A DNA stretch of 64,000 nt. Origin: Microbacterium esteraromaticum. Lineage in GTDB: Bacteria; Actinomycetota; Actinomycetes; Actinomycetales; Microbacteriaceae. The notes under the pieces are model-generated. The model was not told the origin of the DNA and ran no database searches. It worked only from the letters and a program-made list of their open reading frames with translations. Made by a program: the position numbers and the translations under genes. The stretch lies in the NCBI RefSeq assembly GCF_014084045.1, contig NZ_CP043732.1, positions 2,604,001-2,668,000 on the forward strand, in the 5' to 3' direction. This document shows positions 1 to 64,000 of the stretch, one piece after another. The first letter of the stretch is position 1. Each line of letters opens with the position of its first letter.

Positions 1-654
1 ACGCCCGACGAGGGAGCTGCGCAGCCTCCGCAACGCGGAATCGCGCTCGACGTCGTCAGCCCAGGCGGGGCGCGCGATGAGCGCCCAGGCTGTGAGGGCT
101 GCGATGATCAGCGCGGCGATCGCGATGACCGATGGGACGGAGTAGTGCCAGCCGTAGATCCCCGTCCCGATCTCGGTGCCCGACGTGCCGATGCTGACGG
201 AGTACTGCGTGAAGCGGCCGAGTTCGTCCCGGCTGGATGCGAGGCCCGCGGCGACCGTGATCGCGGTGATGGTCAGAGCCAGTAGCACCATCGTCAGCGG
301 CCATACGGGTCGCACGAAGGCTGCGACGCCTCTGGGCGACAGATCTGCTGCGGCGAGTGCGCGTCGCGGCGGCGGTGGGATCGTCAGCAGGGCCACGCCG
401 GCGATGCCCAGCAGCAGAGGCAGAAGCGCCCGAACCTCCAAGGGCAGCCCCTGGCCCGGCATCCAGAAGGACGTCACAGCGGGAGCCAAGCCGATGATCA
501 GCGCGGGGACGCCGCCCGCGAGCGCCGAGGTGAGGCGCAGCGATCCCGGCTGGGTCACTCGCGATCCGCGTCGGGACAGATGAAGCACGATCCCGATCGC
601 GACCGCAAGGACGAACGGCCCCCACAACAGCATCCACAACATCATCCTGCCCAT
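1..654 (-). CDS. Multi-pass membrane protein of unknown function (C-terminus cut by window edge)
   Basis: The frame is open from the ATG at 654 to the left edge, giving 218 codons. I do not recognise the family. Five hydrophobic segments are visible at about residues 5-25, 42-63, 76-92, 118-139 and 173-194, separated by short Arg-rich loops, so it should be an integral membrane protein. A good ribosome site (AAGGAG, about 7 bases upstream) fixes the start. A promoter-like pair and an 11-bp palindrome lie just upstream (separate entries). The other-strand frames here encode only Arg/Ala-rich low-complexity sequence and are not genes. The nearest gene, a Nudix hydrolase, is on the same strand about 105 bases upstream. 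Confidence 0.75.
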   Translation of the reverse strand, partial: MGRMMLWMLLWGPFVLAVAIGIVLHLSRRGSRVTQPGSLRLTSALAGGVPALIIGLAPAVTSFWMPGQGLPLEVRALLPLLLGIAGVALLTIPPPPRRALAAADLSPRGVAAFVRPVWPLTMVLLALTITAITVAAGLASSRDELGRFTQYSVSIGTSGTEIGTGIYGWHYSVPSVIAIAALIIAALTAWALIARPAWADDVERDSALRRLRSSLVGR

Positions 655-681
655 GAGCCGCTCCTTCGAAGTCAGTCACCC

Positions 682-722
682 TTGTGGCACAAAATGTATC
701 GTCGAGTTGCTACAAGATCAAG
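682..722 (-). promoter_or_regulatory. Promoter and possible operator of the leftmost membrane protein gene
   Basis: On the minus strand TTGATC (717-722) and TACATT (694-699) are 17 bases apart, a normal -35/-10 pair. Directly after the -10 lies the inverted repeat TTGTG-C-CACAA (682-692), at the expected transcription start, a usual place for a repressor site. The cognate regulator is not visible. Confidence 0.4.
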
Positions 723-758
723 GATAGGATGCTGCTCAGCACGGACGCGCAGCTCGTT

Positions 759-1190
759 TCACCTGGTCAGCGCACCGAGCCGGGCGCCGAGCCCGGCTGC
801 GAGGACGTGAGCGTGAGCCAGGGGCAGCCACCAGCAGGTCCAGGAGTGAGCACCCGTCCCCGTCTCCGGGTCGTCTTCGCCGGCCGGCCACCTGCGGGTG
901 ATGTCGGCGCCTTCGACGGACAGCTCGAAGAAGTGCCGCCGCGCGATCTCGTCACGTACCGGGGCCAGGTCGTAGTCCTCGACGCCGAGCTGACGCACGA
1001 CCTCGCCCCGCAGGCCCGTCTCCTCACGCAGCTCTCGCATAGCGGCATCGGCCGGACTCTCTCCGTCCTCGACCGAACCGGCCGGCACCTGCACCCCCGC
1101 GGTGGTCAGCGGCACGTCGTCGTGGGTGAACACCAGCAGGTGCCCCTCGTGCACGACGTAGCAGACGACCTTCGCCACGATCCGCGTCAT
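759..1190 (-). CDS. Nudix hydrolase
   Basis: A 143-residue single-domain Nudix protein, which should hydrolyse a nucleoside-diphosphate-linked substrate that cannot be told from sequence. The Nudix box spans about residues 38-60: Gly38, Glu44, then the REELREET-like core RELREETGL with Glu53, Glu56 and Glu57 as metal ligands. The start ATG overlaps the stop of the upstream nucleotidyltransferase gene by four bases (ATGA), so the two are translationally coupled and probably work together. A Cys-Trp-Trp patch near residue 123 is specific to this protein. The substrate is unknown; the family call is secure. Confidence 0.9.
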   Translation of the reverse strand: MTRIVAKVVCYVVHEGHLLVFTHDDVPLTTAGVQVPAGSVEDGESPADAAMRELREETGLRGEVVRQLGVEDYDLAPVRDEIARRHFFELSVEGADITRRWPAGEDDPETGTGAHSWTCWWLPLAHAHVLAAGLGARLGALTR

Positions 1191-1876
1191 CGCCGGAAGC
1201 CCGCCTGGACGCGGCCGCCGGCGCGATCGAGCTCAGCCTGCACCTGGTCGGCGAAGGCGGCGTGGTCCCCGGATGTCAAGGCGGCCGCCAGCGCACCTGC
1301 GCGCGTGGCGTCCCATTCTCGGAGGCGTCGGGGAAGCCATTTGCCGGTGCCGATCCACCTCCCTGCCGTCAGGAGCATGAGTTCTGCCGTGCGCTCGAAC
1401 AGCAGGCCGGCGACCACCTGCTTCTCGAGACCATCCGCGATGTCGCGTAGGTCATCGAGCAGATCGGTGATGATGTATCGGCGGAGCCGGGATTCGGCAT
1501 CCGACAGGTTGGGCCCCTCAGCCAGCCGGTCGGCCCAGAACGTTCGCATCGCGTCCAGACCGTGATCTCGGCGCACCGGAATGCCCCGTACGAGCATCTC
1601 CACGATCACAGGACGGTGGCGTTCCATATCTCGCGTGGCCCACTCATCGAAGCCCTGTGGGGTGTAGGCGAACACCTCGAAGACCTCACCTTCGAAGGAG
1701 TATGTCGCGGCCTCGCCGATTCGGTCGTCGCCGAACAGGTCGTCGCCGATCAACAGCAGGTCGATGTCGCTGCTGGCCGTGCGCTCCCCGCGCGCGGTGC
1801 TGCCGGCCAAGACCGCGATGGTGGCGCGGGGATAGTTCGCGCTGACGAAGCGCTCAGCGACGGCGGTGAAGCTCAT
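1187..1876 (-). CDS. Nucleotidyltransferase-domain protein with helical C-terminal half
   Basis: 229 residues. The N-terminal part has the minimal nucleotidyltransferase signature: Gly25-Ser26, Arg29-Gly30, then Ser36-Asp37-Ile38-Asp39, the metal-binding Asp pair. The C-terminal 120 residues are helical with a conserved-looking patch around AELMLLTAGRWIGTGKW, resembling the helical partner domain of kanamycin-type nucleotidyltransferases or a HEPN-like bundle. A TTG in frame 18 bases earlier is possible, but ATG 1876 is preferred because TACGCT (1884-1889) lies 7 bases before it, matching the leaderless pattern seen across the window. It overlaps the Nudix gene by ATGA. Activity could be adenylylation of a drug, protein or RNA; the sequence does not say which. 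Confidence 0.8.
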   Translation of the reverse strand: MSFTAVAERFVSANYPRATIAVLAGSTARGERTASSDIDLLLIGDDLFGDDRIGEAATYSFEGEVFEVFAYTPQGFDEWATRDMERHRPVIVEMLVRGIPVRRDHGLDAMRTFWADRLAEGPNLSDAESRLRRYIITDLLDDLRDIADGLEKQVVAGLLFERTAELMLLTAGRWIGTGKWLPRRLREWDATRAGALAAALTSGDHAAFADQVQAELDRAGGRVQAGFRR

Positions 1877-1936
1877 CTTCGACAGCGTAGTCAACGTGCG
1901 GTCGGCGCCTCCGAGGCGCCCGTCGACCGGGCGGCC

Positions 1937-3355
1937 CTACCGGAACTCGATCGTGCCCTCCGCGACATCCACCTCGACGACCCGCAGCGGCAGAGTCGAG
2001 CCGGGTGCCGTGCCGGCCGGCACCGGTGCGGTCGCTGTCACGGCCGGTTCGGCGATCTGCACAGCGGCGCGATCCTCGCCCCGCAGCTCGATCACCGTGG
2101 CGTCGATCGTCTGCCCGACGAACGGCTGCAGCAGCGCCGCCTCCACCCGGTTGATCGTGTCGGCGTCCAGTCGTGAGGCGCGCTGCGCCGACTCCTGCAT
2201 GAGCGCAGGCAGCTCTGCGAGGGAGTCGCGCGCCCACTGCGGCGCCGGATCGCCCTGTGCTGCCGCGAGGCAGATCGCCAGCGACCAGCGGTCGACCAGC
2301 CTGCGAAGGGGAGCAGTGGCATGGGCGTACGGCGCGCCGATGGCGGCCTGGGAGAGATCTCCGCCGGGAAGCACCCCATCGAAGGTGATGTAGCCGGCGC
2401 CGCGGAACAGCGACGCCGCCGCTTCGAGCACGGGCAGCGTCAGAGGGTCGGCTGTGTCGAGCGCCCGCAGGTACTCGCCGTATCGTCCGGTGGTCCACGG
2501 CCGTCCGAGCGCCTCTGTCTGTCGCCGGAATCGCTCGAAGGCCCGCTCATCGGGCTGAGGCATCGTGCGCAGCACGCCGATCTTCCCGTCGATCATCAAC
2601 TCGGCGGCCGCCATGCCGGTCATGAGCGACAGCTGAGCGTTCCAGTCCTCGATGGGCAGTGGACGACGGCGCTCGATGTCATAGCTGCCGTCGTCGCGCA
2701 GCACGACCTCTTCATCGGGCAGGTTGAGGCTCGCGCCCCCGCGTTCGGCCTCCTGCGCTCGCCGCAGCTCTCCGATCTCTCGCAGCAGAGCGAGGTGAGG
2801 GTCGGCGTCGCGGTCGACGGATGCCTGTGCCGAGATGTAGTCGAGCTGTGCACGTGAGCGGATCAGCGCGCGCTCGAGGCGGAAATCGGTCTTCGCGCCG
2901 TCGGCGTCGAGGCTGAACGTCCACACGAGCGCCGGGCGGTCGGCATCCGGGAGCAGCGACGCTCGCCCCTCAGACAGCACGGGCGGATGCAGCGGGATGT
3001 TCCCGTCGGCGAGGTACAGGGTCTGTCCGCGTTGACGCGCCTGCGCGTCGAGGGCACCGCCGGCCTTCACGAAGCCCGGCACATCGGCGATCGCATAGCG
3101 CACCTGAAAGCCTGAGCCGGTGCGCTCGAGGTGGAACGCCTGATCGAGGTCTTTCGAGCCCAGCGGATCGAGGGTGACGAAAGGCACGTCGCGCAGATCG
3201 AGCTCCGGCGTCGGAGCGCTCGCGGCCTCCGCCTCGGCGATCGCCTCGGGCGGGAACTCGACCGGTGCCTCGATCTGCGCCCTCAGCGCGGCGAGCGCCT
3301 CGGCCAGCTCGCTCTGCTCGACGGACGAGGAGACGTGTGATCGGCGCTGAGGCAT
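1937..3355 (-). CDS. RNB-domain 3'-5' exoribonuclease (RNase II/R family)
   Basis: 472 residues, shorter than RNase II (about 640) because the N-terminal cold-shock domains are missing; the RNB domain begins near residue 50. The metal-binding motif reads TLDPLGSKDLDQA (residues 61-73): Asp63, Asp69 and Asp71 correspond to the catalytic aspartates, but the fourth Asp of the usual DxDD is Gln72. Later motifs include ASLLPDADRPALVWTFSLD and HATAPLRRLVDRW, the RNB nucleotide-release region. A short C-terminal OB-like tail follows. From my knowledge, actinobacteria carry such a short RNB subfamily. TAGGGT (3362-3367) six bases before the ATG suggests a leaderless mRNA. It is divergent from the PEP mutase-like gene. 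Confidence 0.88.
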   Translation of the reverse strand: MPQRRSHVSSSVEQSELAEALAALRAQIEAPVEFPPEAIAEAEAASAPTPELDLRDVPFVTLDPLGSKDLDQAFHLERTGSGFQVRYAIADVPGFVKAGGALDAQARQRGQTLYLADGNIPLHPPVLSEGRASLLPDADRPALVWTFSLDADGAKTDFRLERALIRSRAQLDYISAQASVDRDADPHLALLREIGELRRAQEAERGGASLNLPDEEVVLRDDGSYDIERRRPLPIEDWNAQLSLMTGMAAAELMIDGKIGVLRTMPQPDERAFERFRRQTEALGRPWTTGRYGEYLRALDTADPLTLPVLEAAASLFRGAGYITFDGVLPGGDLSQAAIGAPYAHATAPLRRLVDRWSLAICLAAAQGDPAPQWARDSLAELPALMQESAQRASRLDADTINRVEAALLQPFVGQTIDATVIELRGEDRAAVQIAEPAVTATAPVPAGTAPGSTLPLRVVEVDVAEGTIEFR

Positions 3356-3361
3356 GCACCC

Positions 3362-3428
3362 ACCCTACGCAGGCGACGCTGCAACCTCGGGTAACAGCGG
3401 CCCCCGCCCGTCGGACGGCCGCTAGCGT
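3362..3428. promoter_or_regulatory. Divergent -10 elements between RNB nuclease and PEP mutase-like gene
   Basis: Minus-strand TAGGGT (3362-3367) sits 6 bases before the RNB ATG; plus-strand TAGCGT (3423-3428) sits 6 bases before the ATG at 3435. Both spacings predict transcripts starting at or next to the start codon. Confidence 0.5.
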
Positions 3429-3434
3429 GAACCC

Positions 3435-4205
3435 ATGACGAACGCTGACAAGGCCCGCACCCTCATCGACCTCTACGAAGCGCCGGAGATCCTGCGCGTC
3501 GTCAACATCTGGGACGTCGTCTCGGCCAAGGCCGTCGCCGCGCTGCCCGAGACCAAGGCTCTCGCGACCGCCGGCCACTCGATCGCCGCGACCTTCGGGT
3601 ACGCCGACGGGCAGATCCCCCGCGACATCATGATCGACTTCGTCGGCCGCATCGCCGCCGCCGTCGACCTGCCGGTCACGGCCGACCTCGACGACGGCTA
3701 CGGCGACGCGGGGGAGACCACGCGGCTCGCGATCGGCGTCGGCGTGGTCGGTGCGAACATCGAAGACCGCCTCGCGCCGCTCGCCGCGTCGGTGGCGAAG
3801 GTCGAGGCGATCGTGAAGGCTGCCGGGGCCGAGGGCGTGCCGTTCGCGCTGAACGCGCGCACCGATGCGATCGTGCGGGGCGGCGACAAGCCGCTCGCCG
3901 ACAAGCTGGCGGATGCCGTCGAGCGGGGCCGTGCCTTCCTCGACGCCGGCGCCACCGCGGTGTTCGTACCCGGCATCCTGGATGCGGCCGCCACTCGCAC
4001 CCTCGTCGAGGGGATCGGGCACAACAAGGTCAGCGTCATCGGGCTGCCTGGTGCCCTCACCGCAGCCGAGTACGAGGCGCTCGGAGTCTCGCGCGTCTCG
4101 TACGGCCCGACGACGCAGCGCGTCGCGCTCACCGCTCTGCAGGACCTCGCCACCGATCTCTACGCGGACGGCGTCATCCCCGACGGCACCCGCGCACTGA
4201 ACTGA
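3435..4205 (+). CDS. Isocitrate lyase/PEP mutase family enzyme (likely C-C lyase or decarboxylase)
   Basis: 256 residues, the length of oxaloacetate decarboxylase/carboxyvinyl-phosphonate mutase-like members rather than isocitrate lyase. The Mg-binding stretch VTADLDDGYGD (residues 81-91) carries Asp84, Asp86 and Asp87, and NARTDAIVRGG matches the conserved substrate-loop region. The KKCG motif of true isocitrate lyases and 2-methylisocitrate lyases is absent, so those names should be avoided. Cytosolic, no signal peptide. Transcribed alone: own -10 upstream, and the next gene proS has its own -10. The exact substrate, a 2- or 3-oxo acid, cannot be told. Confidence 0.85.
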   Translation: MTNADKARTLIDLYEAPEILRVVNIWDVVSAKAVAALPETKALATAGHSIAATFGYADGQIPRDIMIDFVGRIAAAVDLPVTADLDDGYGDAGETTRLAIGVGVVGANIEDRLAPLAASVAKVEAIVKAAGAEGVPFALNARTDAIVRGGDKPLADKLADAVERGRAFLDAGATAVFVPGILDAAATRTLVEGIGHNKVSVIGLPGALTAAEYEALGVSRVSYGPTTQRVALTALQDLATDLYADGVIPDGTRALN

Positions 4206-4235
4206 CGCACGACGGTATGGGTGAGCACGGGTCAC

Positions 4236-4241
4236 TAGACT
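4236..4241 (+). promoter_or_regulatory. -10 element of proS (leaderless type)
   Basis: TAGACT followed by six bases and the GTG start of proS; no ribosome-binding sequence fits between them. Confidence 0.5.
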
Positions 4242-4247
4242 TGCCCC

Positions 4248-6002
4248 GTGATCACCCGTCTGTCGAACTTCTTCCTCCGCACGCTCCGTGACGACCCGGC
4301 CGGCGCCGAGGTCGCCAGCCACAAGCTGCTGATCAGAGCCGGGTACATCCGTCCGCAGGCCGCCGGCATCTTCGCCTGGCTGCCACTGGGGCTGCGCGTC
4401 AAGGCGAAGATCGAGGCGATCGTGCGCGAGGAGATGGCTGCGGCCGGAGCGCAGGAGGTGCATTTCCCCGCGCTCATGCCGCGAGAGGCCTATGAGGCGA
4501 CCGGTCGCTGGGACGAGTACGGCGATCTGCTGTTCCGTCTGCAGGATCGCAAGGGTGGCGATTACCTCCTGGCTCCGACGCATGAGGAGGCGTTCACCCA
4601 GCTGGTGAAGGACCTGTACTCCTCGTACAAGGACCTCCCTCTGACCATCTACCAGATCCAGGACAAGTACCGCGACGAGGCGCGGCCCCGCGCCGGGCTC
4701 CTGCGCGGGCGCGAGTTCACGATGAAGGACGCGTACTCGTTCGATGCATCGGACGAGGGGCTCGACGCCAGTTACATGGCGCAGCGTGATGCATACGAGC
4801 GCATCTTCCAGCGGCTCGGCCTCGAGTACGCCATCGTTCAGGCCGACGCCGGTGCGATGGGTGGCTCACGCAGCGAGGAGTTCCTGCACCCGACTCCCGT
4901 CGGCGAGGACACCTTCGTGCGCAGCGAGGGAGGGTATGCGGCGAACGTCGAGGCCTACACCACCACCGCGCCGGATGCCGTGGGCTGGGACGGCGTGGGG
5001 CCGGCGACGATCTTCGACTCGCCCGACACCCCGACCATCGACACGCTCGTGGCTCACGCGAACGCCGTGCTCGACGGCGAGTACACCGCTGCCGACACGC
5101 TCAAGAACGTGGTCCTCGCCCTGTCGCACCTCGACGGCTCTCGCGAGGTGGTGATCGTGGGCATCCCCGGTGATCGCGAGGTCGACATGAAGCGCGCCGA
5201 GGTCGCCTTCGCGCCTGCCGAGGTCGAGGCGGCAACCGACGCGGACTTCGAGCGCAACCCGCTGCTCGTGCGCGGATACATCGGCCCCTGGTCCGAGACC
5301 GGCGCGGTGCTCGGCGAGGAGTCGGCGACCGGCATCCGCTATCTCGTCGACCCGCGCGTCGCCGACGGCACCCGGTGGATCACCGGCGCCAACATCGACC
5401 AGAAGCACGCGCACACCGTCGTCGCGGGGCGGGACTTCATCGCCGACGGTGCGGTCGAGATCGCGAACGTCCGCGAGGGAGACCCGGCGCCGGACGGCTC
5501 CGGACCCGTCTCGCTGGCTCGCGGCATGGAGATCGGTCACGTCTTCCAGCTCGGACGCAAGTACGCCGAGGCCCTCGGTCTGAAGGTCCTCGACCAGAAC
5601 GGCAAGCTCGTCACCGTCACCATGGGGTCCTACGGCATCGGCGTGACTCGGATCCTGGCGATCATCGCCGAGCTGAACAACGACGACAAGGGTCTCATCT
5701 GGCCGGCTTCCGTCGCGCCGTTCGACGTGCAGGTCGTCGCTGCGGGGCGTGACCAGGTCGCGTTCGACGTCGCGGAGGACATCTCGAACAGGCTCGAGGC
5801 GGCACGTCTCGACGTGCTCTACGACGACCGAGTGAAGGTGTCGCCCGGCGTGAAGTTCGGCGACGCAGAGCTCGTCGGCGTCCCGAAGATCGTGATCGTG
5901 GGGCGTGGCGCCGCCGAGGGCCAGGTCGAGCTCTGGGATCGCGCCACCGGCGAGCGCGAGTCGATCTCGGTCGACGAGGCCGTCGCACGACTCACCCGCT
6001 GA
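4248..6002 (+). CDS. proS: Prolyl-tRNA synthetase
   Basis: Charges tRNA-Pro with proline using ATP in the cytosol. 584 residues, the size of the bacterial type with an inserted editing domain. Class II core: motif 1 region at about residues 35-75 ([17 protein letters not shown]), motif 2 at about 143-165 ([17 protein letters not shown]), motif 3 near 465 ([14 protein letters not shown]). The editing insert lies between about 230 and 400, and the C-terminal anticodon-binding domain ends [10 protein letters not shown]. The GTG start is supported by the homologous N-terminus ([17 protein letters not shown]) and by TAGACT six bases upstream. A 713-residue open frame on the opposite strand is a GC-rich shadow. 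Confidence 0.97.
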
Positions 6003-6044
6003 CCTGTCGCAGCCCCCTCCCGGCGGCTGTGACAGGGTGGAGGC

Positions 6045-7079
6045 ATGACGGATGCCACGCTGAACGACGACCTGCGCCATGAGCTCACCACGCTGCTCGA
6101 CAAGGCAGGCATCCGCGCGGAGCGGGGACTCGTCGCACGGCTGCTGCAGACCTCGCTGTCGCTGGGGATGGAGAACACCGACCGCCTCGACCTGAAGATC
6201 GCCTCGGCGGCCCTGCAGGAGATGCACCAGGCGTTCCGTCTGTTCCAGCCGTTCCATCAGGTGCCGAAGGTCACCGTCTTCGGGTCTGCGAGGACGGGCG
6301 AGGAGGATCCGCTGTACCTCCAGGCGCGAGACGTCGCCGCAGCGCTCGCCGACGACGGCTGGATGGTCGTCACGGGGGCCGGGCCCGGGATCATGCAGGC
6401 CGCGGCAGAGGGCGCAGGGTCGAAGATGTCGCTCGGCGTGTCGATCCGGCTGCCGTTCGAGGAGCGCGCGAACACGATCATCTCCGAGAGCGCCCAGGTC
6501 GTGTCGATGAAGTACTTCTTCACGCGCAAGCTGATGCTGATCAAGGAGTCGCGCGGGTTCATCTGCCTTCCCGGTGGCTTCGGCACCATGGACGAGATGT
6601 TCGAGCTGCTCACCCTTCAGCAGACGGGCAAGGCCGAGCCCATGCCGATCGTGCTGCTGGACGCCCCGAACGGTACCTTCTGGAGCGGGCTGAGGCGCTT
6701 CGTCGACGAGCACCTCGCTCCGGCCGGCGTGATCTCGCCCCACGACCTGGACCGGGTGCTCATCACCGACTCGGTGGAGGACGCCGCCGCCAACGTGACG
6801 GGGTTCTGGCGCAACTACGACTCGCTGCGGTGGGTCGGGGATCTGCTGGTGCTGCGACTGGTGAATCCGCCGACGGATGCCGAGATCGACAGCCTCAACG
6901 AGCGTTTCGGCCACATGTGCGCGCACGGACGCATCGAGCGCACCGAGCCTCTCGATGTCGAGCGCACCGCCGGCGACGTCGTCGAGCTGCCGCGCCTCGC
7001 GCTGCACCTCGAACAGCGCAGCGTCGGCGGGCTCTACGCCCTCATCCGGGCGATCAACGACCTGCCGTCGGCGGGCTGA
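6045..7079 (+). CDS. LOG-family Rossmann nucleotide-binding protein
   Basis: 344 residues with the LOG/TIGR00730 core from about residue 75: VFGSARTG, VTGAGPGIMQAAAEGA and the signature PGGFGTMDEMFE. Family members hydrolyse nucleoside 5'-monophosphates to free the base (cytokinin-riboside phosphoribohydrolase activity or nucleotide recycling). The 75-residue N-terminal helical region and the C-terminal extension make it longer than plant-type LOG proteins of about 190 residues. GGTGGAGGC precedes the ATG at close spacing. It starts 42 bases after proS. Actual substrate not known. Confidence 0.88.
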   Translation: MTDATLNDDLRHELTTLLDKAGIRAERGLVARLLQTSLSLGMENTDRLDLKIASAALQEMHQAFRLFQPFHQVPKVTVFGSARTGEEDPLYLQARDVAAALADDGWMVVTGAGPGIMQAAAEGAGSKMSLGVSIRLPFEERANTIISESAQVVSMKYFFTRKLMLIKESRGFICLPGGFGTMDEMFELLTLQQTGKAEPMPIVLLDAPNGTFWSGLRRFVDEHLAPAGVISPHDLDRVLITDSVEDAAANVTGFWRNYDSLRWVGDLLVLRLVNPPTDAEIDSLNERFGHMCAHGRIERTEPLDVERTAGDVVELPRLALHLEQRSVGGLYALIRAINDLPSAG

Positions 7080-7084
7080 CGACG

Positions 7085-8440
7085 TCAGCGGGCAGCGGAG
7101 CGCTCGCGGTCGACGATGGCGGCGGCGAAATCCGCCCTGTCGACGCTGTGCCCGAGGATGCTCTCGGCAGCCCGATGCCCTGAGGCGTACGCCGCGCCCA
7201 CCGTGGCGGGCTCCTCACCCCACGTCGCCTCACCCGCGAAGCGCAGCCCGCCGGCGAACGGTCCGGCAAGCGCGTCGTGATCGTGGTGCGAGGCGCCGAT
7301 GGGCAGGTGCGAGTACGAGCCCCGCGACCACTCGTCATCGCCCCAGCGGGTGACCCACGACGCGGTCGGCTCGCCCACAGCGTCGCCGTACAGCGCGCGC
7401 AGCGCACGCGCGACGTCGGCGACCACCACCGCATCCGGCAGAGACTGCACGCGGTGCCCGAGCGGGCCGGCTGCGAAGGTGAGCAGCGTCGGGATGCCGC
7501 TGATCGCCGAGACGTCGTACCAGGAGTGCCAGCGTTCGCCTGCCTCGCCCAGGGCCCGGATCACGTAGGTCTCCTCGTTCCAGAAGCGGTGCGGGAACTG
7601 CAGGAAGATCTTGTTGAACACGCCCATGCCCAGCCGCGCGATGCTGCGGGCTGCGGGCTGCGGGAGCGGCGGGTCGAATTCGAGCGCGCCGGACTGCAGC
7701 ACCCCGAGCGGCACGGTGACCACGACGTCGTCGGCGCCGAAGGCACCGTGATCGGTGTCGACGATCCATCCGTCCTCGACTCGCCTGATCCCGCGCACCG
7801 TGTGTGCCAGCCGCACATCGACGCCGACGGCGATCCGCCGAGGCAGCTCGTCGTAGCCGCGCGGGAAGATGACCTCTTCGCCGTCGATGGCATCCTCGTC
7901 GAGGCCGTGCGCATCGAGATCGCCGATCCACGCGCCGCACTGCTCCTCGACACGGTGACGGAAGAACTCCCGGATCTGATCGATGCGCTCGGGGTCGAGT
8001 CCCGAGGCATCCAGTGCGCTCTCGGTGGCGTCCAGATAGCTGTCGCCGGGGGAGGAGCGCGCGATCACGCCGACGAGTGCGCGATCGACCGCCTCGACGT
8101 CGGCGATCCACTGCGAAGACGCAGTCGCGTCCATCGGAGTCCCCGTTCCGTCGAAATGCTCCATCGGCCTGCCGCCCACCTGGAAGCTCCCCACGGTGAA
8201 CTCCCGCGTCGGGATGTCGAGCGCCTGCACCAGCTCCCACAGTGCCGAGTCTCTGATGCCGTGTATCCACGAGGCACCGAGGTCGACGGGGAAGCCTGCT
8301 GTGCGCTCAGTCGACATCCGTCCCCCGATGCGCTCGCGCGCCTCGAGCACGATCACGGTCCTGCCCGCATCGGCCAGCATCCTGGCGCAGGTGACTCCCG
8401 CCATCCCGGCGCCGACGACGACGGTGTCGAATCGCTCCAT
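7085..8440 (-). CDS. FAD-dependent amine oxidase family protein
   Basis: 451 residues from ATG 8440; longer reading is possible but the conserved FAD fold starts at once (VVVGAGMAGVTCARMLADAG, residues 5-24, then VLEARERIGGRMST). The C-terminus has the second FAD contact GLRFAGEATWGEEPATVGAAYASG, with HRAAESIL. This is the monoamine/polyamine oxidase superfamily: oxidative deamination with O2, producing H2O2. No signal peptide or membrane helix, so cytosolic. It ends 5 bases from the convergent LOG gene, and is divergent from phoX. A polyamine substrate is conceivable given the polyamine transporter elsewhere in the window, but this is not shown by the sequence. Confidence 0.88.
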   Translation of the reverse strand: MERFDTVVVGAGMAGVTCARMLADAGRTVIVLEARERIGGRMSTERTAGFPVDLGASWIHGIRDSALWELVQALDIPTREFTVGSFQVGGRPMEHFDGTGTPMDATASSQWIADVEAVDRALVGVIARSSPGDSYLDATESALDASGLDPERIDQIREFFRHRVEEQCGAWIGDLDAHGLDEDAIDGEEVIFPRGYDELPRRIAVGVDVRLAHTVRGIRRVEDGWIVDTDHGAFGADDVVVTVPLGVLQSGALEFDPPLPQPAARSIARLGMGVFNKIFLQFPHRFWNEETYVIRALGEAGERWHSWYDVSAISGIPTLLTFAAGPLGHRVQSLPDAVVVADVARALRALYGDAVGEPTASWVTRWGDDEWSRGSYSHLPIGASHHDHDALAGPFAGGLRFAGEATWGEEPATVGAAYASGHRAAESILGHSVDRADFAAAIVDRERSAAR

Positions 8441-8471
8441 GCACCCAGTATGCGCACGCACGAAGCGGTGC

Positions 8472-8504
8472 GTTAGAACTCCGTTCACCTGCTCGTCAAC
8501 AGGC
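8472..8504 (+). promoter_or_regulatory. PHO-box-like 11-bp repeats upstream of phoX
   Basis: Three consecutive 11-mers: GTTAGAACTCC (8472-8482), GTTCACCTGCT (8483-8493), CGTCAACAGGC (8494-8504). The middle unit carries the GTTCACC core known from Streptomyces PhoP-binding PHO boxes, and the 11-bp period is that of PhoP direct repeats. It lies 42-74 bases before the phoX start. Inference only. Confidence 0.4.
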
Positions 8505-8545
8505 CGCGGCATCCTTGCCACGATTCGCCCCGACGAGGAGGACAG

Positions 8546-10600
8546 ATGTCCCTGACCGAATTCACCCGCCGCAGCCTGCCGATGGCCGATCACGTGCGCG
8601 GCAAGCGCTCGGCAGTGACCTGCCAGCTCAAGTGCGCCAACGCCTGCCTGGGCGAGGAGTGCAACACCTCCGCGAACGAGGACTTCCGCTCGATCGCGTC
8701 CGCCGTCTTCTCACGACGTGCCCTGTTCGGACTGGGAGCGGCCGCTGCCGTGGCCGTCGCCGTCGGCGTCGGGCGCACCACACCCGTATCGTCTCCTTCC
8801 GCCGCCGGCGCAGCCGGCACCGGGGCATCCTTCGCCCGCCCCGGACGGGCGGGTCTGTCCTTCAGCGGCATCGCGCCCGTGCCTGCCGAGGTCGACGCCT
8901 TCACGGTGCCGGCCGGGTACACCTGGAAGCCGATCATCCGCTGGGGAGACCCGCTCTTCTCGCGCACGCCGGCCTTCGACATCCGCAACCAGACTCCGAA
9001 GGCGCAGGCCGAGCAGTTCGGCTACAACAGCGACTACCTCGACATCGTCGCCGACCCGAGCGGCAAGACCGGCGTGCTCGTCAACAACCACGAGTACGTC
9101 AACCCGAATCTCATGTTCCCCGACAGCGACGACGCCGCCGAGCTGCGTCGCCGCGGTGACATCTACAAGGCCGCGCAGGGCATGTCGGTCGTCGAGATCC
9201 GCCGCCGCAAGGTCGGCGACCCGTGGGAGTACGTCGTGGACGGGCGCCGCAACCGCCGTCTCACGGTCGAGACCGTCTTCGAGCTCACCGGACCCGCCGC
9301 CGGATCCGACCTGGTCAAGACGGCTGCCGACCCCGAGGGCCGATGGGTGCACGGCACACTCGGCAACTGCGCAGGCGGCACGACGCCATGGGGCACGATC
9401 CTGTCGGGCGAGGAGAACTTCAACGGCTACTTCGCCTGGGCCGCCGACACACCGCAGCAGAAGCGCTACAGCAGCTCCCCGACCACGAGCACGTCCACCG
9501 GATGGGAGACGTACGACCCGCGCTTCGACGCGCACTCGGATGAGTACGTCAACGAGCCGAACCGCTTCGGATACATCGTCGAGGTCGATCCGCAGGATCC
9601 GACGTCGACTCCGCGCAAGCACACCGCGATGGGTCGCTTCAAGCACGAGGGCGCGAACGTCCACGTGGCGGAGGACGGCCGCGTCGTCGCCTACATGGGC
9701 GACGACGAGCGGAACGACTACCTGTACAAGTTCGTGTCGAAGAACCGCATCTCCGGTTCGCGCAGGAAGAACCTCACGCTGCTCAGCGAAGGCGACCTGT
9801 TCGTCGCGAAGTTCCGCGGCAACTCGGCACAGGCCGAGATCACCGGCACGGGTCAGCTGCCCGCCGACGGCGCGTTCGACGGAACGGGGGAGTGGCTGCC
9901 CCTGACCCTCGACGGCGAGAGCGTCGTGCCGGGCTTCAGCACCGAGGAGGTGCTGGTGTACACGCGTCTGGCCGCCGATGCCGTGGGCGCGACGAAGATG
10001 GATCGCCCGGAGGACGTCGAGCCGAATCCGGTCACGGGCAAGGTGTACGTTGCGCTGACCAACAACACGCGTCGCACCGCCGTCGACGAGGCCAATCCGG
10101 TCACCGGCAACCGCTACGGTCATGTGATCGAGCTGACCGAGACCGCGGGGCAGGCCGGGCGCTCGTTCGGATGGAGCGTCCTGCTGCTGTGCGGCGACCC
10201 GAACACGTTCGAGAACGCCTACTTCGCCGGATTCCCCAAGGAGCTCGTCTCGCCGATCTCGTGCCCCGACAACGTCGCGTTCGACTCGAAGGGCGATCTG
10301 TGGATCTCGACCGACGGCGCCCCCAGCACGATCGGGTACGGCGACGGCCTGTTCAAGGTGCCGCTGACGGGCTCCGAGCGCGGCCACGTGCAGCAGTTCC
10401 TGTCGGTTCCTCGCGATGCCGAGACCTGCGGGCCGGTCATCCACGACGAGGAGGGCCTCGTGTTCGTGGCTGTGCAGCACCCGGGTGAGGACGGCACCTT
10501 CGAGCATCCGCGCTCGCTGTTCCCCGACTACGGCTCGACGGCACCCGGCGACGTCGCCGACGCACCCCGCCCCGCCGTGGTGCAGGTCCACCGGATCTGA
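8546..10600 (+). CDS. phoX: PhoX-type phosphatase (DUF839), Tat-exported
   Basis: 684 residues, the size and composition of actinobacterial PhoX-family alkaline phosphatases, which release phosphate from organic esters outside the cell using Ca/Fe. The Tat motif SRRALFGLG starts at residue 56, followed by a hydrophobic Ala/Val stretch to about residue 76; it is unusually internal, after a 50-residue leader with four cysteines (26, 30, 34, 39). Conserved stretches include NNHEYVNPNLMFP, GTTPWGTILSGEENFNGYF, MGRFKHEGANV and RPEDVEPNP. A strong ribosome site (GAGGAGGACAG) precedes ATG 8546. A perfect terminator hairpin follows. Upstream PHO-box-like repeats suggest induction by phosphate limitation. 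Confidence 0.9.
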   Translation: MSLTEFTRRSLPMADHVRGKRSAVTCQLKCANACLGEECNTSANEDFRSIASAVFSRRALFGLGAAAAVAVAVGVGRTTPVSSPSAAGAAGTGASFARPGRAGLSFSGIAPVPAEVDAFTVPAGYTWKPIIRWGDPLFSRTPAFDIRNQTPKAQAEQFGYNSDYLDIVADPSGKTGVLVNNHEYVNPNLMFPDSDDAAELRRRGDIYKAAQGMSVVEIRRRKVGDPWEYVVDGRRNRRLTVETVFELTGPAAGSDLVKTAADPEGRWVHGTLGNCAGGTTPWGTILSGEENFNGYFAWAADTPQQKRYSSSPTTSTSTGWETYDPRFDAHSDEYVNEPNRFGYIVEVDPQDPTSTPRKHTAMGRFKHEGANVHVAEDGRVVAYMGDDERNDYLYKFVSKNRISGSRRKNLTLLSEGDLFVAKFRGNSAQAEITGTGQLPADGAFDGTGEWLPLTLDGESVVPGFSTEEVLVYTRLAADAVGATKMDRPEDVEPNPVTGKVYVALTNNTRRTAVDEANPVTGNRYGHVIELTETAGQAGRSFGWSVLLLCGDPNTFENAYFAGFPKELVSPISCPDNVAFDSKGDLWISTDGAPSTIGYGDGLFKVPLTGSERGHVQQFLSVPRDAETCGPVIHDEEGLVFVAVQHPGEDGTFEHPRSLFPDYGSTAPGDVADAPRPAVVQVHRI

Positions 10601-10618
10601 TCCGACAAGCCGACGGAT

Positions 10619-10649
10619 GCCGGTCAGGGGCGCTGCGCCCCTGACCGGC
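10619..10649 (+). terminator. Terminator hairpin after phoX
   Basis: A 15-bp perfect inverted repeat, GCCGGTCAGGGGCGC and its complement around one central base, 19 bases after the phoX stop. It separates phoX from the nusA operon. No strong T run follows, as is usual at high GC. Confidence 0.75.
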
Positions 10650-10677
10650 GTCTTCGTCTGCGCCGCGCCGGATCGGC

Positions 10678-10740
10678 TATCCTTGTCTGATGCCCGCGGA
10701 GCGTCTGTCCGCGGTGAGAGCTGAATAGAGGAGACCGCTG
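10678..10740 (+). promoter_or_regulatory. nusA operon promoter and leader
   Basis: TATCCT (10678-10683) is a good -10. The short leader that follows contains a CCGCGG...CCGCGG hairpin (about 10694-10713), then the ribosome site AGAGGAGA before the nusA ATG. The hairpin could serve NusA feedback control, which is known for other nusA operons but not shown here. Confidence 0.45.
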
Positions 10741-11724
10741 ATGGACATCGAACTCGGACTGCTGCGCGGAATCGAGAAGGAGAAGGCGATCCCCTTCGAC
10801 GAACTCGTGTCGATCATCGAGCAGGCCATCCTCACCGCCTACGGCAAGCACATCTCCGAAGACGGCGCCGTCCCCGCAGGCGTCCGCGTCGAGCTCGACC
10901 GCAAGACCGGTCACGTGGCTGTGCTGCAGCCCGTTCGCGACGACGAGGGCGCGATCATCGGCGAAGAGGAGACCACCCCGGAGGACTTCGGGCGCATCGC
11001 GGCCTACGCTGCGAAGCAGGTCATCAGCCAGCGCCTGCGCGACATCGCCGACGACGCCGTGCTCGGCGAGTTCCGCGGCAAGGAGGGCGACATCGTCGCC
11101 GGTGTGATCCAGCAGGGCCCGAACCCCCGCATGATCCACGTCGACCTCGGCACGGTCGAGGCCATCCTTCCGCCCGAGGAGCAGGTTCCCGGCGAGGAGT
11201 ACGCCCACGGCCGTCGTCTGCGTGTCTACGTCACCAGCGTGGCCAAGGGTGCGAAGGGCCCGCAGATCACCGTCTCCCGCACACACCCCGGGCTCGTCCG
11301 CAAGCTGTTCGCCCTCGAGGTCCCCGAGATCGCCGGCGGTCTCGTCGAGATCGTCTCGCTCGCCCGTGAGGCCGGTCACCGCACGAAGATCGCGGTCAAG
11401 GCGAACGACCCGTCGGTGAACGCCAAGGGCTCGTGCATCGGAGAGATGGGCCGTCGCGTCCGCGCCGTGACCGAGGAGCTCGCGGGCGAGAAGATCGACA
11501 TCGTCGATCACCACCCCGACCTCGCGACCTTCGTCGCGCACGCGCTGTCGCCCGCCAAGGTCACCTCGGCGTTCGTGCTGGACGCAGGCACCAAGGCCGT
11601 CCGAGCGCTGGTGCCCGACTACCAGCTCTCACTCGCGATCGGCAAGGAGGGCCAGAACGCCCGCCTGGCGGCGAAGCTCACCGGTGCGAAGATCGACATC
11701 CAGCCCGACAGCGTGATGGAGTGA
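10741..11724 (+). CDS. nusA: Transcription termination/antitermination factor NusA
   Basis: Binds RNA polymerase and nascent RNA to control pausing, termination and antitermination. 327 residues: N-terminal polymerase-binding domain (1-105, starting [20 protein letters not shown]), S1 domain (about 108-175) and two KH domains to the end ([22 protein letters not shown]). It lacks the acidic C-terminal repeats of E. coli NusA, as is normal in actinobacteria. It heads the nusA-ylxR-infB group. The gene usually found before it, rimP, is not here; phoX is instead. Confidence 0.97.
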
Positions 11725-11784
11725 CGCGCGACGACCTGCTCGCACACGGTGCGTCGGGCGTCGGGCGACGCGGCGAGGTGTAAG

Positions 11785-12057
11785 ATGGACCCTGTACGAA
11801 CGTGCGTAGGTTGCCGCGGTCGTGCCTCTCGGACCGCCCTGATCAGGGTGGTGGCGCAGAACGACCGGCTCGTCATCGACGAGCGGGCAGCTCTGCCGGG
11901 GAGAGGCGCGTGGCTGCATCCCTCGCCCGAGTGCCTCGACACCGCTCTGCGGCGAAAGGCCTTCGCACGAGCACTCCGCGTGCCGCCGTCCATCGGGTTC
12001 CCCGAGGCGGAGGACGCGCAGACCATCCAACGGTACTTCCACCGGAACAAAGGCTGA
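11785..12057 (+). CDS. ylxR: YlxR (DUF448) RNA-binding family protein
   Basis: 90 residues from ATG 11785 (ribosome site GAGGTG five bases upstream). The family signature is at the N-terminus: MDPVRTCVGCRGRASRTALI, followed by LPGRGAWLHPSPECLDTALRRKAFARAL. YlxR is a small RNA-binding protein always found between nusA and infB; structure suggests RNA binding, and it has been linked to RNase P and gene regulation in Bacillus. Sixty bases separate it from the nusA stop. Both Cys-x-x-Cys residues are present. Confidence 0.93.
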   Translation: MDPVRTCVGCRGRASRTALIRVVAQNDRLVIDERAALPGRGAWLHPSPECLDTALRRKAFARALRVPPSIGFPEAEDAQTIQRYFHRNKG

Positions 12058-12151
12058 ACGGCTATGGAAACAAAGTGAACGGCTCGAAATGAGACCCGTC
12101 CGCGACTAGTGGTCTGCCCTGCCTGGGCGGACCGACCCAGACAGGAGAATT

Positions 12152-14917
12152 GTGGCTGCCAAACCACGTGTGCACGAGATCGCCGCTGAACTCGGCGTCG
12201 ACAGCAAGTTCGCACTCGCGAAGCTCAAGGAGCTAGGCGAGTTCGTGAAGAGCCCGTCTTCGACGGTGGAGCCCCCGGTGGCGCGCAAGCTGCGCGCCGC
12301 GATCGAGGCCGACCCCAACGCGAAGCCGGCAGAGAAGACCGAGGCGAAGCCGGCTGCCAAGCCCGCCGCCGCGGCACCCAAGGCGCCGACCCCCGGCCCG
12401 AAGCCGGGACCGGCGAAGAAGGCGGCTCCGGCCGCCCCCGAAGAGGCGCCCGCAGCGCCTGAGGCGCCCGCGGCGACGTCGGGCGCACCCACGCCCGGGC
12501 CCGCCAAGCCCGCAGCGCCCAAGCCCGGCGGCAGCGCCCCCGCTTCCGGCGACAGCGCTCCGAAGCCCGGCGGCGCTCCGAAGCCGGGCGCCCCGCGTCC
12601 CGGCAACAACCCGTTCTCTTCCGCTCAGGGCATGGGCCAGCGTCCCGCCGGTCCCCGCCCTGGCAACAACCCCTTCGCGTCGCAGCAGGGCATGGGCCAG
12701 CGGCCCACGCCGGGCAACATCCCGCGGCCGCAGGCTCCTCGCCCCGGTTCGCCGCGTGTCGGCGCTCCGCGTCCCGGGCGTCCCGGTGGCGCACGCGGTG
12801 GTCAGGGCGGCCGTCCCGGCGCACCGTTCCAGCAGCGTCCCGGCGCTCCCGGCCGTCCCGGCGGTGCCGGTGCGGGTGCGGGTGCTGGCGGCGGCTTCCA
12901 GCGTCCTGGCGGCGGCTTCGCAGGTCGACCCGGCGGTGGCGGCGGTCGTGGGCGCGGCCCCGGCGGCGGTACTGCAGGCGCCTTCGGCAAGGGCGGCGGC
13001 AAGAGCAAGCAGCGCAAGTCGCGTCGCGCGAAGCGTCAGGAATTCGAGATGCGGTCGGCGCCGGTCGTCGGCGGCGTCAACGTCTCCAAGGGCAACGGCG
13101 AGATCATCCGACTGCGCCGCGGCGCATCGATCGCCGACTTCGCCGACAAGCTCGAGGCACTGAACGGCTACACCGTCCAGCCCGGCACCCTGGTCACCAT
13201 CCTCTTCAACCTCGGCGAGATGGCCACAGCCACCGAGTCGCTGGACGAGGCGACGTTCGAGGTGCTCGGCGAGGAGCTGGGCTACAAGATCCAGATGGTC
13301 TCGCCCGAGGACGAGGACAAGGAGCTCCTCGAGGGCTTCGGTCTCGATCTCGAGGCCGAGCTCGAAGCCGAGAGCGAGGACGACCTCGAGATCCGTCCTC
13401 CCGTGGTCACCGTCATGGGTCACGTCGACCACGGTAAGACCCGACTGCTCGACGCGATCCGCCAGACGAATGTCATCGAGGGCGAGGCCGGCGGCATCAC
13501 CCAGCACATCGGTGCTTACCAGATCTGGACCGAGCACGAGGGCATCGACCGTGCGGTCACCTTCATCGACACCCCCGGTCACGAGGCGTTCACCGCCATG
13601 CGTGCCCGTGGTGCTCAGGTGACCGACATCGCGATCCTCGTGGTCGCCGCCGACGACGGCATCATGCCGCAGACGGTCGAGGCGCTGAACCACGCGCAGG
13701 CGGCCGAGGTCCCGATCGTGGTCGCGGTCAACAAGGTCGACAAGCCCGAGGCCAACCCCGCCAAGGTGCGCCAGCAGCTCACCGAGTACGGTCTGGTCGC
13801 AGAGGAGTACGGCGGAGACGTCATGTTCGTCGACGTGTCGGCTCGCAACGGGACGGGCATCCAGGATCTGATCGACGCCGTCCTGCTCACGGCCGACGCC
13901 GGTCTCGACCTGACGGCCAACCCGAACAAGGCAGCCCGTGGTGTCGCCATCGAGGCGAAGCTCGACAAGGGCCGCGGTTCGGTCGCGACCGTGCTGATCC
14001 AGTCCGGAACGCTGCGCGTCGGCGATGCGATCGTCGCCGGAACCGCCTACGGCCGCGTTCGCGCGATGCTCGACGAGAACGGCGAGGCCGTCGCAGAGGC
14101 AGCGCCCTCGCGTCCGGTGCAGGTGCAGGGTCTGAACTCCGTGCCGCGCGCCGGTGACGTCTTCATCGTCACCGAAGAGGACCGCATGGCCCGCCAGATC
14201 GCCGAGAAGCGTGAGGCCGTCGAGCGCAACGCCCTGCTGGCCAAGGCCCGCAAGCGCATCTCGCTCGAGGACTTCACCCGCGCTCTCGAAGAGGGCAAGG
14301 TCGAGACGCTCAACCTCATCATCAAGGGCGACGTGTCCGGTGCCGTCGAGGCGCTCGAGGAGTCGCTGCTCAAGATCGAGGTCGACGACTCGGTGCAGCT
14401 GCGCATCATCCACCGCGGTGTCGGTGCGATCACCGAGTCGGATGTGAACCTGGCGACGATCGACAACGCGATCATCGTCGGCTTCAACGTCCGTCCCGAC
14501 ACGAAGGCCCGCGAGGCGGCCGCCCGCGAGGGCGTCGACGTGCGGTTCTACTCGGTGATCTACTCCGCGATCGACGAGATCGAGAACTCCCTCAAGGGCC
14601 TGCTCAAGCCCGAGTTCGAAGAGGTCCAGTCGGGCGTGGCCGAGATCCGCGAGGTGTTCCGCTCCTCCAAGTTCGGCAACATCGCGGGTGTCATCGTCCG
14701 CTCCGGAACGATCACGCGCAACGCGAAGGCGCGCGTCATCCGCGACGGCGTCGTCATCGCCGATGGCCTTGCCATCGAGTCGCTGCGCCGCTTCAAGGAC
14801 GACGTCACCGAGGTCCGCACCGACTTCGAGGCCGGTATCGGACTCGGCAAGTACAACGACATCCAGATCGGCGACGAGATCGAGACGACCGAGCTCGTCG
14901 AGAAGCCTCGCGGCTGA
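12152..14917 (+). CDS. infB: Translation initiation factor IF-2
   Basis: GTPase that delivers initiator tRNA to the ribosome. 921 residues starting at GTG (ribosome site AGGAGAAT). Domains: IF2-N helix bundle (1-50), a low-complexity Pro/Ala/Gly/Arg linker (about 50-300) that includes a duplicated block around PGNNPF and QGMGQRP, then the G domain with GHVDHGKT at 423-430, [20 protein letters not shown] and NKVDKPEAN, and the IF2 domains II-IV to the C-terminus. The long linker is normal for actinobacterial IF2. A 24-bp palindrome follows the gene. The 726-residue frame on the other strand is a shadow. Confidence 0.97.
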
Positions 14918-14932
14918 TCACAGCGATACGGT

Positions 14933-14956
14933 GAGGGGCGCCCGCGGGCGCCCCTC
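14933..14956 (+). terminator. Hairpin between infB and rbfA
   Basis: A perfect 24-bp palindrome, half-site GAGGGGCGCCCG, 16 bases after the infB stop and 25 before rbfA. There is no T run, so it may be an attenuator, a processing site or a weak terminator inside the operon. Confidence 0.5.
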
Positions 14957-14981
14957 ATCTGTCCTCAGAAGGAATGGGAAC

Positions 14982-15410
14982 ATGGCTGGAGAACGACAGG
15001 CACGACTCGCGGATCGCATCCGCGTCATCCTCGCCGAGCGTCTCGAGAAGGGTCTGCGCGACCCGCGTCTCGGATTCGTGACCATCACCGACGTGCGCGT
15101 CTCGGGAGACCTGCAGCACGCGTCGGTCTTCTACACCGTGCTCGGCACGGACGAGGAGCGTGTCGCGAGCGGCGCCGCGCTCACCTCGGCGACCGGCCTG
15201 CTGCGCAAGGAGGTCGGGCGTCAGCTCAATGTGCGGCTGGTGCCCACGCTCGAATTCATCCCCGACGCCCTGCCCGAGAGCGCAGGGCACATCGCCGACC
15301 TCCTGCGCGAGGCGCGCGAGCGCGACGCCGAGGTGGCGAAGCTCGCGTCGTCCGCGACGCATGCAGGCGAGGCCGACCCGTACCGTCGCGACGACGAGGA
15401 CGAGGACTGA
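14982..15410 (+). CDS. rbfA: Ribosome-binding factor A
   Basis: Small KH-fold protein needed for late 30S subunit maturation (16S rRNA 5' end). 142 residues from ATG 14982, with ribosome site AGAAGGAA. Diagnostic stretches are ERLEKGLRDPRLGFVTITDV, near residue 20, and VPTLEFIPDALPESAGHIADLL, near 90. The C-terminal 30 residues are an acidic tail. It sits 64 bases after infB, as in other actinobacteria, and is convergent with mutY, whose stop lies 12 bases after the rbfA stop. Confidence 0.96.
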   Translation: MAGERQARLADRIRVILAERLEKGLRDPRLGFVTITDVRVSGDLQHASVFYTVLGTDEERVASGAALTSATGLLRKEVGRQLNVRLVPTLEFIPDALPESAGHIADLLREARERDAEVAKLASSATHAGEADPYRRDDEDED

Positions 15411-15422
15411 CGCTGCTCCCGC

Positions 15423-16325
15423 TCAGCGCGGGAGCAGCAGCATCCCGCCGACGGCCTCGATCAGGCCGTCGGCGATGAGCGAGTCGATCGCACGGTCGCG
15501 CTGAGCCGCATCCGGCCAGTCGGCGACCACCTCTGCGGCAGGCAGCGTGTGGGCCGATGCCTCGCGGAGACTCCGCAGCACGGCTCCGCGCGCCTGGCGG
15601 TCGGACCCTTCGAAGCGCGGCTGCCTGCGTCGCGTGTCACCTGTGTCTGGCCGGCCTGCGGCGACCCATGCGCAGCGGGATGCCAGAGGGCAGGCCTCGC
15701 ATTCCGGTGCGCGCGCTGTGCAGATGACCGCGCCGAGCTCCATCATGGCGGCGTTGAAGAGCGCGGACTCCGCGACGTCGACTGGCAGCAATTCAGCCAT
15801 CCGCGCGAGATCGCGCTTGGCGGGGGGATCGGGCTGCGATCGGCCGTCGACCGCCCTGGCGATCACCCGACGGGTGTTCGTGTCGACGACCGGATGCCTG
15901 TCTCCGTAGTGGAATACCGCCACGGCGCGGGCGGTGTACTCGCCGATGCCCGAGAGCGCAAGCAGCGCGGGGACGTCCCGTGGCACGACGCCGCCGTGAC
16001 GCTCGACGATCTCGATCGCAGCCCGATGAAGCCACAGCGCGCGCCGCGGATAGCCGAGGTTCGCCCACTGATGCACGACCTCGGCAGGGGTGGCGTTCGA
16101 CATCGCCGACGGTGTCGGCCACCGGCGCAGCCACGCATCCAGGTGGGGGATCACCCGGTTGACCGGCGTCTGCTGCAGCATGAACTCGCTGACCAGCGTG
16201 CCCCAGGCGCCGTAGCGATCAGAGAACCCCGAACGCCGCCAGGGGAGATCCCGGGCCGCATCGGCGTACCATTCCAGCAGGGCTGGTCGCCACAGGGCGG
16301 AGGGGATCGTCGAGGGCGAGGGCAT
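15423..16325 (-). CDS. mutY: A/G-specific adenine glycosylase MutY
   Basis: Removes adenine mispaired with 8-oxoguanine. 300 residues: helix-hairpin-helix region LSGIGEYTARAVAVF with the catalytic Asp in VVDTNTRRVIAR, the recognition stretch SEFMLQQTPVNRV, and the iron-sulfur cluster ligands C-x6-C-x2-C-x5-C in CTARAPECEACPLASRC. The C-terminal MutT-like domain is reduced compared with the 350-residue E. coli enzyme, as in related actinobacteria. ATG 16325 is preferred to the adjoining GTG at 16328 because TAGGCT (16333-16338) is seven bases before the ATG. Divergent from truB. Confidence 0.95.
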   Translation of the reverse strand: MPSPSTIPSALWRPALLEWYADAARDLPWRRSGFSDRYGAWGTLVSEFMLQQTPVNRVIPHLDAWLRRWPTPSAMSNATPAEVVHQWANLGYPRRALWLHRAAIEIVERHGGVVPRDVPALLALSGIGEYTARAVAVFHYGDRHPVVDTNTRRVIARAVDGRSQPDPPAKRDLARMAELLPVDVAESALFNAAMMELGAVICTARAPECEACPLASRCAWVAAGRPDTGDTRRRQPRFEGSDRQARGAVLRSLREASAHTLPAAEVVADWPDAAQRDRAIDSLIADGLIEAVGGMLLLPR

Positions 16326-16485
16326 CACGCCCAGCCTAAGCGGCTGACACGGGGAGCGAGCTCACGACGAACACCAAGACGACATGCACAGCAGAGCTCG
16401 TGGGCTCGATGCTGATGCAGCAGGCCTCGAATGCTGCTCGACGGGGTGGTCGTCGCCGCGATCACGGTGTGCCGCTGACACGCTC

Positions 16486-16491
16486 TAGGCT
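16486..16491 (+). promoter_or_regulatory. -10 element of the truB-ribF group
   Basis: TAGGCT, then GGAGGG, then the truB ATG. The GGAGGG may be a ribosome site of a longer transcript or merely the spacer of a leaderless one. The mutY -10 on the other strand is at 16333-16338. Confidence 0.4.
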
Positions 16492-16497
16492 GGAGGG

Positions 16498-17391
16498 ATG
16501 GTCCCACCCGGCATCCTGCTCGTCGACAAACCAGGCGGGCTGACCAGTCACGACGTGGTCGCCCGCACCAGGCGGGCGTTCGGCACCCGGAAGGTCGGCC
16601 ATGCCGGCACCCTCGACCCGATGGCGACGGGACTGCTGGTGATCGGCATCGAAGGCGCGACGAGGCTGCTGACCTACATCGTCGGCGCCGACAAGACGTA
16701 CACCGCCACGATCCGCCTCGGCGCGCGCACCACCACCGACGACGCAGAGGGCGAATCGGTCGCGACGGCCGACGCCGCGGTGCTCGGGGCGGTGACCGAC
16801 GAGAGCATCGCGACAGGCATCGCCGCGCTCACCGGCGCGATCGCGCAGGTGCCGAGCTCGGTCTCGGCGATCAAGGTCGACGGCCGCCGCGCGTACGATC
16901 GGGTGCGTGCGGGGGAGGAGGTCGAGCTCGCCGCACGGGAGGTGACCGTCTCGCGGTTCGACGTGCTGCAGACGCGCCGTGCGGAGGGCCTCATCGAACT
17001 GGACGTCGTCGTGGACTGCTCGTCCGGCACCTACATCCGCGCGCTCGCGCGCGACCTCGGCGACGGGCTGGGCGTCGGCGGGCATCTCACGGCCCTCAGG
17101 CGAACCCGCGTCGGAGGTTTCGACGTCTCCGAGGCGGTGGGCGTCGACGATCTGACCGGCGCCTCCGTGCTGACGCCCGCCGAGGCGGCGGCTCGCACCA
17201 TGCCCGTGCTCCGGGTGGATGCGCAGGAGGCCATCGACCTCCGCCACGGCAAGCGACTGCACGGCCGGGCCGACCGGCTGCCGGCGTCGGAGGTGGCCGC
17301 GATCGACCCGGAGGGCATGCTCGTCGGCGTCATAGAGGCGCGCGGCAACGACATCAAGAGCGCCATGAACATGCCGGAGGTGCAGGCATGA
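16498..17391 (+). CDS. truB: tRNA pseudouridine(55) synthase TruB
   Basis: Makes pseudouridine 55 in the T arm of tRNAs. 297 residues. The catalytic Asp lies in GHAGTLDPMATGLLVIG (about residues 36-52), preceded by DKPGGLTSHDVV; SSVSAIKVDGRRAYDRVRAGE and SSGTYIRALARDLG follow as expected. A C-terminal PUA-like part is present. Its stop overlaps the start of the next membrane protein gene (ATGA), so they are co-translated. Confidence 0.97.
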   Translation: MVPPGILLVDKPGGLTSHDVVARTRRAFGTRKVGHAGTLDPMATGLLVIGIEGATRLLTYIVGADKTYTATIRLGARTTTDDAEGESVATADAAVLGAVTDESIATGIAALTGAIAQVPSSVSAIKVDGRRAYDRVRAGEEVELAAREVTVSRFDVLQTRRAEGLIELDVVVDCSSGTYIRALARDLGDGLGVGGHLTALRRTRVGGFDVSEAVGVDDLTGASVLTPAEAAARTMPVLRVDAQEAIDLRHGKRLHGRADRLPASEVAAIDPEGMLVGVIEARGNDIKSAMNMPEVQA

Positions 17392-17756
17392 TCCTGTGGT
17401 TCACCGTCGTGCAGATCTCCGTCGCGTGCGCTGCCGGGCTGTTCTGCGTGACAGCCGGGCTCGCGGGCCGCCGCCCGAGCGACTGGAGCGTGGGCAGCCT
17501 TCTCCTGGTCGAGGTGCTGCTGATCGCTCAGGTCGTCGTGGCGATCGTCGCCCCGCTGGCGGGCAACCCTCCCACCGGCGACCTCCTGGAGTTCTGGGTG
17601 TATCTCGTATCGGCAGTGCTGCTGCCGATAGGGGGCACGGCATGGGCGCTGCTCGACCGCACCAGGTGGAGCACGGTCATCCTCGGGGTGATCGGCCTGT
17701 CACTGGCCATCATGCTGTGGCGGATGCAGGCGATCTGGACGATCCAGGTCGCGTGA
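17388..17756 (+). CDS. Small membrane protein, function unknown
   Basis: 122 residues with four hydrophobic segments at about 3-24, 36-57, 69-88 and 96-112 and very short loops. It overlaps truB by four bases (ATGA) and is followed 44 bases later by another four-helix protein, so it belongs to the truB-ribF transcript. I do not recognise the family. No catalytic motif is visible; the location between translation and flavin genes says little about its role. Confidence 0.78.
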   Translation: MILWFTVVQISVACAAGLFCVTAGLAGRRPSDWSVGSLLLVEVLLIAQVVVAIVAPLAGNPPTGDLLEFWVYLVSAVLLPIGGTAWALLDRTRWSTVILGVIGLSLAIMLWRMQAIWTIQVA

Positions 17757-17800
17757 CGCAGCCGGGCCCCACCTCCGTCACGCGTAAGATGGAGGACGCA

Positions 17801-18220
17801 ATGTCCCACACCGTTTCGCGCACCCGGATGACGGGCATCGGCCGAGTCCTCGTCATCGTCTACGCCGTGATGGCGCTGGCGGCCACCGGTCGCAGTTTCG
17901 TGCAGATCGTCCGCCGCTTCGAAGAGGCCCCTCTCGCGTACGGCCTCTCGGCGCTCGCCGCCGTCGTCTACATCCTCGCGACCCTCGCCCTCGTGCTCGC
18001 GCACCGACGAGGGTGGTACTCGGTCGCATGGGTGGCGATCGTCTTCGAGCTGACCGGCGTGGTCGTCGTGGGCGCGCTCAGCCTCCTCGCACCGGCGCTG
18101 TTCGGCCATGACAGCGTGTGGTCGTACTTCGGCATGGGGTATCTTTTCGTTCCGCTCGTGCTGCCGGTGTTCGGCCTGTGGTGGCTGCGCACCCATCGTC
18201 CGCAGGGAGAGTCGGCATGA
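17801..18220 (+). CDS. Small four-helix membrane protein, function unknown
   Basis: 139 residues from ATG 17801, which has GGAGGA five bases upstream; another ATG 12 bases earlier is in frame but has no ribosome site. Hydrophobic segments at about 10-31, 43-65, 70-95 and 108-130. The stop codon overlaps the ribF start (ATGA), so it is coupled to FAD synthesis in expression. No known family was recognised. A role in riboflavin transport is possible from position alone but unsupported, since known RibU/PnuX-type proteins are larger. Confidence 0.78.
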   Translation: MSHTVSRTRMTGIGRVLVIVYAVMALAATGRSFVQIVRRFEEAPLAYGLSALAAVVYILATLALVLAHRRGWYSVAWVAIVFELTGVVVVGALSLLAPALFGHDSVWSYFGMGYLFVPLVLPVFGLWWLRTHRPQGESA

Positions 18221-19164
18221 TCGTCTTCCGCGACCCGTCCGAGGTGCCTGCCGACTTCGGCCGCTCGGTGGTCGCGATCGGCAAGTTCGACGGCGTGCAC
18301 GTCGGCCACCGCGCGGTGATCGAGCGCATGCGGGAGGACGCCGCAGCGATCGGCGCCCGCACCGTCGCCGTGACCTTCGATCGGAACCCGCTCGAGGTGC
18401 TGCGCCCTGAGCTGTGCCCCGAGAACGTCGTGGCCACGGAGCGCAAGGTCGAGCTGCTCGGCGAGCTCGATCTCGATGCCACCCTCGTGCTCACCTTCGA
18501 CCGGGCGCTCGCATCGCTGCCCGCCGAGGACTTCGTCCGCGACATCCTGGTCGATGCGCTGCACGCGGTCATGATCCTGGTCGGCCGCGACTTCCGCTTC
18601 GGGCAGGGCGGGGCGGGCACCCCCGAGCTTCTGCAGCAGCTGGGCCCGAAACACGGCTTCACCGTCGACGTCGTCGACGACGTCACGCCGGAGGGCGGCG
18701 GACGACGCGTGTCGTCGACCTGGGTCCGCGAGCTGCTCGCGGCAGGCGACGTCGCACAGGCGGCCACCGTTCTCGGCCGCCCGGTCAGCGTCACCGGAGA
18801 GGTCGTGCACGGGCTCAAGCGGGGCCGCGAGCTCGGATTCCCGACCGCCAACCTGTCGGAGATGATCGACGCCCTTGCGCCGGCCGACGGCGTGTACGCG
18901 GGCTGGCTGGAGGACCATGTGACGGGCATCCGGCACCCTGCCGCGATCTCGGTGGGCACCAACCCGACCTTCGACGACGTCGAGCGGCGCCAGGTCGAGG
19001 CGCACGTTCTCGACGCGACGGGGCTCGACCTGTACGGCCATCGAGTCACCGTCGAGTTCACCGACCATCTTCGCGGCATGGTGGCGTTCGAGGGCATGGA
19101 GGCGCTCATCGCGCAGATCGCCGATGACGTCTCCGTGGCGCGCGCGCGTCTCGGGCTGAGCTGA
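18217..19164 (+). CDS. ribF: Bifunctional riboflavin kinase/FAD synthetase
   Basis: Converts riboflavin to FMN and FAD. 315 residues. The N-terminal adenylyltransferase domain shows AIGKFDGVHVGHRAVI (residues 17-32), TFDRNPLEVLRP and GRDFRFGQGGAG; VSSTWVRELLAAGDV ends it. The C-terminal kinase domain has GRELGFPTANL and ISVGTNPTFD. The start overlaps the previous membrane protein stop by ATGA. A hairpin follows. Nothing odd seen. Confidence 0.96.
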   Translation: MIVFRDPSEVPADFGRSVVAIGKFDGVHVGHRAVIERMREDAAAIGARTVAVTFDRNPLEVLRPELCPENVVATERKVELLGELDLDATLVLTFDRALASLPAEDFVRDILVDALHAVMILVGRDFRFGQGGAGTPELLQQLGPKHGFTVDVVDDVTPEGGGRRVSSTWVRELLAAGDVAQAATVLGRPVSVTGEVVHGLKRGRELGFPTANLSEMIDALAPADGVYAGWLEDHVTGIRHPAAISVGTNPTFDDVERRQVEAHVLDATGLDLYGHRVTVEFTDHLRGMVAFEGMEALIAQIADDVSVARARLGLS

Positions 19165-19184
19165 TTCCACAGCGGACTCGTGTC

Positions 19185-19211
19185 CCATCTGGGCCGGAGA
19201 CGGCCAGATGG
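19185..19211 (+). terminator. Terminator hairpin after ribF
   Basis: CATCTGG...CCAGATG with an inner CC/GG pair, 20 bases past the ribF stop. TAAACT (19212-19217) directly downstream could be the -10 of the helicase gene that follows. Confidence 0.5.
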
Positions 19212-19359
19212 CCTAAACTCGAAGCAGTGCTCGACGACAGCCGCCATGCGCGTGCAGCCGAGCACCGATATCCGCACGGTCCTGGCTGGCGCCACACGCG
19301 GATGACCGCAACGAACCGAAGGCCCCTTCGGCCCTTCGGCACTCACGCTCAGGAGGAGC

Positions 19360-21512
19360 ATGCCGAGCACGGCGACCGCCGCACCGCGGCGAAAGAAGAC
19401 GTCACGTCGAGATGAAGAGGCGCCCCTGATCCCGATCCTCGCCCGCAAGGTCCGGGAGATCGAGGCGAAGGCGCAGCGCGCGAAGCTGGGCCCGACCAAT
19501 CGGGTCAAGTTCCAGGTGATCGCGTTCCTGGTGCGCGAGGAGCGCGCCAGGGTGAAGGCCGACGGAGAGCTGACCGACGCCGCGCGCGCCGAGCTGCTCA
19601 AGCGGCTCGACGGCGTGGCGACCATCCTTGCGAAGACGGCTGCGCGCGACACATCCCTGATCCAGCTGCTCGAGGCCGATCAGGCCACCTCGCCAGTTGC
19701 GAAGCGCATGCGCCGCGACTGGCTGCTCGAATCGGGCGCAGAGCTCGCACCCGAAGAGCTCGTGATCACCGACGTGGCCCCGATCGTCCAGACCCCCGTC
19801 GTGCCCGCCGCGCTCGCCGAGAAGCAGGTCACCCCGCCCTCGGTCGAATCGCGCCTGCTCGCGACGCCGTTCCTCGCGCCCGACCTCACCCCGCGGCCGG
19901 CCGCGGTCCCGCGCCGTCGCCTCGACGGCTGGGAGCTGATGGGTCCGCTGTACAAGGCATTCGAATCAGGAGCCGGTGGGGAGCGGCCACCATGGAGCTG
20001 CCTCCGACACCGGAGTACGACCACATCTCGCCCAAGGGCCGCGAGGTCATGGTGCACCAGTCGCGCTTCGTGGAGGCGGTCCGCGCGGGTCACCGCAGCT
20101 TCCTGCTGGCCGACGAGCCCGGACTCGGCAAGACAGCGCAGTCGGTGCTCGCCGCATCGGTCGCCGACGCCTACCCGCTGCTGGTGGTCGTGCCGAACGT
20201 CGTGAAGATGAACTGGGCGCGGGAGGTCGAGCGGTGGACGCCTCAGCGCCGCGCCACCGTCATCCAGGGTGACGGCGCCGACATCGATGCCTTCGCCGAC
20301 GTGTTCATCGTCAACTACGAGATCCTCGATCGCCACCTCTCGTGGCTCGGATCGATCGGCCTGAAGGGAATGGTCGTCGACGAGGCGCACTTCATCAAGA
20401 ACCTCTCGTCACAGCGTTCGCAGAACGTGCTCGCTCTGGCCGCCCGCATCCGCGACCGCGAGCGCAGCCCGCTCATGCTCGCCCTGACCGGAACGCCGCT
20501 GATCAACGACGTCGAGGACTTCGACGCGATCTGGCGATTCCTCGGCTGGACCAACGGCGAGAAACCCACGCAGGCGCTGATGGAGAAGCTCGATGCCACG
20601 GGGCTGACCCCCGCCGACAAGTCGTTCTACGCCGAAGCGCGCGAGGCCGTCATCTCGATGGGCATCGTCCGTCGCAAGAAGAAGGACGTCGCCGCCGACC
20701 TGCCGGACAAGCTGATCGCCGATCTGCCGGTGCAGCTCGATGACGAGTTCGGACGGGGCATCCGGGCCGCCGAGCGCGAGCTGGGCGAGCGGATGGCGGC
20801 GAAGTATCGGCGCATCGTCGAGGCGCGCACCGCGACCCACGGGCCGTCGGCCGCAGCGCACGGCGAGATCGACGACGACATCGTGCGTCTCGTCGCTCAC
20901 AACGAGCTCGAGGAGTCGAAGGCGGCGGGCGCCGGCGGTGACAACGTCTTCACGATGGTCCGCAAGATCGGCCAGGCCAAGGCCCTGCTCGCGGCAGATT
21001 ACGCCGCACAGCTGCAGCGCTCGGTCGAGAAGGTCGTGTTCTTCGCGAAGCATGTCGACGTGATGGATCAGGCCGAGGCGCACTTCGCTGCGGTCGGGAT
21101 CAAGTCGGTCTCGATCCGAGGCGACCAGACCACCCCCGCTCGTCAGCAGGCGATCGACGCGTTCAACACCGACCCCGAGGTCGGGGTCGCGGTCTGCTCG
21201 CTCACCGCGGCGGGCGTCGGCGTGAACCTGCAGGTGGCGTCGAACGTCGTGCTGGCCGAGCTGAGCTGGACGGCGGCGGAGCAGACCCAGGCGATCGACC
21301 GCGTGCACCGCATCGGGCAGGACGAGCCGGTGACCGCATGGCGCATCATCGCCGCGCACACGCTCGACACGAAGATCGCCGAGCTCATCGACCAGAAGCA
21401 GGGTCTCGCGGCCCGCGCCCTCGACGGCGAAGCGGTCGCCGAGGAGCCGGGCGAGTCCGTGCAGCTGGCGGCCCTCATGCACCTTCTGCGGGAGGCTCTG
21501 GGCGGCGAGTGA
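19360..21512 (+). CDS. SNF2-family DEAD/DEAH helicase (broken by a one-base frameshift)
   Basis: Two adjoining frames together make one ATP-dependent SWI2/SNF2-type DNA translocase. The first (from ATG 19360) encodes about 207 residues of a Lys/Arg-rich N-terminal region; the second, from about 19980 to 21512, has all helicase motifs: LADEPGLGKTAQSVLAA (Walker A), VVDEAHFIKN (DEAH), ALTGTPLIND, and QAIDRVHRIGQDEPV (motif VI). Adding one G to the run at 19978-19981 joins them as ESGAGGGAATMELPPT and gives 717 residues. That, with two similar cases nearby, suggests sequencing error rather than a pseudogene. If the break is real, an internal ATG at 19992 could still give a 506-residue helicase core. 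Target DNA process unknown. Confidence 0.85.
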
Positions 21513-21523
21513 TCCAAGGCCGA

Positions 21524-21563
21524 AGAACGGGCGTTAAGAACTATTGTTCTTAGCGCCCGTTCT
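21524..21563 (+). terminator. Strong terminator after the SNF2 helicase gene
   Basis: An 18-bp stem (arms 21524-21541 and 21546-21563) with one G-T pair and a TATT loop. Its upper half is AT-rich, which is rare here. Confidence 0.8.
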
Positions 21564-21732
21564 CGTCATTCAGGCACAATTCCTGCCAAGAATCCGTGAT
21601 CGCCGCTGACCGGCTGGCAAGATCCGTCATTTTCGCTGCTTTCGAATGGCTTCTGGATGCGATCGGCACTAGTGTCGACAACAGGCAGCGTCGCCTCCTC
21701 TTCCCCTTTCCCTGAAGCACGAAGGCAGCAGC

Positions 21733-22760
21733 ATGAAGATCGGCATCCTCACCAGCGGCGGCGATTGCCCCGGGCTCAACGCCGTCATCCGCGGCATCGT
21801 GCTCAAGGGCACTACGAACCACGACCTCGAGTTCGTCGGAATCCGCGACGGCTGGCGCGGAGTCGTCGACGGCGACTTCTTCCCGCTGACCCGCCACGAG
21901 GTGAAGGGCCTGTCGAAGGTCGGCGGGACCATCCTCGGCACGAGCCGGACCAACCCGTACGAGGGCCACGCGGCGGCGCGGAGAAGATCGCCAGGACCCT
22001 CGCCGCGCACGGCATCGACGGAGTCGTAGCAATCGGCGGAGAAGGGACTCTCGCCGCGGCTGACCGGCTCTCGAAGGACGGCATCAAGGTGCTGGGCGTC
22101 CCGAAGACCATCGACAACGACCTGCACGCGACCGACTACTCGTTCGGCTTCGACACGGCCGTCAACATCGCCACGGACGCCATGGACCGACTGCGCACCA
22201 CAGGCGACTCCCACCAGCGATGCATGGTGGCAGAGGTGATGGGCCGGCACGTCGGCTGGATCGCGCTGCACGCGGGCATGGCATCCGGCGCCCACGTCAT
22301 CTGCATCCCCGAGGTGCCGATGTCGATGGACGAGATCTGCGCGCTGGTCACCAGCGCTCACGACAGAGGACGGGCGCCGCTGGTCGTCGTATCCGAGGGC
22401 TTCACGCTGACGGGGATGGACGAGGCGTACAGCGACAAGGGTCTGGATGCGTTCAACCGCCCGCGTCTCGGAGGCATCAGCGAGATCCTCGCGCCGGAGA
22501 TCGAGCGCATCACCGGCATCGAGACCCGTTCGACCGTGCTCGGCCACATCCAGCGCGGTGGGTCGCCCTCCGGCTTCGATCGCGTGCTCGCTACGAGGCT
22601 CGGCCTGAACGCCGCAGACGCACTGGTCGACGAGTGCTGGGGCCAGATGGTCGCCATGCGCGGCACCGACATCGTGCGGGTCCCCTTCGCCGACGCACTC
22701 GGCGAGCTGAAGACCGTGCCCCGTGAGCGCTACGACGAGGCCGCGGCGCTGTTCGGCTGA
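21733..22760 (+). CDS. pfkA: 6-phosphofructokinase (broken by a one-base frameshift)
   Basis: Phosphorylates fructose 6-phosphate in glycolysis. The first frame begins MKIGILTSGGDCPGLNAVIR and fails after TNPYEG; the second resumes GPRGGAEKIARTLAAHGIDG and runs to the stop at 22760. One extra G in the run at 21963-21965 restores a continuous 342-residue protein, the normal length. Motifs: GGDCPGLNAV, GGEGTLAAADRL (the Gly after GGE is the position where PPi-dependent enzymes carry Asp, so ATP is the likely donor), PKTIDND with the catalytic Asp, and EVMGRHVGW. GAAGGCAGCAGC precedes the ATG. The break is most likely a sequencing error, because PFK is a central enzyme. Confidence 0.9.
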
Positions 22761-22801
22761 TCCGGGTCGGTGTCGGCGGGGTCTCGGGCTTCGGCCTCTC
22801 G

Positions 22802-23081
22802 GTTCCGGCAGTTCGCCTGAGTTCCGGATGTTTGGTGCCCGGGCATCCGGAACTGGGGAGGGTTGCCGGATTTCGGGGGCCGGGGTCGGGTGGGCCTGGG
22901 TTCCGGTGTTCGCCTGAGTTCCGGATGCTGGGTGCCTGGGCGTCCGGATCTGGGGACGGTTGCCGGGTTCCGGGGCCGGGGTCGGGCGGGCCTGGGTTCC
23001 GGTGTTCGCCTGAGTTCCGGATGCCTGGTGCCTGGGCGTCCGGATCTGGGGAGGGTTGCCGGATTCCGGGGCCGACGAGGC
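22802..23081 (+). repeat. REP-like hairpin repeats A-C (downstream side of the DUF559 gene)
   Basis: This gene-free stretch holds three tandem units of 96-98 bases starting at 22802, 22900 and 22996. Each begins GTTCCGG, then TTCGCCTGAGTTCCGGATG, a 10-12 base loop, a complementary (G)CRTCCGGAWCT arm, then GGGGASGGTTGCCGG and a G-rich tail GGGGTCGGG. The last unit runs up to the DUF559 stop codon. All have the same orientation as repeats D-F on the other side of that gene. Not CRISPR: there are no unique spacers. Confidence 0.85.
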
Positions 23082-23915
23082 TCAGGCGGCGAGGTGAAGC
23101 CCCTGGGCGACAGCGCCGAGCATGATGCTCTGGACCAGTTCGGGCTGGAAGAAGACCTGGTAGTAGTCGAAGCGCAGCACCGAGTATCCGCGCAGCCTGA
23201 GGCGTGCATCCGCCTCGATGTCGCGACGACGTGCGGCTGCCGTGCTGTGGTGCTCGAAGCCGTCGAGCTGCACGATCAGCCTGTCGCCGATGACGGCGTC
23301 GACAGGGTGGCCATCGATCCAGACCTGCTGCCGGATGCTGATCCCGATCGCCTTCATCAGCAGCCTGAACTCGGTCTCGACGCCGGAATCCGAGAGTGCA
23401 GTCGCAACGCCGCAGAGGCGCTTCTCGCGGTTGCCTCGCCAGCGCACGCGTTCCAGCACCGCCGGCGCGATGAGTTTCTTGTTCAGTGCGGACTCCCAGA
23501 CCGCGAGTGCAGGACGCGAGTCGAGGCAGCGAGCGACGTGATGCAGCACATTGATCAGCGGGTCGACAGGCGCTCGTTCGTGTACGGGCGCGGGGCCGAT
23601 GGACCAGTGGATTCTGCTGTCCGCGGCCTTCGTCTTACCTGCACCCGGTGGCACGACGAGGTGGACGAGCGGGTCATCAGGGATCCACAGACCCAGTCGT
23701 CTCGCCTGACTGACACACGTCAACCGCCCTCCGGCGGCGATCGCGGCCATGAGCTGCGGGTCGCAATCGTGCGTTGCGATCCACGAGCGCCGCACCCGCG
23801 CGAGCCCGCCGCGGTGAACCGCGGCTGCGATCGCGTGTTTGGTGAAGCCGGCCGCATATATCTCGGAGGTGTGCGCGATGCCGTCACGGCGCGTGAGCCA
23901 TTCAGTGAGGAGCAT
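23082..23915 (-). CDS. AbiEi-like winged-helix/DUF559 (Vsr-like) endonuclease-domain protein
   Basis: 277 residues from ATG 23915. Residues 1-75 look like the winged-helix domain of AbiEi-type antitoxins (WLTRRDGIAHTSEIYAAG, then LARVRRSWI). The C-terminal part, about 176-277, is a DUF559/Vsr-like nuclease fold: Glu180/Glu182, Asp206, LIVQLDGFEHH (213-223, with Gln216 where many members have Glu), RRRDIEADARLRLRGYSVLRF (229-249). From family knowledge such proteins are predicted, not proven, nucleases. It stands alone, with no AbiEii toxin. Three hairpin repeats lie on each side, and two 17-bp direct repeats lie upstream. The frame stays open for 170 more codons upstream, but that part only translates repeats. 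Confidence 0.82.
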   Translation of the reverse strand: MLLTEWLTRRDGIAHTSEIYAAGFTKHAIAAAVHRGGLARVRRSWIATHDCDPQLMAAIAAGGRLTCVSQARRLGLWIPDDPLVHLVVPPGAGKTKAADSRIHWSIGPAPVHERAPVDPLINVLHHVARCLDSRPALAVWESALNKKLIAPAVLERVRWRGNREKRLCGVATALSDSGVETEFRLLMKAIGISIRQQVWIDGHPVDAVIGDRLIVQLDGFEHHSTAAARRRDIEADARLRLRGYSVLRFDYYQVFFQPELVQSIMLGAVAQGLHLAA

Positions 23916-23952
23916 CAGCTCACTCTGCGCCAACGAAGGATGAGGCGCTGCC

Positions 23953-23997
23953 CGGAATCGCCTTCTGTGGAGGGACTGTGCGGAATCGCCCTTTGTG
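23953..23997 (-). promoter_or_regulatory. Direct repeats upstream of the DUF559 gene (possible operator)
   Basis: Two 17-bp repeats, 15 of 17 bases identical, at 23953-23969 and 23981-23997 (plus-strand form CGGAATCGCCYTYTGTG), 28 bp apart centre to centre. They lie 38-82 bases before the ATG, where a promoter should be. A winged-helix autoregulator could bind here; this is inference. Confidence 0.45.
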
Positions 23998-24021
23998 CAG
24001 AGTGATCGGCGGCACTCTCCA

Positions 24022-24388
24022 GATCCGGCAGCTCGCCTGAGATCCGGATGCTTGGCGCGCGGGCACCCGGATCTGGGTACGGTTGCCGGATTCCGGCCAC
24101 CGGGGTCGGGTGCGTCGGGGTTCAGGTGGCCGGAGGGGTGCGCCTCAGTTCCGGTGGTTGGCCTGAGATCCGGATGCCCGGGGCGGGGGCATCCGGATCT
24201 GGGGACATTTGCCGGATTCCGGCGACCGGGGTCGGAGGCGAGCGTCCGGGGTCGGGGCGACCGGGGTCGGGCGAGCCGGACGGGGTGCGCCTCAGTTCCG
24301 ACAGTTCGCCTGAGATCCGGATGCCTTGGCGCCAAGGCATCCGGATCTGGGGACGGTTGCCGGATTCCGGCGACCGACTCGGGGGCGG
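24022..24388 (+). repeat. REP-like hairpin repeats D-F (upstream side of the DUF559 gene)
   Basis: Three further units beginning at 24022, 24148 and 24295, in the same orientation as A-C but with longer and more variable tails (126 and 147 bases between starts). Core: CGCCTGAGATCCGGATGC, loop, GCATCCGGATCTGGGGAC, TTGCCGGATTCCGG, GACCGGGGTCGGG. In unit F the hairpin is a perfect 36-bp palindrome at 24313-24348. Together with the direct repeats at 23953-23997 this fills the gap between the DUF559 gene and ptrB. Confidence 0.85.
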
Positions 24389-24402
24389 AAGGAGGCGGGT
24401 GC

Positions 24403-26508
24403 TCAGTCGGCGAGGCCCAGCACGTCAAGCATCCAGGCGAGCTCGAAGGCGCGCTCGCGCCAGGAGTTGTAGCGCCCGCTGACGCCGCCGTGCCCGGCTG
24501 ACATCTCGCACTTCATAATCACGTCCTGCGCGCCCGCGTGCCGCAGCGCGGCCACCCACTTCGCCGGTTCGACGTACAGCACGCGCGTGTCATTGAGCGA
24601 GGTCATCGCCAGGATGCGCGGATACGCCACCCCCTCGCGGATGTTCTCGTACGGCGTGTACGTCTTCATGTACGCGTACACCTCGGCGTCGTGCAGCGGG
24701 TCGCCCCACTCGTCCCACTCGACGACCGTGAGCGGCAGCGACGGGTCGAGGATGGAGGTGAGCGCATCGACGAAGGGGACTCCGGCCAGGATCCCCGCGA
24801 ACAGCTCTGGGGCGAGGTTCGCGACCGCGCCCATGAGCAGGCCGCCGGCGCTGCCGCCCTCTGCGACCAGTCGACGCGGTTCGGTGACCCCGCTGTCGAT
24901 GAGGTGACGGGCGCAGGCGATGAAATCAGTGAACGTGTTGCGCTTGTGCAGCTCTTTGCCCTGGTCGTACCAGTGCCGGCCCATCTCACCGCCGCCGCGC
25001 ACGTGCGCCACGGCGAAGACGACGCCGCGATCGAGCATCGACAGGCGCATCGTCGAGAACCCGGGGTCGATGGAGTGCTCGTACGAGCCATAGCCATACA
25101 GGTGCACGGCGCGCGGCTCGTCGCCCGGTTCGCCGAACGAGCGCTTCCAGACGAGCGATATCGGCACCTGTGCGCCGTCGGGTGCGGTGGCCCAGACCCG
25201 CTGCTGCCCGTAGTCGGCGGGGTCGTAACCGCCGAGCACAGCCATCTGCTTGCGCAGGTGCTTCTCGCCGGTCGCGACGTCGAGGTCGAGCACCTGCGAT
25301 GGCGTGACGAACGACGTGTAGGTCATCCGCAGGAAGGGCGAGTGCCACTCCGGGTTGCCGCTGAAGTACGCGTCGAACAGCGGCTCGTCGAACTCGACCT
25401 CGTCCACCGTCCCCGTGGTGAGGTCCATGATCCCGGCGCGCACCAGGCCCTCGCTGCGGTACTCGATCGTCGCGAAGTCCCGGAAGCAGTCGACGTCGAT
25501 GATCCGCCTGCCCGCACGGTGGGGCATGAGCACCCGCCGCTCGCCCTGCGGGTCGGATGCCGCGACCGAGACGAGCTCGAAGTCCAGGGCGTCCTGATTG
25601 TGCAGGATCAGCAGCCGATCCTCGCCGTCGACCACCGCATGGTCGACCGAGTACTCCACGCCGTCCCTGCGCGGCCAGACCACCTGCGGCTCCGCGCTCA
25701 GGTCGGAGAGATCAAGCAGCAGCTCCTCGCTGGTGATCTTCGAGCCGAGTCCGATCACGAGGTACTTGCGGCTGCGGGTGATCCCGGCGCCCATCCAGAA
25801 TCGCTCGTCCGGCTCATGGAACAGCTTCACATCTGCATCCACCGGCGTGCCGATTCGGTGCAGCCACAGCGTGTCCGGTCGCCAGGCGTCGTCGCGCGTC
25901 GTGTACAGGATCGCCGTGCCGTCGGGGGTGAAGAACGCCTGACCTGTGTTCGGGATCACGTCGTCGAGCTTCTCGCCCGTCACCAGGTCTCGCACGTGCA
26001 CGGTGTACAGCTCGGATCCCTCGACGTCCACCGACCACAGCAGGCGCGTTCCGTCATCGGACGCGTCGAACGCGCCGAGCGAGAAGAACTCGTGACCCTC
26101 AGCCTCGACGTTGCCGTCGAGCAGCACCTGCTCGCCCTGGACGGGCACGCCCGGCTCGAGTGCAGGGGGAGTCCAGTCGTCGCCGCTCGCCGCGGTACGG
26201 CACTGGATGCCGTACTGCGCGCCCTCCTCGGTGCGACCGTAGAACCACCAGTCACCTCGTCGCGTCGGCACCGACAGGTCGGTCTCCTGCACACGCGACT
26301 TGACCTCCTCGAAGAGCTTCTCTCGCAGCGGCGCGAGATGAGAGGTCCGCGCGTCGGTGTACGCGTTCTCGGCCTCGAGGTGGGCGAGCACCCCGGCATC
26401 CTCCTTGTCGCGCAGCCACTCATAGGGGTCGTCGAAGACGTCGCCATGATGCGAGCGGGTGGTGATTCGTCGGATGGCCTCGGGCGGACGGATGCGGGAT
26501 TCGATCAC
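24403..26508 (-). CDS. ptrB: Oligopeptidase B (S9 family serine peptidase)
   Basis: Cytosolic peptidase cutting short peptides after Arg or Lys. 701 residues, the family's usual length. N-terminal seven-bladed propeller (about 70-410) after DPYEWLRDKE; C-terminal alpha/beta-hydrolase with catalytic Ser553 in GGSAGG, Asp640 in SLNDTRV and His673 in SAGHGG. YGYGSYEHSIDPGFS and HVRGGGEMGRHWYDQGK are family hallmarks. No signal peptide. The 3' end lies 15 bases from repeat F, whose hairpin could stop transcription. Divergent from the PiT transporter gene. Confidence 0.95.
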   Translation of the reverse strand: MIESRIRPPEAIRRITTRSHHGDVFDDPYEWLRDKEDAGVLAHLEAENAYTDARTSHLAPLREKLFEEVKSRVQETDLSVPTRRGDWWFYGRTEEGAQYGIQCRTAASGDDWTPPALEPGVPVQGEQVLLDGNVEAEGHEFFSLGAFDASDDGTRLLWSVDVEGSELYTVHVRDLVTGEKLDDVIPNTGQAFFTPDGTAILYTTRDDAWRPDTLWLHRIGTPVDADVKLFHEPDERFWMGAGITRSRKYLVIGLGSKITSEELLLDLSDLSAEPQVVWPRRDGVEYSVDHAVVDGEDRLLILHNQDALDFELVSVAASDPQGERRVLMPHRAGRRIIDVDCFRDFATIEYRSEGLVRAGIMDLTTGTVDEVEFDEPLFDAYFSGNPEWHSPFLRMTYTSFVTPSQVLDLDVATGEKHLRKQMAVLGGYDPADYGQQRVWATAPDGAQVPISLVWKRSFGEPGDEPRAVHLYGYGSYEHSIDPGFSTMRLSMLDRGVVFAVAHVRGGGEMGRHWYDQGKELHKRNTFTDFIACARHLIDSGVTEPRRLVAEGGSAGGLLMGAVANLAPELFAGILAGVPFVDALTSILDPSLPLTVVEWDEWGDPLHDAEVYAYMKTYTPYENIREGVAYPRILAMTSLNDTRVLYVEPAKWVAALRHAGAQDVIMKCEMSAGHGGVSGRYNSWRERAFELAWMLDVLGLAD

Positions 26509-26566
26509 CCTGCCACGCTACCCGGCGAGTTGACCACGACCGGGCAGGGTGGGAGGATTCATTCGG

Positions 26567-26599
26567 GTTCCTTTAACGGATGGCAAACCCACGGTGAAC
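26567..26599 (-). promoter_or_regulatory. PHO-box-like 11-bp repeats upstream of the PiT gene
   Basis: Read on the minus strand: GTTCACCGTGG (26589-26599), GTTTGCCATCC (26578-26588), GTTAAAGGAAC (26567-26577), three contiguous 11-mers each starting GTT and the first with the GTTCACC core. They lie 61-93 bases before the GTG start. Resembles PhoP-bound direct repeats of other actinobacteria; not proven. Confidence 0.42.
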
Positions 26600-26659
26600 T
26601 CTTCGTTCGTCACAGCCGAGCTCTCGGCCCCTCCCTGGCAGTCCCAACGAAAGAGACCG

Positions 26660-28119
26660 GTGGAAACCGCAGCCCTCGTCGTCGTGCTGGTCATCGCGCT
26701 GGCACTCTTCTTCGATTTCACCAACGGATTCCATGACACCGCCAACGCGATGGCGACGCCCATCGCGACCGGCGCGCTCAAGCCGAAGACCGCGGTGCTC
26801 CTGGCCGCCGTGCTGAACCTCGTCGGCGCCTTCCTGTCGACAGAGGTCGCGAAGACCGTCTCGGGCGGCATCGTCCGTGAGGACGCGATCAGCAAGATGG
26901 GCGCCGACGTCTTCCTCCCGCTGATCTTCGCCGGTCTCATCGGCGCGATCACCTGGAACATGCTCACCTGGCTGCTCGGCCTGCCCTCGAGCTCGTCGCA
27001 CGCGCTGTTCGGCGGCCTGATCGGGGCAACACTCGTCGGCGTCGGAGCCTCAGGCATCGACTTCGGCATGGTGCTCTCGAAGATCATCCTGCCGGCCGTG
27101 ATCGCTCCGCTCACCGCGGGCATCATCGCGTTCGCCGCGACGAAGATCGCCTACGGAGTCACGCGCCGCTACGACGGCAAGCCCGACGGCCGCTCCGGGT
27201 TCCGGTGGGGCAGATCTTCACCTCGTCGCTGGTCGCGCTCGCGCACGGCACGAACGACGCGCAGAAGACCATGGGCGTGATCACCCTCGCCCTCATCACC
27301 ATCGGCTGGCAGTCCGGTGCACACCACGAGCCGCAGCTGTGGGTCATCGTCGCCTGCGCCTTCACGATCGCACTGGGCACCTACCTCGGCGGCTGGCGCA
27401 TCATCCGCACCCTCGGCAAGGGGCTCACCGAGGTCAAGCCCGCGCAGGGTTTCTCGGCCGAGAGCTCGACCGCTGCGACGATCCTCGCCTCCAGCGCTCT
27501 CGGCTTCGCCCTGTCGACCACGCAGGTCGCCTCCGGCTCCGTCATCGGCTCCGGGCTCGGCCGTCGAGGCGCCTCGGTGCGCTGGGCCACCGCCGGCCGC
27601 ATCGCGATCGGCTGGCTGCTCACGCTTCCCGCCGCCGGCGGCGTCGGCGCGCTCGCCGCACTGCTGGTCATCCGTCTCGGTGTCTGGGGCGTCGCGATAG
27701 ACGCCGTCCTCGCCCTCGCTGTCATCATCGGCCTGTTCCTCTACTCGCGCCGCAACGAGGTCACCCACGCCAACGCGATGAGCGACGTGGCCGAGTCCGG
27801 CCTCGCGGTCGACCAGCCCGAGGTGCCTGGCCCGACGCGCCGCGCCACCCGCATCGAGCTGATGCGGGCTCTGGAGCGCGCCGAGCGCAAGGCCGATGAG
27901 GCCGAGCGGGCCGCGCGGCGTGCGAAGAAGCTGAAGAAGGTCGGAGCCTCGCCCGCCGAGGTGAAGGCCGCCAAGCGGGCCGCGCAGAAGGCCGCCGAGA
28001 AGTTCGCAGAGGCCGAGCGCGCCGCACAGGAGTGGGAGCTGCTCAGCGCGAGCCGCAAGGAGCGCGCGAGGCTGGCCGAGTGGGACATCGCCGTGGACGA
28101 GCAGGAGGACGCACGATGA
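26660..28119 (+). CDS. PiT-family inorganic phosphate transporter (broken by a one-base frameshift)
   Basis: Low-affinity phosphate/cation symporter of the inner membrane. The GTG at 26660 is chosen because homologues begin METAALVVVLVIAL. The first frame has the N-terminal PiT signature DFTNGFHDTANAMATPIATG and the second the C-terminal one, ALAHGTNDAQKTMGVI. They join as RWGQIFTSS if one G is added to the run at 27207-27210, giving 486 residues. About ten membrane segments. A charged 100-residue C-terminal tail (from about 27770), full of Ala, Glu, Lys and Arg, should be helical. It overlaps the next gene by ATGA. PHO-box-like repeats lie upstream. The break is probably a sequencing error. 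Confidence 0.88.
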
Positions 28120-28445
28120 TCTCGATCGACTGGAGCGCCTTCCTCAACGTCTTCCTCGCCGCACTGCTCGGTGCCGGCTCGATCGTTCTCTTCTACGCCT
28201 TGGGTCTGCGGATGCTGGTGCGCGCCGGTCGTGTGCCGGTGGTGACACCTGCGGAGTTCACGGATGCCATCACCGTGCTCTCCGAGAAGGAGATCAAGCG
28301 AGCCGCGAAGCAGGCCGAGAAGGCCGCGCGCAAGAGCCCGCTCAGCGAGGGGCAGAAGACTCTCGCCTTCGCCGGCGCGATCGCCTGCTTCGTGCTGTGC
28401 GGCGCGGCCGTCATCGGCGGCATCCTCCTCATCGTCCTCGGCTGA
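28116..28445 (+). CDS. Small membrane protein co-encoded with PiT
   Basis: 109 residues, start overlapping the PiT stop (ATGA). Two membrane helices, at about 9-29 and 85-108, flank a cytosolic stretch with the charged helix KEIKRAAKQAEKAARKS. That helix resembles the Ala/Lys/Glu tail of the PiT protein just upstream, so the two may pair through it. I recall small proteins after pit genes in related actinobacteria but cannot name the family. Function unknown; accessory subunit of the transporter is the simplest inference. Confidence 0.8.
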   Translation: MISIDWSAFLNVFLAALLGAGSIVLFYALGLRMLVRAGRVPVVTPAEFTDAITVLSEKEIKRAAKQAEKAARKSPLSEGQKTLAFAGAIACFVLCGAAVIGGILLIVLG

Positions 28446-28479
28446 CACCCGATCACCTGCGCGCCGGCGGAGGCAGTTC

Positions 28480-28485
28480 TAGGCT
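28480..28485 (+). promoter_or_regulatory. -10 element of the phosphodiesterase gene (leaderless type)
   Basis: TAGGCT six bases before the ATG at 28492; no ribosome site between. Confidence 0.5.
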
Positions 28486-28491
28486 TAGGCC

Positions 28492-29400
28492 ATGCCAGCG
28501 CACTACTCCTTCGGCGGTCACGAACCTGCATCGCACGTCATCGTGCACGTCAGCGATCCGCATCTGCTCGCAGGCGGCGCGCGACTGGGGGAGAGGTACG
28601 ACGTCGAGAGCACGTTGGAGCGAACGCTCGACGCCATCCGCGACACCGGCGCCCGACCCGCGGCGATCGTCGTGACAGGCGATCTCGCCGACCTGGGTGA
28701 GCCCGACGCGTACCGCCGCCTCCGCGCGGCGGTCGAGCCCTTCGCCGCCGATCTCGGCTGCCAGGTCATCTGGGTGGCGGGCAACCACGACGAGCGGCCC
28801 GCACTGCGACAGCACCTGCTGGGGCTCGCGCCGACCGAGCAGCCGGTGACGGGGGTGTGGGACCTCGACGGACTGCGGGTCATCGCGCTCGACACGAGCG
28901 TGCCGGGCTGGCATCACGGCGACCTGGACGCCGAGCAGCTCGAGTGGCTGCGCGATGCCCTCAGCGAGCCGGCGCCGCACGGCACGATCCTCGCCATGCA
29001 TCACCCTCCGCTGCCCAGCCACATCCCGCTGTTCGACATCCTCGAGCTCCGCCATCAGGATCGCCTCGCCGACATACTCCGGGGCAGCGATGTGCGAGCG
29101 ATCCTCGCCGGCCATCTGCACTACTCGTCGCACGGGATCTTCGCCGGCATCCCGGTCAGTGTCGCCTCGGCGACCTGCTACACGATGAACATCGCCCGCC
29201 CGGCCGTCGAGGTCAACGGCATGGACGCCGCGCAGTCGTTCCAGCTCGTGCACGTGTATCCCGACACCGTCACGCACACCGTCGTGCCGGTGATCGATGC
29301 GCCCACCGGCGACTTCTTCACGCGCGAGTGGGCCGAGCAGATGGCATCGCTCACCCCGGAACAGCGACTCGACGTCTTCTCCCGCAAGCCCGGTCGCTGA
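28492..29400 (+). CDS. cpdA: Metallophosphoesterase, CpdA/Rv0805-type cyclic nucleotide phosphodiesterase
   Basis: 302 residues with all metal motifs of class III cyclic nucleotide phosphodiesterases: VSDPHLLAGG (residues 18-27), VTGDLADLGE, WVAGNHDERP, MHHPP and LAGHLHYSSHG. The closest named relatives are E. coli CpdA and M. tuberculosis Rv0805, which hydrolyse 2',3'- and 3',5'-cAMP and bind Fe/Mn. No signal peptide. It has its own -10 and is followed after 62 bases by aspA. Substrate preference is not readable from sequence. Confidence 0.88.
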   Translation: MPAHYSFGGHEPASHVIVHVSDPHLLAGGARLGERYDVESTLERTLDAIRDTGARPAAIVVTGDLADLGEPDAYRRLRAAVEPFAADLGCQVIWVAGNHDERPALRQHLLGLAPTEQPVTGVWDLDGLRVIALDTSVPGWHHGDLDAEQLEWLRDALSEPAPHGTILAMHHPPLPSHIPLFDILELRHQDRLADILRGSDVRAILAGHLHYSSHGIFAGIPVSVASATCYTMNIARPAVEVNGMDAAQSFQLVHVYPDTVTHTVVPVIDAPTGDFFTREWAEQMASLTPEQRLDVFSRKPGR

Positions 29401-29462
29401 AGCGTCATAGACTGGTGGCATCCCCCGAATCCCTGATCGCCACTACCCCACAAGGATGTGAC

Positions 29463-30923
29463 ATGGCCTCTTCTGCGCCTGTTGTTACCCGTACAGAGAC
29501 CGATTCGATCGGAAGCCTCGAGATCCCGGGGGACGCGTACTACGGCGTCCACACGCTGCGAGCCGAGCAGAACTTCCCCATCACGAAGCGGCCCATCTCG
29601 GTGTACCCCGACCTCGTGCGCGGCCTCGCGATGGTCAAGCAGGCGAGCGCGCGCGCGAACAAGGAGATCGGCGTGCTCGATCCCGAGAAGGCGGATCTGA
29701 TCGACGCCGCCGCGCAGCGCGTGATCGACGGCGAGTTCCACGATCAGTTCATCGTCGGCGTGATCCAGGGCGGGGCCGGCACGTCGACCAACATGAACGC
29801 CAACGAGGTCATCACGAACATCGCCCTCGAGATGGCGGGACGGGAGAAGGGCGACTACGCGTTCCTCTCGCCCATCGACCACACCAACCGCAGCCAGTCC
29901 ACGAACGACGTGTACCCGACCGCGGTGAAGATCGGCCTGTCGCTGAATCTCGTCTCGCTGCTCGACGAGCTCGAGCTGCTGCGCCGGTCGTTCCTGACCA
30001 AGGCCGACGAGTTCCACGATGTGCTGAAGGTCGGCCGCACGCAGCTGCAGGACGCCGTGCCGATGACGCTCGGCCAGGAGTTCAACGGCTTCGCGACGAC
30101 GCTCGGAGAAGACCACACCCGACTCACCGAGAACGCCTCTCTTCTCACCGAGATCAACATGGGCGCCACCGCCATCGGCACAGGCATCACGACCCACCCC
30201 GACTACGCGCCCACCGTGCTCGAGCACCTGCGCGAGATCAGCGGCCTCGACCTGAGCACCGCGACCGACCTGGTCGAGGCGACGAGCGACACGGGTGCCT
30301 TCATGTCGTTCTCCTCGTCGCTCAAGCGCAACGCGATCAAGCTGTCGAAGATCTGCAACGACCTGCGCCTGCTCTCGTCGGGTCCGCAGGCCGGCATCGG
30401 CGAGATCAACCTCCCGGCCATGCAGGCCGGCTCCAGCATCATGCCGGGCAAGGTCAACCCGGTCATCCCCGAGGCCGTGAACCAGGTGGCTTTCGCGGTG
30501 GCCGGCGCCGACGTCACCGTCACCATGGCGGTCGAGGGCGGTCAGCTGCAGCTGAACGCCTTCGAGCCGGTCATCGCCCACTCGATCTTCCAGTCGATCA
30601 CCTGGATGCGCCAGGCCATGTGGACGCTGCGCGTGAACTGCGTCGACGGCATCACCGCCAACCGCGAGCGTCTCGGCGCGATGGTCGGCGCCTCGGTCGG
30701 CGTCGTCACGGCCCTGACGCCGTTCATCGGCTACGCCGCGTCGGCTGCGCTCGCGAAGACGGCGCTGCTCACCAACCGCAACGTCGCCGACCTGGTCGTC
30801 GAGGCGGGCCTCATGTCGCGCGAGGAGGTCATGAAGCAGATCTCGCCGGCACGCCTGTCGGGTCTCGAGGCCGTGACCGCCGCCATCCCCGTGGTCGCCG
30901 CCGAGGACCTCCCGGAGGCGTAG
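29463..30923 (+). CDS. aspA: Aspartate ammonia-lyase
   Basis: Reversible deamination of L-aspartate to fumarate. 486 residues. The superfamily signature GSSIMPGKVNPVIPE is near residue 323; GGAGTSTNMNANEVITN and TNRSQSTNDVYPTA are the other conserved substrate-site blocks. Aspartase rather than fumarase C is chosen on overall sequence (QFIVGVIQGGAGTS, LRAEQNFPI), though the two are close. TAGACT (29408-29413) is a likely -10, leaving a leader of about 45 bases with ribosome site AAGGATGTGAC. A strong hairpin follows. Confidence 0.9.
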   Translation: MASSAPVVTRTETDSIGSLEIPGDAYYGVHTLRAEQNFPITKRPISVYPDLVRGLAMVKQASARANKEIGVLDPEKADLIDAAAQRVIDGEFHDQFIVGVIQGGAGTSTNMNANEVITNIALEMAGREKGDYAFLSPIDHTNRSQSTNDVYPTAVKIGLSLNLVSLLDELELLRRSFLTKADEFHDVLKVGRTQLQDAVPMTLGQEFNGFATTLGEDHTRLTENASLLTEINMGATAIGTGITTHPDYAPTVLEHLREISGLDLSTATDLVEATSDTGAFMSFSSSLKRNAIKLSKICNDLRLLSSGPQAGIGEINLPAMQAGSSIMPGKVNPVIPEAVNQVAFAVAGADVTVTMAVEGGQLQLNAFEPVIAHSIFQSITWMRQAMWTLRVNCVDGITANRERLGAMVGASVGVVTALTPFIGYAASAALAKTALLTNRNVADLVVEAGLMSREEVMKQISPARLSGLEAVTAAIPVVAAEDLPEA

Positions 30924-30932
30924 GCAGAACAG

Positions 30933-30971
30933 ACGAGAGAGGCGGATGCACAGGGCATCCGCCTCTCTCGT
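30933..30971. terminator. Bidirectional terminator between aspA and the FAH gene
   Basis: Perfect 17-bp stem (ACGAGAGAGGCGGATGC at 30933-30949 and its complement at 30955-30971) with a five-base loop, between two convergent genes. Confidence 0.85.
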
Positions 30972-30987
30972 CGTATCGGGTGCGCGA

Positions 30988-31857
30988 TCAGCCGATCGTG
31001 CGGCAGTGCGTCGTGAGCTCGCCGATCCCGTCGACGCCGACCGTGACTGTGGATCCATCGCGCAGGAAGATCTGCGGGTCGCGAGAGTATCCGGCGCCGC
31101 CAGGACTGCCGGTCGAGATCAGGGTCCCGGGCTGGAGGGTGGCCGACGACGAGAGGTGCGCGATCAGCGTCGCGACGCTGCGCACCATCTGCCCCGTGCT
31201 GGCGTCCTGGACGGTCTGACCGTCGACCACGGCCCAGATGTGGAGGTCCTGAGGGTCGGGGATCTCGTCCGCGGTGACGACGACCGGGCCGGTCGGGGTG
31301 AACCCGTCGAACGACTTGCAGCGCGACCACTGCGCCTCGGCGAACTGGATGTCGCGGGCGGTGATGTCGTTGACGACCGTGTAGCCCCACACGGCGCTCA
31401 GCGCGTCGTCTGCGGTGACATCCTTCGCGGCGCGACCGATGATCACGCCGAGCTCGGCTTCGTAGTCGACCGACTCGCTGAGCGCGCGCGGCCATGAGGT
31501 GGTGCCCTCGTGCGCGCCGAGCGAGTTCGGCCAGAGGGTGAAGACGGTCGGCGCCGTGTCGGTCTTCAGGCCCAGCTCGCTGGAGTGCGCGGCGTAGTTC
31601 AGCCCGACGGCGAGGATGATCGGCGGGGCGAGGACGGAAGGGCCGAAGCGCAGATCCGCGAGGGGATGCCTGGGCGCACCGCCCTCCGCGAAGGCATCGC
31701 GCAGTCGTGCGAGCAGCTCCTCACCGCCCTCGATGAGCTGCTGCAGGGTCAATGGGGCAGGGGAGAGGAGGTCGCTGACGAGGATCGCCTCGTCGCCGTC
31801 GATGACGGCGAGCTGCAGGGCCTCGGAATCACGAGCGCTCAGGTGGGCGAAACGCAT
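30988..31857 (-). CDS. Fumarylacetoacetate hydrolase family protein
   Basis: 289 residues. The FAH fold lies in the C-terminal 200 residues: VGLNYAAHSSELG, DYEAELGVIIGRAAKDV (metal-binding Glu residues), GYTVVNDITARDIQ and LISTGSPGGAGYSRDPQIFL. Family members are Mg-dependent hydrolases, decarboxylases or isomerases acting on beta-diketo acids in catabolism of aromatic compounds. The 70-residue N-terminal part is typical of two-domain members. TAGCGT (31864-31869) is six bases before the ATG. It stands alone, so the pathway is not shown by the context. Confidence 0.87.
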   Translation of the reverse strand: MRFAHLSARDSEALQLAVIDGDEAILVSDLLSPAPLTLQQLIEGGEELLARLRDAFAEGGAPRHPLADLRFGPSVLAPPIILAVGLNYAAHSSELGLKTDTAPTVFTLWPNSLGAHEGTTSWPRALSESVDYEAELGVIIGRAAKDVTADDALSAVWGYTVVNDITARDIQFAEAQWSRCKSFDGFTPTGPVVVTADEIPDPQDLHIWAVVDGQTVQDASTGQMVRSVATLIAHLSSSATLQPGTLISTGSPGGAGYSRDPQIFLRDGSTVTVGVDGIGELTTHCRTIG

Positions 31858-31863
31858 GTCTCT

Positions 31864-31910
31864 ACGCTACCGGGCGCGGTACCGCCCGCGGCAGAGGCGG
31901 CCAATAGGCT
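31864..31910. promoter_or_regulatory. Divergent -10 elements of the FAH and PrsW genes
   Basis: Minus-strand TAGCGT (31864-31869) six bases before the FAH ATG; plus-strand TAGGCT (31905-31910) six bases before the PrsW ATG at 31917. Both are of the leaderless type. Confidence 0.5.
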
Positions 31911-31916
31911 TTGCTC

Positions 31917-33188
31917 ATGAGCTTTGGAGGACAGCCCCCTGCCGCGCAGCCGTCCGACCCCCTGTACGGGCAGCCGCCGCGGCCGCTGCACCCGCAGACG
32001 CCGGATGCACGACCTGCAGGGCAGGAGCCGTTCCCGACGCTGCTCGCGGGGCGACAGGCCTACGAGCCGCCGACACCGGCTGCTCCTGCCCCTGCTCCCG
32101 CCATGCCCGCTCTTCCCATGCCGGCGAGGCGCGGCCGCAGCGCCTCGGTCTGGGCCTTCGGCGCTCTCGCCTTCGCGATGCTCGCGCTCATCGCGTACTT
32201 CGCGCTGTTCCTCGGCGCCGGTGCGTCGATCGTCGGGCTGCTGCTCGCGCTCGTGCCGCTCGCGATCGTGCTCACCGGTGTGCGGTTGATCGACAGGTGG
32301 GAGCCCGAGCCGAAGAGCCTCGTGGTCTTCGCGCTCGCCTGGGGCGCGGTGGCAGCGGTCGGCATCACGCTGCTCGTCGACCTGGCGTTCACGCTGATGG
32401 TCGGCCTGCGCACCGAGTTCTTCAGCGCCGTGATCCAGGCCCCGGTGATCGAGGAGATCGCCAAGGGGCTCGGCGTGCTCATCGTGTTCCTGATCGGCCG
32501 GCGGGCGTTCGACGGCCCGGTCGACGGCGTCGTGTACGGCGCACTGGTCGGCGCCGGCTTCGCCTTCACGGAGAACATCCAGTACTTCGGCGACAGCCTG
32601 ATCTCCGGCGGCGCCGGACAGCTCACCGCCACGTTCATCCTGCGCGGTCTCGTGTCGCCGTTCGCCCACGCGATGTTCACTGCGCTGACCGGCTTCGCTG
32701 TCGGTCTCGCCGCCCGGCGCGGGGCGAGCACCGCGTCGGCAGTCGGCTCGGGGGCGGTGGGCGTGATCGGTGCGATCGCGCTGCACGCGTACTGGAACGG
32801 GTCGTCGCTGCTGGGCGACTTCCTCGCTCTGTACCTCAGCACGCAGGTGCCCCTGTTCATCGGGTTCATCGTGGCGATCCTCGCTCTGCGCCGCGAGGAG
32901 GCGCGCCTGACCAGGCTGCGCCTCGGCGAGTACGCCGCGGCCGGCTGGTTCACGCCGCAGGAGGTGGAGATGCTGGCCACCCCGGCCGGCCGTCGCACCG
33001 GACTGCAGTGGGCGTCCGGGCTCCGCGGCGATCGCCGCGAGGTGATGCAGTCGTTCATCCGCGACGCGGCTGCGCTGGCTGCCGTGCGCCAGCGCGCGAT
33101 CAGCGGTCGCGACTCGCTCGCGGCGGCTGATGAGCGAGCCCTGCTGATGCGGACGAGGGATGCCAGGGCCCGACTCCTCGCGTACTGA
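31917..33188 (+). CDS. PrsW-family intramembrane metalloprotease
   Basis: 423 residues from ATG 31917; a TTG six bases earlier is in frame but TAGGCT placement favours the ATG. The first 70 residues are a Pro/Ala-rich cytosolic tail. About eight membrane segments follow. The protease motif EEIAKG is at 179-184 (Glu179, Glu180, Lys183), then the second motif ENIQYF, and LVSPFAHAMFTALTG with the His ligand. In Bacillus PrsW cleaves an anti-sigma factor; no such target is encoded nearby. The last 100 residues are a soluble helical tail. Confidence 0.87.
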   Translation: MSFGGQPPAAQPSDPLYGQPPRPLHPQTPDARPAGQEPFPTLLAGRQAYEPPTPAAPAPAPAMPALPMPARRGRSASVWAFGALAFAMLALIAYFALFLGAGASIVGLLLALVPLAIVLTGVRLIDRWEPEPKSLVVFALAWGAVAAVGITLLVDLAFTLMVGLRTEFFSAVIQAPVIEEIAKGLGVLIVFLIGRRAFDGPVDGVVYGALVGAGFAFTENIQYFGDSLISGGAGQLTATFILRGLVSPFAHAMFTALTGFAVGLAARRGASTASAVGSGAVGVIGAIALHAYWNGSSLLGDFLALYLSTQVPLFIGFIVAILALRREEARLTRLRLGEYAAAGWFTPQEVEMLATPAGRRTGLQWASGLRGDRREVMQSFIRDAAALAAVRQRAISGRDSLAAADERALLMRTRDARARLLAY

Positions 33189-33215
33189 CGGCGCTCGCTG
33201 ATCGGGGGAGGACAG

Positions 33216-33266
33216 ACTCAGCGCCCGGTGCTGCGGCGATGCCTGCGAGTCTCCCGGGCGCTGAGT
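33216..33266. terminator. Hairpin between the convergent PrsW and Cache genes
   Basis: 13-bp perfect stem (ACTCAGCGCCCGG at 33216-33228, complement at 33254-33266) with a 25-base loop. The long loop makes it less typical than the other terminators. Confidence 0.5.
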
Positions 33267-33329
33267 TGATCTACAGACAGGGTGCCTCGCTGATCCGCCC
33301 AAGTCAAGACCTCGGCGAGAATCGCCGCC

Positions 33330-34037
33330 TCAGATGCTCTCGACGATCACGTCGAGAGCGACGCCGGCACACGACACACGCGGCAGATCGGCGAGGCGAC
33401 CGCCGCGGACCGAGTCGCCCGTCGCGCACCGCGGATCGGTGGAGACGACCACCCGGCCGACGCCGTTGGTCAGGGTGACCTGATGGCCGAGCGCCGCGAA
33501 CCGCGGGGTGAGCTCGCGCTCGACCTCGGAGACGAGGAGGTCCAGCCCTGCGACCCCCAGCAGACGCCCGTCGGCGGACGCGGGCACCGCGATCGTGATC
33601 GTGTATTCGTCGCTGCACAGATAGTCGACATAGGGGCCCGCGACGTGCGGCTGACCGGTGCTCATCGGCACGCGATACCACTCGAGCTCGCTGTAGTCGA
33701 TGTACTCCTTGTTCACGGTCTGCGATGCGAGGACGAGCTTGCGGCCATCCTCGCCCTGCCACCACGCGAGATGGCTGTGCGCATCGGCGAGCAGGTCGAT
33801 CGCAGCGATGAAGCCCGCGCCGTACACCGGCGCGGCCTCGAGCGCCAGGGTGCGGGCGGCGTACGGCTCGACGACGGCGTCCAGCCGCTGGCGTGTCAGC
33901 GTGCCCTCGTCGAGAAGGTGCGACAGCTCCTGCGCGCAGGAGCCGACCCAGCTGTCGAGCATGCGGATCGGCGCGCCGAAGTAGTCTTCGACGATCCGCG
34001 CGGCGTCGGCCGGGGCGGTGGTGGTCGTGGTGCTCAT
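33330..34037 (-). CDS. Stand-alone Cache-domain protein without signal peptide
   Basis: 235 residues. No signal peptide and no membrane helix, so apparently cytosolic, unlike most Cache domains, which sense ligands outside the cell. The central part (about 95-185) has Cache features: WYRVPMSTGQPHVAGPYVDY, then DEYTITIAVPA and GRLLGVAGLDLLVSEVE. It follows the GntR-family gene by 49 bases on the same strand (ribosome site GGAGG), and both are divergent from a polyamine-type ABC transporter. Likely a small-ligand sensor; ligand and partner are unknown. The C-terminal 50 residues extend beyond the domain. Confidence 0.75.
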   Translation of the reverse strand: MSTTTTTAPADAARIVEDYFGAPIRMLDSWVGSCAQELSHLLDEGTLTRQRLDAVVEPYAARTLALEAAPVYGAGFIAAIDLLADAHSHLAWWQGEDGRKLVLASQTVNKEYIDYSELEWYRVPMSTGQPHVAGPYVDYLCSDEYTITIAVPASADGRLLGVAGLDLLVSEVERELTPRFAALGHQVTLTNGVGRVVVSTDPRCATGDSVRGGRLADLPRVSCAGVALDVIVESI

Positions 34038-34086
34038 CGCGTCCTCCAGTGCACGTCGATGGAAAGGCTCTCGGGGAGGGGACTGC

Positions 34087-34878
34087 TCATGGGGTGCCCG
34101 CAGAGGAGCTCTGCAGGTGGATCAGGGAGTCGATCACGTCTGTGACGAAGCGCCCGGTGAGATCGCCCGCCGTGCCGGGGTCGCCCTGCTCGACGGCGCG
34201 GATGATCCCGGCGAGCGATGCGGTCTGCGCGCGCAGGCCGTCGTCGTCGGGGGCCGCGAGGCGAAGGTACGGTGAGAACTCCGCCTGCAGCTTCATCTGC
34301 TCGCGGGTGAGGCGCGCCGACTGACTGAGCGAGACGAGCTCGACCAGCACGTCGTCGAGCACGCGCCGCTGCTGCTCGACATCGAGGTCCTCGAGTCGCT
34401 CGAGACGGCGCAGCACGCGGTTCGCCTCGGTGGGATCCGCGCGGCGAGCGGCGAGACGCACAGCGGCCTCGGTGATCGCGCCGTAGTGCGCCCCCATGTC
34501 GCGCAGCGCGAGACGCGAGGTGCCCAGTAGAGCGGTGCGGGCGAAGGCGAGCGGATCGGCGTCGTCGACCACGAAGCTGCCGCCGTTGCGACCCCGCCGT
34601 GTGACGATCAGGCCCTGGCCGCGCAGCGTGAGCAGCGCTTCGCGAACGGTGACGGGCGCGACGCCGAAGCTGCGGGCCAGCTCGGACTCGGAGGGCAGGC
34701 GTTCGCCGGCTCGCAGGTGACCGCGATGGATCGCGTCCACCAGTCGGCGCTCGACCAGCTCGGCCCTGCCCTCGTCGCCGATGGGCTGGAACAGCGCGCC
34801 CTGCAGCCGGTGCGGATGGCGGGTGCGCTGACGATCCGCGTCGGTGCGCGCACCGGCGGGGGAGGTCAGCGATTCCAT
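34087..34878 (-). CDS. GntR-family transcriptional regulator (FadR/FCD subfamily)
   Basis: 263 residues. The winged helix-turn-helix is at about 45-105 (GERLPSESELARSFGVAPV, then REALLTLRGQGLIVTRRG). The rest is an all-helical FCD-type ligand domain. Such proteins are usually repressors released by a small acid or amine. It shares the region 34879-34985 with the promoter of the ABC transporter operon, so control of that transporter, and of itself and the Cache gene downstream, is the natural inference. Confidence 0.88.
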   Translation of the reverse strand: MESLTSPAGARTDADRQRTRHPHRLQGALFQPIGDEGRAELVERRLVDAIHRGHLRAGERLPSESELARSFGVAPVTVREALLTLRGQGLIVTRRGRNGGSFVVDDADPLAFARTALLGTSRLALRDMGAHYGAITEAAVRLAARRADPTEANRVLRRLERLEDLDVEQQRRVLDDVLVELVSLSQSARLTREQMKLQAEFSPYLRLAAPDDDGLRAQTASLAGIIRAVEQGDPGTAGDLTGRFVTDVIDSLIHLQSSSAGTP

Positions 34879-34916
34879 GTCTGGATTCTTCCACGATGCG
34901 GGGCGAGAAAGAAGAC

Positions 34917-34945
34917 TTGAAATATGACCTACGGTTTTATATGTT
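34917..34945 (+). promoter_or_regulatory. Promoter of the polyamine-type ABC transporter operon
   Basis: TTGAAA (34917-34922), 17 bases, TATGTT (34940-34945). The spacer and flanks are unusually AT-rich. An imperfect inverted arrangement of ATATG and its complement here could be the GntR operator. Confidence 0.6.
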
Positions 34946-34985
34946 TAATCCACCTTCCGAGTCGACGGAGATCGAGGAGCACGAG

Positions 34986-36053
34986 ATGACGACTGCTGCG
35001 CTGGCCACGAATGCCGCGAGCGACACCGCAGCCAGAGGCAGCGTGTCGCTGACCGGCCTGACGAAGTCCTTCGGTGAGTTCACCGCCGTCCGCGACCTCG
35101 ATCTTCACGTCGCGCCGGGGGAGTTCCTCTCGATGCTCGGGCCGTCCGGTTCGGGCAAGACCACCGTGCTGCGCATCATCGCCGGTTTCGAAGATGCGAC
35201 GTCGGGGACGGTGCGCCTCTCGGGGGCCGATGTCACCCGCACGCCGCCGCACGCGCGTGACGTCAACACCGTGTTCCAGGACTACGCGCTCTTCCCGCAC
35301 ATGACCATCGCCGAGAACGTCGGCTACGGCCTTCGGGTAAGGGGTGCCGGCAAGTCGGAGCGCATCGAGCAGGTCGCCGACTCCCTGCGCCGCGTGCGTC
35401 TCGACCACGTCGCCGAGCGGCTGCCCCACCAGCTCTCGGGCGGCCAGCGACAGCGGATCGCCCTCGCTCGCGCACTGATCATGCGCCCGCAGGTGCTGCT
35501 TCTCGACGAGCCGCTCGGCGCGCTCGACAAGCAGCTGCGCGAGCAGATGCAGATCGAGCTGAAGCAGATCCAGCGTGAGGTCGGGATCACCTTCATCTTC
35601 GTCACCCACGACCAGGAGGAGGCGCTCACGCTCAGCGACCGCGTCGCGGTCTTCAATAACGGGCGCATCGAGCAGGTGGGGAGCGCCCGCGAGGTGTACG
35701 AAGAGCCGCAGACCGAGTTCGTCGCCCGCTTCCTCGGGCTGTCGAACCTCTTCGCAGCCGAGCTCGCCGAGGAGCTGACCGGAGACCGGCGTACCATGAG
35801 CATCCGCCCCGAGCGTGTGCGGCTGCACGGGCCATCCGACGCCCTCGCAGACGGCGACGTGGGTCTGATCGGCACGATCTCGGAGGTCGTCTACACCGGA
35901 CCCGCTACCCGGTACCTCATCACTTCGGACGCAGGCGTCGACATCATCGCCGAGCGCCCGAACGCGCACCACGACTCCGGCGCCGGCGAACCCGGCCGAG
36001 GCGATCGGGTGCGCGCCACCTGGAACCCCGCGCACGCCGCCCGGCTTCCCTGA
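34986..36053 (+). CDS. potA: ABC transporter ATP-binding protein, spermidine/putrescine (PotA) type
   Basis: 355 residues. Walker A GPSGSGKT, signature LSGGQRQRIALARAL, Walker B LLLDEPLGALD, and THDQEEAL with the switch His, followed by a TOBE domain from about 275 (SIRPERVRLHG). This is the layout of PotA-type importers. The start ATG 34986 has GGAG seven bases upstream; a frame reading 30 codons further up crosses the promoter and is discarded. First gene of a four-gene operon (ATPase, binding protein, two permeases). Polyamine is the family prediction; the exact solute could differ. Confidence 0.88.
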   Translation: MTTAALATNAASDTAARGSVSLTGLTKSFGEFTAVRDLDLHVAPGEFLSMLGPSGSGKTTVLRIIAGFEDATSGTVRLSGADVTRTPPHARDVNTVFQDYALFPHMTIAENVGYGLRVRGAGKSERIEQVADSLRRVRLDHVAERLPHQLSGGQRQRIALARALIMRPQVLLLDEPLGALDKQLREQMQIELKQIQREVGITFIFVTHDQEEALTLSDRVAVFNNGRIEQVGSAREVYEEPQTEFVARFLGLSNLFAAELAEELTGDRRTMSIRPERVRLHGPSDALADGDVGLIGTISEVVYTGPATRYLITSDAGVDIIAERPNAHHDSGAGEPGRGDRVRATWNPAHAARLP

Positions 36054-36106
36054 TTCCCACGTCCCCGCAGTACACCTCGCGCACCGCGATCACGAAGGAG
36101 AGATCC

Positions 36107-37297
36107 ATGCGAAAGAAGATCCTGGCCGTCTCGGCCATCACCGCAGCCGCAGCCCTTGCGCTGTCGGGCTGTTCGAGCGCCGACCAGCCGACCGACGGCA
36201 CGGGCGGCGGCCTCTCGATCGACGTCCCCGACATCTCGATGATGGACGAGCTCGGAGACAACGAGAAGGAGGTGAACATCATCGCCTGGTCGGGATTCGT
36301 GGAGCCGGAGTGGTCGGACGCGTTCACCGCAGAGACCGGATGCACGGTCAACCGTCGCGTGGCCGGTACCAGCGATGAGATGGTGCAGCTCATGCGCACC
36401 GGCGACTACGACCTCGTCTCGGCCTCGGGCGATGCGAGCCTGCGCCTGATCGCCGGCGGTGACGTGCAGCCGCTCAACCTCGAGCTCATCCCGAACTTCG
36501 GCGACGACATCGTGGAGGGGATGAAGGGCCAGATCTACGACACGATCAACGGCAAGTCCTACGGCATCCCCATCGGGCGCGGTGCGAACATCCTGCAGTA
36601 CAACAGCGAAGTCGTCACCGAGGAGCCGACCAGCTGGGACGTCGCCTGGGAGAAGGACAGCCCGTACGCGGGCAAGGTGATCGCGTACGACGCACCGATC
36701 TACATCGCCGACGCCGCCGTCTACCTGATGGCGCACGAACCCGACCTCGGCATCGAGAACCCGTACGCGCTCGACGAGAAGCAGCTGAAGGCGGCCGTCG
36801 ACCTGCTCAAGCAGCAGAACGAGATCGTCTCGGAGTACTGGTCGGACCCGGCTGCGCAGATCACCTCGTTCGCCGGAGGAACGACCGTGCTCGGCACCTC
36901 ATGGGAGGTGCTGCGCAAGCTCACCGAGGACGACAAGTACAAGAGCGTGCTGCCGGAGGAAGGCTCCACCGGCTGGTCGGACGCCTGGATGCTCGCCGCG
37001 AAGTCGAAGAACCCCAACTGCGCGTACGCGTGGATGGATTACGCCTCCTCGCCCGAGGTGAACGGCGCGATCGCCATGAACTTCGGCATGGCGCCGGCCA
37101 ATGCCGCGTTCTGCGACACCAGTGACGAGGCCAAGGCGCACTGCGAGTACTACAACGCCGAGAACGAGGAGTACTTCAAGAAGGTCTGGTTCTGGACCAC
37201 CCCGATCGAGCAGTGCATCGACGGCCGTGACCCCGCCGAGGTGAAGTGCACCAACTTCCAGCAGTGGACCGACGCCTGGGCCGGCGTCAAGGGCTGA
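36107..37297 (+). CDS. potD: Polyamine-type ABC transporter substrate-binding lipoprotein
   Basis: 396 residues. A lipoprotein signal peptide ends in the lipobox LALSGC (Cys at about residue 22), so the mature protein is anchored on the outer face of the membrane. The body is of the PotD/PotF type: NIIAWSGFVEPEW near residue 60, SGDASLRLIAGGDVQPL, and YGIPIGRGANILQYN. Several cysteines in the C-terminal third could form disulfides. It follows the ATPase by 53 bases. A strong hairpin lies between it and the first permease. Confidence 0.87.
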   Translation: MRKKILAVSAITAAAALALSGCSSADQPTDGTGGGLSIDVPDISMMDELGDNEKEVNIIAWSGFVEPEWSDAFTAETGCTVNRRVAGTSDEMVQLMRTGDYDLVSASGDASLRLIAGGDVQPLNLELIPNFGDDIVEGMKGQIYDTINGKSYGIPIGRGANILQYNSEVVTEEPTSWDVAWEKDSPYAGKVIAYDAPIYIADAAVYLMAHEPDLGIENPYALDEKQLKAAVDLLKQQNEIVSEYWSDPAAQITSFAGGTTVLGTSWEVLRKLTEDDKYKSVLPEEGSTGWSDAWMLAAKSKNPNCAYAWMDYASSPEVNGAIAMNFGMAPANAAFCDTSDEAKAHCEYYNAENEEYFKKVWFWTTPIEQCIDGRDPAEVKCTNFQQWTDAWAGVKG

Positions 37298-37314
37298 CTC
37301 CGGCCGTCTGAACC

Positions 37315-37344
37315 CCGGGGCGGGGGAGATCTCCTCCGCCCCGG
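37315..37344 (+). other. Intercistronic hairpin between binding protein and permease genes
   Basis: Nearly perfect 30-base inverted repeat: outer arms CCGGGGCGG (37315-37323) and CCGCCCCGG (37336-37344), inner palindrome GGAGATCTCC (37325-37334). In ABC operons such hairpins commonly protect the binding-protein message from 3' decay or reduce read-through, giving excess binding protein. Confidence 0.6.
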
Positions 37345-37374
37345 ATCCACCCTCTCGACGACGACAGGAACGAC

Positions 37375-38202
37375 ATGAAGCGCCGCGTACGCATCGCCGG
37401 TCTGCTGGCCCTGCCGATGGCCTGGCTCATCGGCATCTACATCTTCTCGCTCGTCATGCTGCTGGTGACGGCGTTCTGGATCACCGACCCGTTCACCTCG
37501 AAGGTGAAGCCCGGCTTCACCTTCGACAACTTCGAGCAGCTGATCTCGAATCCGGCCTACGCGTCGACGGCACTGCGCACCCTCGGCATCGCGCTGGGGG
37601 TCACCGCGCTCTCGATCGTGATCTCGGTGCCGCTCGGCATCTTCATGGCGAAGGTCGCCTCTCCCTGGCTGCGCGCCGTGCTGGCCGTCTCGATCACGCT
37701 GCCCCTGTGGGCCGGCTACCTGGTGAAGGTCATCGCGATGCGCATCACCTTCACCGAGCAGGGCTTCTTCAACTGGATGCTCGCACCTTTGGGCATCCAG
37801 GGCCCCGGCTTCACCGTCTTCACGGTCGTGCTCACCCTCACGTATCTGTGGCTGCCCTATATGGCGGTCCCTGTCTACACGGCGATCCGGCAGCTGCCGG
37901 CGAACCTCTTCGACGCCTCCGCCGACCTCGGCGCGGGGTCATGGCGCACAATCCGAACGGTCGTCCTGCCCCTGATCAAGCCGGCGATCATCGCCGGCTC
38001 CGTGTTCACGTTCTCGCTGAGCCTCGGTGACTACCTCGTGGCGAAGTTCGTCGGCGGAGACACGCAGATGATCGGAAGCGTCATCGCCTCGAACATCAAT
38101 CTGAACCCGCCGCTGGCTGCGGCGTTCTCGGTCGTGCCGATCGCCTTCGTCGTCGTCTACCTGGTGAGCGTGCAGCGCACCGGCGCCCTGGAAAGGATGT
38201 GA
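37375..38202 (+). CDS. potB: ABC transporter permease, PotB type
   Basis: 275 residues with six membrane segments. The cytosolic coupling loop carries the EAA-like motif DASADLGAGSWRTIRTVVLPLIKP near residue 180-203. Residues 1-30 form the first helix (LPMAWLIGIYIFSLVMLL). The ribosome site is CAGGAACGAC. The second permease starts seven bases after the stop, so they are tightly coupled. Confidence 0.88.
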   Translation: MKRRVRIAGLLALPMAWLIGIYIFSLVMLLVTAFWITDPFTSKVKPGFTFDNFEQLISNPAYASTALRTLGIALGVTALSIVISVPLGIFMAKVASPWLRAVLAVSITLPLWAGYLVKVIAMRITFTEQGFFNWMLAPLGIQGPGFTVFTVVLTLTYLWLPYMAVPVYTAIRQLPANLFDASADLGAGSWRTIRTVVLPLIKPAIIAGSVFTFSLSLGDYLVAKFVGGDTQMIGSVIASNINLNPPLAAAFSVVPIAFVVVYLVSVQRTGALERM

Positions 38203-38209
38203 GCCGACC

Positions 38210-39022
38210 ATGCTGAGACTGTCGCGCCCCTCCAAGATCGTGCTCGGGGTCATCGTCGCGATCATCCTCGCGTTCATGTATATCCCGCTCATGCTCGTCG
38301 TCATGAACTCGTTCAACTCCGCCCGTATCGCCAGCTGGCCCATCGGCGGCCTGAGTCTCGAGTGGTGGGGGCGGGCCTTCACCAGTCAGCCCGTGCGCGA
38401 TGCGCTGCTCAACTCGGTGCTCGTTGCCGCCGGTGCCACGGTCATCGCCCTCGTGCTCGGCACGCTCGTCGCCTTCGCCCTGCAGCGTCACCGCTTCTTC
38501 GGCCAGCGCGCCGTGAATCTGCTCGTCGTGCTGCCGATCGCCCTCCCCGGCATCGTCACCGGTGTCGCCCTGAACAACACCTACAACCAGATGCTCGAGC
38601 CGATCGGCATCCAAGTCGGGTTCTGGGGGATGATCATCGCGCACGGCACCTTCTGCATCGTGATGGTGTTCAACAACGTGCTGGCGCGTCTGCGGCGCAT
38701 GAACCCCAGCCTCGAGGAGGCGTCTCAGGATCTCGGCGCGACGCCGTGGCAGACGTTCCGCATGGTCACCTTCCCGCAGTTCCGCAGCGCACTGGTGGCC
38801 GGCGCGATCCTCGCCTTCGCGCTCAGCTTCGACGAGGTGTACGTGACGATCTTCACAGCGCCGCCCGGGGTCGACACGCTCCCGCTGTGGATCATGAATC
38901 AGATGGCTCGCCCCAATGAGGCGAACGTCGTGAACGTCGTCGCGACGGTGGTGATCCTGGCATCCTTCATCCCGGTCTGGGTCTCCCAGCGCCTCTCCCG
39001 CGACGTCGCCGATCGCGACTGA
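38210..39022 (+). CDS. potC: ABC transporter permease, PotC type
   Basis: 270 residues with six membrane segments. The EAA loop reads EASQDLGATPWQTFRMVTFPQ near residues 176-196. Conserved PotC features include MYIPLMLVVMNSFNSAR at the N-terminus. Last gene of the transporter operon. It pairs with the preceding permease to form the channel; the ATPase and binding protein are encoded upstream. Confidence 0.88.
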   Translation: MLRLSRPSKIVLGVIVAIILAFMYIPLMLVVMNSFNSARIASWPIGGLSLEWWGRAFTSQPVRDALLNSVLVAAGATVIALVLGTLVAFALQRHRFFGQRAVNLLVVLPIALPGIVTGVALNNTYNQMLEPIGIQVGFWGMIIAHGTFCIVMVFNNVLARLRRMNPSLEEASQDLGATPWQTFRMVTFPQFRSALVAGAILAFALSFDEVYVTIFTAPPGVDTLPLWIMNQMARPNEANVVNVVATVVILASFIPVWVSQRLSRDVADRD

Positions 39023-39106
39023 CGCGCGGCGCCCGTGTCGGCGGGTTACGCGCACAGCGGACGTGCGGCATTGACCCCGGCCGTCGCGGCGGGGTTGGAT
39101 GGAGCC

Positions 39107-39475
39107 ATGACTGAACGCACGAAGCCCGAGTTCGACGCTCCCACCGGACCCGCTCCCTCACAGCTCGTCATCCGCGACATCATCGAGGGCGATGGGGCCG
39201 AGGCCAAGCCCGGCGACACCGTCACCGTGCACTACGCGGGCGTCGAGCACGACTCCGGCGAGGAGTTCGACTCGTCGTGGGGTCGAGGCGAGACCATCCA
39301 GTTCCCGCTGCGCGGCCTGATCCAGGGCTGGCAGGACGGCATTCCCGGCATGAAGGTCGGCGGTCGCCGCGAGCTCGTGATCCCGCCGCACCTGGCGTAC
39401 GGGCCGGCAGGCGCCGGGCACTTCCTATCGGGCAAGACCCTGATCTTCATCATCGATCTGGTCGCTGTCGGCTGA
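39107..39475 (+). CDS. FKBP-type peptidyl-prolyl cis-trans isomerase
   Basis: 122 residues, a single FKBP domain with no signal peptide, so cytosolic. GDTVTVHYAGVEHDSGEEFDSSW, then FPLRGLIQGWQDGIPGMKVGGRR and IPPHLAYG contain the conserved Tyr, Asp, Trp and Tyr of the binding pocket. Catalyses proline isomerisation in folding proteins. ATG 39107 is chosen over upstream in-frame codons because the FKBP domain follows at normal distance. A textbook terminator follows. Confidence 0.93.
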   Translation: MTERTKPEFDAPTGPAPSQLVIRDIIEGDGAEAKPGDTVTVHYAGVEHDSGEEFDSSWGRGETIQFPLRGLIQGWQDGIPGMKVGGRRELVIPPHLAYGPAGAGHFLSGKTLIFIIDLVAVG

Positions 39476-39491
39476 ACCCATCCGCGACACG

Positions 39492-39527
39492 AAGAACCCC
39501 TGTCCGCTTCGGCGGACAGGGGTTCTT
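39492..39527 (+). terminator. Terminator after the FKBP gene
   Basis: 16-bp perfect stem (AAGAACCCCTGTCCGC and its complement) closed by the very stable TTCG tetraloop, followed by TCATTTC. Confidence 0.9.
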
Positions 39528-39536
39528 CATTTCATC

Positions 39537-39577
39537 GGAATACCTGGGAATACATGCGTATGAATGTAAGTTATCCT
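39537..39577 (+). promoter_or_regulatory. Promoter region of the YceI gene with 10-bp direct repeats
   Basis: GGAATACCTG (39537-39546) is followed at once by GGAATACATG (39547-39556), then CGTATGAATG; -10 candidate TATCCT at 39572-39577. The stretch is AT-rich for this genome. Could be a regulator site. Confidence 0.35.
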
Positions 39578-39624
39578 CGGTACGGCGCGAGAGCGCACCC
39601 GTGAACGTCAAGGAGAACACACAC

Positions 39625-40173
39625 ATGTCGATCGAGATCCCCGGCTACCGCCCCGGCACCTGGGTCCTGGACCCCAGCCACAGCGAGGTCACCTTCAGCG
39701 TGCGCCACATGATGATCTCGAAGGTGCGCGGCTCCTTCGGCATCAAGAACGCCACGCTGATCGCTCCCGAGAACCCGCTCGAGGCGAAGGTCGAGGCAAG
39801 CGTCGACGTCACCTCCGTCGACACCAACGACGAGGGCCGCGACACCCACCTGCGCTCGGCGGACTTCTTCGACGTCGAGAACTTCCCGACCATGGAGTTC
39901 GTCTCGACCGGCGCCCGCGTCGAGGGCGGCGACTTCTACGTCGACGGCGACCTCACCATCCGCGGCATCACGAAGCCGGTCAGCTTCGAGTTCGACTTCG
40001 GCGGCTTCGGGGCAGACCCGTGGGGCAACTACAAGGCGGGCGCATCGGCGAAGACCGTCATCAACCGTGAGGACTTCGGCCTGACCTGGAATGCCGCTCT
40101 CGAGACCGGCGGTGTGCTCGTCGGCAAGGAGATCACGATCAACCTCGACCTGCAGGGTGCCCTGCAGGCCTGA
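39625..40173 (+). CDS. YceI-family lipocalin-like protein
   Basis: 182 residues from ATG 39625, with ribosome site AAGGAG nine bases upstream. The YceI barrel is evident: GTWVLDPSHSEVTFSVRHMM (residues 10-29), DTHLRSADFFDVENFPTMEF and FGLTWNAALETGGVLVGKEI. No signal peptide, unlike E. coli YceI; cytosolic members occur in actinobacteria. The barrel binds long isoprenoid chains in solved structures. Transcribed alone, between a terminator and a convergent MFS gene. Confidence 0.92.
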   Translation: MSIEIPGYRPGTWVLDPSHSEVTFSVRHMMISKVRGSFGIKNATLIAPENPLEAKVEASVDVTSVDTNDEGRDTHLRSADFFDVENFPTMEFVSTGARVEGGDFYVDGDLTIRGITKPVSFEFDFGGFGADPWGNYKAGASAKTVINREDFGLTWNAALETGGVLVGKEITINLDLQGALQA

Positions 40174-40216
40174 GCCGGTCATCCCCGAGCCCGGGGGCCG
40201 AGTCGCGCGCCGCGGC

Positions 40217-41509
40217 TCAGGCCTCCGGGCTCAGTGCATCGTAGGCGCGGAAGCGAGGGGTCAGTCGCGCGATCATCGCGGCGGCGCCGATCACCAGCAG
40301 CCCGCCGAGCAGCGGCGGGAACCACAGGCTGGTGATCGTGGCCAGAGCGCCCGCATACAGCGCTCCGAGACGAGGGCCGCCCGCGACGACGATGATGAAC
40401 ACGCCCTGCAGGCGTCCGCGCATCGCATCGGGCACGGCTGCCTGCATCATCGTGTTGCGGTAGATCGAGCTGATGTTGTCAGCGGCCCCCGACACGGCCA
40501 GCGCGACGCAGGCGAGCACGATGAGGGGGACATCGGGCGACTGCTCCGTCGCCGGAGGCAGGAAGACGCCGATGAGCACGACCGCGCCGAACAGGGCGAT
40601 GGCGGCGCCGTACGCCTGCACGGCCCTCGCGATGCCGACGCCATGCCAGCGGTACTGCACGATCCTGCCCGAGAACAGACTCGAGGTGAACGTGCCGACC
40701 GCCACAGACGCGGTGAGCAGCCCCGTGGTGACCGCCCCGCCGCCGAGCAGCACAGTGCCGAGTGCGGGGTAGAGGGCGAGCGGATTGCCGAAGGTCATCG
40801 CGGCGATGTCGAGCAGATACTGCGCGCGGATGTTTCCGGCCCGTCGCAGAAAGCGCCATCCGTCGACGAGGGATGCGAGGCCCGGTCTCACGATCGTCCC
40901 CTCGGGCAGCAGCGCAGGCAGGGTCCAGAGGCCGAGGAACATGCAGAGCATCAGCACGATGTCGATCGTGTAGGTCCATCCGAAGCCGGTGAGCGCCACC
41001 AGCATCCCTGCCACCGCTGGTCCCACCATCACCGTGAGCCCGAACGCCACGCCGTTCAGTGCCGAGGCGGCGGCGAGCTGGCTCAGCGGGATCAGCCGGG
41101 GGACGATGGCGGTGCGGGTGGCCATGCCCACCGAGTTCGCCGCCGCGATGATCATGCTCAGCCCGTACAGCCACCAGATCGTCTCGGTGCCCGTCCACGT
41201 CAGCGCGGTCAGCAGGAGGGTGGCGGTGAAGGCGACGGTGGCTGCGATCAGCGCGACGCGGCGCCGGTCGAACGCGTCGGCCAGCATGCCGCCGTACAGG
41301 CCTGCGAGGATCATCGGCACGAGCCCGGCGACGGCGATCATCGAGACGGCGAAGGTGCTGCCCGTCAGCTCGAAGACGTGCAGCATCACCGTCACGATGG
41401 TCAGCTGACCGCCGATGCCGGCGAGGGTCGAGCCGATCCACATGCGAGCGAAGGCCGGGCTGGTCCGCAGCGGGGTGAGGTCGATCAGATGGGCGCGGGA
41501 GAACTGCAC
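40217..41509 (-). CDS. Major facilitator superfamily transporter
   Basis: 430 residues with about twelve hydrophobic segments; proton- or solute-driven transporter of the plasma membrane. The loop [16 protein letters not shown] near residues 75-90 is the MFS motif A (GxLaDrxxrkxxl) between helices 2 and 3, and the later [11 protein letters not shown] matches its second-half copy. It resembles the enterobactin exporter/drug efflux group (MFS_3), but the substrate is unknown. The GTG start fits TAGCCT (41516-41521) six bases upstream; that promoter is back-to-back with the rpsO promoter. Confidence 0.88.
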
Positions 41510-41515
41510 CCATCG

Positions 41516-41521
41516 AGGCTA
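41516..41521 (-). promoter_or_regulatory. -10 element of the MFS gene (leaderless type)
   Basis: Minus-strand TAGCCT six bases before the GTG start. The gap to 41648 also contains the rpsO promoter and its 5' leader. Confidence 0.45.
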
Positions 41522-41648
41522 TCGGTGTGCGTTCGTCGTTTCGGATGCTGGTAAGCTGTTCAGGTTGCCGTTTGATCGGCCGCGGATAAAGAGAGCCCAC
41601 GCATTCGGCGTCGGGCACCGCGCAACAAGCAGAGAGGGGATCGAATCT

Positions 41649-41918
41649 ATGGCACTGGAAGCAGACGTCAAGAAGGCGATCATCGAAGAGTACGCGACGC
41701 ACCCCGGTGACACCGGATCCCCCGAGGTGCAGGTCGCAATGCTGACGCAGCGCATCAAGGACCTCACCGAGCACCTCAAGGAGCACAAGCACGACCACCA
41801 CTCGCGTCGTGGCCTGTTCCTGCTCGTCGGTCAGCGCCGTCGCCTGCTGGGCTACCTGCAGGACGTCGACATCAACCGCTACCGCTCGCTCATCGAGCGT
41901 CTCGGTCTGCGTCGGTAA
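41649..41918 (+). CDS. rpsO: 30S ribosomal protein S15
   Basis: 89 residues, the exact length of S15. [29 protein letters not shown] and the [25 protein letters not shown] stretch (rRNA contact) are diagnostic, in pieces around residues 2-30 and 45-70. Binds 16S rRNA helices 20-22 early in 30S assembly. Ribosome site GAGAGGGGATCG. The leader before it is about 70-100 bases and may carry S15 feedback control. In many relatives pnp follows rpsO; here eleven kilobases lie between. Confidence 0.97.
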
Positions 41919-41951
41919 TCGACCAGCGTTCAATCGCGCAGAACATTCTTG

Positions 41952-42037
41952 GAGAGCCGCCCACCGGGCCCACACGCCAGAGGCTCAATACATCGCGAAT
42001 GCGATGAATTGAGAAGGCGTGGGGAGGGGCGGCTCTC
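41952..42037. terminator. Long interrupted hairpin between rpsO and the 2OG-Fe(II) oxygenase gene
   Basis: An 86-base nested inverted repeat: outer GAGAGCCGCCC with its complement, then CACGCC/GGCGTG, then CTCAAT/ATTGAG and CATCGC/GCGATG around a GAAT loop, with small bulges. It lies between convergent genes, so a bidirectional terminator is the plain reading. It is far longer than the other terminators in the window. Confidence 0.7.
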
Positions 42038-42049
42038 GTCATGTCCGGG

Positions 42050-43054
42050 TCAGGCCGGCGCCCCCACGAGGTCGGCATGGTGGATAGCCGCGACGTCGGG
42101 GTGCGCACGCAGACGCGACTTCAGAGCGTTCTCGCCGTAGAGACTGTGGATCGGGTTCGACGGGTCCTGTGTGACGCCCCTGGCCTCGGCGGCGAGTTCA
42201 GCGGGAAGCTCGATCAGCGGGAGCTGGGTGTCGAGCGCGGGGTTGAAGAAGAACGGGATCGAGAGCCGGTCGTGCGGGGCGAGTGGCGACACGACACGGT
42301 GATTGGTGGCTCTCAGGTAGCCGTTGGTCGCGTATTCGAGCAGCTCGCCGATGTTGACCACGAAGGCGTCGTCGACGGGCGGTGCATCGACCCACTCGCC
42401 GTCGCGCTCGACCTGCAGGCCGCCGCGTCCCGGCTGGACCCAGAGCAGGGTGAGCACGCCGCTGTCCTTGTGCGCGCCGACGCCCTGCTGCGGGAGCGGG
42501 TCGTGCGTGCCGGGGTATCGGACGATCTTGATGAGCGTCGACGGCTCGCCGAAGTGGTCGTCGAAGTAGGACTCCTCCGCGCCGAGCGAGAGCGCCCAGG
42601 CCCGCAGCAGGCGCCGCGCCACGGCGGAGAGTGCGGCGTGCCATTCGGCGACCACCTCGCGCAGCTCGGGCTGCGCGTCTGGCCACAGGTTCGGGCCGAT
42701 GAGGCGGTTGAACGCGGGACCGCCTTCTACGGCATCCCGCTCGGGGCCGATGTCGATCTGCTCGCGCCAGTCGACCTCGCCCTTGGTGCGCTCGCCGCCG
42801 ATGCGGGTGTACCCGCGGAAGTGCGGACTCCTCACATTCTCGATCGCGAGCTTGTGCTCCTCCGGCAGCGCGAAGAACTGCCTGGCCGCGCGATGCAGGC
42901 GCTCGGTGAGCTCGGCCGAGACGCCGGTGCCGGTGAGGTAGAAGAAGCCCACGTCGCGCGTCGCAGCACGCAGGTCGGCGCAGAAGCGCGCGGCCTGCTC
43001 GGCTCCGGCGTCGAGCTGGGACAGGTCGAGGATCGGCAGGGTCAGGTCGGTCAT
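42050..43054 (-). CDS. 2-oxoglutarate/Fe(II)-dependent dioxygenase, isopenicillin N synthase family
   Basis: 334 residues from ATG 43054. The iron ligands are in GVGAHKDSGVLTLLWVQ (His-x-Asp) and in ATNHRVV (distal His); the co-substrate Arg/Ser pair is in DRLSIPFFFNP. The N-terminal DIOX_N part (LPILDLSQLDAG, GFFYLTGTGV) is complete. Such enzymes hydroxylate or cyclise small metabolites; the substrate is not evident. TACCGT (43061-43066) lies six bases before the ATG. It stands alone, convergent with rpsO and divergent from efeU. Confidence 0.87.
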   Translation of the reverse strand: MTDLTLPILDLSQLDAGAEQAARFCADLRAATRDVGFFYLTGTGVSAELTERLHRAARQFFALPEEHKLAIENVRSPHFRGYTRIGGERTKGEVDWREQIDIGPERDAVEGGPAFNRLIGPNLWPDAQPELREVVAEWHAALSAVARRLLRAWALSLGAEESYFDDHFGEPSTLIKIVRYPGTHDPLPQQGVGAHKDSGVLTLLWVQPGRGGLQVERDGEWVDAPPVDDAFVVNIGELLEYATNGYLRATNHRVVSPLAPHDRLSIPFFFNPALDTQLPLIELPAELAAEARGVTQDPSNPIHSLYGENALKSRLRAHPDVAAIHHADLVGAPA

Positions 43055-43151
43055 GGGACGACGGTAGGCGAGCGCGCGCCGCAGTGGTGGAATGTTGCCT
43101 ACTCTTACCGCGCATGGCCGGATGTGAGATGGCATCCGCGACGCGAGGTGC

Positions 43152-43182
43152 TAATCTTCTGAGGTAAGGCATCCCTTACTAA
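43152..43182 (+). promoter_or_regulatory. efeUOB promoter with DtxR/IdeR-like iron box
   Basis: TAATCT (43152-43157) is a fair -10. Immediately downstream, 43160-43182, lies TGAGGTAAGG-CAT-CCCTTACTAA, an interrupted palindrome close to the DtxR/IdeR consensus TTAGGTTAGSCTAACCTAA. A repressor bound there with Fe2+ would block transcription in iron-rich cells. Confidence 0.6.
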
Positions 43183-43208
43183 CCCGTCAGTCGGAAAGCC
43201 GCCCACCT

Positions 43209-44153
43209 GTGCTCGCAGCCCTGCTCATCGGCCTCCGTGAAGGCCTCGAAGCGGCCCTCGTCGTCGGCATCCTCGTCGCGTACATCCGTCGCCTCGGTCG
43301 CGCCGACGTGCTCGGTCGCATGTGGGCCGGCATCACCCTGGCGGTGCTGCTCGCCCTCGGTATAGGCGCCGTCCTCACCTTCGGCGCCTACGCCCTCACC
43401 ACCGAGGCGCAGGAGATCATCGGAGGCTCGCTCTCGCTCCTCGCCGTCGGCATGGTCACCTGGATGATCTTCTGGATGCAGAAGGCCGGGCGCACCATGA
43501 AGTCCAGTCTGCAGGGCGGCGTCGATCGCGCACTGGCCAACGGCGGCCTCTGGGCTCTGGTGGCCGTCGGCTTCGTCTCCGTCGCGCGCGAGGGCATCGA
43601 GACGACGCTGCTGCTGTGGTCGATGGTGCAGTCGTTCGGCGACACGCCCCAGGCCCTGCTCGGTGCGGTGATCGGTCTCGCCATCGCGGTGGTCGTCGGC
43701 TGGCTCCTCGCACGGGGGGCTGTGCGGCTCGACCTGCGCCGCTTCTTCCTGTGGACGGGTGGATTCCTCGTCGTCGTCGCCGCCGGCGTGCTCGCCTACG
43801 CGATCATGGACCTGCAGGAGGCGGCGGTGGTGCCCGGCCCCTTCACGGCCGCGGCCCCGGTCGACCCCGCGGGCACGGTGCTCACCGGCCTTGCCGGCTT
43901 TCCCTTCGGATGGGCCTTCGATGTCTCGTCCGTCGTCGAACCAGGCGAGTTCTTCGCGACCCTGCTCCAGGCCACGATCGGCTTCATGCCGCACATGACC
44001 TGGCTGCAGGTGATCGCATGGTCGCTCTACATCGCTGTCGTCGGCACCTTCTTCGTCCGCGGAGTGCTGAGCGCACGCGGCCCGCGCGCTCCGCGCGAGC
44101 CCGCGACGCGCCCACGCCCCGAACCCGTCCCTTCTGCATCTGGAGCAGCATGA
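43209..44153 (+). CDS. efeU: EfeU, FTR1-family iron permease
   Basis: Membrane channel of the EfeUOB iron importer. 314 residues, seven membrane helices. Both REXXE iron-passage motifs are intact: REGLE at 10-14 and REGIE at 127-131. The GTG start has only a weak ribosome site (CGGAAAG). The C-terminal 25 residues are a Pro/Arg-rich cytosolic tail. The stop overlaps the efeO start (ATGA). Iron box upstream. Confidence 0.94.
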   Translation: MLAALLIGLREGLEAALVVGILVAYIRRLGRADVLGRMWAGITLAVLLALGIGAVLTFGAYALTTEAQEIIGGSLSLLAVGMVTWMIFWMQKAGRTMKSSLQGGVDRALANGGLWALVAVGFVSVAREGIETTLLLWSMVQSFGDTPQALLGAVIGLAIAVVVGWLLARGAVRLDLRRFFLWTGGFLVVVAAGVLAYAIMDLQEAAVVPGPFTAAAPVDPAGTVLTGLAGFPFGWAFDVSSVVEPGEFFATLLQATIGFMPHMTWLQVIAWSLYIAVVGTFFVRGVLSARGPRAPREPATRPRPEPVPSASGAA

Positions 44154-45382
44154 CCCTGATCGCCCGTTCCCTCGGCCTTCTCTCGGTGGGCACCGTCGCC
44201 GCCCTCGCCCTCAGCGGCTGCGTCGCCAAGCAGCCCGCCGACGCGGGCGCAGCCTTCGCCGTGTCGTCGACATCGGATGCGTGCACGGTCTCGGCAGACA
44301 CCGCGCAGAGCGGCACGCTCACCTTCGACGTGAAGAACGCCGGCGACAAGGTGACCGAGTTCTACCTGCTGGCCGAGGACGGCCTGCGCATCGTGGGCGA
44401 GGTCGAGAACATCGCCCCTTCGGCGAGCCGCACCCTCACCGTGGTCGCCCAGCCCGGCGAGTACTTCACCGTCTGCAAGCCGGGGATGATCGGGGATGGC
44501 GTCGGACGGGCATCGTTCACGGTCACCGGCGAGAAGGTCGCGATCGACGGGCCCGACGCCGAGCAGAAGCAGCAGGCGGTCGACCTGTACGGGGCCTTCG
44601 TCAAGGACCAGGTGGGTGCGCTCGTGCCGGCCGTGGAGGAGTTCGTCGCCGCGTACATGGCCGGCGACGATGAGAAGGCGCGCCAGCTCTTCCCGCTGAC
44701 GCGCGCCTTCTACGAGCGCATCGAGCCGGTGGCCGAGGCGCTCGGCGACCTCGACCCCCGGATCGACTACCGCGAGGTCGACGCCGTCGCAGAAGAGCTG
44801 GACTGGACGGGCTTCCACCGCATCGAGAAGGACCTCTGGGTTCCGGCGGAGGATGCCCTGAACGCCGACGGCGCGACGCCGGCCTGGCAGGACTGGTCGC
44901 CGTCGACGCCGGAGCAGCGCGGCGAGTTCGGCGACCTGCTCATCGCCGACGTGCAGGAGCTGTTCGACTACGTGCACTCGAAGGACTTCACCACCGCTCT
45001 CACCGACCAGGGCATCGCGGGCATCTCCAACGGGGCGGTCGCTCTGCTCGACGAAGTGGCCACCGGCAAGATCACCGGCGAGGAGGACTGGTGGTCGCAC
45101 ACCGACCTGTACGACTTCGCCGCCAACGTCGAGGGATCGAAGATGGCCTTCTCGCTCGTGCGCGACTACGTCGCGGGCAAGGGCGATGACGGCGCCGCTC
45201 TCGTCGAGGAGATCGAGGCGGGGTACGACGACCTGGACGCCGCGCTCGCCCAGCACGGGTCGCTGGAGGCCGGGTTCGTGCCGTTCACGGATGTCGACGA
45301 CGCGCACAAGCGCGAGCTCATCGACCTGATCAACGCTCTCGCCGAGCCGCTCTCGCAGCTGACCGGCACGGCTCTCGCCTGA
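44150..45382 (+). CDS. efeO: EfeO, iron-uptake lipoprotein with cupredoxin-like and M75 domains
   Basis: 410 residues. Lipobox LALSGC at about residues 19-24 marks a lipoprotein. A cupredoxin-like domain (about 40-135: GTLTFDVKNAGDKVTEFYLL, later PGEYFTVCKPG) precedes an M75/imelysin domain with FHRIEKDLW, the HxxE-type metal site, at about 223-231. It collects ferric or ferrous iron and hands it to EfeU. The start is coupled to efeU by ATGA, and efeB follows after 21 bases. Confidence 0.94.
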   Translation: MTLIARSLGLLSVGTVAALALSGCVAKQPADAGAAFAVSSTSDACTVSADTAQSGTLTFDVKNAGDKVTEFYLLAEDGLRIVGEVENIAPSASRTLTVVAQPGEYFTVCKPGMIGDGVGRASFTVTGEKVAIDGPDAEQKQQAVDLYGAFVKDQVGALVPAVEEFVAAYMAGDDEKARQLFPLTRAFYERIEPVAEALGDLDPRIDYREVDAVAEELDWTGFHRIEKDLWVPAEDALNADGATPAWQDWSPSTPEQRGEFGDLLIADVQELFDYVHSKDFTTALTDQGIAGISNGAVALLDEVATGKITGEEDWWSHTDLYDFAANVEGSKMAFSLVRDYVAGKGDDGAALVEEIEAGYDDLDAALAQHGSLEAGFVPFTDVDDAHKRELIDLINALAEPLSQLTGTALA

Positions 45383-45403
45383 CCCGCACGCAGGAGCACG
45401 CGC

Positions 45404-46666
45404 ATGTCGGACCAGGAGCAGGAGGTGCCGCCCCCGCATCCCCGCCGAGGGCTGAGCCGGCGCGGGCTGCTCGCCCTCGCGACCAGTGGCGGAGCGGCCG
45501 CCGTGCTGCTCGCCGGAGGCACAGGACTGGCGATCGGCTCGACCCGACGTGACGAGGATTCCGCTCCGCACGACTTCTTCGGCGTGCACCAGGCCGGCAT
45601 CACCACCCCGGTGCAGGAGCACCTGCACTTCGCGGCGTTCGACATGATGCCGCGCAGCAGTCGCGAGGATCTCGTCGAGCTGCTGCAGGACTGGACATAT
45701 GCCGCGTCCCGGCTCACGCAGGGACTCGAGGTCAGTGCGACGGGAGCGGTCGGCGGCCCCGCGCAGTCACCGCCGGACGACACGGGTGAGGCGCTCGGGC
45801 TTCCGGCCAGTGCCCTCACGATCACTTTCGGGTTCGGCCCCAGGCTGTTCGAGAACGAGGACGGCGACCGCTACGGCATTCTCGATCGGCGCCCGCCGCA
45901 ACTGCAGCCGCTGCCCGCATTCCTCGGCGACGACCTCGATCCCGGGCAGTCCGGCGGCGATCTGTGCATCCAGGTGTGCGCCGATGATCCGCAGGTGGCG
46001 GTGCATGCCGTGCGCAACCTCAGTCGCATCGCCTTCGGGCGGGCCAAGCTGCGCTGGTCTCAGCTCGGCTTCGGCAAGACCTCCCGCACCAGTGCGGCTC
46101 AGCAGACGCCGCGCAACCTGTTCGGCTTCAAAGACGGCACCGCCAACATCCTCTCCGACGACCACGAGGCACTGGATGCGCACGTCTGGGTCGGCGCGGG
46201 CGATCAGCCGGCGTGGATGAGGGGTGGGTCCTACCTCGTCGCACGCAAGATCGCGATGCTCATCGAGACCTGGGATCGGGTGCAGCTCGGCGAGCAGGAG
46301 ACGATCATCGGTCGCGACAAGGGCGAGGGGGCGCCGCTGTCGGGCGGCACCGAGATGACACCGCCGAAGCTCGCCGGGCTCGACGCGCGCAGCCACGTGC
46401 GGCTGGCACATCCTGACGAGAACGGCGGCACACGCATCCTTCGCAGGGGATTCAACTACGTCGGCGGCAACAACGAGCTCGGTCGTCTCGATGCCGGGCT
46501 GTTCTTCCTCTCGTACCAGCGTGACCCCGCGCAGTTCGTGGCTCTGCAGAGGCGGCTCTCGGCCGACCTGCTGAACGAGTACATCCGGCATGTCGGCTCC
46601 GGAGTGTGGGCGATCCCGGCAGGCGTCTCGGAGGGATCGTTCGTGGGAGCCGACCTGTTCGCCTGA
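45404..46666 (+). CDS. efeB: EfeB, Tat-exported DyP-type haem peroxidase
   Basis: 420 residues. Tat motif SRRGLLAL at about residues 17-24 followed by a hydrophobic stretch. The DyP signature GXXDG appears as FGFKDGTANI at about residue 242, and the proximal haem region around HVRLAHPDENGG, near 330. In EfeUOB systems it oxidises Fe2+ to Fe3+ or takes iron from haem outside the membrane. Ends nine bases from the convergent acyltransferase gene. Confidence 0.94.
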   Translation: MSDQEQEVPPPHPRRGLSRRGLLALATSGGAAAVLLAGGTGLAIGSTRRDEDSAPHDFFGVHQAGITTPVQEHLHFAAFDMMPRSSREDLVELLQDWTYAASRLTQGLEVSATGAVGGPAQSPPDDTGEALGLPASALTITFGFGPRLFENEDGDRYGILDRRPPQLQPLPAFLGDDLDPGQSGGDLCIQVCADDPQVAVHAVRNLSRIAFGRAKLRWSQLGFGKTSRTSAAQQTPRNLFGFKDGTANILSDDHEALDAHVWVGAGDQPAWMRGGSYLVARKIAMLIETWDRVQLGEQETIIGRDKGEGAPLSGGTEMTPPKLAGLDARSHVRLAHPDENGGTRILRRGFNYVGGNNELGRLDAGLFFLSYQRDPAQFVALQRRLSADLLNEYIRHVGSGVWAIPAGVSEGSFVGADLFA

Positions 46667-46675
46667 CGCGCGGTG

Positions 46676-47809
46676 TCAGCGGTTTCGCCGCGAGCCGGTC
46701 GGATCGCTGCGGTGATCACCGCCGGAGGCGAGTTCGGCGTCACGGAACATCCACCGAGGACGCGGCTCGATCAGCGGACGGAAGAGGGTGCGCACGGGCG
46801 TGGAGGACAGCGCGAACGCGATGCCGATCGAGACGACGATGATGAGCGGAAGCCAGATCCAGGTCGGGTCGAGGCCGCGCAGCGCGCCGGATTCGCGGAA
46901 CGGGTACAGCACGAAGGAGTGCAGCAGGTAGACGTACATCGTGTACTGCCCGAGTGTCGTCCACCGATGGGTACGACGGGGGAGCAGCGCGAAGAAGCAG
47001 GCGCTGAGCAGGACCGCGAGCGCGATCAGCCCGAGGCGGATGCCTCCTGCCCACCACTGCTCGCCGGCGAGGTCGGCGTACGAGTCGTCGTAGAACAGCC
47101 AGTGGCGCAGGTCGATCGCCTCCCAGACCTCGAGCCACCGCCAGCACGCGAGGCCCCAGGCGCCGAGGATCGCGATGGCGAGTGCGCGAACCCACCAGGG
47201 GCGGTAGTCGATGAGGTGCAGGCGGCGCACGACATCGCGCTCCCTGAGCCACCAGCCCAGAGTGAAGAAGAACATCAGACCCAGCGTGCGCGACAGCGAG
47301 AACGTGCTGTCGACGTTCGTCATGTAGCCGACGCCGATCGAGATCACGAGAGCCCAGGCCAGCGGCCAGCGCAGCAGCGCGAGATACGGGAGCACGAGGC
47401 GGAAGATGCCGAGAGCGAGCAGGAACCACAGCGTCCACGACGGCTGCGTGAGGTTCGGGTCTGCGCGGCCCTCGACCAGCCACTTGGTGAGACTCCACAG
47501 CCCCTCGAAGATCACGTAGGGCACGAGTATGTCGGTGATCACGCGTGCCATCTGCCGCCTGGTCGGGCTGCCCGCCTTCGAGAAGTAGCCGGAGATGATG
47601 GCGAACGCGGGCATGTGGAACGCATACACCCACAGGTAGAAGGCGTAGGAGACGTCCGAGTCGTAGATCAGCCGCTGGGTGCCGTGACCGACGACGACCA
47701 GCACGATGCACGCGAATCGGGCGTTGTCCCAGAAGGGGACCCGCCGACGGGGCCTTCCGACGGTGCCGGTCGAGGCGGTCACGGGCGGATGCTGCTCGGC
47801 ACTGCTCAT
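46676..47809 (-). CDS. Acyltransferase family membrane protein (acyltransferase 3-like)
   Basis: 377 residues with about ten membrane segments. The N-terminus RRRVPFWDNARFACIVLVVV, followed by HMPAFAIISGYFSK, matches acyltransferase-3/fucose 4-O-acetylase-like proteins that acetylate cell-surface sugars. TAGCCT (47816-47821) is six bases before the ATG, so the mRNA is probably leaderless. No sugar-polymer cluster is next to it, so the acceptor is unknown. A 403-residue frame on the other strand is a shadow. Confidence 0.85.
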   Translation of the reverse strand: MSSAEQHPPVTASTGTVGRPRRRVPFWDNARFACIVLVVVGHGTQRLIYDSDVSYAFYLWVYAFHMPAFAIISGYFSKAGSPTRRQMARVITDILVPYVIFEGLWSLTKWLVEGRADPNLTQPSWTLWFLLALGIFRLVLPYLALLRWPLAWALVISIGVGYMTNVDSTFSLSRTLGLMFFFTLGWWLRERDVVRRLHLIDYRPWWVRALAIAILGAWGLACWRWLEVWEAIDLRHWLFYDDSYADLAGEQWWAGGIRLGLIALAVLLSACFFALLPRRTHRWTTLGQYTMYVYLLHSFVLYPFRESGALRGLDPTWIWLPLIIVVSIGIAFALSSTPVRTLFRPLIEPRPRWMFRDAELASGGDHRSDPTGSRRNR

Positions 47810-47874
47810 GCGTCGAGGCTAGCGGCTGCGGATATGCGGGAATACTGTTGCGGCTCACGCGTTCCAACAAGTAC

Positions 47875-47886
47875 ATTCAAGTGAAT
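47875..47886 (+). promoter_or_regulatory. Inverted repeat upstream of the LLM oxidoreductase gene
   Basis: ATTCA-AG-TGAAT, 41-52 bases before the GTG. Short AT-rich palindromes of this kind are bound by MarR-type regulators; no such gene is in the window. Confidence 0.35.
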
Positions 47887-47926
47887 AGAACGGAAGCCCA
47901 CGGGCATCCGGAGCGGAGAGAGAACA

Positions 47927-49144
47927 GTGAACGAGCAGAGCGCCATGCAGTTCGGCATCATGTCCGTCAGCGACATCACGCAGGACCCGACGACCGGCAT
48001 CACGCCGAGTGAGGCCGAGCGCATCAAGGCGACCGCCACGATCGCCACGCACGCCGAAGAGGTCGGTCTCGACGTCTTCGCCATCGGCGAGCACCACAAC
48101 CCGCCGTTCTGGTCGTCGAGCCCGACCACCTTCCTCGCGCACGTCGCCGCTCACACCGAGCGGCTCATCGTGTCCACCTCCACGACGCTCATCACGACCA
48201 ACGACCCCGTGCGCATCGCCGAGGAGTACGCGATGCTGCAGCACGTCTCCGACGGGCGCATGGATCTCATGCTCGGCCGCGGCAACACCGGGCCGGTGTA
48301 CCCCTGGTTCGGCAAGGACATCCGCCAGGGCCTGCCGCTGGCCATCGAGAACTACGCGCTGCTGCGCAAGCTGTGGGACGAGGACGTCGTCGACTGGGAG
48401 GGCAAGTTCCGCACCTCCCTGCAGGGCTTCACCGCGACGCCCCGCCCGCTCGACGGCGTCGCGCCCTTCGTCTGGCACGGATCCATCCGCACCCCTGAGA
48501 TCGCCGAACAGGCCGCCTACTACGGCGACGGCTTCTTCGCGAACAACATCTTCTGGCCCAAGGAGCATTATCAGCGCCTGATCGAGCTGTACCGTCAGCG
48601 GTTCGCGCACTACGGCCACGGCACTCCGGAGCAGGCCATCGTCGGCATCGGCGGCCAGGTGTTCATGGCGGCCAACTCGCAGGACGCCGTCACGCAGTTC
48701 CGACCGTACTTCGACAACGCGCCCGTCTACGGGCACGGCCCCAGCATGGAGGACTTCGCCGAGATGACGCCGCTGACCGTCGGGTCGCCGCAGCAGGTCA
48801 TCGACCGCTACGCGTCGATGCGCGACACCTTCGGCGACTTCCAGCGCCAGCTCTTCCTGATCGACCACGCCGGTCTGCCGCTGAAGACCGTCCTCGAGCA
48901 GCTCGACATCCTGGGCGGAGAGGTGGTTCCCGTGCTGCGCCGAGAGCTCGCGCAGAACCGACCGGAGACGGTTCCGGATGCCCCGACCCACGCCGCGCGC
49001 GTGAAGGCGGTCTACGGCGACGGACCGAGCAGGCAGGCGCGTCCCTCCGCCAACCGCGGGGACAACCTGACCGCCGGCTCGCCCTATCAGGACGCACCGG
49101 CTCCCGCCGGCGCGGCGTTCGGCCTCGGCCGCAAGGGAGCATGA
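47927..49144 (+). CDS. LLM-class flavin-dependent oxidoreductase (luciferase-like)
   Basis: 405 residues, luciferase-like alpha/beta barrel: FGIMSVSDITQDP near the start, FAIGEHHNPPFWSSSP, TTNDPVRIAEEYAMLQHVSDGR, and GRGNTGPVYPWFG. These enzymes use reduced FMN and O2 on small organic substrates. The FMN reductase gene begins one base after the stop and would supply FMNH2. GTG 47927 has ribosome site GGAGAG; an ATG 18 bases later is an alternative. The C-terminal 60 residues are Pro/Ala-rich and probably disordered. Confidence 0.9.
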   Translation: MNEQSAMQFGIMSVSDITQDPTTGITPSEAERIKATATIATHAEEVGLDVFAIGEHHNPPFWSSSPTTFLAHVAAHTERLIVSTSTTLITTNDPVRIAEEYAMLQHVSDGRMDLMLGRGNTGPVYPWFGKDIRQGLPLAIENYALLRKLWDEDVVDWEGKFRTSLQGFTATPRPLDGVAPFVWHGSIRTPEIAEQAAYYGDGFFANNIFWPKEHYQRLIELYRQRFAHYGHGTPEQAIVGIGGQVFMAANSQDAVTQFRPYFDNAPVYGHGPSMEDFAEMTPLTVGSPQQVIDRYASMRDTFGDFQRQLFLIDHAGLPLKTVLEQLDILGGEVVPVLRRELAQNRPETVPDAPTHAARVKAVYGDGPSRQARPSANRGDNLTAGSPYQDAPAPAGAAFGLGRKGA

Positions 49145-49145
49145 G

Positions 49146-49823
49146 ATGAGCGAGCGCCGTATCGCCGTCATCTCCGCCGGCCTGTCCAATCCTTCCTCCA
49201 CCCGCATGCTGGCCGACCGCCTCGCAGCCGAGACCGCCAAAGCGCTGCGCGAGCGCGACATCGACGTGCAGGTCGACGTGATCGAGCTGCGCGATCTCGC
49301 GCACGACATCACGAACAATCTGCTCACCGGATTCGCGCCGTCGCCTCTGGAGGAGGCGATCAACCGGGTGGTCTCCGCAGACGCGCTGATCGCGGTCACG
49401 CCGATCTTCTCGACGAGCTACTCGGGTCTGTTCAAGTCGTTCATCGACGTGCTGGACCCGGATGCCCTCACAGGCAAGCCGGTCCTGATCGGGGCCAACG
49501 CCGGCACGGCACGTCACTCGCTCGCGGTCGACTACGCGATCCGTCCGCTGTTCACCTACCTGCACGCCGAGCCCGTCTCGACCGGTGTGTTCGCGGCATC
49601 CAGCGACTGGGGCGCGACCGCCGACGACGTCGCACCCCTGAGCGCCCGCGTCGAGCGCGGTGCGAAGGAACTGGCGGAGGCGATCGCCCGTCGTGAGCCG
49701 GTCTCGGATGCCGACCCGTTCGATCCGGACACCTACCTCGGCAAGGGGAAGTCCTTCGGGCATCTCCTCGGCGGTCTCGCGGGGAGTGACCTGGGCGGCG
49801 CACCTCTCTCGATGGCGCCATGA
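49146..49823 (+). CDS. NAD(P)H-dependent FMN reductase (CE1759 family)
   Basis: 225 residues, flavodoxin-like NADPH-dependent FMN reductase: RIAVISAGLSNPSSTRMLAD (residues 5-24, phosphate-binding loop) and TPIFSTSYSGLFKSFIDVLD. It matches the CE1759-type FMN reductases that accompany LLM monooxygenases in actinobacteria. One base separates it from the LLM gene, so they are co-translated and form a two-component system. A hairpin terminator follows. Confidence 0.92.
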   Translation: MSERRIAVISAGLSNPSSTRMLADRLAAETAKALRERDIDVQVDVIELRDLAHDITNNLLTGFAPSPLEEAINRVVSADALIAVTPIFSTSYSGLFKSFIDVLDPDALTGKPVLIGANAGTARHSLAVDYAIRPLFTYLHAEPVSTGVFAASSDWGATADDVAPLSARVERGAKELAEAIARREPVSDADPFDPDTYLGKGKSFGHLLGGLAGSDLGGAPLSMAP

Positions 49824-49840
49824 TCGATGCGACGACGTGA

Positions 49841-49872
49841 GAGGCGGGAACCGGAAGACCGGTTCCCGCCTC
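49841..49872. terminator. Terminator between FMN reductase and DUF5302 genes
   Basis: 14-bp perfect stem GAGGCGGGAACCGG with an AAGA loop, between convergent genes; ends CTCTTC. Confidence 0.85.
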
Positions 49873-49879
49873 TTCGCGG

Positions 49880-50053
49880 TCAGCCGCTCTTGCGGCGGAA
49901 CTCGCGCTTCATCTGCGGCGCGGGCGTGGCGTGCACGGCCGAATCGCCGTCCAGATGCGCCTCGCCGCCCCGGTTCTTCGCGTTCTTCTTCTCGAGCGCT
50001 TCCTTGAACTTGCGCTTCATCTCCTCGGAGGAGACTGCCTTGTCTTCGCTCAT
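49880..50053 (-). CDS. DUF5302 small protein
   Basis: 57 residues starting MSEDKAVSSEEMKRKFKEAL, very rich in charged residues, ending HATPAPQMKREFRRKSG. This matches the short actinobacterial DUF5302 family, of unknown function. Probably unfolded or a single helix. TAGGCT (50061-50066) is seven bases before the ATG and overlaps the end of the DedA gene, so it can be transcribed on its own even though it lies downstream of DedA on the same strand. Confidence 0.85.
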   Translation of the reverse strand: MSEDKAVSSEEMKRKFKEALEKKNAKNRGGEAHLDGDSAVHATPAPQMKREFRRKSG

Positions 50054-50063
50054 GCCCGCCAGC

Positions 50064-50675
50064 CTAGCCGCTGCGCTCGGCGGAGCGTGAGGAGCGGCTG
50101 CGCCGCGTCGTGAGCGCATCGATCAGCATCCCGAGCCCGATCGCCACCGCGATCGACACGACGACCGCCGCCAGCGGCCCGCCGGGCACGATCTGCGCGA
50201 CGACCGCACCGATCGCCGCCTGATACGAGGCCCAGCCCGCAGCGGCCACAGCGGCGAGGCCGAGGTAGCGACCCGTCCTTACCCGCGACGCCCCGGCGAC
50301 GAGATTGACCGCCAGACGCGCGAACGGCACGAACCGTGCGCTGAAGAGCACGGTCGCCGTCCCCGTCCCCAGCCGCCGTCGCGCCCAGTCGAAGGCCGTC
50401 TGCACGCGGGATGTGCGCATCCACCCCCAGCGCTCCGTTCCCACGGCGCGTCCGATCATGTAACAGCACACATCACCGCACCACGCGGCCGCAGACGCGA
50501 GCACGACCACGACCGCGAGCGAGGGCGCCCCCTGCGATGCCGCCGCCGCGCCCATCGCCGTCACGGCGATCTCGCCTGGCACGACGACGAGGAAGGCGTC
50601 GCCGAACACCAGGACGGTCATCGCCAGAAGGCCCCACGGGCCGGTGAGCATCTCGAGCAGGGTGTCCGGTGTCAC
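50064..50675 (-). CDS. DedA/SNARE-associated family membrane protein
   Basis: 203 residues from GTG 50675 (VTPDTLLEMLTGPWGLLAM). About five membrane segments. Features of DedA (VTT domain): FGDAFLVVVPGEIAV, then WCGDVCCYMIGRAVG, and the charged FSARFVPFARLAVNLVAG with the conserved F-x-R-x3-R-like pattern. Members are thought to flip lipid carriers such as undecaprenyl phosphate or phosphatidylethanolamine. The frame stays open 64 codons further upstream, but that part overlaps the divergent glycosyltransferase and shows no membrane or DedA features. Confidence 0.83.
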   Translation of the reverse strand: MTPDTLLEMLTGPWGLLAMTVLVFGDAFLVVVPGEIAVTAMGAAAASQGAPSLAVVVVLASAAAWCGDVCCYMIGRAVGTERWGWMRTSRVQTAFDWARRRLGTGTATVLFSARFVPFARLAVNLVAGASRVRTGRYLGLAAVAAAGWASYQAAIGAVVAQIVPGGPLAAVVVSIAVAIGLGMLIDALTTRRSRSSRSAERSG

Positions 50676-50814
50676 CGTCGAAGTCTCGCCGTCTGCGGTG
50701 AACGGCAACCATCCGGCGGATGGCCGGTGACGGGCATCCGTGCATCGGGTGAACTCTTGCCGCCGGAGCCCGGACAGGCGCTCCGGCCGTGCTCCACCCC
50801 GCCATCCTGGCCAG

Positions 50815-52773
50815 GTGAGAGTCGCGATCGTGACCGAGTCCTTCCTTCCGCACATGAACGGCGTCACCGGATCCGTGCTGCAGATCCTTCGACACCTCGA
50901 ACGCTCAGGGCACCAGGCGCACGTGATCGCACCCGCCGCGCCTGATGCGCCGATGCGCTCCGGCGCCGCGCGCGTGGAGACCGTCGCCTCGGTGCCGTTG
51001 CCCGGCTATCGCAACGTGCGGGTGGGCGTCGCGTCCACGCGGGAGGTGCGTCTGGCGCTGCGTCGTTTCAGGCCGGATGTCGTGCACCTGGCGTCCCCGT
51101 TCGCCTTGGGGTGGCGGGGTGCGCTCGCCGCGGAGAGCCTCGACCTGCCCGTCGTCGCCGCGTACCAGACCGATGTGGCGGCCTACGCCGCGCGGTACGG
51201 GGTCGCGATGACGACCGCGCTCGCCGAGCAGCACCTCATCCGGCTGCACCGTCGCGCCACGCTCACCCTCGCTCCGTCGAAGGAGTCCGAGGATCAGCTC
51301 GCCCGCCTCGGCATCGATCGACTGCGCCGCTGGGGGAGGGGAGTGGATGCCGAGCTCTTCCACCCCGCCGCCCGCGACGAGAACTGGGAGCATCGCCGAC
51401 CCGGCGAAGTGATCGTGGGGTATGTCGGCCGGCTCGCTCCCGAGAAGCAGGTCGAGGATCTGCGCGCGCTCAACGGGATGCCGGGGGTGCGGCTCGTCGT
51501 CGTCGGCGACGGGCCATCGCGAACGCGACTCGAGTCGGTGCTGCCAGATGCCGTCTTCCTCGGGCATCTGTCGGGCGCCGAACTCGCCTGCGCCATGGCG
51601 TCCTTCGACATCTTCGTGCATCCGGGTGAGAGCGAGACGTTCGGCCAGACGCTGCAGGAGGCGCACGCCAGCGGCGTTCCCGTGATCGCCACAGGGCGGG
51701 GAGGGCCACTCGACCTGGTGCGGATGGGCGTCGACGGCTGGCTGTACAGGCCGGGCGACCTCGACGACCTGCGCATGCGCGTGCAGGACCTCGCAGGCGA
51801 CACCCGCAAGCGGCAGGCCTTCGGACGAGCGGGGCGAGATGCCGTGGCGCGGCGGTCCTGGGCCGCTGTGTGCGACCAGCTGCTCGCCCATTACGGCGAA
51901 GCCGCCGAGCTGCACTCGCTCGACGGCGCGCTGCGGGCGCGGCGTGCGCGACGCCCCGAGCCGGCTCCGCCCGTGCGCGGCCGACGCTGGAGTCGCTACA
52001 TCGCCCTCGGCGACTCCCTCACCGAGGGCCTGTGCGATCGAACCGCCGACGGCACCGAACGGGGATGGGCGGACCGTCTCGCGCTGCTGCTGGCCGCGCG
52101 CGGCGGAATCCGCTACGCCAACCTCGCCGTGCGCTCGCGTCGCGTCGCCGATGTGTGCGGGCCGCAGCTCGAACGTGCCCTCGAGTTGGAACCCGACCTC
52201 GTATCGGTCTTCGTCGGGGCAAACGACCTCGTGCTGATCCGCGCCGACGTCGACGCCCTCGCGGCAAGGCTCGAAGTGGCAGTCGAACGTCTGCGCGCGA
52301 GCGGCGCGGATGTGGTGCTGATCACGCCGTTCCTGCCCCGCCGCGCGGCGTCTGCCGTCTACGCACGTCGCTTCGCGGCGTTCGCGTCTGCACTCGCCGC
52401 CGTGGCGGATCGCACGGGCGCGATCCTCGTCGACGCCGACCGTCATCCCGGACTCGGCGCGCGGGCCAACTGGGCGGAGGACCTCGTGCACCTCTCCAGC
52501 CGGGGGCACCGTCTGCTCGCGTACATAGTGGGCGAGCGTCTCGGCGTGCCGCATGCCGAGGCGCTGGGAGAGCTGGATGCCGCCCTGCATGAGCACGAGC
52601 GGATCACCCGTGGCCTGTGGTGGCGCAGGCATGCGCTGCCGTGGATCTGGCGTCGCTTGCGAGGGCGCACGGCGGGGGACGGCCGCGTGGCCAAGCACGA
52701 CGACTATGTGGTCCTCGACCGCAACGGCGTGCCGGAGAGCATCAGCCGGGCCGACCGCAGACACGCCGGCTGA
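50815..52773 (+). CDS. Fusion of GT4-family glycosyltransferase and SGNH/GDSL hydrolase
   Basis: 652 residues from GTG 50815. Residues 1-375 are a GT-B glycosyltransferase of the GT4/PimB type: VRVAIVTESFLPHMNGVTGS at the start, VGYVGRLAPEKQVEDL, and the E-x7-E motif in HPGESETFGQTLQEAHASG. After a short Arg/Pro linker, residues 392-600 are an SGNH hydrolase: GDSLTEG with Ser401, GANDLV, and Asp556-x-x-His559 in DLVHLSSRGH. One chain could thus add a sugar (likely mannose-type) and remove an acyl group. No signal peptide, so cytosolic side. CATCCT six bases before the GTG is a possible -10. Confidence 0.88.
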   Translation: MRVAIVTESFLPHMNGVTGSVLQILRHLERSGHQAHVIAPAAPDAPMRSGAARVETVASVPLPGYRNVRVGVASTREVRLALRRFRPDVVHLASPFALGWRGALAAESLDLPVVAAYQTDVAAYAARYGVAMTTALAEQHLIRLHRRATLTLAPSKESEDQLARLGIDRLRRWGRGVDAELFHPAARDENWEHRRPGEVIVGYVGRLAPEKQVEDLRALNGMPGVRLVVVGDGPSRTRLESVLPDAVFLGHLSGAELACAMASFDIFVHPGESETFGQTLQEAHASGVPVIATGRGGPLDLVRMGVDGWLYRPGDLDDLRMRVQDLAGDTRKRQAFGRAGRDAVARRSWAAVCDQLLAHYGEAAELHSLDGALRARRARRPEPAPPVRGRRWSRYIALGDSLTEGLCDRTADGTERGWADRLALLLAARGGIRYANLAVRSRRVADVCGPQLERALELEPDLVSVFVGANDLVLIRADVDALAARLEVAVERLRASGADVVLITPFLPRRAASAVYARRFAAFASALAAVADRTGAILVDADRHPGLGARANWAEDLVHLSSRGHRLLAYIVGERLGVPHAEALGELDAALHEHERITRGLWWRRHALPWIWRRLRGRTAGDGRVAKHDDYVVLDRNGVPESISRADRRHAG

Positions 52774-53015
52774 TAGGATCTACGGTGGTGCAGTCTGCGC
52801 CGCACAACTGAACACGGTACGGAGCGGTCGGCTGAGAAGCTGGTCCCCTGTGGTGGGTTCCTCGTCGCGCACGGCGCCGGGTGATCTTCTACTGGTGGCC
52901 AGCGCAGGCGAGATTCGCGGGATGCCCGCGCGCTTATATCTGTCCGCATCCGCTCCTTCGCGACAACTCGCGCGCCACACGGGCGCGCGAGCCTAAACAA
53001 AGAAGGAGAGACCTC
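52774..53015 (+). promoter_or_regulatory. pnp promoter and structured leader
   Basis: TAGGAT (about 52774-52779) right after the previous stop is a possible -10, giving a leader of some 230 bases. It contains a CTCGCGCGCC hairpin (52967-52991) close to the ribosome site AGAAGGAGA, and TATATC near 52935 could be a second -10. PNPase commonly represses its own mRNA through a leader stem; this is only an analogy here. Confidence 0.35.
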
Positions 53016-55283
53016 TTGGAAGGTCCTGAAATCACCGCCACCGAGGCCGTTCTCGACAACGGCCGCTTCGGCACCCGCACCGTCCGCTTCGAGACCGGAC
53101 GCCTCGCCCAGCAGGCTCAGGGCTCGGTCGCGGCCTACCTCGACGACGAGACCATGCTCCTGTCGGCCACCAGCGCGAGCAAGCACCCGCGCGAGGGCTT
53201 CGACTTCTTCCCGCTGACGGTGGACGTCGAGGAGCGCTCGTACGCCGCAGGCAAGATCCCCGGCTCGTTCTTCCGCCGCGAGGGCCGTCCCTCGACCGAG
53301 GCCATCCTCGTGTGCCGTCTGATCGACCGTCCGCTGCGCCCGTCCTTCGTCGACGGTCTGCGCAACGAGGTCCAGATCGTCATCACCGTGCTGTCGATCG
53401 CCCCCGGCGAGTACTACGACGCGCTCGCGATCAACGCGGCCTCGGCCTCGACCCAGATCTCGGGTCTGCCGTTCTCCGGACCGATCGCCGGTGTGCGCCT
53501 CGCGTTCATCCCCGGTCACGGCGAGCACGCAGACCAGTGGGTCGCGTTCCCGAACGTGGAGCAGGTCGAGCAGGCCGTGTTCGACCTCGTCGTCGCCGGT
53601 CGCGTCGTGACCAAGGCCGATGGCACCGAGGACGTCGCGATCATGATGGTCGAGGCCGAGGCGACCGAGGGAAGCTGGAACCTGATCAAGGCCGGCGCCA
53701 CCAAGCCCAACGAGGACGTCGTCGCCGAGGGCCTCGAGGCTGCGAAGCCGTTCATCGCCCAGCTCGTCAAGGCTCAGGCCGAGCTCGCGGCGACGGCATC
53801 GAAGGAGCCGGGCGTGTACCCGGTCTTCCTGCCCTACAGCGATGAGACCTTCGCCTTCGTCAAGGAGCGTGCGCACGCCGAGCTCGTCGACGTGTACCAG
53901 ATCGCCGACAAGCAGGAGCGGCAGAACGCCGACGACGCGATCAAGGACCGCGTCAAGGCCGAGCTGATCGAGGCCACCGAGGCCGGCACCCTGCCCGCAG
54001 CGGCACCGCTCGAGTTCTCCGCCGCCTACAAGTCGGTCACCAAGGCGATCGTCCGCGGCCGCATCCTGACTGACGGTGTGCGCATCGACGGTCGCGGTCT
54101 CGCCGACATCCGGCCGCTCGACGCGGAGGTGCAGGTCATCCCGCGCGTGCACGGCTCGGCGATCTTCCAGCGCGGAGAGACCCAGATCATGGGCGTCACC
54201 ACGCTGAACATGCTCAAGATGGAGCAGCAGATCGACTCGCTGTCGCCCACCACGAGCAAGCGCTACATGCACCACTACAACTTCCCGCCCTACTCGACCG
54301 GTGAGACCGGCCGTGTCGGGTCGCCGAAGCGTCGCGAGATCGGGCACGGCTTCCTCGCCGAGCGCGCCCTCGTGCCGGTGCTGCCCACCCGCGAGGAGTT
54401 CCCCTACGCGATCCGTCAGGTGTCGGAGGCCCTCGGGTCCAACGGCTCCACCTCGATGGGCTCCGTCTGCGCCTCGACCCTCTCGCTGCTGAACGCCGGC
54501 GTGCCGCTGCGCGCACCGGTCGCGGGCATCGCGATGGGTCTGGTGTCCGACGAGGTCGACGGCGAGACCCGCTACGCGGCGCTGACCGACATCCTCGGCG
54601 CCGAGGACGCGCTGGGCGACATGGACTTCAAGGTCGCCGGCACCAGCGAGTTCGTCACCGCGATCCAGCTCGACACCAAGCTCGACGGCATCCCGTCGTC
54701 GGTGCTCGCAGGAGCCCTGACCCAGGCGCGCGACGCGCGTCTGACGATCCTCAACGTGCTGAACGCCGCGATCGACGCCCCCGACGAGATGGCGCCGACC
54801 GCGCCGCGCGTCATCAGCGTGCAGATCCCGGTCGACAAGATCGGCGAGCTGATCGGCCCGAAGGGCAAGACGATCAACGCGATCCAGGACGAGACCGGCG
54901 CTCAGATCTCCATCGAGGAGGACGGCACCGTCTACATCGGCGCGACCGACGGCCCCTCGGCCGAGGCCGCCCGCGCCCAGGTGAACGCGATCGCCAACCC
55001 CACCAACCCGGAGGTCGGCGAGCAGTTCCTCGGCACCGTCGTGAAGATCGCCACCTTCGGCGCCTTCGTGTCGCTGCTGCCCGGTAAGGACGGCCTCCTG
55101 CACGTCACCGAGGTGCGCAAGCTCGCCGGCGGCAAGCGCGTCGAGAACGTCGACGACGTCCTCTCGGTCGGTCAGAAGCTGCTCGTGCGCATCACCAAGA
55201 TCGACGACCGCGGCAAGCTGTCGCTCGAGCCGGTCATCGACGACGCGCCCGCCGAGGGCGCGGCGGAGACCGTCGAGGCGTGA
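53016..55283 (+). CDS. pnp: Polynucleotide phosphorylase
   Basis: 3'-5' phosphorolytic RNA degradation. 755 residues from TTG 53016 (ribosome site AAGGAG eight bases upstream); homologues start [16 protein letters not shown], which decides the start. Two RNase PH domains (about 10-150 and 350-560, with ERALVPVLP and [18 protein letters not shown]), a KH domain ([17 protein letters not shown], about 607) and an S1 domain ([18 protein letters not shown]) to the end. Transcribed alone, with a terminator after it. The 1282-residue frame on the other strand is a shadow. Confidence 0.97.
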
Positions 55284-55320
55284 GCCCGATCGGATGCCGA
55301 TGACGGGCATCCGTGAGTGA

Positions 55321-55364
55321 AAGACCCGGGATCGCGTGCCCATGGCCGCGATTCCGGGTCTTTT
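55321..55364 (+). terminator. Terminator after pnp
   Basis: 17-bp stem AAAGACCCGGGATCGCG with one G-T pair, 10-base loop, and a 3' end reading CTTTTC, a true T run. Confidence 0.88.
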
Positions 55365-55490
55365 CGTATCCGATGTGATCGAACCGTTACGAGAACATGA
55401 CCCCTCGTGCTCCTGTCGTGACCGGAAGCGCCCCTGCGCTCGCCTACCCTCGAAGTACGCACGGGGGTGCGGAGCTACGGGGGTGGCGAT

Positions 55491-56525
55491 GTGAAGCTCT
55501 TCGGCACAGGGACAGCCGGCACGGCGGGCGCGCCGTCGAGCACTGCGCCCGGACTCGATGCGCATCCATCCGCCCCGATCCCCGTGATCGGACCCGGCGT
55601 GGGGGAGGGAATCCGCGTTCCCCTCGGCGAGACGGGCCACTCTGTCTTCCCGCTCATGCTCGGCGCCGCGGAGTTCGGCTGGAGCATCGACCAGCACACC
55701 AGCAGCGGCATCCTCGATCGCTACGTCGAGTTCGGTGGCAACGCCGTGCACACCGCCGACGGATTCTCCGGCGGGCGCAGCGAGCACATCATCGGTCAGT
55801 GGCTGCGAGCACGTCGCATCCGCGACAGCATCACTCTGAGCGTGCGTGTCGGCTCGCACGCCGACAACCCCGGCCTCGGATCGGTGAACCTCGTCCGCGC
55901 CGTCGAGGGCTCGCTGACGCGCCTGGGTGTCGACTGCCTCGACGTGCTGTACCTCGACGCGTCCCTGGACGACAGCTCCGTGCTGGAGGACACCCTGGCG
56001 ACCGTGGAATGGCTGCGAGAGGCCGGGAAGATCCACTCGGTGGGGGCGTTCCGCTTCGCCCCCGAGCGGCTCGTAGAGGCGCGCATCCTGGCATCCGCCG
56101 GGTACCCCCGCATCGAGGTGGTCGACGAACCCTACAACCTCGTGCGACGTCAGGGCCTCGAAGGCGATCTGCGCCTCGTGGCGGCGGCCCAGAACCTCGC
56201 GGTGACGCCGTCCCATGCGCTTGAGCACGGGTTCCTGTCGGGACAGCACCGTCGCAGGTCCGCGGTCACCGGTGTGCGCGGCGAGCAGATGAAGGGCAAC
56301 CTGAACCGCAGGGGCATCCGCGTGCTGCGGGTGCTCGACCGGATCGCTGACGAGCTCTCTGTGCCGGTCGCCGCCGTGTCGATCGCCTGGCTTCTCGCGC
56401 AGCGCACGGTGGTCGCTCCCATCGTGAACGCGTTCGCGCCGCAGCACGTCGAAGAGCTCATGCAGGGAGCGGGCGTCTCGCTGCTGCGCTCTCAGGTGGC
56501 CGAGCTCACCCGGGCCGGCGACTGA
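55491..56525 (+). CDS. Aldo/keto reductase-fold protein lacking the catalytic tetrad
   Basis: 344 residues from GTG 55491 (GGGGGTG precedes); the first 45 residues are a disordered Ala/Pro/Gly tail. The fold is clearly aldo/keto reductase: LGAAEFGWSID, VEFGGNAVHTADGFSGGRSE, VEGSLTRLGVDCLDVLYLD, and DEPYNLVRRQGLEGDL. Yet the Asp, Tyr, Lys and His of the active site appear as His87, Phe92, Arg119 and Asp156. So it is probably not a normal reductase; it may bind NADPH or a ligand as a regulator or scaffold. Transcribed alone between the pnp terminator and the phosphatase gene. Confidence 0.85.
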   Translation: MKLFGTGTAGTAGAPSSTAPGLDAHPSAPIPVIGPGVGEGIRVPLGETGHSVFPLMLGAAEFGWSIDQHTSSGILDRYVEFGGNAVHTADGFSGGRSEHIIGQWLRARRIRDSITLSVRVGSHADNPGLGSVNLVRAVEGSLTRLGVDCLDVLYLDASLDDSSVLEDTLATVEWLREAGKIHSVGAFRFAPERLVEARILASAGYPRIEVVDEPYNLVRRQGLEGDLRLVAAAQNLAVTPSHALEHGFLSGQHRRRSAVTGVRGEQMKGNLNRRGIRVLRVLDRIADELSVPVAAVSIAWLLAQRTVVAPIVNAFAPQHVEELMQGAGVSLLRSQVAELTRAGD

Positions 56526-56628
56526 GCGCACAGTCCGTGCCGAATGCGTCATGCCTCGTCGCCGTGTCCGCGCCGTGACCTAAGCTGGAGATGCCCCTCC
56601 GAGTCGGCGGGGCTGAAGCGAGCGGGCA

Positions 56629-57231
56629 GTGACGCACTACATCTATCTGGTCAGACACGGCGAACATCAGGATGCCGAGCACGGCGTCGATGACGGACCC
56701 CTCTCGCCCCGAGGTCAGCGCCAGGCCGAGCTGATCGCAGACCGGCTCTCGGGACTGCCGCTGGACGCCGTCTGGCATTCGCCCCTGCTGCGCGCGGCTG
56801 AGACCGCCCGCAGCGTCGCGGCACGGCTGCCGTCCGTCGACCCGGTGCCCTCGGCTCTGCTCTTCGACTGCGTGCCCAGCGGCATGAGCGAGGACGTGCC
56901 CTCGGTGTACGAGCCGTTCTTCGGATCGGTGAGCGACGCCGAGATCGAGGCGGGCTCGGCTCAGATGGCAGACGCGGTCGGCGAGTTCCTCCGTCGGCGC
57001 AACGGCGACGTGCACGAGGTGCTCATCACCCACAACTTCGTGATCTCGTGGTTCGTGCGCGAGGTGCTGGGCGCTCCCGACTGGCGTTGGATGACGCTGA
57101 ATCAGGCGCATTGCGGACTCACGGTGATCGCGCAGAAGCAGGGGCGTCCGTGGACGCTGCTGAGCCACAACGACCTCGGGCATCTGCCGATGGAGCTGCG
57201 TACAGGACTGCCCGAAGGCGCGCTCATCTGA
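56629..57231 (+). CDS. Histidine phosphatase family protein
   Basis: 200 residues from GTG 56629. The phosphatase motif LVRHGEHQDAEHG is at residues 7-19 (His10 accepts phosphate), with AETARSVAARL near residue 62 and the second His in VLITHNFVISWFV, near 132. Related to phosphoglycerate mutases, but context and size fit a general phosphatase on small phosphoesters. TAAGCT at 56581 is a possible -10. Fifty bases separate it from dapB, which has its own -10. Confidence 0.88.
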   Translation: MTHYIYLVRHGEHQDAEHGVDDGPLSPRGQRQAELIADRLSGLPLDAVWHSPLLRAAETARSVAARLPSVDPVPSALLFDCVPSGMSEDVPSVYEPFFGSVSDAEIEAGSAQMADAVGEFLRRRNGDVHEVLITHNFVISWFVREVLGAPDWRWMTLNQAHCGLTVIAQKQGRPWTLLSHNDLGHLPMELRTGLPEGALI

Positions 57232-57268
57232 CCGCGACACGACGGCCGAGCCGCAGCGCATGCGAATC

Positions 57269-57274
57269 TAGACT
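57269..57274 (+). promoter_or_regulatory. -10 element of dapB (leaderless type)
   Basis: TAGACT, six bases (GGAGTC), then the ATG. Confidence 0.5.
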
Positions 57275-57280
57275 GGAGTC

Positions 57281-58027
57281 ATGACGACACAGGTCGCCCT
57301 CGTCGGCGGTACAGGCTCACTCGGACGCATCATCCATTCGGTGATCGACCAGCTCGACGGCTTCGAGGTGCGCTCGGTGCTCGGCTCGGCGAACGACCTC
57401 TCCGAGATCGACGGCGCAGACCTGGTCGTCGACGCCTCGACCCCCGCAGTGAGCATCGAGGTCGTGCGTGCAGCTGTCGAACGCGGCATCAACGTGCTCG
57501 TCGGCACCTCCGGGTGGTCGCAGGAGCGCATCGCTGTGATGCGTCCGCTGGTCGAGGTCGCCGGAACCGGGGCGGTCTTCATCCCCAACTTCTCGCTCGG
57601 CTCGGCACTGGGCTCTGCCCTCGCCGCCGCGGCGGCACCCTTCTTCCCCTCCGCCGAGATCATCGAAGCGCATCACGATCGAAAGATCGACTCGCCGAGC
57701 GGAACCGCAGTGCGCACGGCCGAGCTCATGGTCGCCGCACGCGATGCACAGGGGCCGTTCCAGGCTCCGCATGCCGATCAGCGCGCCCGCGGACAGCAGG
57801 TGTCCGGCGTCCCGGTGCACTCGCTGCGTCGTCCGGGAGTGATCGCGAAGCAGGAGGCCATCCTGTCAGGACCAGGGGAGTCGCTGACGATCGTGCACGA
57901 CACCGTCGACTCGGCGGCAGCGTATGCGCCCGGCATCAGGCTCGCCGTGCCGTTCGCCCGCGACGCGCGCGGGGTGGTCGTCGGCCTTGAGAACCTCGTC
58001 GACATCGGCATCCGGGCCCGATCGTGA
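57281..58027 (+). CDS. dapB: 4-hydroxy-tetrahydrodipicolinate reductase
   Basis: Second step of the lysine/diaminopimelate branch, using NAD(P)H. 248 residues: Rossmann start VALVGGTGSLGRIIHSV (5-21), VGTSGWSQERI, IPNFSLGSALG, and the substrate motif EAHHDRKIDSPSGTA, with the catalytic His pair and Lys. The product feeds cell-wall meso-DAP or lysine. The stop overlaps the next small gene by GTGA. The partner gene dapA is in the same window about 4.8 kb downstream. Confidence 0.96.
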   Translation: MTTQVALVGGTGSLGRIIHSVIDQLDGFEVRSVLGSANDLSEIDGADLVVDASTPAVSIEVVRAAVERGINVLVGTSGWSQERIAVMRPLVEVAGTGAVFIPNFSLGSALGSALAAAAAPFFPSAEIIEAHHDRKIDSPSGTAVRTAELMVAARDAQGPFQAPHADQRARGQQVSGVPVHSLRRPGVIAKQEAILSGPGESLTIVHDTVDSAAAYAPGIRLAVPFARDARGVVVGLENLVDIGIRARS

Positions 58028-58467
58028 CCTCGCGCATCGGCGTCGCGGTGATGGGGGCGGCGCTGCTGCTGTACGTGATCATCGCAGGCTGGCTCGCGGT
58101 GATGTTCCTGAGGGTCGGCACCCCGATCTCGACAGGGATGGCCGTCGCGCTGATCGTGATCGCGCCGATCGGCGCGTGGGCGCTGGTGAGGGAGCTCAGC
58201 TTCGGCTTCGCGGCGGACCGGCTCGGCAGGAGGCTCGACTCCGAGGGCGGGATGCCCGAGGCGCCCGATCAGCTGACTCCGAGCGGCCGGCTGCTGAACG
58301 ACGACATCGACCCACTCATCGCGCACTACGGTGCGGCGGTCGAGGCCGGGCCCGAGGACTGGCGGGCGCGCTACCGGCTGGGTGTGGTGCAGGATGCCGC
58401 CGGACGGCGGAAGGATGCCAGGGCCAGCATCCGCGAGGCGATCAGACTCTCACGCACCCGGCCCTGA
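58024..58467 (+). CDS. Membrane protein with a TPR-like C-terminal tail
   Basis: 147 residues from a GTG overlapping the dapB stop (GTGA). Two membrane segments at about 8-30 and 39-56, then a cytosolic part ending in a single helical-hairpin repeat (DWRARYRLGVVQDAAGRRKDARASIREAIRL), read in pieces as a TPR-like unit at about 108-140. I know similar small proteins downstream of dapB in related actinobacteria but no function for them. Co-translated with dapB. Confidence 0.8.
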   Translation: MTSRIGVAVMGAALLLYVIIAGWLAVMFLRVGTPISTGMAVALIVIAPIGAWALVRELSFGFAADRLGRRLDSEGGMPEAPDQLTPSGRLLNDDIDPLIAHYGAAVEAGPEDWRARYRLGVVQDAAGRRKDARASIREAIRLSRTRP

Positions 58468-58480
58468 CATCCGGGTGACG

Positions 58481-58906
58481 TCAGGCGAGGCTGGCTTCGA
58501 GGGTGATCTCGATGCCGGCGAGGGCCTGCGACACGGGGCAGCCGGTCTTGGCGCCCTCGGCGATCTCCTGGAACTTCTCGGGGGTGAGCCCCGGAACGGT
58601 CGCGTTGACGTTCAGGTGGCTGCCGGTGATGCCGGTGCCCGGCTTGAAGGTGACGGAGGCCGAGGTGTTCACCCGCTCCGGCGGGGTGCCGTTCTCGGCC
58701 AGCGCGTGCGACAGAGCCATGCTGAAGCACGATGCGTGCGCCGCCGCGATGAGCTCCTCAGGCGTGGTGGTCGTGTCGGATCCCTCGCTGCGCGCCTTCC
58801 AGTCGATGGGGAAGGTGCCGAGGTTCGAGCTCGAGAAGGCGACGGTGCCCGAGCCCTCCATCAGGGATCCGGTCCAGGTGGTTGCGGCTTCGCTGGTGAC
58901 GGTCAT
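58481..58906 (-). CDS. OsmC-family peroxiredoxin
   Basis: 141 residues from ATG 58906, with ribosome site GGAGGAACA. Reduces organic hydroperoxides with two redox cysteines: Cys60 in AAAHASCFSMALS and Cys123 in GAKTGCPVSQAL, both present. TTTTPEELIAAAHASC is typical of the OsmC rather than the Ohr branch. It is convergent with the dapB group and lies next to a DUF4395 protein and a thioredoxin-like protein on the same strand, 122 bases apart, which suggests a shared redox role without proving one operon. Confidence 0.93.
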   Translation of the reverse strand: MTVTSEAATTWTGSLMEGSGTVAFSSSNLGTFPIDWKARSEGSDTTTTPEELIAAAHASCFSMALSHALAENGTPPERVNTSASVTFKPGTGITGSHLNVNATVPGLTPEKFQEIAEGAKTGCPVSQALAGIEITLEASLA

Positions 58907-59028
58907 TGTTCCTCCGGGGATCGCTCGTCGCATGGCGCCGCGGGATCGCGTCGCGTGGCAAGCCTATCCAGGCCGGGGCCGTGCCGGAACCGGTTCGAGC
59001 GGCCGGATCAGACGGCGGTGTCTTCGCG

Positions 59029-59466
59029 TCAGACCAGGCCGGCGCGCTGCAGCAGCAGATACATCTGGCAGCCGAGGCAGAAGCCGAAGGCGGCGTTCAG
59101 GAACGCCGCGACGAAGGCGGCGGCTGCGGCGATGGGAAGTGCGAGCGGAACGCCGGCGAGATGCAGCACGAGCCCGATCCCGATGACGACCAGACCCACT
59201 CCCTGTGCGAAGCGCGGAGGGCGTGGATCCTCCAGCTCGCCGGGTGGTGAGAGTCTGGGGCGCACGACCGTGCGGAACAGCACCGCCCATGGCGATGTCG
59301 TCGGCGACACCACTCCCCAGACGAACAGAGCCGCCGCGATCACGGCCAGCACGACGGCGGCCGGGCTCGCGGTCAGGCCGAGGACGGTCGTGACGATGAG
59401 CAGCAGAGAGGTTATCCACGCGGCGAATCGCGGGCCTCTGGGGTCGATTCCGGTGGGCGCGGTCAT
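59029..59466 (-). CDS. DUF4395 membrane protein
   Basis: 145 residues with four membrane segments (about 15-33, 36-52, 87-105, 108-130). The start fits DUF4395: TAPTGIDPRGPRFAAWITS. Near the C-terminus GFCLGCQMYLLL holds a Cys-x-x-Cys pair at the membrane edge, which suggests electron or disulfide exchange. It overlaps the thioredoxin-like gene (ATGA), so the two are co-translated and probably form a membrane thiol-redox pair. Function not established. Confidence 0.88.
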   Translation of the reverse strand: MTAPTGIDPRGPRFAAWITSLLLIVTTVLGLTASPAAVVLAVIAAALFVWGVVSPTTSPWAVLFRTVVRPRLSPPGELEDPRPPRFAQGVGLVVIGIGLVLHLAGVPLALPIAAAAAFVAAFLNAAFGFCLGCQMYLLLQRAGLV

Positions 59467-59888
59467 GCGGTCTCCTGCCGTGCGGGCAGCTCGTCAAGAG
59501 CGGCGGCGATCTCGTCGCGGCGGGGCACGCCGACGAAGCGCGCGACGATCCTGGCATCCGCGTCGACGAGCAGGGTGGTGGGCGTGCTGAGGACATGGTT
59601 CTCGGCAGCCAGGTCGGCACGATGGGTCAGATCGACGTCGTGCACGTCGATCGCTCCGCGCTCCGAGGCCACGGCGTGCAGCATCCGGCGCACCTGCGGG
59701 CAGCGGGAGCAGGTCTCGGTGCTGAACAGGACGAGCGCGGAGCGGCCGCGCAGCAGGCCGAGACGCGAGATGTCGACGCTGCCCGTCGCGCGACGACGCC
59801 GGCCGTCGCCGAGCCGCCACACGACTCCGACGACGACCGTCGCGACGAGCAGTGCGCCCACCGTGATCAGAGCGGTCGTGAGAGGCAT
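59463..59888 (-). CDS. Membrane-anchored thioredoxin-like protein
   Basis: 141 residues. One N-terminal membrane helix (about 5-25) then a thioredoxin fold: LVLFSTETCSRCPQVRRML with Cys60-x-x-Cys63, and STPTTLLVDADARIVARFVG with the cis-Pro loop. The side of the membrane is uncertain: positive residues after the helix (RRRRR-type, about 30-33) suggest the domain faces the cytosol. TAGCCT (59895-59900) lies six bases before the ATG. Coupled by overlap to the DUF4395 gene downstream. Confidence 0.88.
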   Translation of the reverse strand: MPLTTALITVGALLVATVVVGVVWRLGDGRRRRATGSVDISRLGLLRGRSALVLFSTETCSRCPQVRRMLHAVASERGAIDVHDVDLTHRADLAAENHVLSTPTTLLVDADARIVARFVGVPRRDEIAAALDELPARQETA

Positions 59889-59894
59889 GGATCG

Positions 59895-59949
59895 AGGCTA
59901 CGCGGAAAGGCGCCGCCACCGCCGAGTGTGACACAGGGTGACGTATCGT
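59895..59949. promoter_or_regulatory. Divergent -10 elements of the thioredoxin-like and thyA genes
   Basis: Minus-strand TAGCCT (59895-59900), six bases before the thioredoxin ATG; plus-strand TATCGT (59944-59949), seven bases before the thyA ATG. Both of the leaderless type. Confidence 0.48.
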
Positions 59950-59956
59950 TGCTGGC

Positions 59957-60766
59957 ATGAGTGCAGCCGTGCCCACGCCCTACGAAGACCTGCTCCGCGA
60001 TGTGCTGGAATCCGGCACGCACAAGGACGACCGCACCGGCACGGGCACGACGAGCGTCTTCGGCCGGCAGATCCGCTTCGACCTCGCACAGGGCTTCCCC
60101 CTGATCACGACCAAGCGGGTGCACTTCAAGTCGATCGCGTACGAGCTGCTGTGGTTCCTGCGCGGTGATTCGAACGTGCGCTGGCTGCAGGAGAACGGCG
60201 TCACGATCTGGGACGAATGGGCGGATGCGTCGGGCGACCTCGGCCCGGTGTACGGCGTGCAGTGGCGCTCGTGGCCGACGCCGGACGGCGGGCACATCGA
60301 CCAGCTGTCGCAGGTTATCGAGCAGATCAGGGCGACTCCCGACTCGCGCCGCCTCATCGTGTCGGCATGGAACCCCGCTGACATCCCCGACATGGCGCTG
60401 GCGCCCTGCCATGCGATGTTCCAGTTCTACGTCGCCGACGGAAGGCTCTCCTGCCAGCTGTATCAGCGCAGCGCCGACCTGTTCCTCGGCGTGCCCTTCA
60501 ACATCGCGTCGTATGCGCTGCTCACGATGATGGTCGCGCAGCAGACGGGGCTCGAGCCGGGTGACTTCGTCTGGACGGGCGGCGACTGCCACATCTACGA
60601 CAATCACCTGGAGCAGGTGCGCGAACAGCTCACCCGAGAGCCGTACCCGTACCCGACCCTGACCCTCGCCCGCACCCCGGAGTCGATCCTCGACTACCGC
60701 TACGACGACTTCGTCGTGGAGGGATACCAGCACCACCCGGCGATCCGCGCGGCGGTGGCCGTATGA
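59957..60766 (+). CDS. thyA: Thymidylate synthase
   Basis: dUMP to dTMP with methylene-tetrahydrofolate as carbon donor, leaving dihydrofolate. 269 residues. Catalytic Cys151 in [27 protein letters not shown] and [18 protein letters not shown] are complete. Its stop overlaps the folA start by ATGA; the two enzymes form the thymidylate cycle. Confidence 0.97.
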
Positions 60767-61239
60767 CCTGGGCGGGGCTGGTCTGGGCCCAGGCGAAGAA
60801 CGGCGTGATCGGCGCCGGAGGAGGGATGCCCTGGCATGTGCCGGAGGACCTCGCGCACTTCAAGGCGGTCACCCTCGGGGCGCCGGTCATCATGGGACGG
60901 CGCACGTGGGATTCACTGCCGGAGCGGTTCCGCCCGCTTCCCGACCGTGAGAACATCGTCGTCACCCGCAGCCAGGACTGGAGTGCCGAAGGCGCCAGGC
61001 GTGCGGCGAGCGTCGAAGAGGCCGTCCGCGGGCAGGAGCGGGTGTGGGTCATCGGGGGAGCGGAGATCTTCCGGCAGGTGATCGGCGACGCCGATCGGCT
61101 CGAGGTGACAGAGTTGGACATCGAGGTCGACGGCGACGCATACGCTCCGCCGGTCGACGGCTGGCGTCTGGTCGATGAGGGGGAGTGGAGGACTTCCCGC
61201 ACGGGCATCCGCTACCGCTTCCTCGGGTACGAGCGCTGA
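60763..61239 (+). CDS. folA: Dihydrofolate reductase
   Basis: Regenerates tetrahydrofolate from the dihydrofolate made by ThyA. 158 residues, usual length: [29 protein letters not shown], read in parts at residues 5-32, [10 protein letters not shown], and [12 protein letters not shown]. Coupled to thyA by ATGA and to the next gene by a TGATG overlap, so thyA, folA and the SDR gene are one transcript. Confidence 0.96.
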
Positions 61240-62000
61240 TGCCGACCGCACTCATCACCGGTGCCAGCGCAGGACTGGGCGCGGAGTTCGCGCGCCAGCT
61301 CGCCGCGCGACAGGCCGACCTCGTGCTGGTGGCCCGCGGCGCCGACGCCCTCGACGAGCTGGCACGGCGGCTGCGGAACGAGCACGGAGTGCACGTCGAG
61401 GTGCTCACCGCCGACCTCGCCGACGAAGGCGACGTGCGGCGGGTCGCCGAGCGCATCGCGGATGCCGCCGCTCCGATAGATCTGCTCGTGAACAACGCCG
61501 GGTTCGGCCTGCCGCTGCAGTTCGCCGACAACGACATCGACGACGAGGTCCGCCACCTCCGCGTGCACGTGGAGGCGTCGATGCGGCTCATGCACACCGC
61601 CATCCGGGTCATGCGCGCCCGCGGCGGCCGGATCATCAACGTGGCCTCCGTCGCCGGGTTCATCTCCCGCTCCACCTACTCGGCCTGCAAGTCCTGGCTG
61701 ATCGGGTTCAGCCGCTGGGCGAACGCCGAGTACGGCAGGGACGGCGTCAGCGTGACGGCGCTCTGCCCCGGCTTCACGCACACGAGCTTCCACGAGCGGA
61801 TGGGGCTCGCGCCAGGGGAGGAGGGGGTGCCTTCGTTCCTGTGGCTCGATGCGCCGCGAGTCGTTCGCGCCGGGCTCCGGGATGCCTCGCTCGGTCGCCC
61901 CGTGTCCATCCCCTCGCTGCGGTACAAGGCCATCGTCGCCCTCTCCCGGGTGCTGCCCAGCGGCCTCACCTCCGGCGTCGCCCGGCGCGGGCGCGTCTGA
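61239..62000 (+). CDS. Short-chain dehydrogenase/reductase
   Basis: 253 residues from ATG 61239, overlapping the folA stop. Classical SDR: cofactor loop TGASAGLGAEFA (residues 7-18), NNAGFGLP, and Ser/Tyr-x3-Lys in NVASVAGFISRSTYSACKSW. The Arg in LVARGAD after the second strand suggests NADP(H). The C-terminal 30 residues are Arg/Lys-rich. Substrate unknown; link to folate metabolism rests only on the operon. Confidence 0.9.
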   Translation: MPTALITGASAGLGAEFARQLAARQADLVLVARGADALDELARRLRNEHGVHVEVLTADLADEGDVRRVAERIADAAAPIDLLVNNAGFGLPLQFADNDIDDEVRHLRVHVEASMRLMHTAIRVMRARGGRIINVASVAGFISRSTYSACKSWLIGFSRWANAEYGRDGVSVTALCPGFTHTSFHERMGLAPGEEGVPSFLWLDAPRVVRAGLRDASLGRPVSIPSLRYKAIVALSRVLPSGLTSGVARRGRV

Positions 62001-62031
62001 CGCACGGTGCCGGTGCGCAGCCTCGAAACGC

Positions 62032-62037
62032 TACGCT
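62032..62037 (+). promoter_or_regulatory. -10 element of dapA (leaderless type)
   Basis: TACGCT, then GAGAGG, then the ATG. The GAGAGG might also act as a ribosome site for longer transcripts. Confidence 0.45.
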
Positions 62038-62043
62038 GAGAGG

Positions 62044-63021
62044 ATGACGCACGTGGAAAATCCCTTCGGCCAGGTTCTCGTCGCACTGGTGACGCCGATG
62101 ACCGCCGACGGCGAGGTCGACTGGCCCGCAACCGAACGGCACATGGATCGCGTCATCAGCGATGGCGCCGACGGCATCGTCGTCACGGGCACCACGGGTG
62201 AGACCTCCACCCTCACCGACGACGAGAAGATCCGCCTCGTCGAGGTCGGCAAGGATGTCTCCGCCGGCCGGGCCAAGATCATCACCGGCGGCGGATCCAA
62301 TGAGACCGCCCACGCGATCGAGCTGTACAAGGCCAGCGAGAAGGCCGGCGCAGACGGCATCATGATCGTGACGCCGTACTACAACAAGCCGACCCAGGCC
62401 GGCATCCTGACGCACTTCCGGCTGGTCGCCGACGCGACCGACCTCCCGGTCATCCTCTACGACATCCCCGGCCGCACCGGGGTGCCCATCAAGTACGAGA
62501 CGATCCTGCGCCTGGCGAAGCACCCGAACATCCTCGCCGTGAAGGACGCCAAGGGCGACTTCAGCGAGGTCAGCCGCGTTCTCAACCAGACCGACCTGAT
62601 GTACTTCTCGGGCGACGACGCCAACGTCCTGCCGCACCTTTCGATCGGGGCCACCGGGCTGATCGGCGTGACCGCCAACATCACCTCGGCGCCGTACCGC
62701 ACCATCGTCGACGCGGTGAACCGCGGCGACCTGGCGACCGCCACCGCAGAGCACAAGCGCCTCGAGCCGCTCGTGCGGGCGGCCATGACCCACGTGCCCG
62801 GAACGGTCGCGGCGAAGTACATCCTGCACGGACTCGGGCGGATCAGCAGCCCGCGCGTGCGCCTGCCGCTGGTCGGCCCGGAGGAGTGGGAGGCCGCCCT
62901 CATCGAGGACGAGCTCGCGCTCGTCTCCGATGTCGCCGGCGCCGACTTCTCGAACTTCCGTCCCGACCGCAACGCGGCCGCGGGCGGCGCACTGCCCAAG
63001 GTGCACGGCACCACACGATGA
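62044..63021 (+). CDS. dapA: 4-hydroxy-tetrahydrodipicolinate synthase
   Basis: First committed step to DAP and lysine: pyruvate plus aspartate semialdehyde. 325 residues. Schiff-base Lys167 in AVKDAKGDF, Tyr in TPYYNKPTQ, and GTTGETSTLTDDEK as the substrate loop. It is followed 61 bases later by the RNase J gene, a pairing common in actinobacteria. Its length and all key residues are normal. Confidence 0.96.
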   Translation: MTHVENPFGQVLVALVTPMTADGEVDWPATERHMDRVISDGADGIVVTGTTGETSTLTDDEKIRLVEVGKDVSAGRAKIITGGGSNETAHAIELYKASEKAGADGIMIVTPYYNKPTQAGILTHFRLVADATDLPVILYDIPGRTGVPIKYETILRLAKHPNILAVKDAKGDFSEVSRVLNQTDLMYFSGDDANVLPHLSIGATGLIGVTANITSAPYRTIVDAVNRGDLATATAEHKRLEPLVRAAMTHVPGTVAAKYILHGLGRISSPRVRLPLVGPEEWEAALIEDELALVSDVAGADFSNFRPDRNAAAGGALPKVHGTTR

Positions 63022-63082
63022 GCGCGTCCTCGCGCTGAAGAACGAAACGACCGGGCACCACGTGCCCGCTTGAGGAGACTGA

Positions 63083-64000
63083 ATGTCCTTCCCCCTCGCC
63101 GAACCCGAACCGCTCGCACCCGGAACGCTGCGGGTCACCCCGCTGGGCGGTCTGGGCGAGGTCGGTCGCAACATGACCACCTTCGAGTACGAGGGAAAGA
63201 TCCTCATCGTCGACTGCGGCGTGCTCTTCCCCGAGGAGCACCAGCCCGGCGTCGACCTGATCCTGCCGGACTTCGAGCCCATCAAGCACCGCCTCGACGA
63301 CGTGGTCGGCGTCGTGCTCACCCACGGCCACGAGGACCACATCGGCGCCGTGCCCTACCTGCTGCGGCTGAAGCAGGACATCCCCCTCATCGGATCCGGG
63401 CTCACTCTCGCGCTCGTCGAGGCGAAGCTCAAAGAGCACCGCATCAAGCCGTTCACCCTCACCGTCACCGAGGGGCAGCGCGAGAACGTCGGGCCGTTCG
63501 ACCTCGAGTTCGTCGCGGTCAACCACTCGATCCCCGACGCTCTGGCCGTCGCCATCCGCACCCCTGCGGGGCTCGCGCTGGCTACAGGCGACTTCAAGAT
63601 GGACCAGCTGCCGCTCGACGGCCGCATCACCGACCTCCGCGCCTTCGCCCGTCTGGGCGAGGAGGGCGTCGACCTGTTCCTCGTCGACTCGACCAACGCC
63701 GACGTGCCGGGGTTCACACCCACTGAGCGCTCGATCGGCCCGGTGCTCGAACAGGTCATCGGCAAAGCGAGCCGACGTGTGATCGTCGCGAGCTTCTCCA
63801 GCCATGTGCACCGCGTGCAGCAGGTGATCGACGCCGCCCACGCGCACGGTCGCCGCGTAGCGTTCCTCGGTCGCAGCATGGTGCGCAACATGACCATCGC
63901 CGAGCAGCTGGGGTACCTCAAGGTCCCGGCGAACGTGCTGATCGACTACAAGAAGGCCCGCGATCTGCCCGACGACAGGATCGTCTACATGTCGACGGGC
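63083..64000 (+). CDS. rnj: Ribonuclease J (C-terminus cut by window edge)
   Basis: 306 codons of a protein of about 560 residues are visible. Metallo-beta-lactamase/beta-CASP nuclease that trims and degrades RNA with endo- and 5'-3' exonuclease activity. Metal motif LTHGHEDHIGAVPYLL (His-x-His-x-Asp-His) at about residues 80-95, VNHSIPDALAVAI, ATGDFKMD and SSHVHRVQQVI of the beta-CASP part. Ribosome site GAGGAGA seven bases before ATG 63083. Downstream of dapA in the same orientation. Confidence 0.96.
   Translation, partial: MSFPLAEPEPLAPGTLRVTPLGGLGEVGRNMTTFEYEGKILIVDCGVLFPEEHQPGVDLILPDFEPIKHRLDDVVGVVLTHGHEDHIGAVPYLLRLKQDIPLIGSGLTLALVEAKLKEHRIKPFTLTVTEGQRENVGPFDLEFVAVNHSIPDALAVAIRTPAGLALATGDFKMDQLPLDGRITDLRAFARLGEEGVDLFLVDSTNADVPGFTPTERSIGPVLEQVIGKASRRVIVASFSSHVHRVQQVIDAAHAHGRRVAFLGRSMVRNMTIAEQLGYLKVPANVLIDYKKARDLPDDRIVYMSTG

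Follow-up and report, generated by a model that had tools for sequence, protein, structure and literature searches.

A solitary DUF559 nuclease gene set between its own palindromic repeats: a possible overlooked counterpart of the REP/RAYT systems

The window analysed here, a stretch of 64,000 nucleotides from Microbacterium esteraromaticum, contains a nuclease gene that stands alone between two groups of palindromic repeats, and the locus raises the question of whether the gene and the repeats belong together. The original prediction likened the arrangement to the REP hairpins that flank a RAYT transposase gene. The observation is real and general beyond the window gene. The coordinates of the features are collected in Table 1.

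Table 1. Features of the window locus and of repeats elsewhere in the same genome (G000); positions are those of the window or, for L031, of that locus.
Feature	Position	Strand	Evidence or score
Palindromic unit 1, downstream of gene	22804..22872	+	nhmmer E 3.5e-21
Palindromic unit 2, downstream of gene	22901..22970	+	nhmmer E 1e-18
Palindromic unit 3, downstream of gene, ending 15 bases before the stop codon begins	22997..23066	+	nhmmer E 7.5e-20
DUF559/Vsr-fold nuclease gene with AbiEi-like N-terminal region	23082..23915	-	277 aa; Pfam, AlphaFold2, fold matches
Imperfect 28-nt tandem repeat (two copies) separating the start codon from unit 4	23942..23997	-	79% alike
Palindromic unit 4, upstream of gene	24024..24093	+	nhmmer E 1.4e-20
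Palindromic unit 5, upstream of gene	24150..24219	+	nhmmer E 4e-19
Palindromic unit 6, upstream of gene	24297..24367	+	nhmmer E 4.4e-21; fold
L022, window-family cluster around MFS gene
L023, window-family cluster between convergent MFS and DedA-like genes
L024, window-family cluster on both sides of TetR gene and its neighbour
L025, one window-family copy
L026 flanks, 81-nt GAACAGGACGG unit			upstream and downstream 86% alike; score 54.0
L027 flanks, GGGAGGAGAAC unit			18.5 direct, 20.5 inverted; near control range
L028 flank, CCCTGCACAC palindrome, upstream only
L029 flanks, short palindrome, inverted copies			score 21.5
L030 flanks, 91-nt GCCGACAT unit			score 36.0
L031 flanks, GCGTTTCCCATCCG palindrome pair	4467-4545 and 5641-5720		score 32.0

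Six repeat copies in a single orientation had been described around the gene, with no copy elsewhere in the window, and both statements held. The six units gave nhmmer E values from 1e-18 to 3.5e-21 with a model built from the same six copies that it scores, and the next matches outside them had E 6.6 or worse. Each unit is a quasi-palindrome of about 70 nt, three on each side of the gene, with start-to-start spacings of 97, 96, 1027, 126 and 147. Two units were folded as single-stranded DNA; the stronger, unit 6, contained a 16-bp inner stem (z −5.9), and unit 3 was weak (z −1.2), its hairpin not being significant. The tandem 28-nt copies upstream of the gene are a possible promoter or operator. 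By eye, TGCACA/TCCACA-like words recurred ahead of the start codon of several DUF559 genes, on the gene side of the upstream unit, for example in the window (23942-24010), at L028 and at L030, and perhaps represent a shared promoter or operator.

The start of the window gene was placed at an ATG common to its homologues (23915-23913; stop codon TGA at 23084-23082), and searches with the protein used 23082-23939, which is eight codons longer than the ATG-based reading frame. The Pfam scan of the protein returned DUF559 above its cut-off (32.3 versus 20.6 bits), MTES_1575, a sub-threshold AbiEi_4 (13.8 versus 25 bits) and nothing else, and no transposase domain was among the matches. Residues E188, D214, D226, H231 and D240 of the nuclease domain are invariant, and they may correspond to the E, D, H, D active-site motif of EDxHD enzymes. 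In the AlphaFold2 model (pLDDT 94) the N-terminal half matched the structure of AbiEi (PDB 6y8q), in agreement with the predicted union of a winged-helix AbiEi-like domain and DUF559. The nearest solved structure of the nuclease domain was the homing endonuclease I-Bth0305I (PDB 3r3p), of the Vsr-type fold, which came third in a sequence search of the PDB (E 0.0054); a sequence match to a collagen IV fusion was discarded as residue-pattern noise. The HUH domain with catalytic tyrosine (Y1) of the IS200/IS605 superfamily was absent from the protein by Pfam and by fold comparison. No NCBIfam family matched, and the plasmids and phages searched gave no match.

Phosphofructokinase (PFK) and S9 peptidase genes, named from their translations, neighbour the window gene, and no AbiEii nucleotidyltransferase toxin gene lies beside it, as had been expected of a gene without toxin partner. 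A cytosine methyltransferase gene was likewise not found among the immediate neighbours. That the locus is a defence element, whose nuclease would be directed at foreign DNA while the units label or tether the cell's own, is very improbable: what speaks for it, namely the AbiEi-like domain and the weak PADLOC matches to AbiEi, does not extend beyond the AbiEi-like N-terminus, no toxin partner lies beside the window gene, and the lone cognate units and the half-site spacing described below would be left unexplained.

Related genes were collected from relatives, nearly all of the named ones being Microbacterium, and for each gene the 600 nt before it were aligned locally, in the same orientation, with the 600 nt after it. 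From the 69 loci gathered (6 from the own genome, 29 + 34 from relatives), 6 duplicates and 3 truncated loci were removed, leaving the 60 loci of clade A. The mean score was 31.9 for matched and 13.0 for mismatched flanks (mismatched 95%, 19.0), the matched flank ranked first of 60 at 37 loci, and the matched sum of 1914 exceeded every one of 10,000 re-pairings, the highest of which gave 976, in statistics that ignore kinship among the loci. An S9 or PFK match was present at 44 of the 60, which therefore occupy the S9-PFK gap; because so many share one site, the loci are not independent, and the gene is apparently little mobile in clade A.

The controls were 260 ORFs no shorter than 200 aa, drawn from the window together with 20 evenly spread stretches of 20 kb and called greedily, so that some may not be genes. 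A direct score of at least 19 was reached at 43/60 DUF559 loci and at 0/260 control ORFs (control maximum 18.5), and a score of at least 20 in either orientation at 49 and 1, respectively, with the alignment at one of the 49 (L035) passing through low-complexity sequence. Chance and generic intergenic repeats were ruled out as the source of the pairs by these controls and the mismatched flanks. Orthologues at the same locus without repeats, an outcome weighed in the original prediction, were in part encountered, since a pair was undetectable at a minority of the loci, 11 of the 60. Among the 49 paired loci the direct score was higher at 34, the inverted at 14 and one was a tie; the units being near-palindromes, direct orientation is a tendency and not a rule.

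The L030-like genes form a second clade, from which 28 of 29 loci could be used. A pair was found there at 19 loci in either orientation and at 16 directly, with a flank sum of 913 matched versus 582 re-paired; one of the 19, L245, looks coding and is doubtful. Of 30 PF18741 loci from the phylum, 15 lay in ORFs above 1000 aa and 3 were odd-sized or truncated and were left out. Six of the remaining 12 genes, of the right size and from other actinobacterial families, had a pair. Their direct scores ranged from 17.0 to 64.0, mismatched flanks giving 14.0 at the 95% level and 17.5 at most; L160 scored lowest, and there the inverted alignment was better (28.5).

The own genome (G000; 3.37 Mb, one contig) contains seven DUF559-type genes. 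Four are clearly flanked by a pair whose sequence is peculiar to the gene, two have a weaker pair and one has a palindrome upstream only. Five other relatives of the window protein are located at 2.06, 1.07, 2.26, 0.34 and 2.03 Mb. The seventh gene, found at 0.65 Mb and reaching to 5590 in L031 (its start is uncertain), falls below the Pfam cut-offs (DUF559, 16.6 versus 20.6 bits; MTES_1575, 32.9 versus 38.2). One repeat family common to all DUF559 genes was rejected, as the window family gave a best E of 2.5 at L026-L030, where each gene has its own palindrome. The GCGTTTCCCATCCG word was also present in lone palindromes around two unrelated genes (L025 8000-8115 and 9178-9230). About 1.2 kb downstream of the 0.34-Mb gene, three tandem copies of a 119-nt repeat were observed (L029 7470-7811; G000:C1 about 339.5-339.8 kb), which form no flanking pair.

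The units are about 70-90 nt long and vary widely in sequence, with ATCCGG, CAGG and GCCGACAT types, CGTC being found inside CAGG-type half-sites. Their anatomy was read from 82 units, comprising the six of the window and those of well-paired loci, as 8-mers with at most one mismatch against simple shuffles. A direct repeat occurred at 18 bp in 53 units and at 19 bp in 26, where about 3 would be expected for either distance, and inverted matches at odd distances from 41 to 63 bp in 27-43 units versus 1.6-3.2 expected. The plan of the unit is two half-sites forward and then two reversed, with half-sites 18-19 bp apart. That the spacing stays constant while the motifs change hints at a protein that reads the half-sites in duplex DNA. 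When 584 kb were scanned strictly for four half-sites, there were 22 matches versus 0.33 per shuffled pass, 17 of them in the window or in stretches picked for repeats or DUF559 genes and 5 in 20 evenly spread stretches; owing to mismatches it missed all six window units. A lone match to the four-half-site geometry, CCGCAGCG at window 12510-12581, lies far from the DUF559 gene and may be chance in coding sequence.

Among the 149 genomes of the genus, units of the ATCCGG type reached E<=1e-8 only in the three with the closest nucleases (100, 82 and 69% identity), in each also away from the gene; the counts are lower bounds from the best 5-6 candidates per genome, and the three-genome clade cut, like the E cuts of the L030-type count below, was chosen after the results were seen. 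At E<=1e-4 seven more genomes matched. Those of G068, G055 and G009 were low-complexity or coding sequence on reading and look like chance, the matches of 41-50 bases in G067, G085 and G086 had no DUF559 match beside them, and G104 has a real-looking solo ATCCGG unit, yet no nuclease at E<=1e-60. An ATCCGG site away from the gene is common to G000 (L025) and G076 (L190), which makes inheritance the source of some lone units. With the same limit of 5-6 candidates per genome, L030-type units (E<=1e-3) were detected in 14 of the 149 genomes, 12 of them with the clade nuclease (E<=1e-60), compared with 48 of the 135 genomes without the unit (Fisher p 3.7e-4). The missing detection in 48/60 genomes with an L030-clade nuclease was ascribed to unit divergence.

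The expectation that repeat sequence tracks nuclease sequence was borne out. For 40 of the 60 clade-A loci (score >=20, length >=50, L035 left out), protein identity correlated with unit similarity (Mantel rho 0.389, 0/5000 permutations). The N-terminal 63% of the protein carried the correlation (partial 0.377; nuclease part 0.053), and in clade A it is the N-terminal region, not the nuclease domain, that tracks the unit. In the second clade (17 of 28 loci, L245 left out as coding-like) the contrast was small, 0.177 for the N-terminal and 0.147 for the nuclease part; shared ancestry contributes to all these values. Another machine might spread the palindromes, with DUF559 genes merely lying in permissive gaps, and units far from DUF559 genes as well as unrelated palindromes in the same gaps would suit such a passive origin; we consider it hardly credible in view of the locus-specific flank matching, the control ORFs without any such direct pair and the co-occurrence of units with cognate nucleases.

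Away from the gene, the window family formed at least four further clusters in G000 (Table 1), none beside another listed DUF559 gene. Profiles searched over 584 kb revealed lone copies of the L026 unit at L031 and L107, of the L027 unit at L024 (two) and L104, and of the L030 unit at L023 (two), and BLAST placed L030-type units at five further G000 sites. The seventh gene, which carries units of another sequence, is 1.2 kb away from the L026-type copy at L031. Lone units of different families were also seen a few kb apart in the same regions (L024 2509-2724 with 5450-7670; L023 7743-8018 with 5857-6476).

Thirteen hand-picked lone units of G000 were compared with 88 nuclease loci, and 11 (scores 20.5-48.5) ranked the expected own-genome nuclease first or second, where only the ranking against relatives is informative because some lone units were found by similarity to their own family. 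The other two, in L096 and L097, had background scores and matched no known nuclease. They are GCCGACACCCCCAGGTA palindromes with four-half-site geometry (L096 14664-14747 and L097 6261-6342; G000:C1 about 234.7 and 386.3 kb) and may make up an orphan family or belong to another enzyme. In the proC-trkA gap (genes named from reading), G000 has an L026-type unit and G005 a unit for which the own nuclease took second place among the 88 loci; in other relatives the gap was 13 or 32 nt long or held other palindromes (by eye) or other genes. Genome-wide spread without enrichment near DUF559 genes, the other outcome that had been weighed, was found in its first half, as units occur elsewhere too, but pairs at DUF559 genes were strongly enriched.

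Such lone units might form a small regulon, with the AbiEi-like protein repressing its own gene at the upstream unit, the downstream unit serving as terminator or second operator, and the nuclease fold acting on something else. An AbiEi-like N-terminus, a half-site spacing that suits a protein on duplex DNA, the tracking of unit sequence by the N-terminal part in clade A and window-family copies upstream of gene starts (L022 6316-6686 and 8806-9081; L024 7297-7667) are consistent with regulation. It is nevertheless unlikely, since other lone units sit between convergent genes (S9-PFK, proC-trkA and MFS-DedA), which are poor places for an operator, the downstream copy would not have to match the upstream one, and the nuclease residues are invariant.

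The S9-PFK gap was surveyed in 30 relatives, which account for 30 of 58 matches. A nuclease match was present in 6, with the gene in the opposite orientation in two (L129 and L131); in 13 the distance from the S9 stop to PFK was about 300 nt or less and there was no nuclease match; in 5 it was more than 1 kb away with no query match, and in 6 it was not in the sequenced stretch examined. Solo units were seen by eye in three of the short gaps (L126, L132 and L138). Based on these states the gene is mostly an old resident, at times absent or replaced, and no fresh insertion was seen among the loci compared. Eight gaps (L117, L118, L122, L128, L135, L137, L141 and L144) held other palindromes by eye, for example GTCCCACTTCGTGCAG repeats, together with apparent ORF starts unmatched by the DUF559 queries, which may belong to more remote families of nuclease that have different units.

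A gap that is short, solo or occupied could also be the mark of a free-standing homing endonuclease, for which the solo unit is the target and the gene is copied in by repair, the enzyme not multiplying the units. I-Bth0305I, the closest solved nuclease domain by structure, dimerises on a target of nearly 60 bp according to a review (PMC3943268), and the L026 protein weakly matched the PADLOC HEase model (E 6e-4). We regard homing as improbable all the same, given that the gene is mostly at one site in clade A, that the relatives compared included no presence/absence pair with exact edges, and that homing alone leaves the lone units at several other sites unexplained.

The reading that we prefer, at a probability of roughly 0.55, is that of a lone nuclease with a cognate palindrome that can disperse, working like RAYT and REP through an unrelated enzyme. 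We infer that the nuclease binds, cuts and spreads its units. The AbiEi-like N-terminal region would bind the half-sites and the Vsr-fold domain would cut in or beside the unit; repair of the cut by recombination between units would copy and homogenise them. Recombination between units could also delete the gene and leave a solo unit, at which it might re-insert. A wider proposal, which we hold tentatively and at somewhat less than even odds, is that the DUF559/Vsr-fold nucleases of Actinomycetota are makers and recognisers of a large class of four-half-site palindromes particular to each locus. Each paralogue would cut its own unit, and repair by recombination between units would spread and homogenise them and allow the gene to leave solo units or enter them. 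The system would have converged on RAYT/REP, with a specificity that re-evolves easily through the AbiEi-like N-terminal region. DUF559 proteins are widespread, uncharacterised and of nuclease fold, and the flanks of each gene now give a testable substrate. If the proposal is true, dispersed palindromes tied to a nuclease evolved on more than one occasion, with enzymes that are unrelated, and many natural pairs of protein and recognition site are supplied.

In the literature searched at title and abstract level, mostly in open journals (PMC2817692, PMC3733652, PMC3943268 and PMC3710099 among it), DUF559/Vsr-like genes were not linked to dispersed palindromes. The very short patch repair endonuclease Vsr (PDB 1cw0, 1vsr) differs in that the gene here is linked to repeats, and the AbiEi antitoxin of type IV AbiE in that the protein here has a fused nuclease and no adjacent AbiEii gene. 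Unlike for the EDxHD homing endonuclease I-Bth0305I, no intron or intein was seen here, the protein has an AbiEi-like N-terminus and the gene is flanked by cognate palindromes.

The analogy to RAYT and REP, put forward from the sequence, stood at its core: the units are particular to the local nuclease, cognate copies occur away from the gene and the unit tracks the protein. RAYT/REP systems (PMC2817692, PMC3733652) likewise have a single nuclease-type gene between palindromes, cognate copies elsewhere, often between convergent genes, a repeat that co-varies with the protein and a gene that evolves faster than its neighbours. RAYT genes are reported at unchanged positions while REPs change (PMC2817692), and the nuclease gene here similarly looks mostly vertically kept while the units disperse. 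REPs are hairpins of 20-40 bp, usually over 100 per genome, whereas the units here are about 70-90 nt with half-sites 18-19 bp apart and were found in far fewer copies (lower bounds). REP hairpins have a GTAG or CGTC head, and the units here differ widely in sequence. For the CGTC-tagged REPs of alphaproteobacteria the absence of a dedicated transposase has been reported (PMC3733652). Flanking REPs are inverted, the flanks here more often direct, and RAYT is an HUH/Y1 enzyme, the present one of Vsr fold. Because the enzyme is not of the defining class and the unit plan differs, the class is set apart from REP/RAYT despite its like function.
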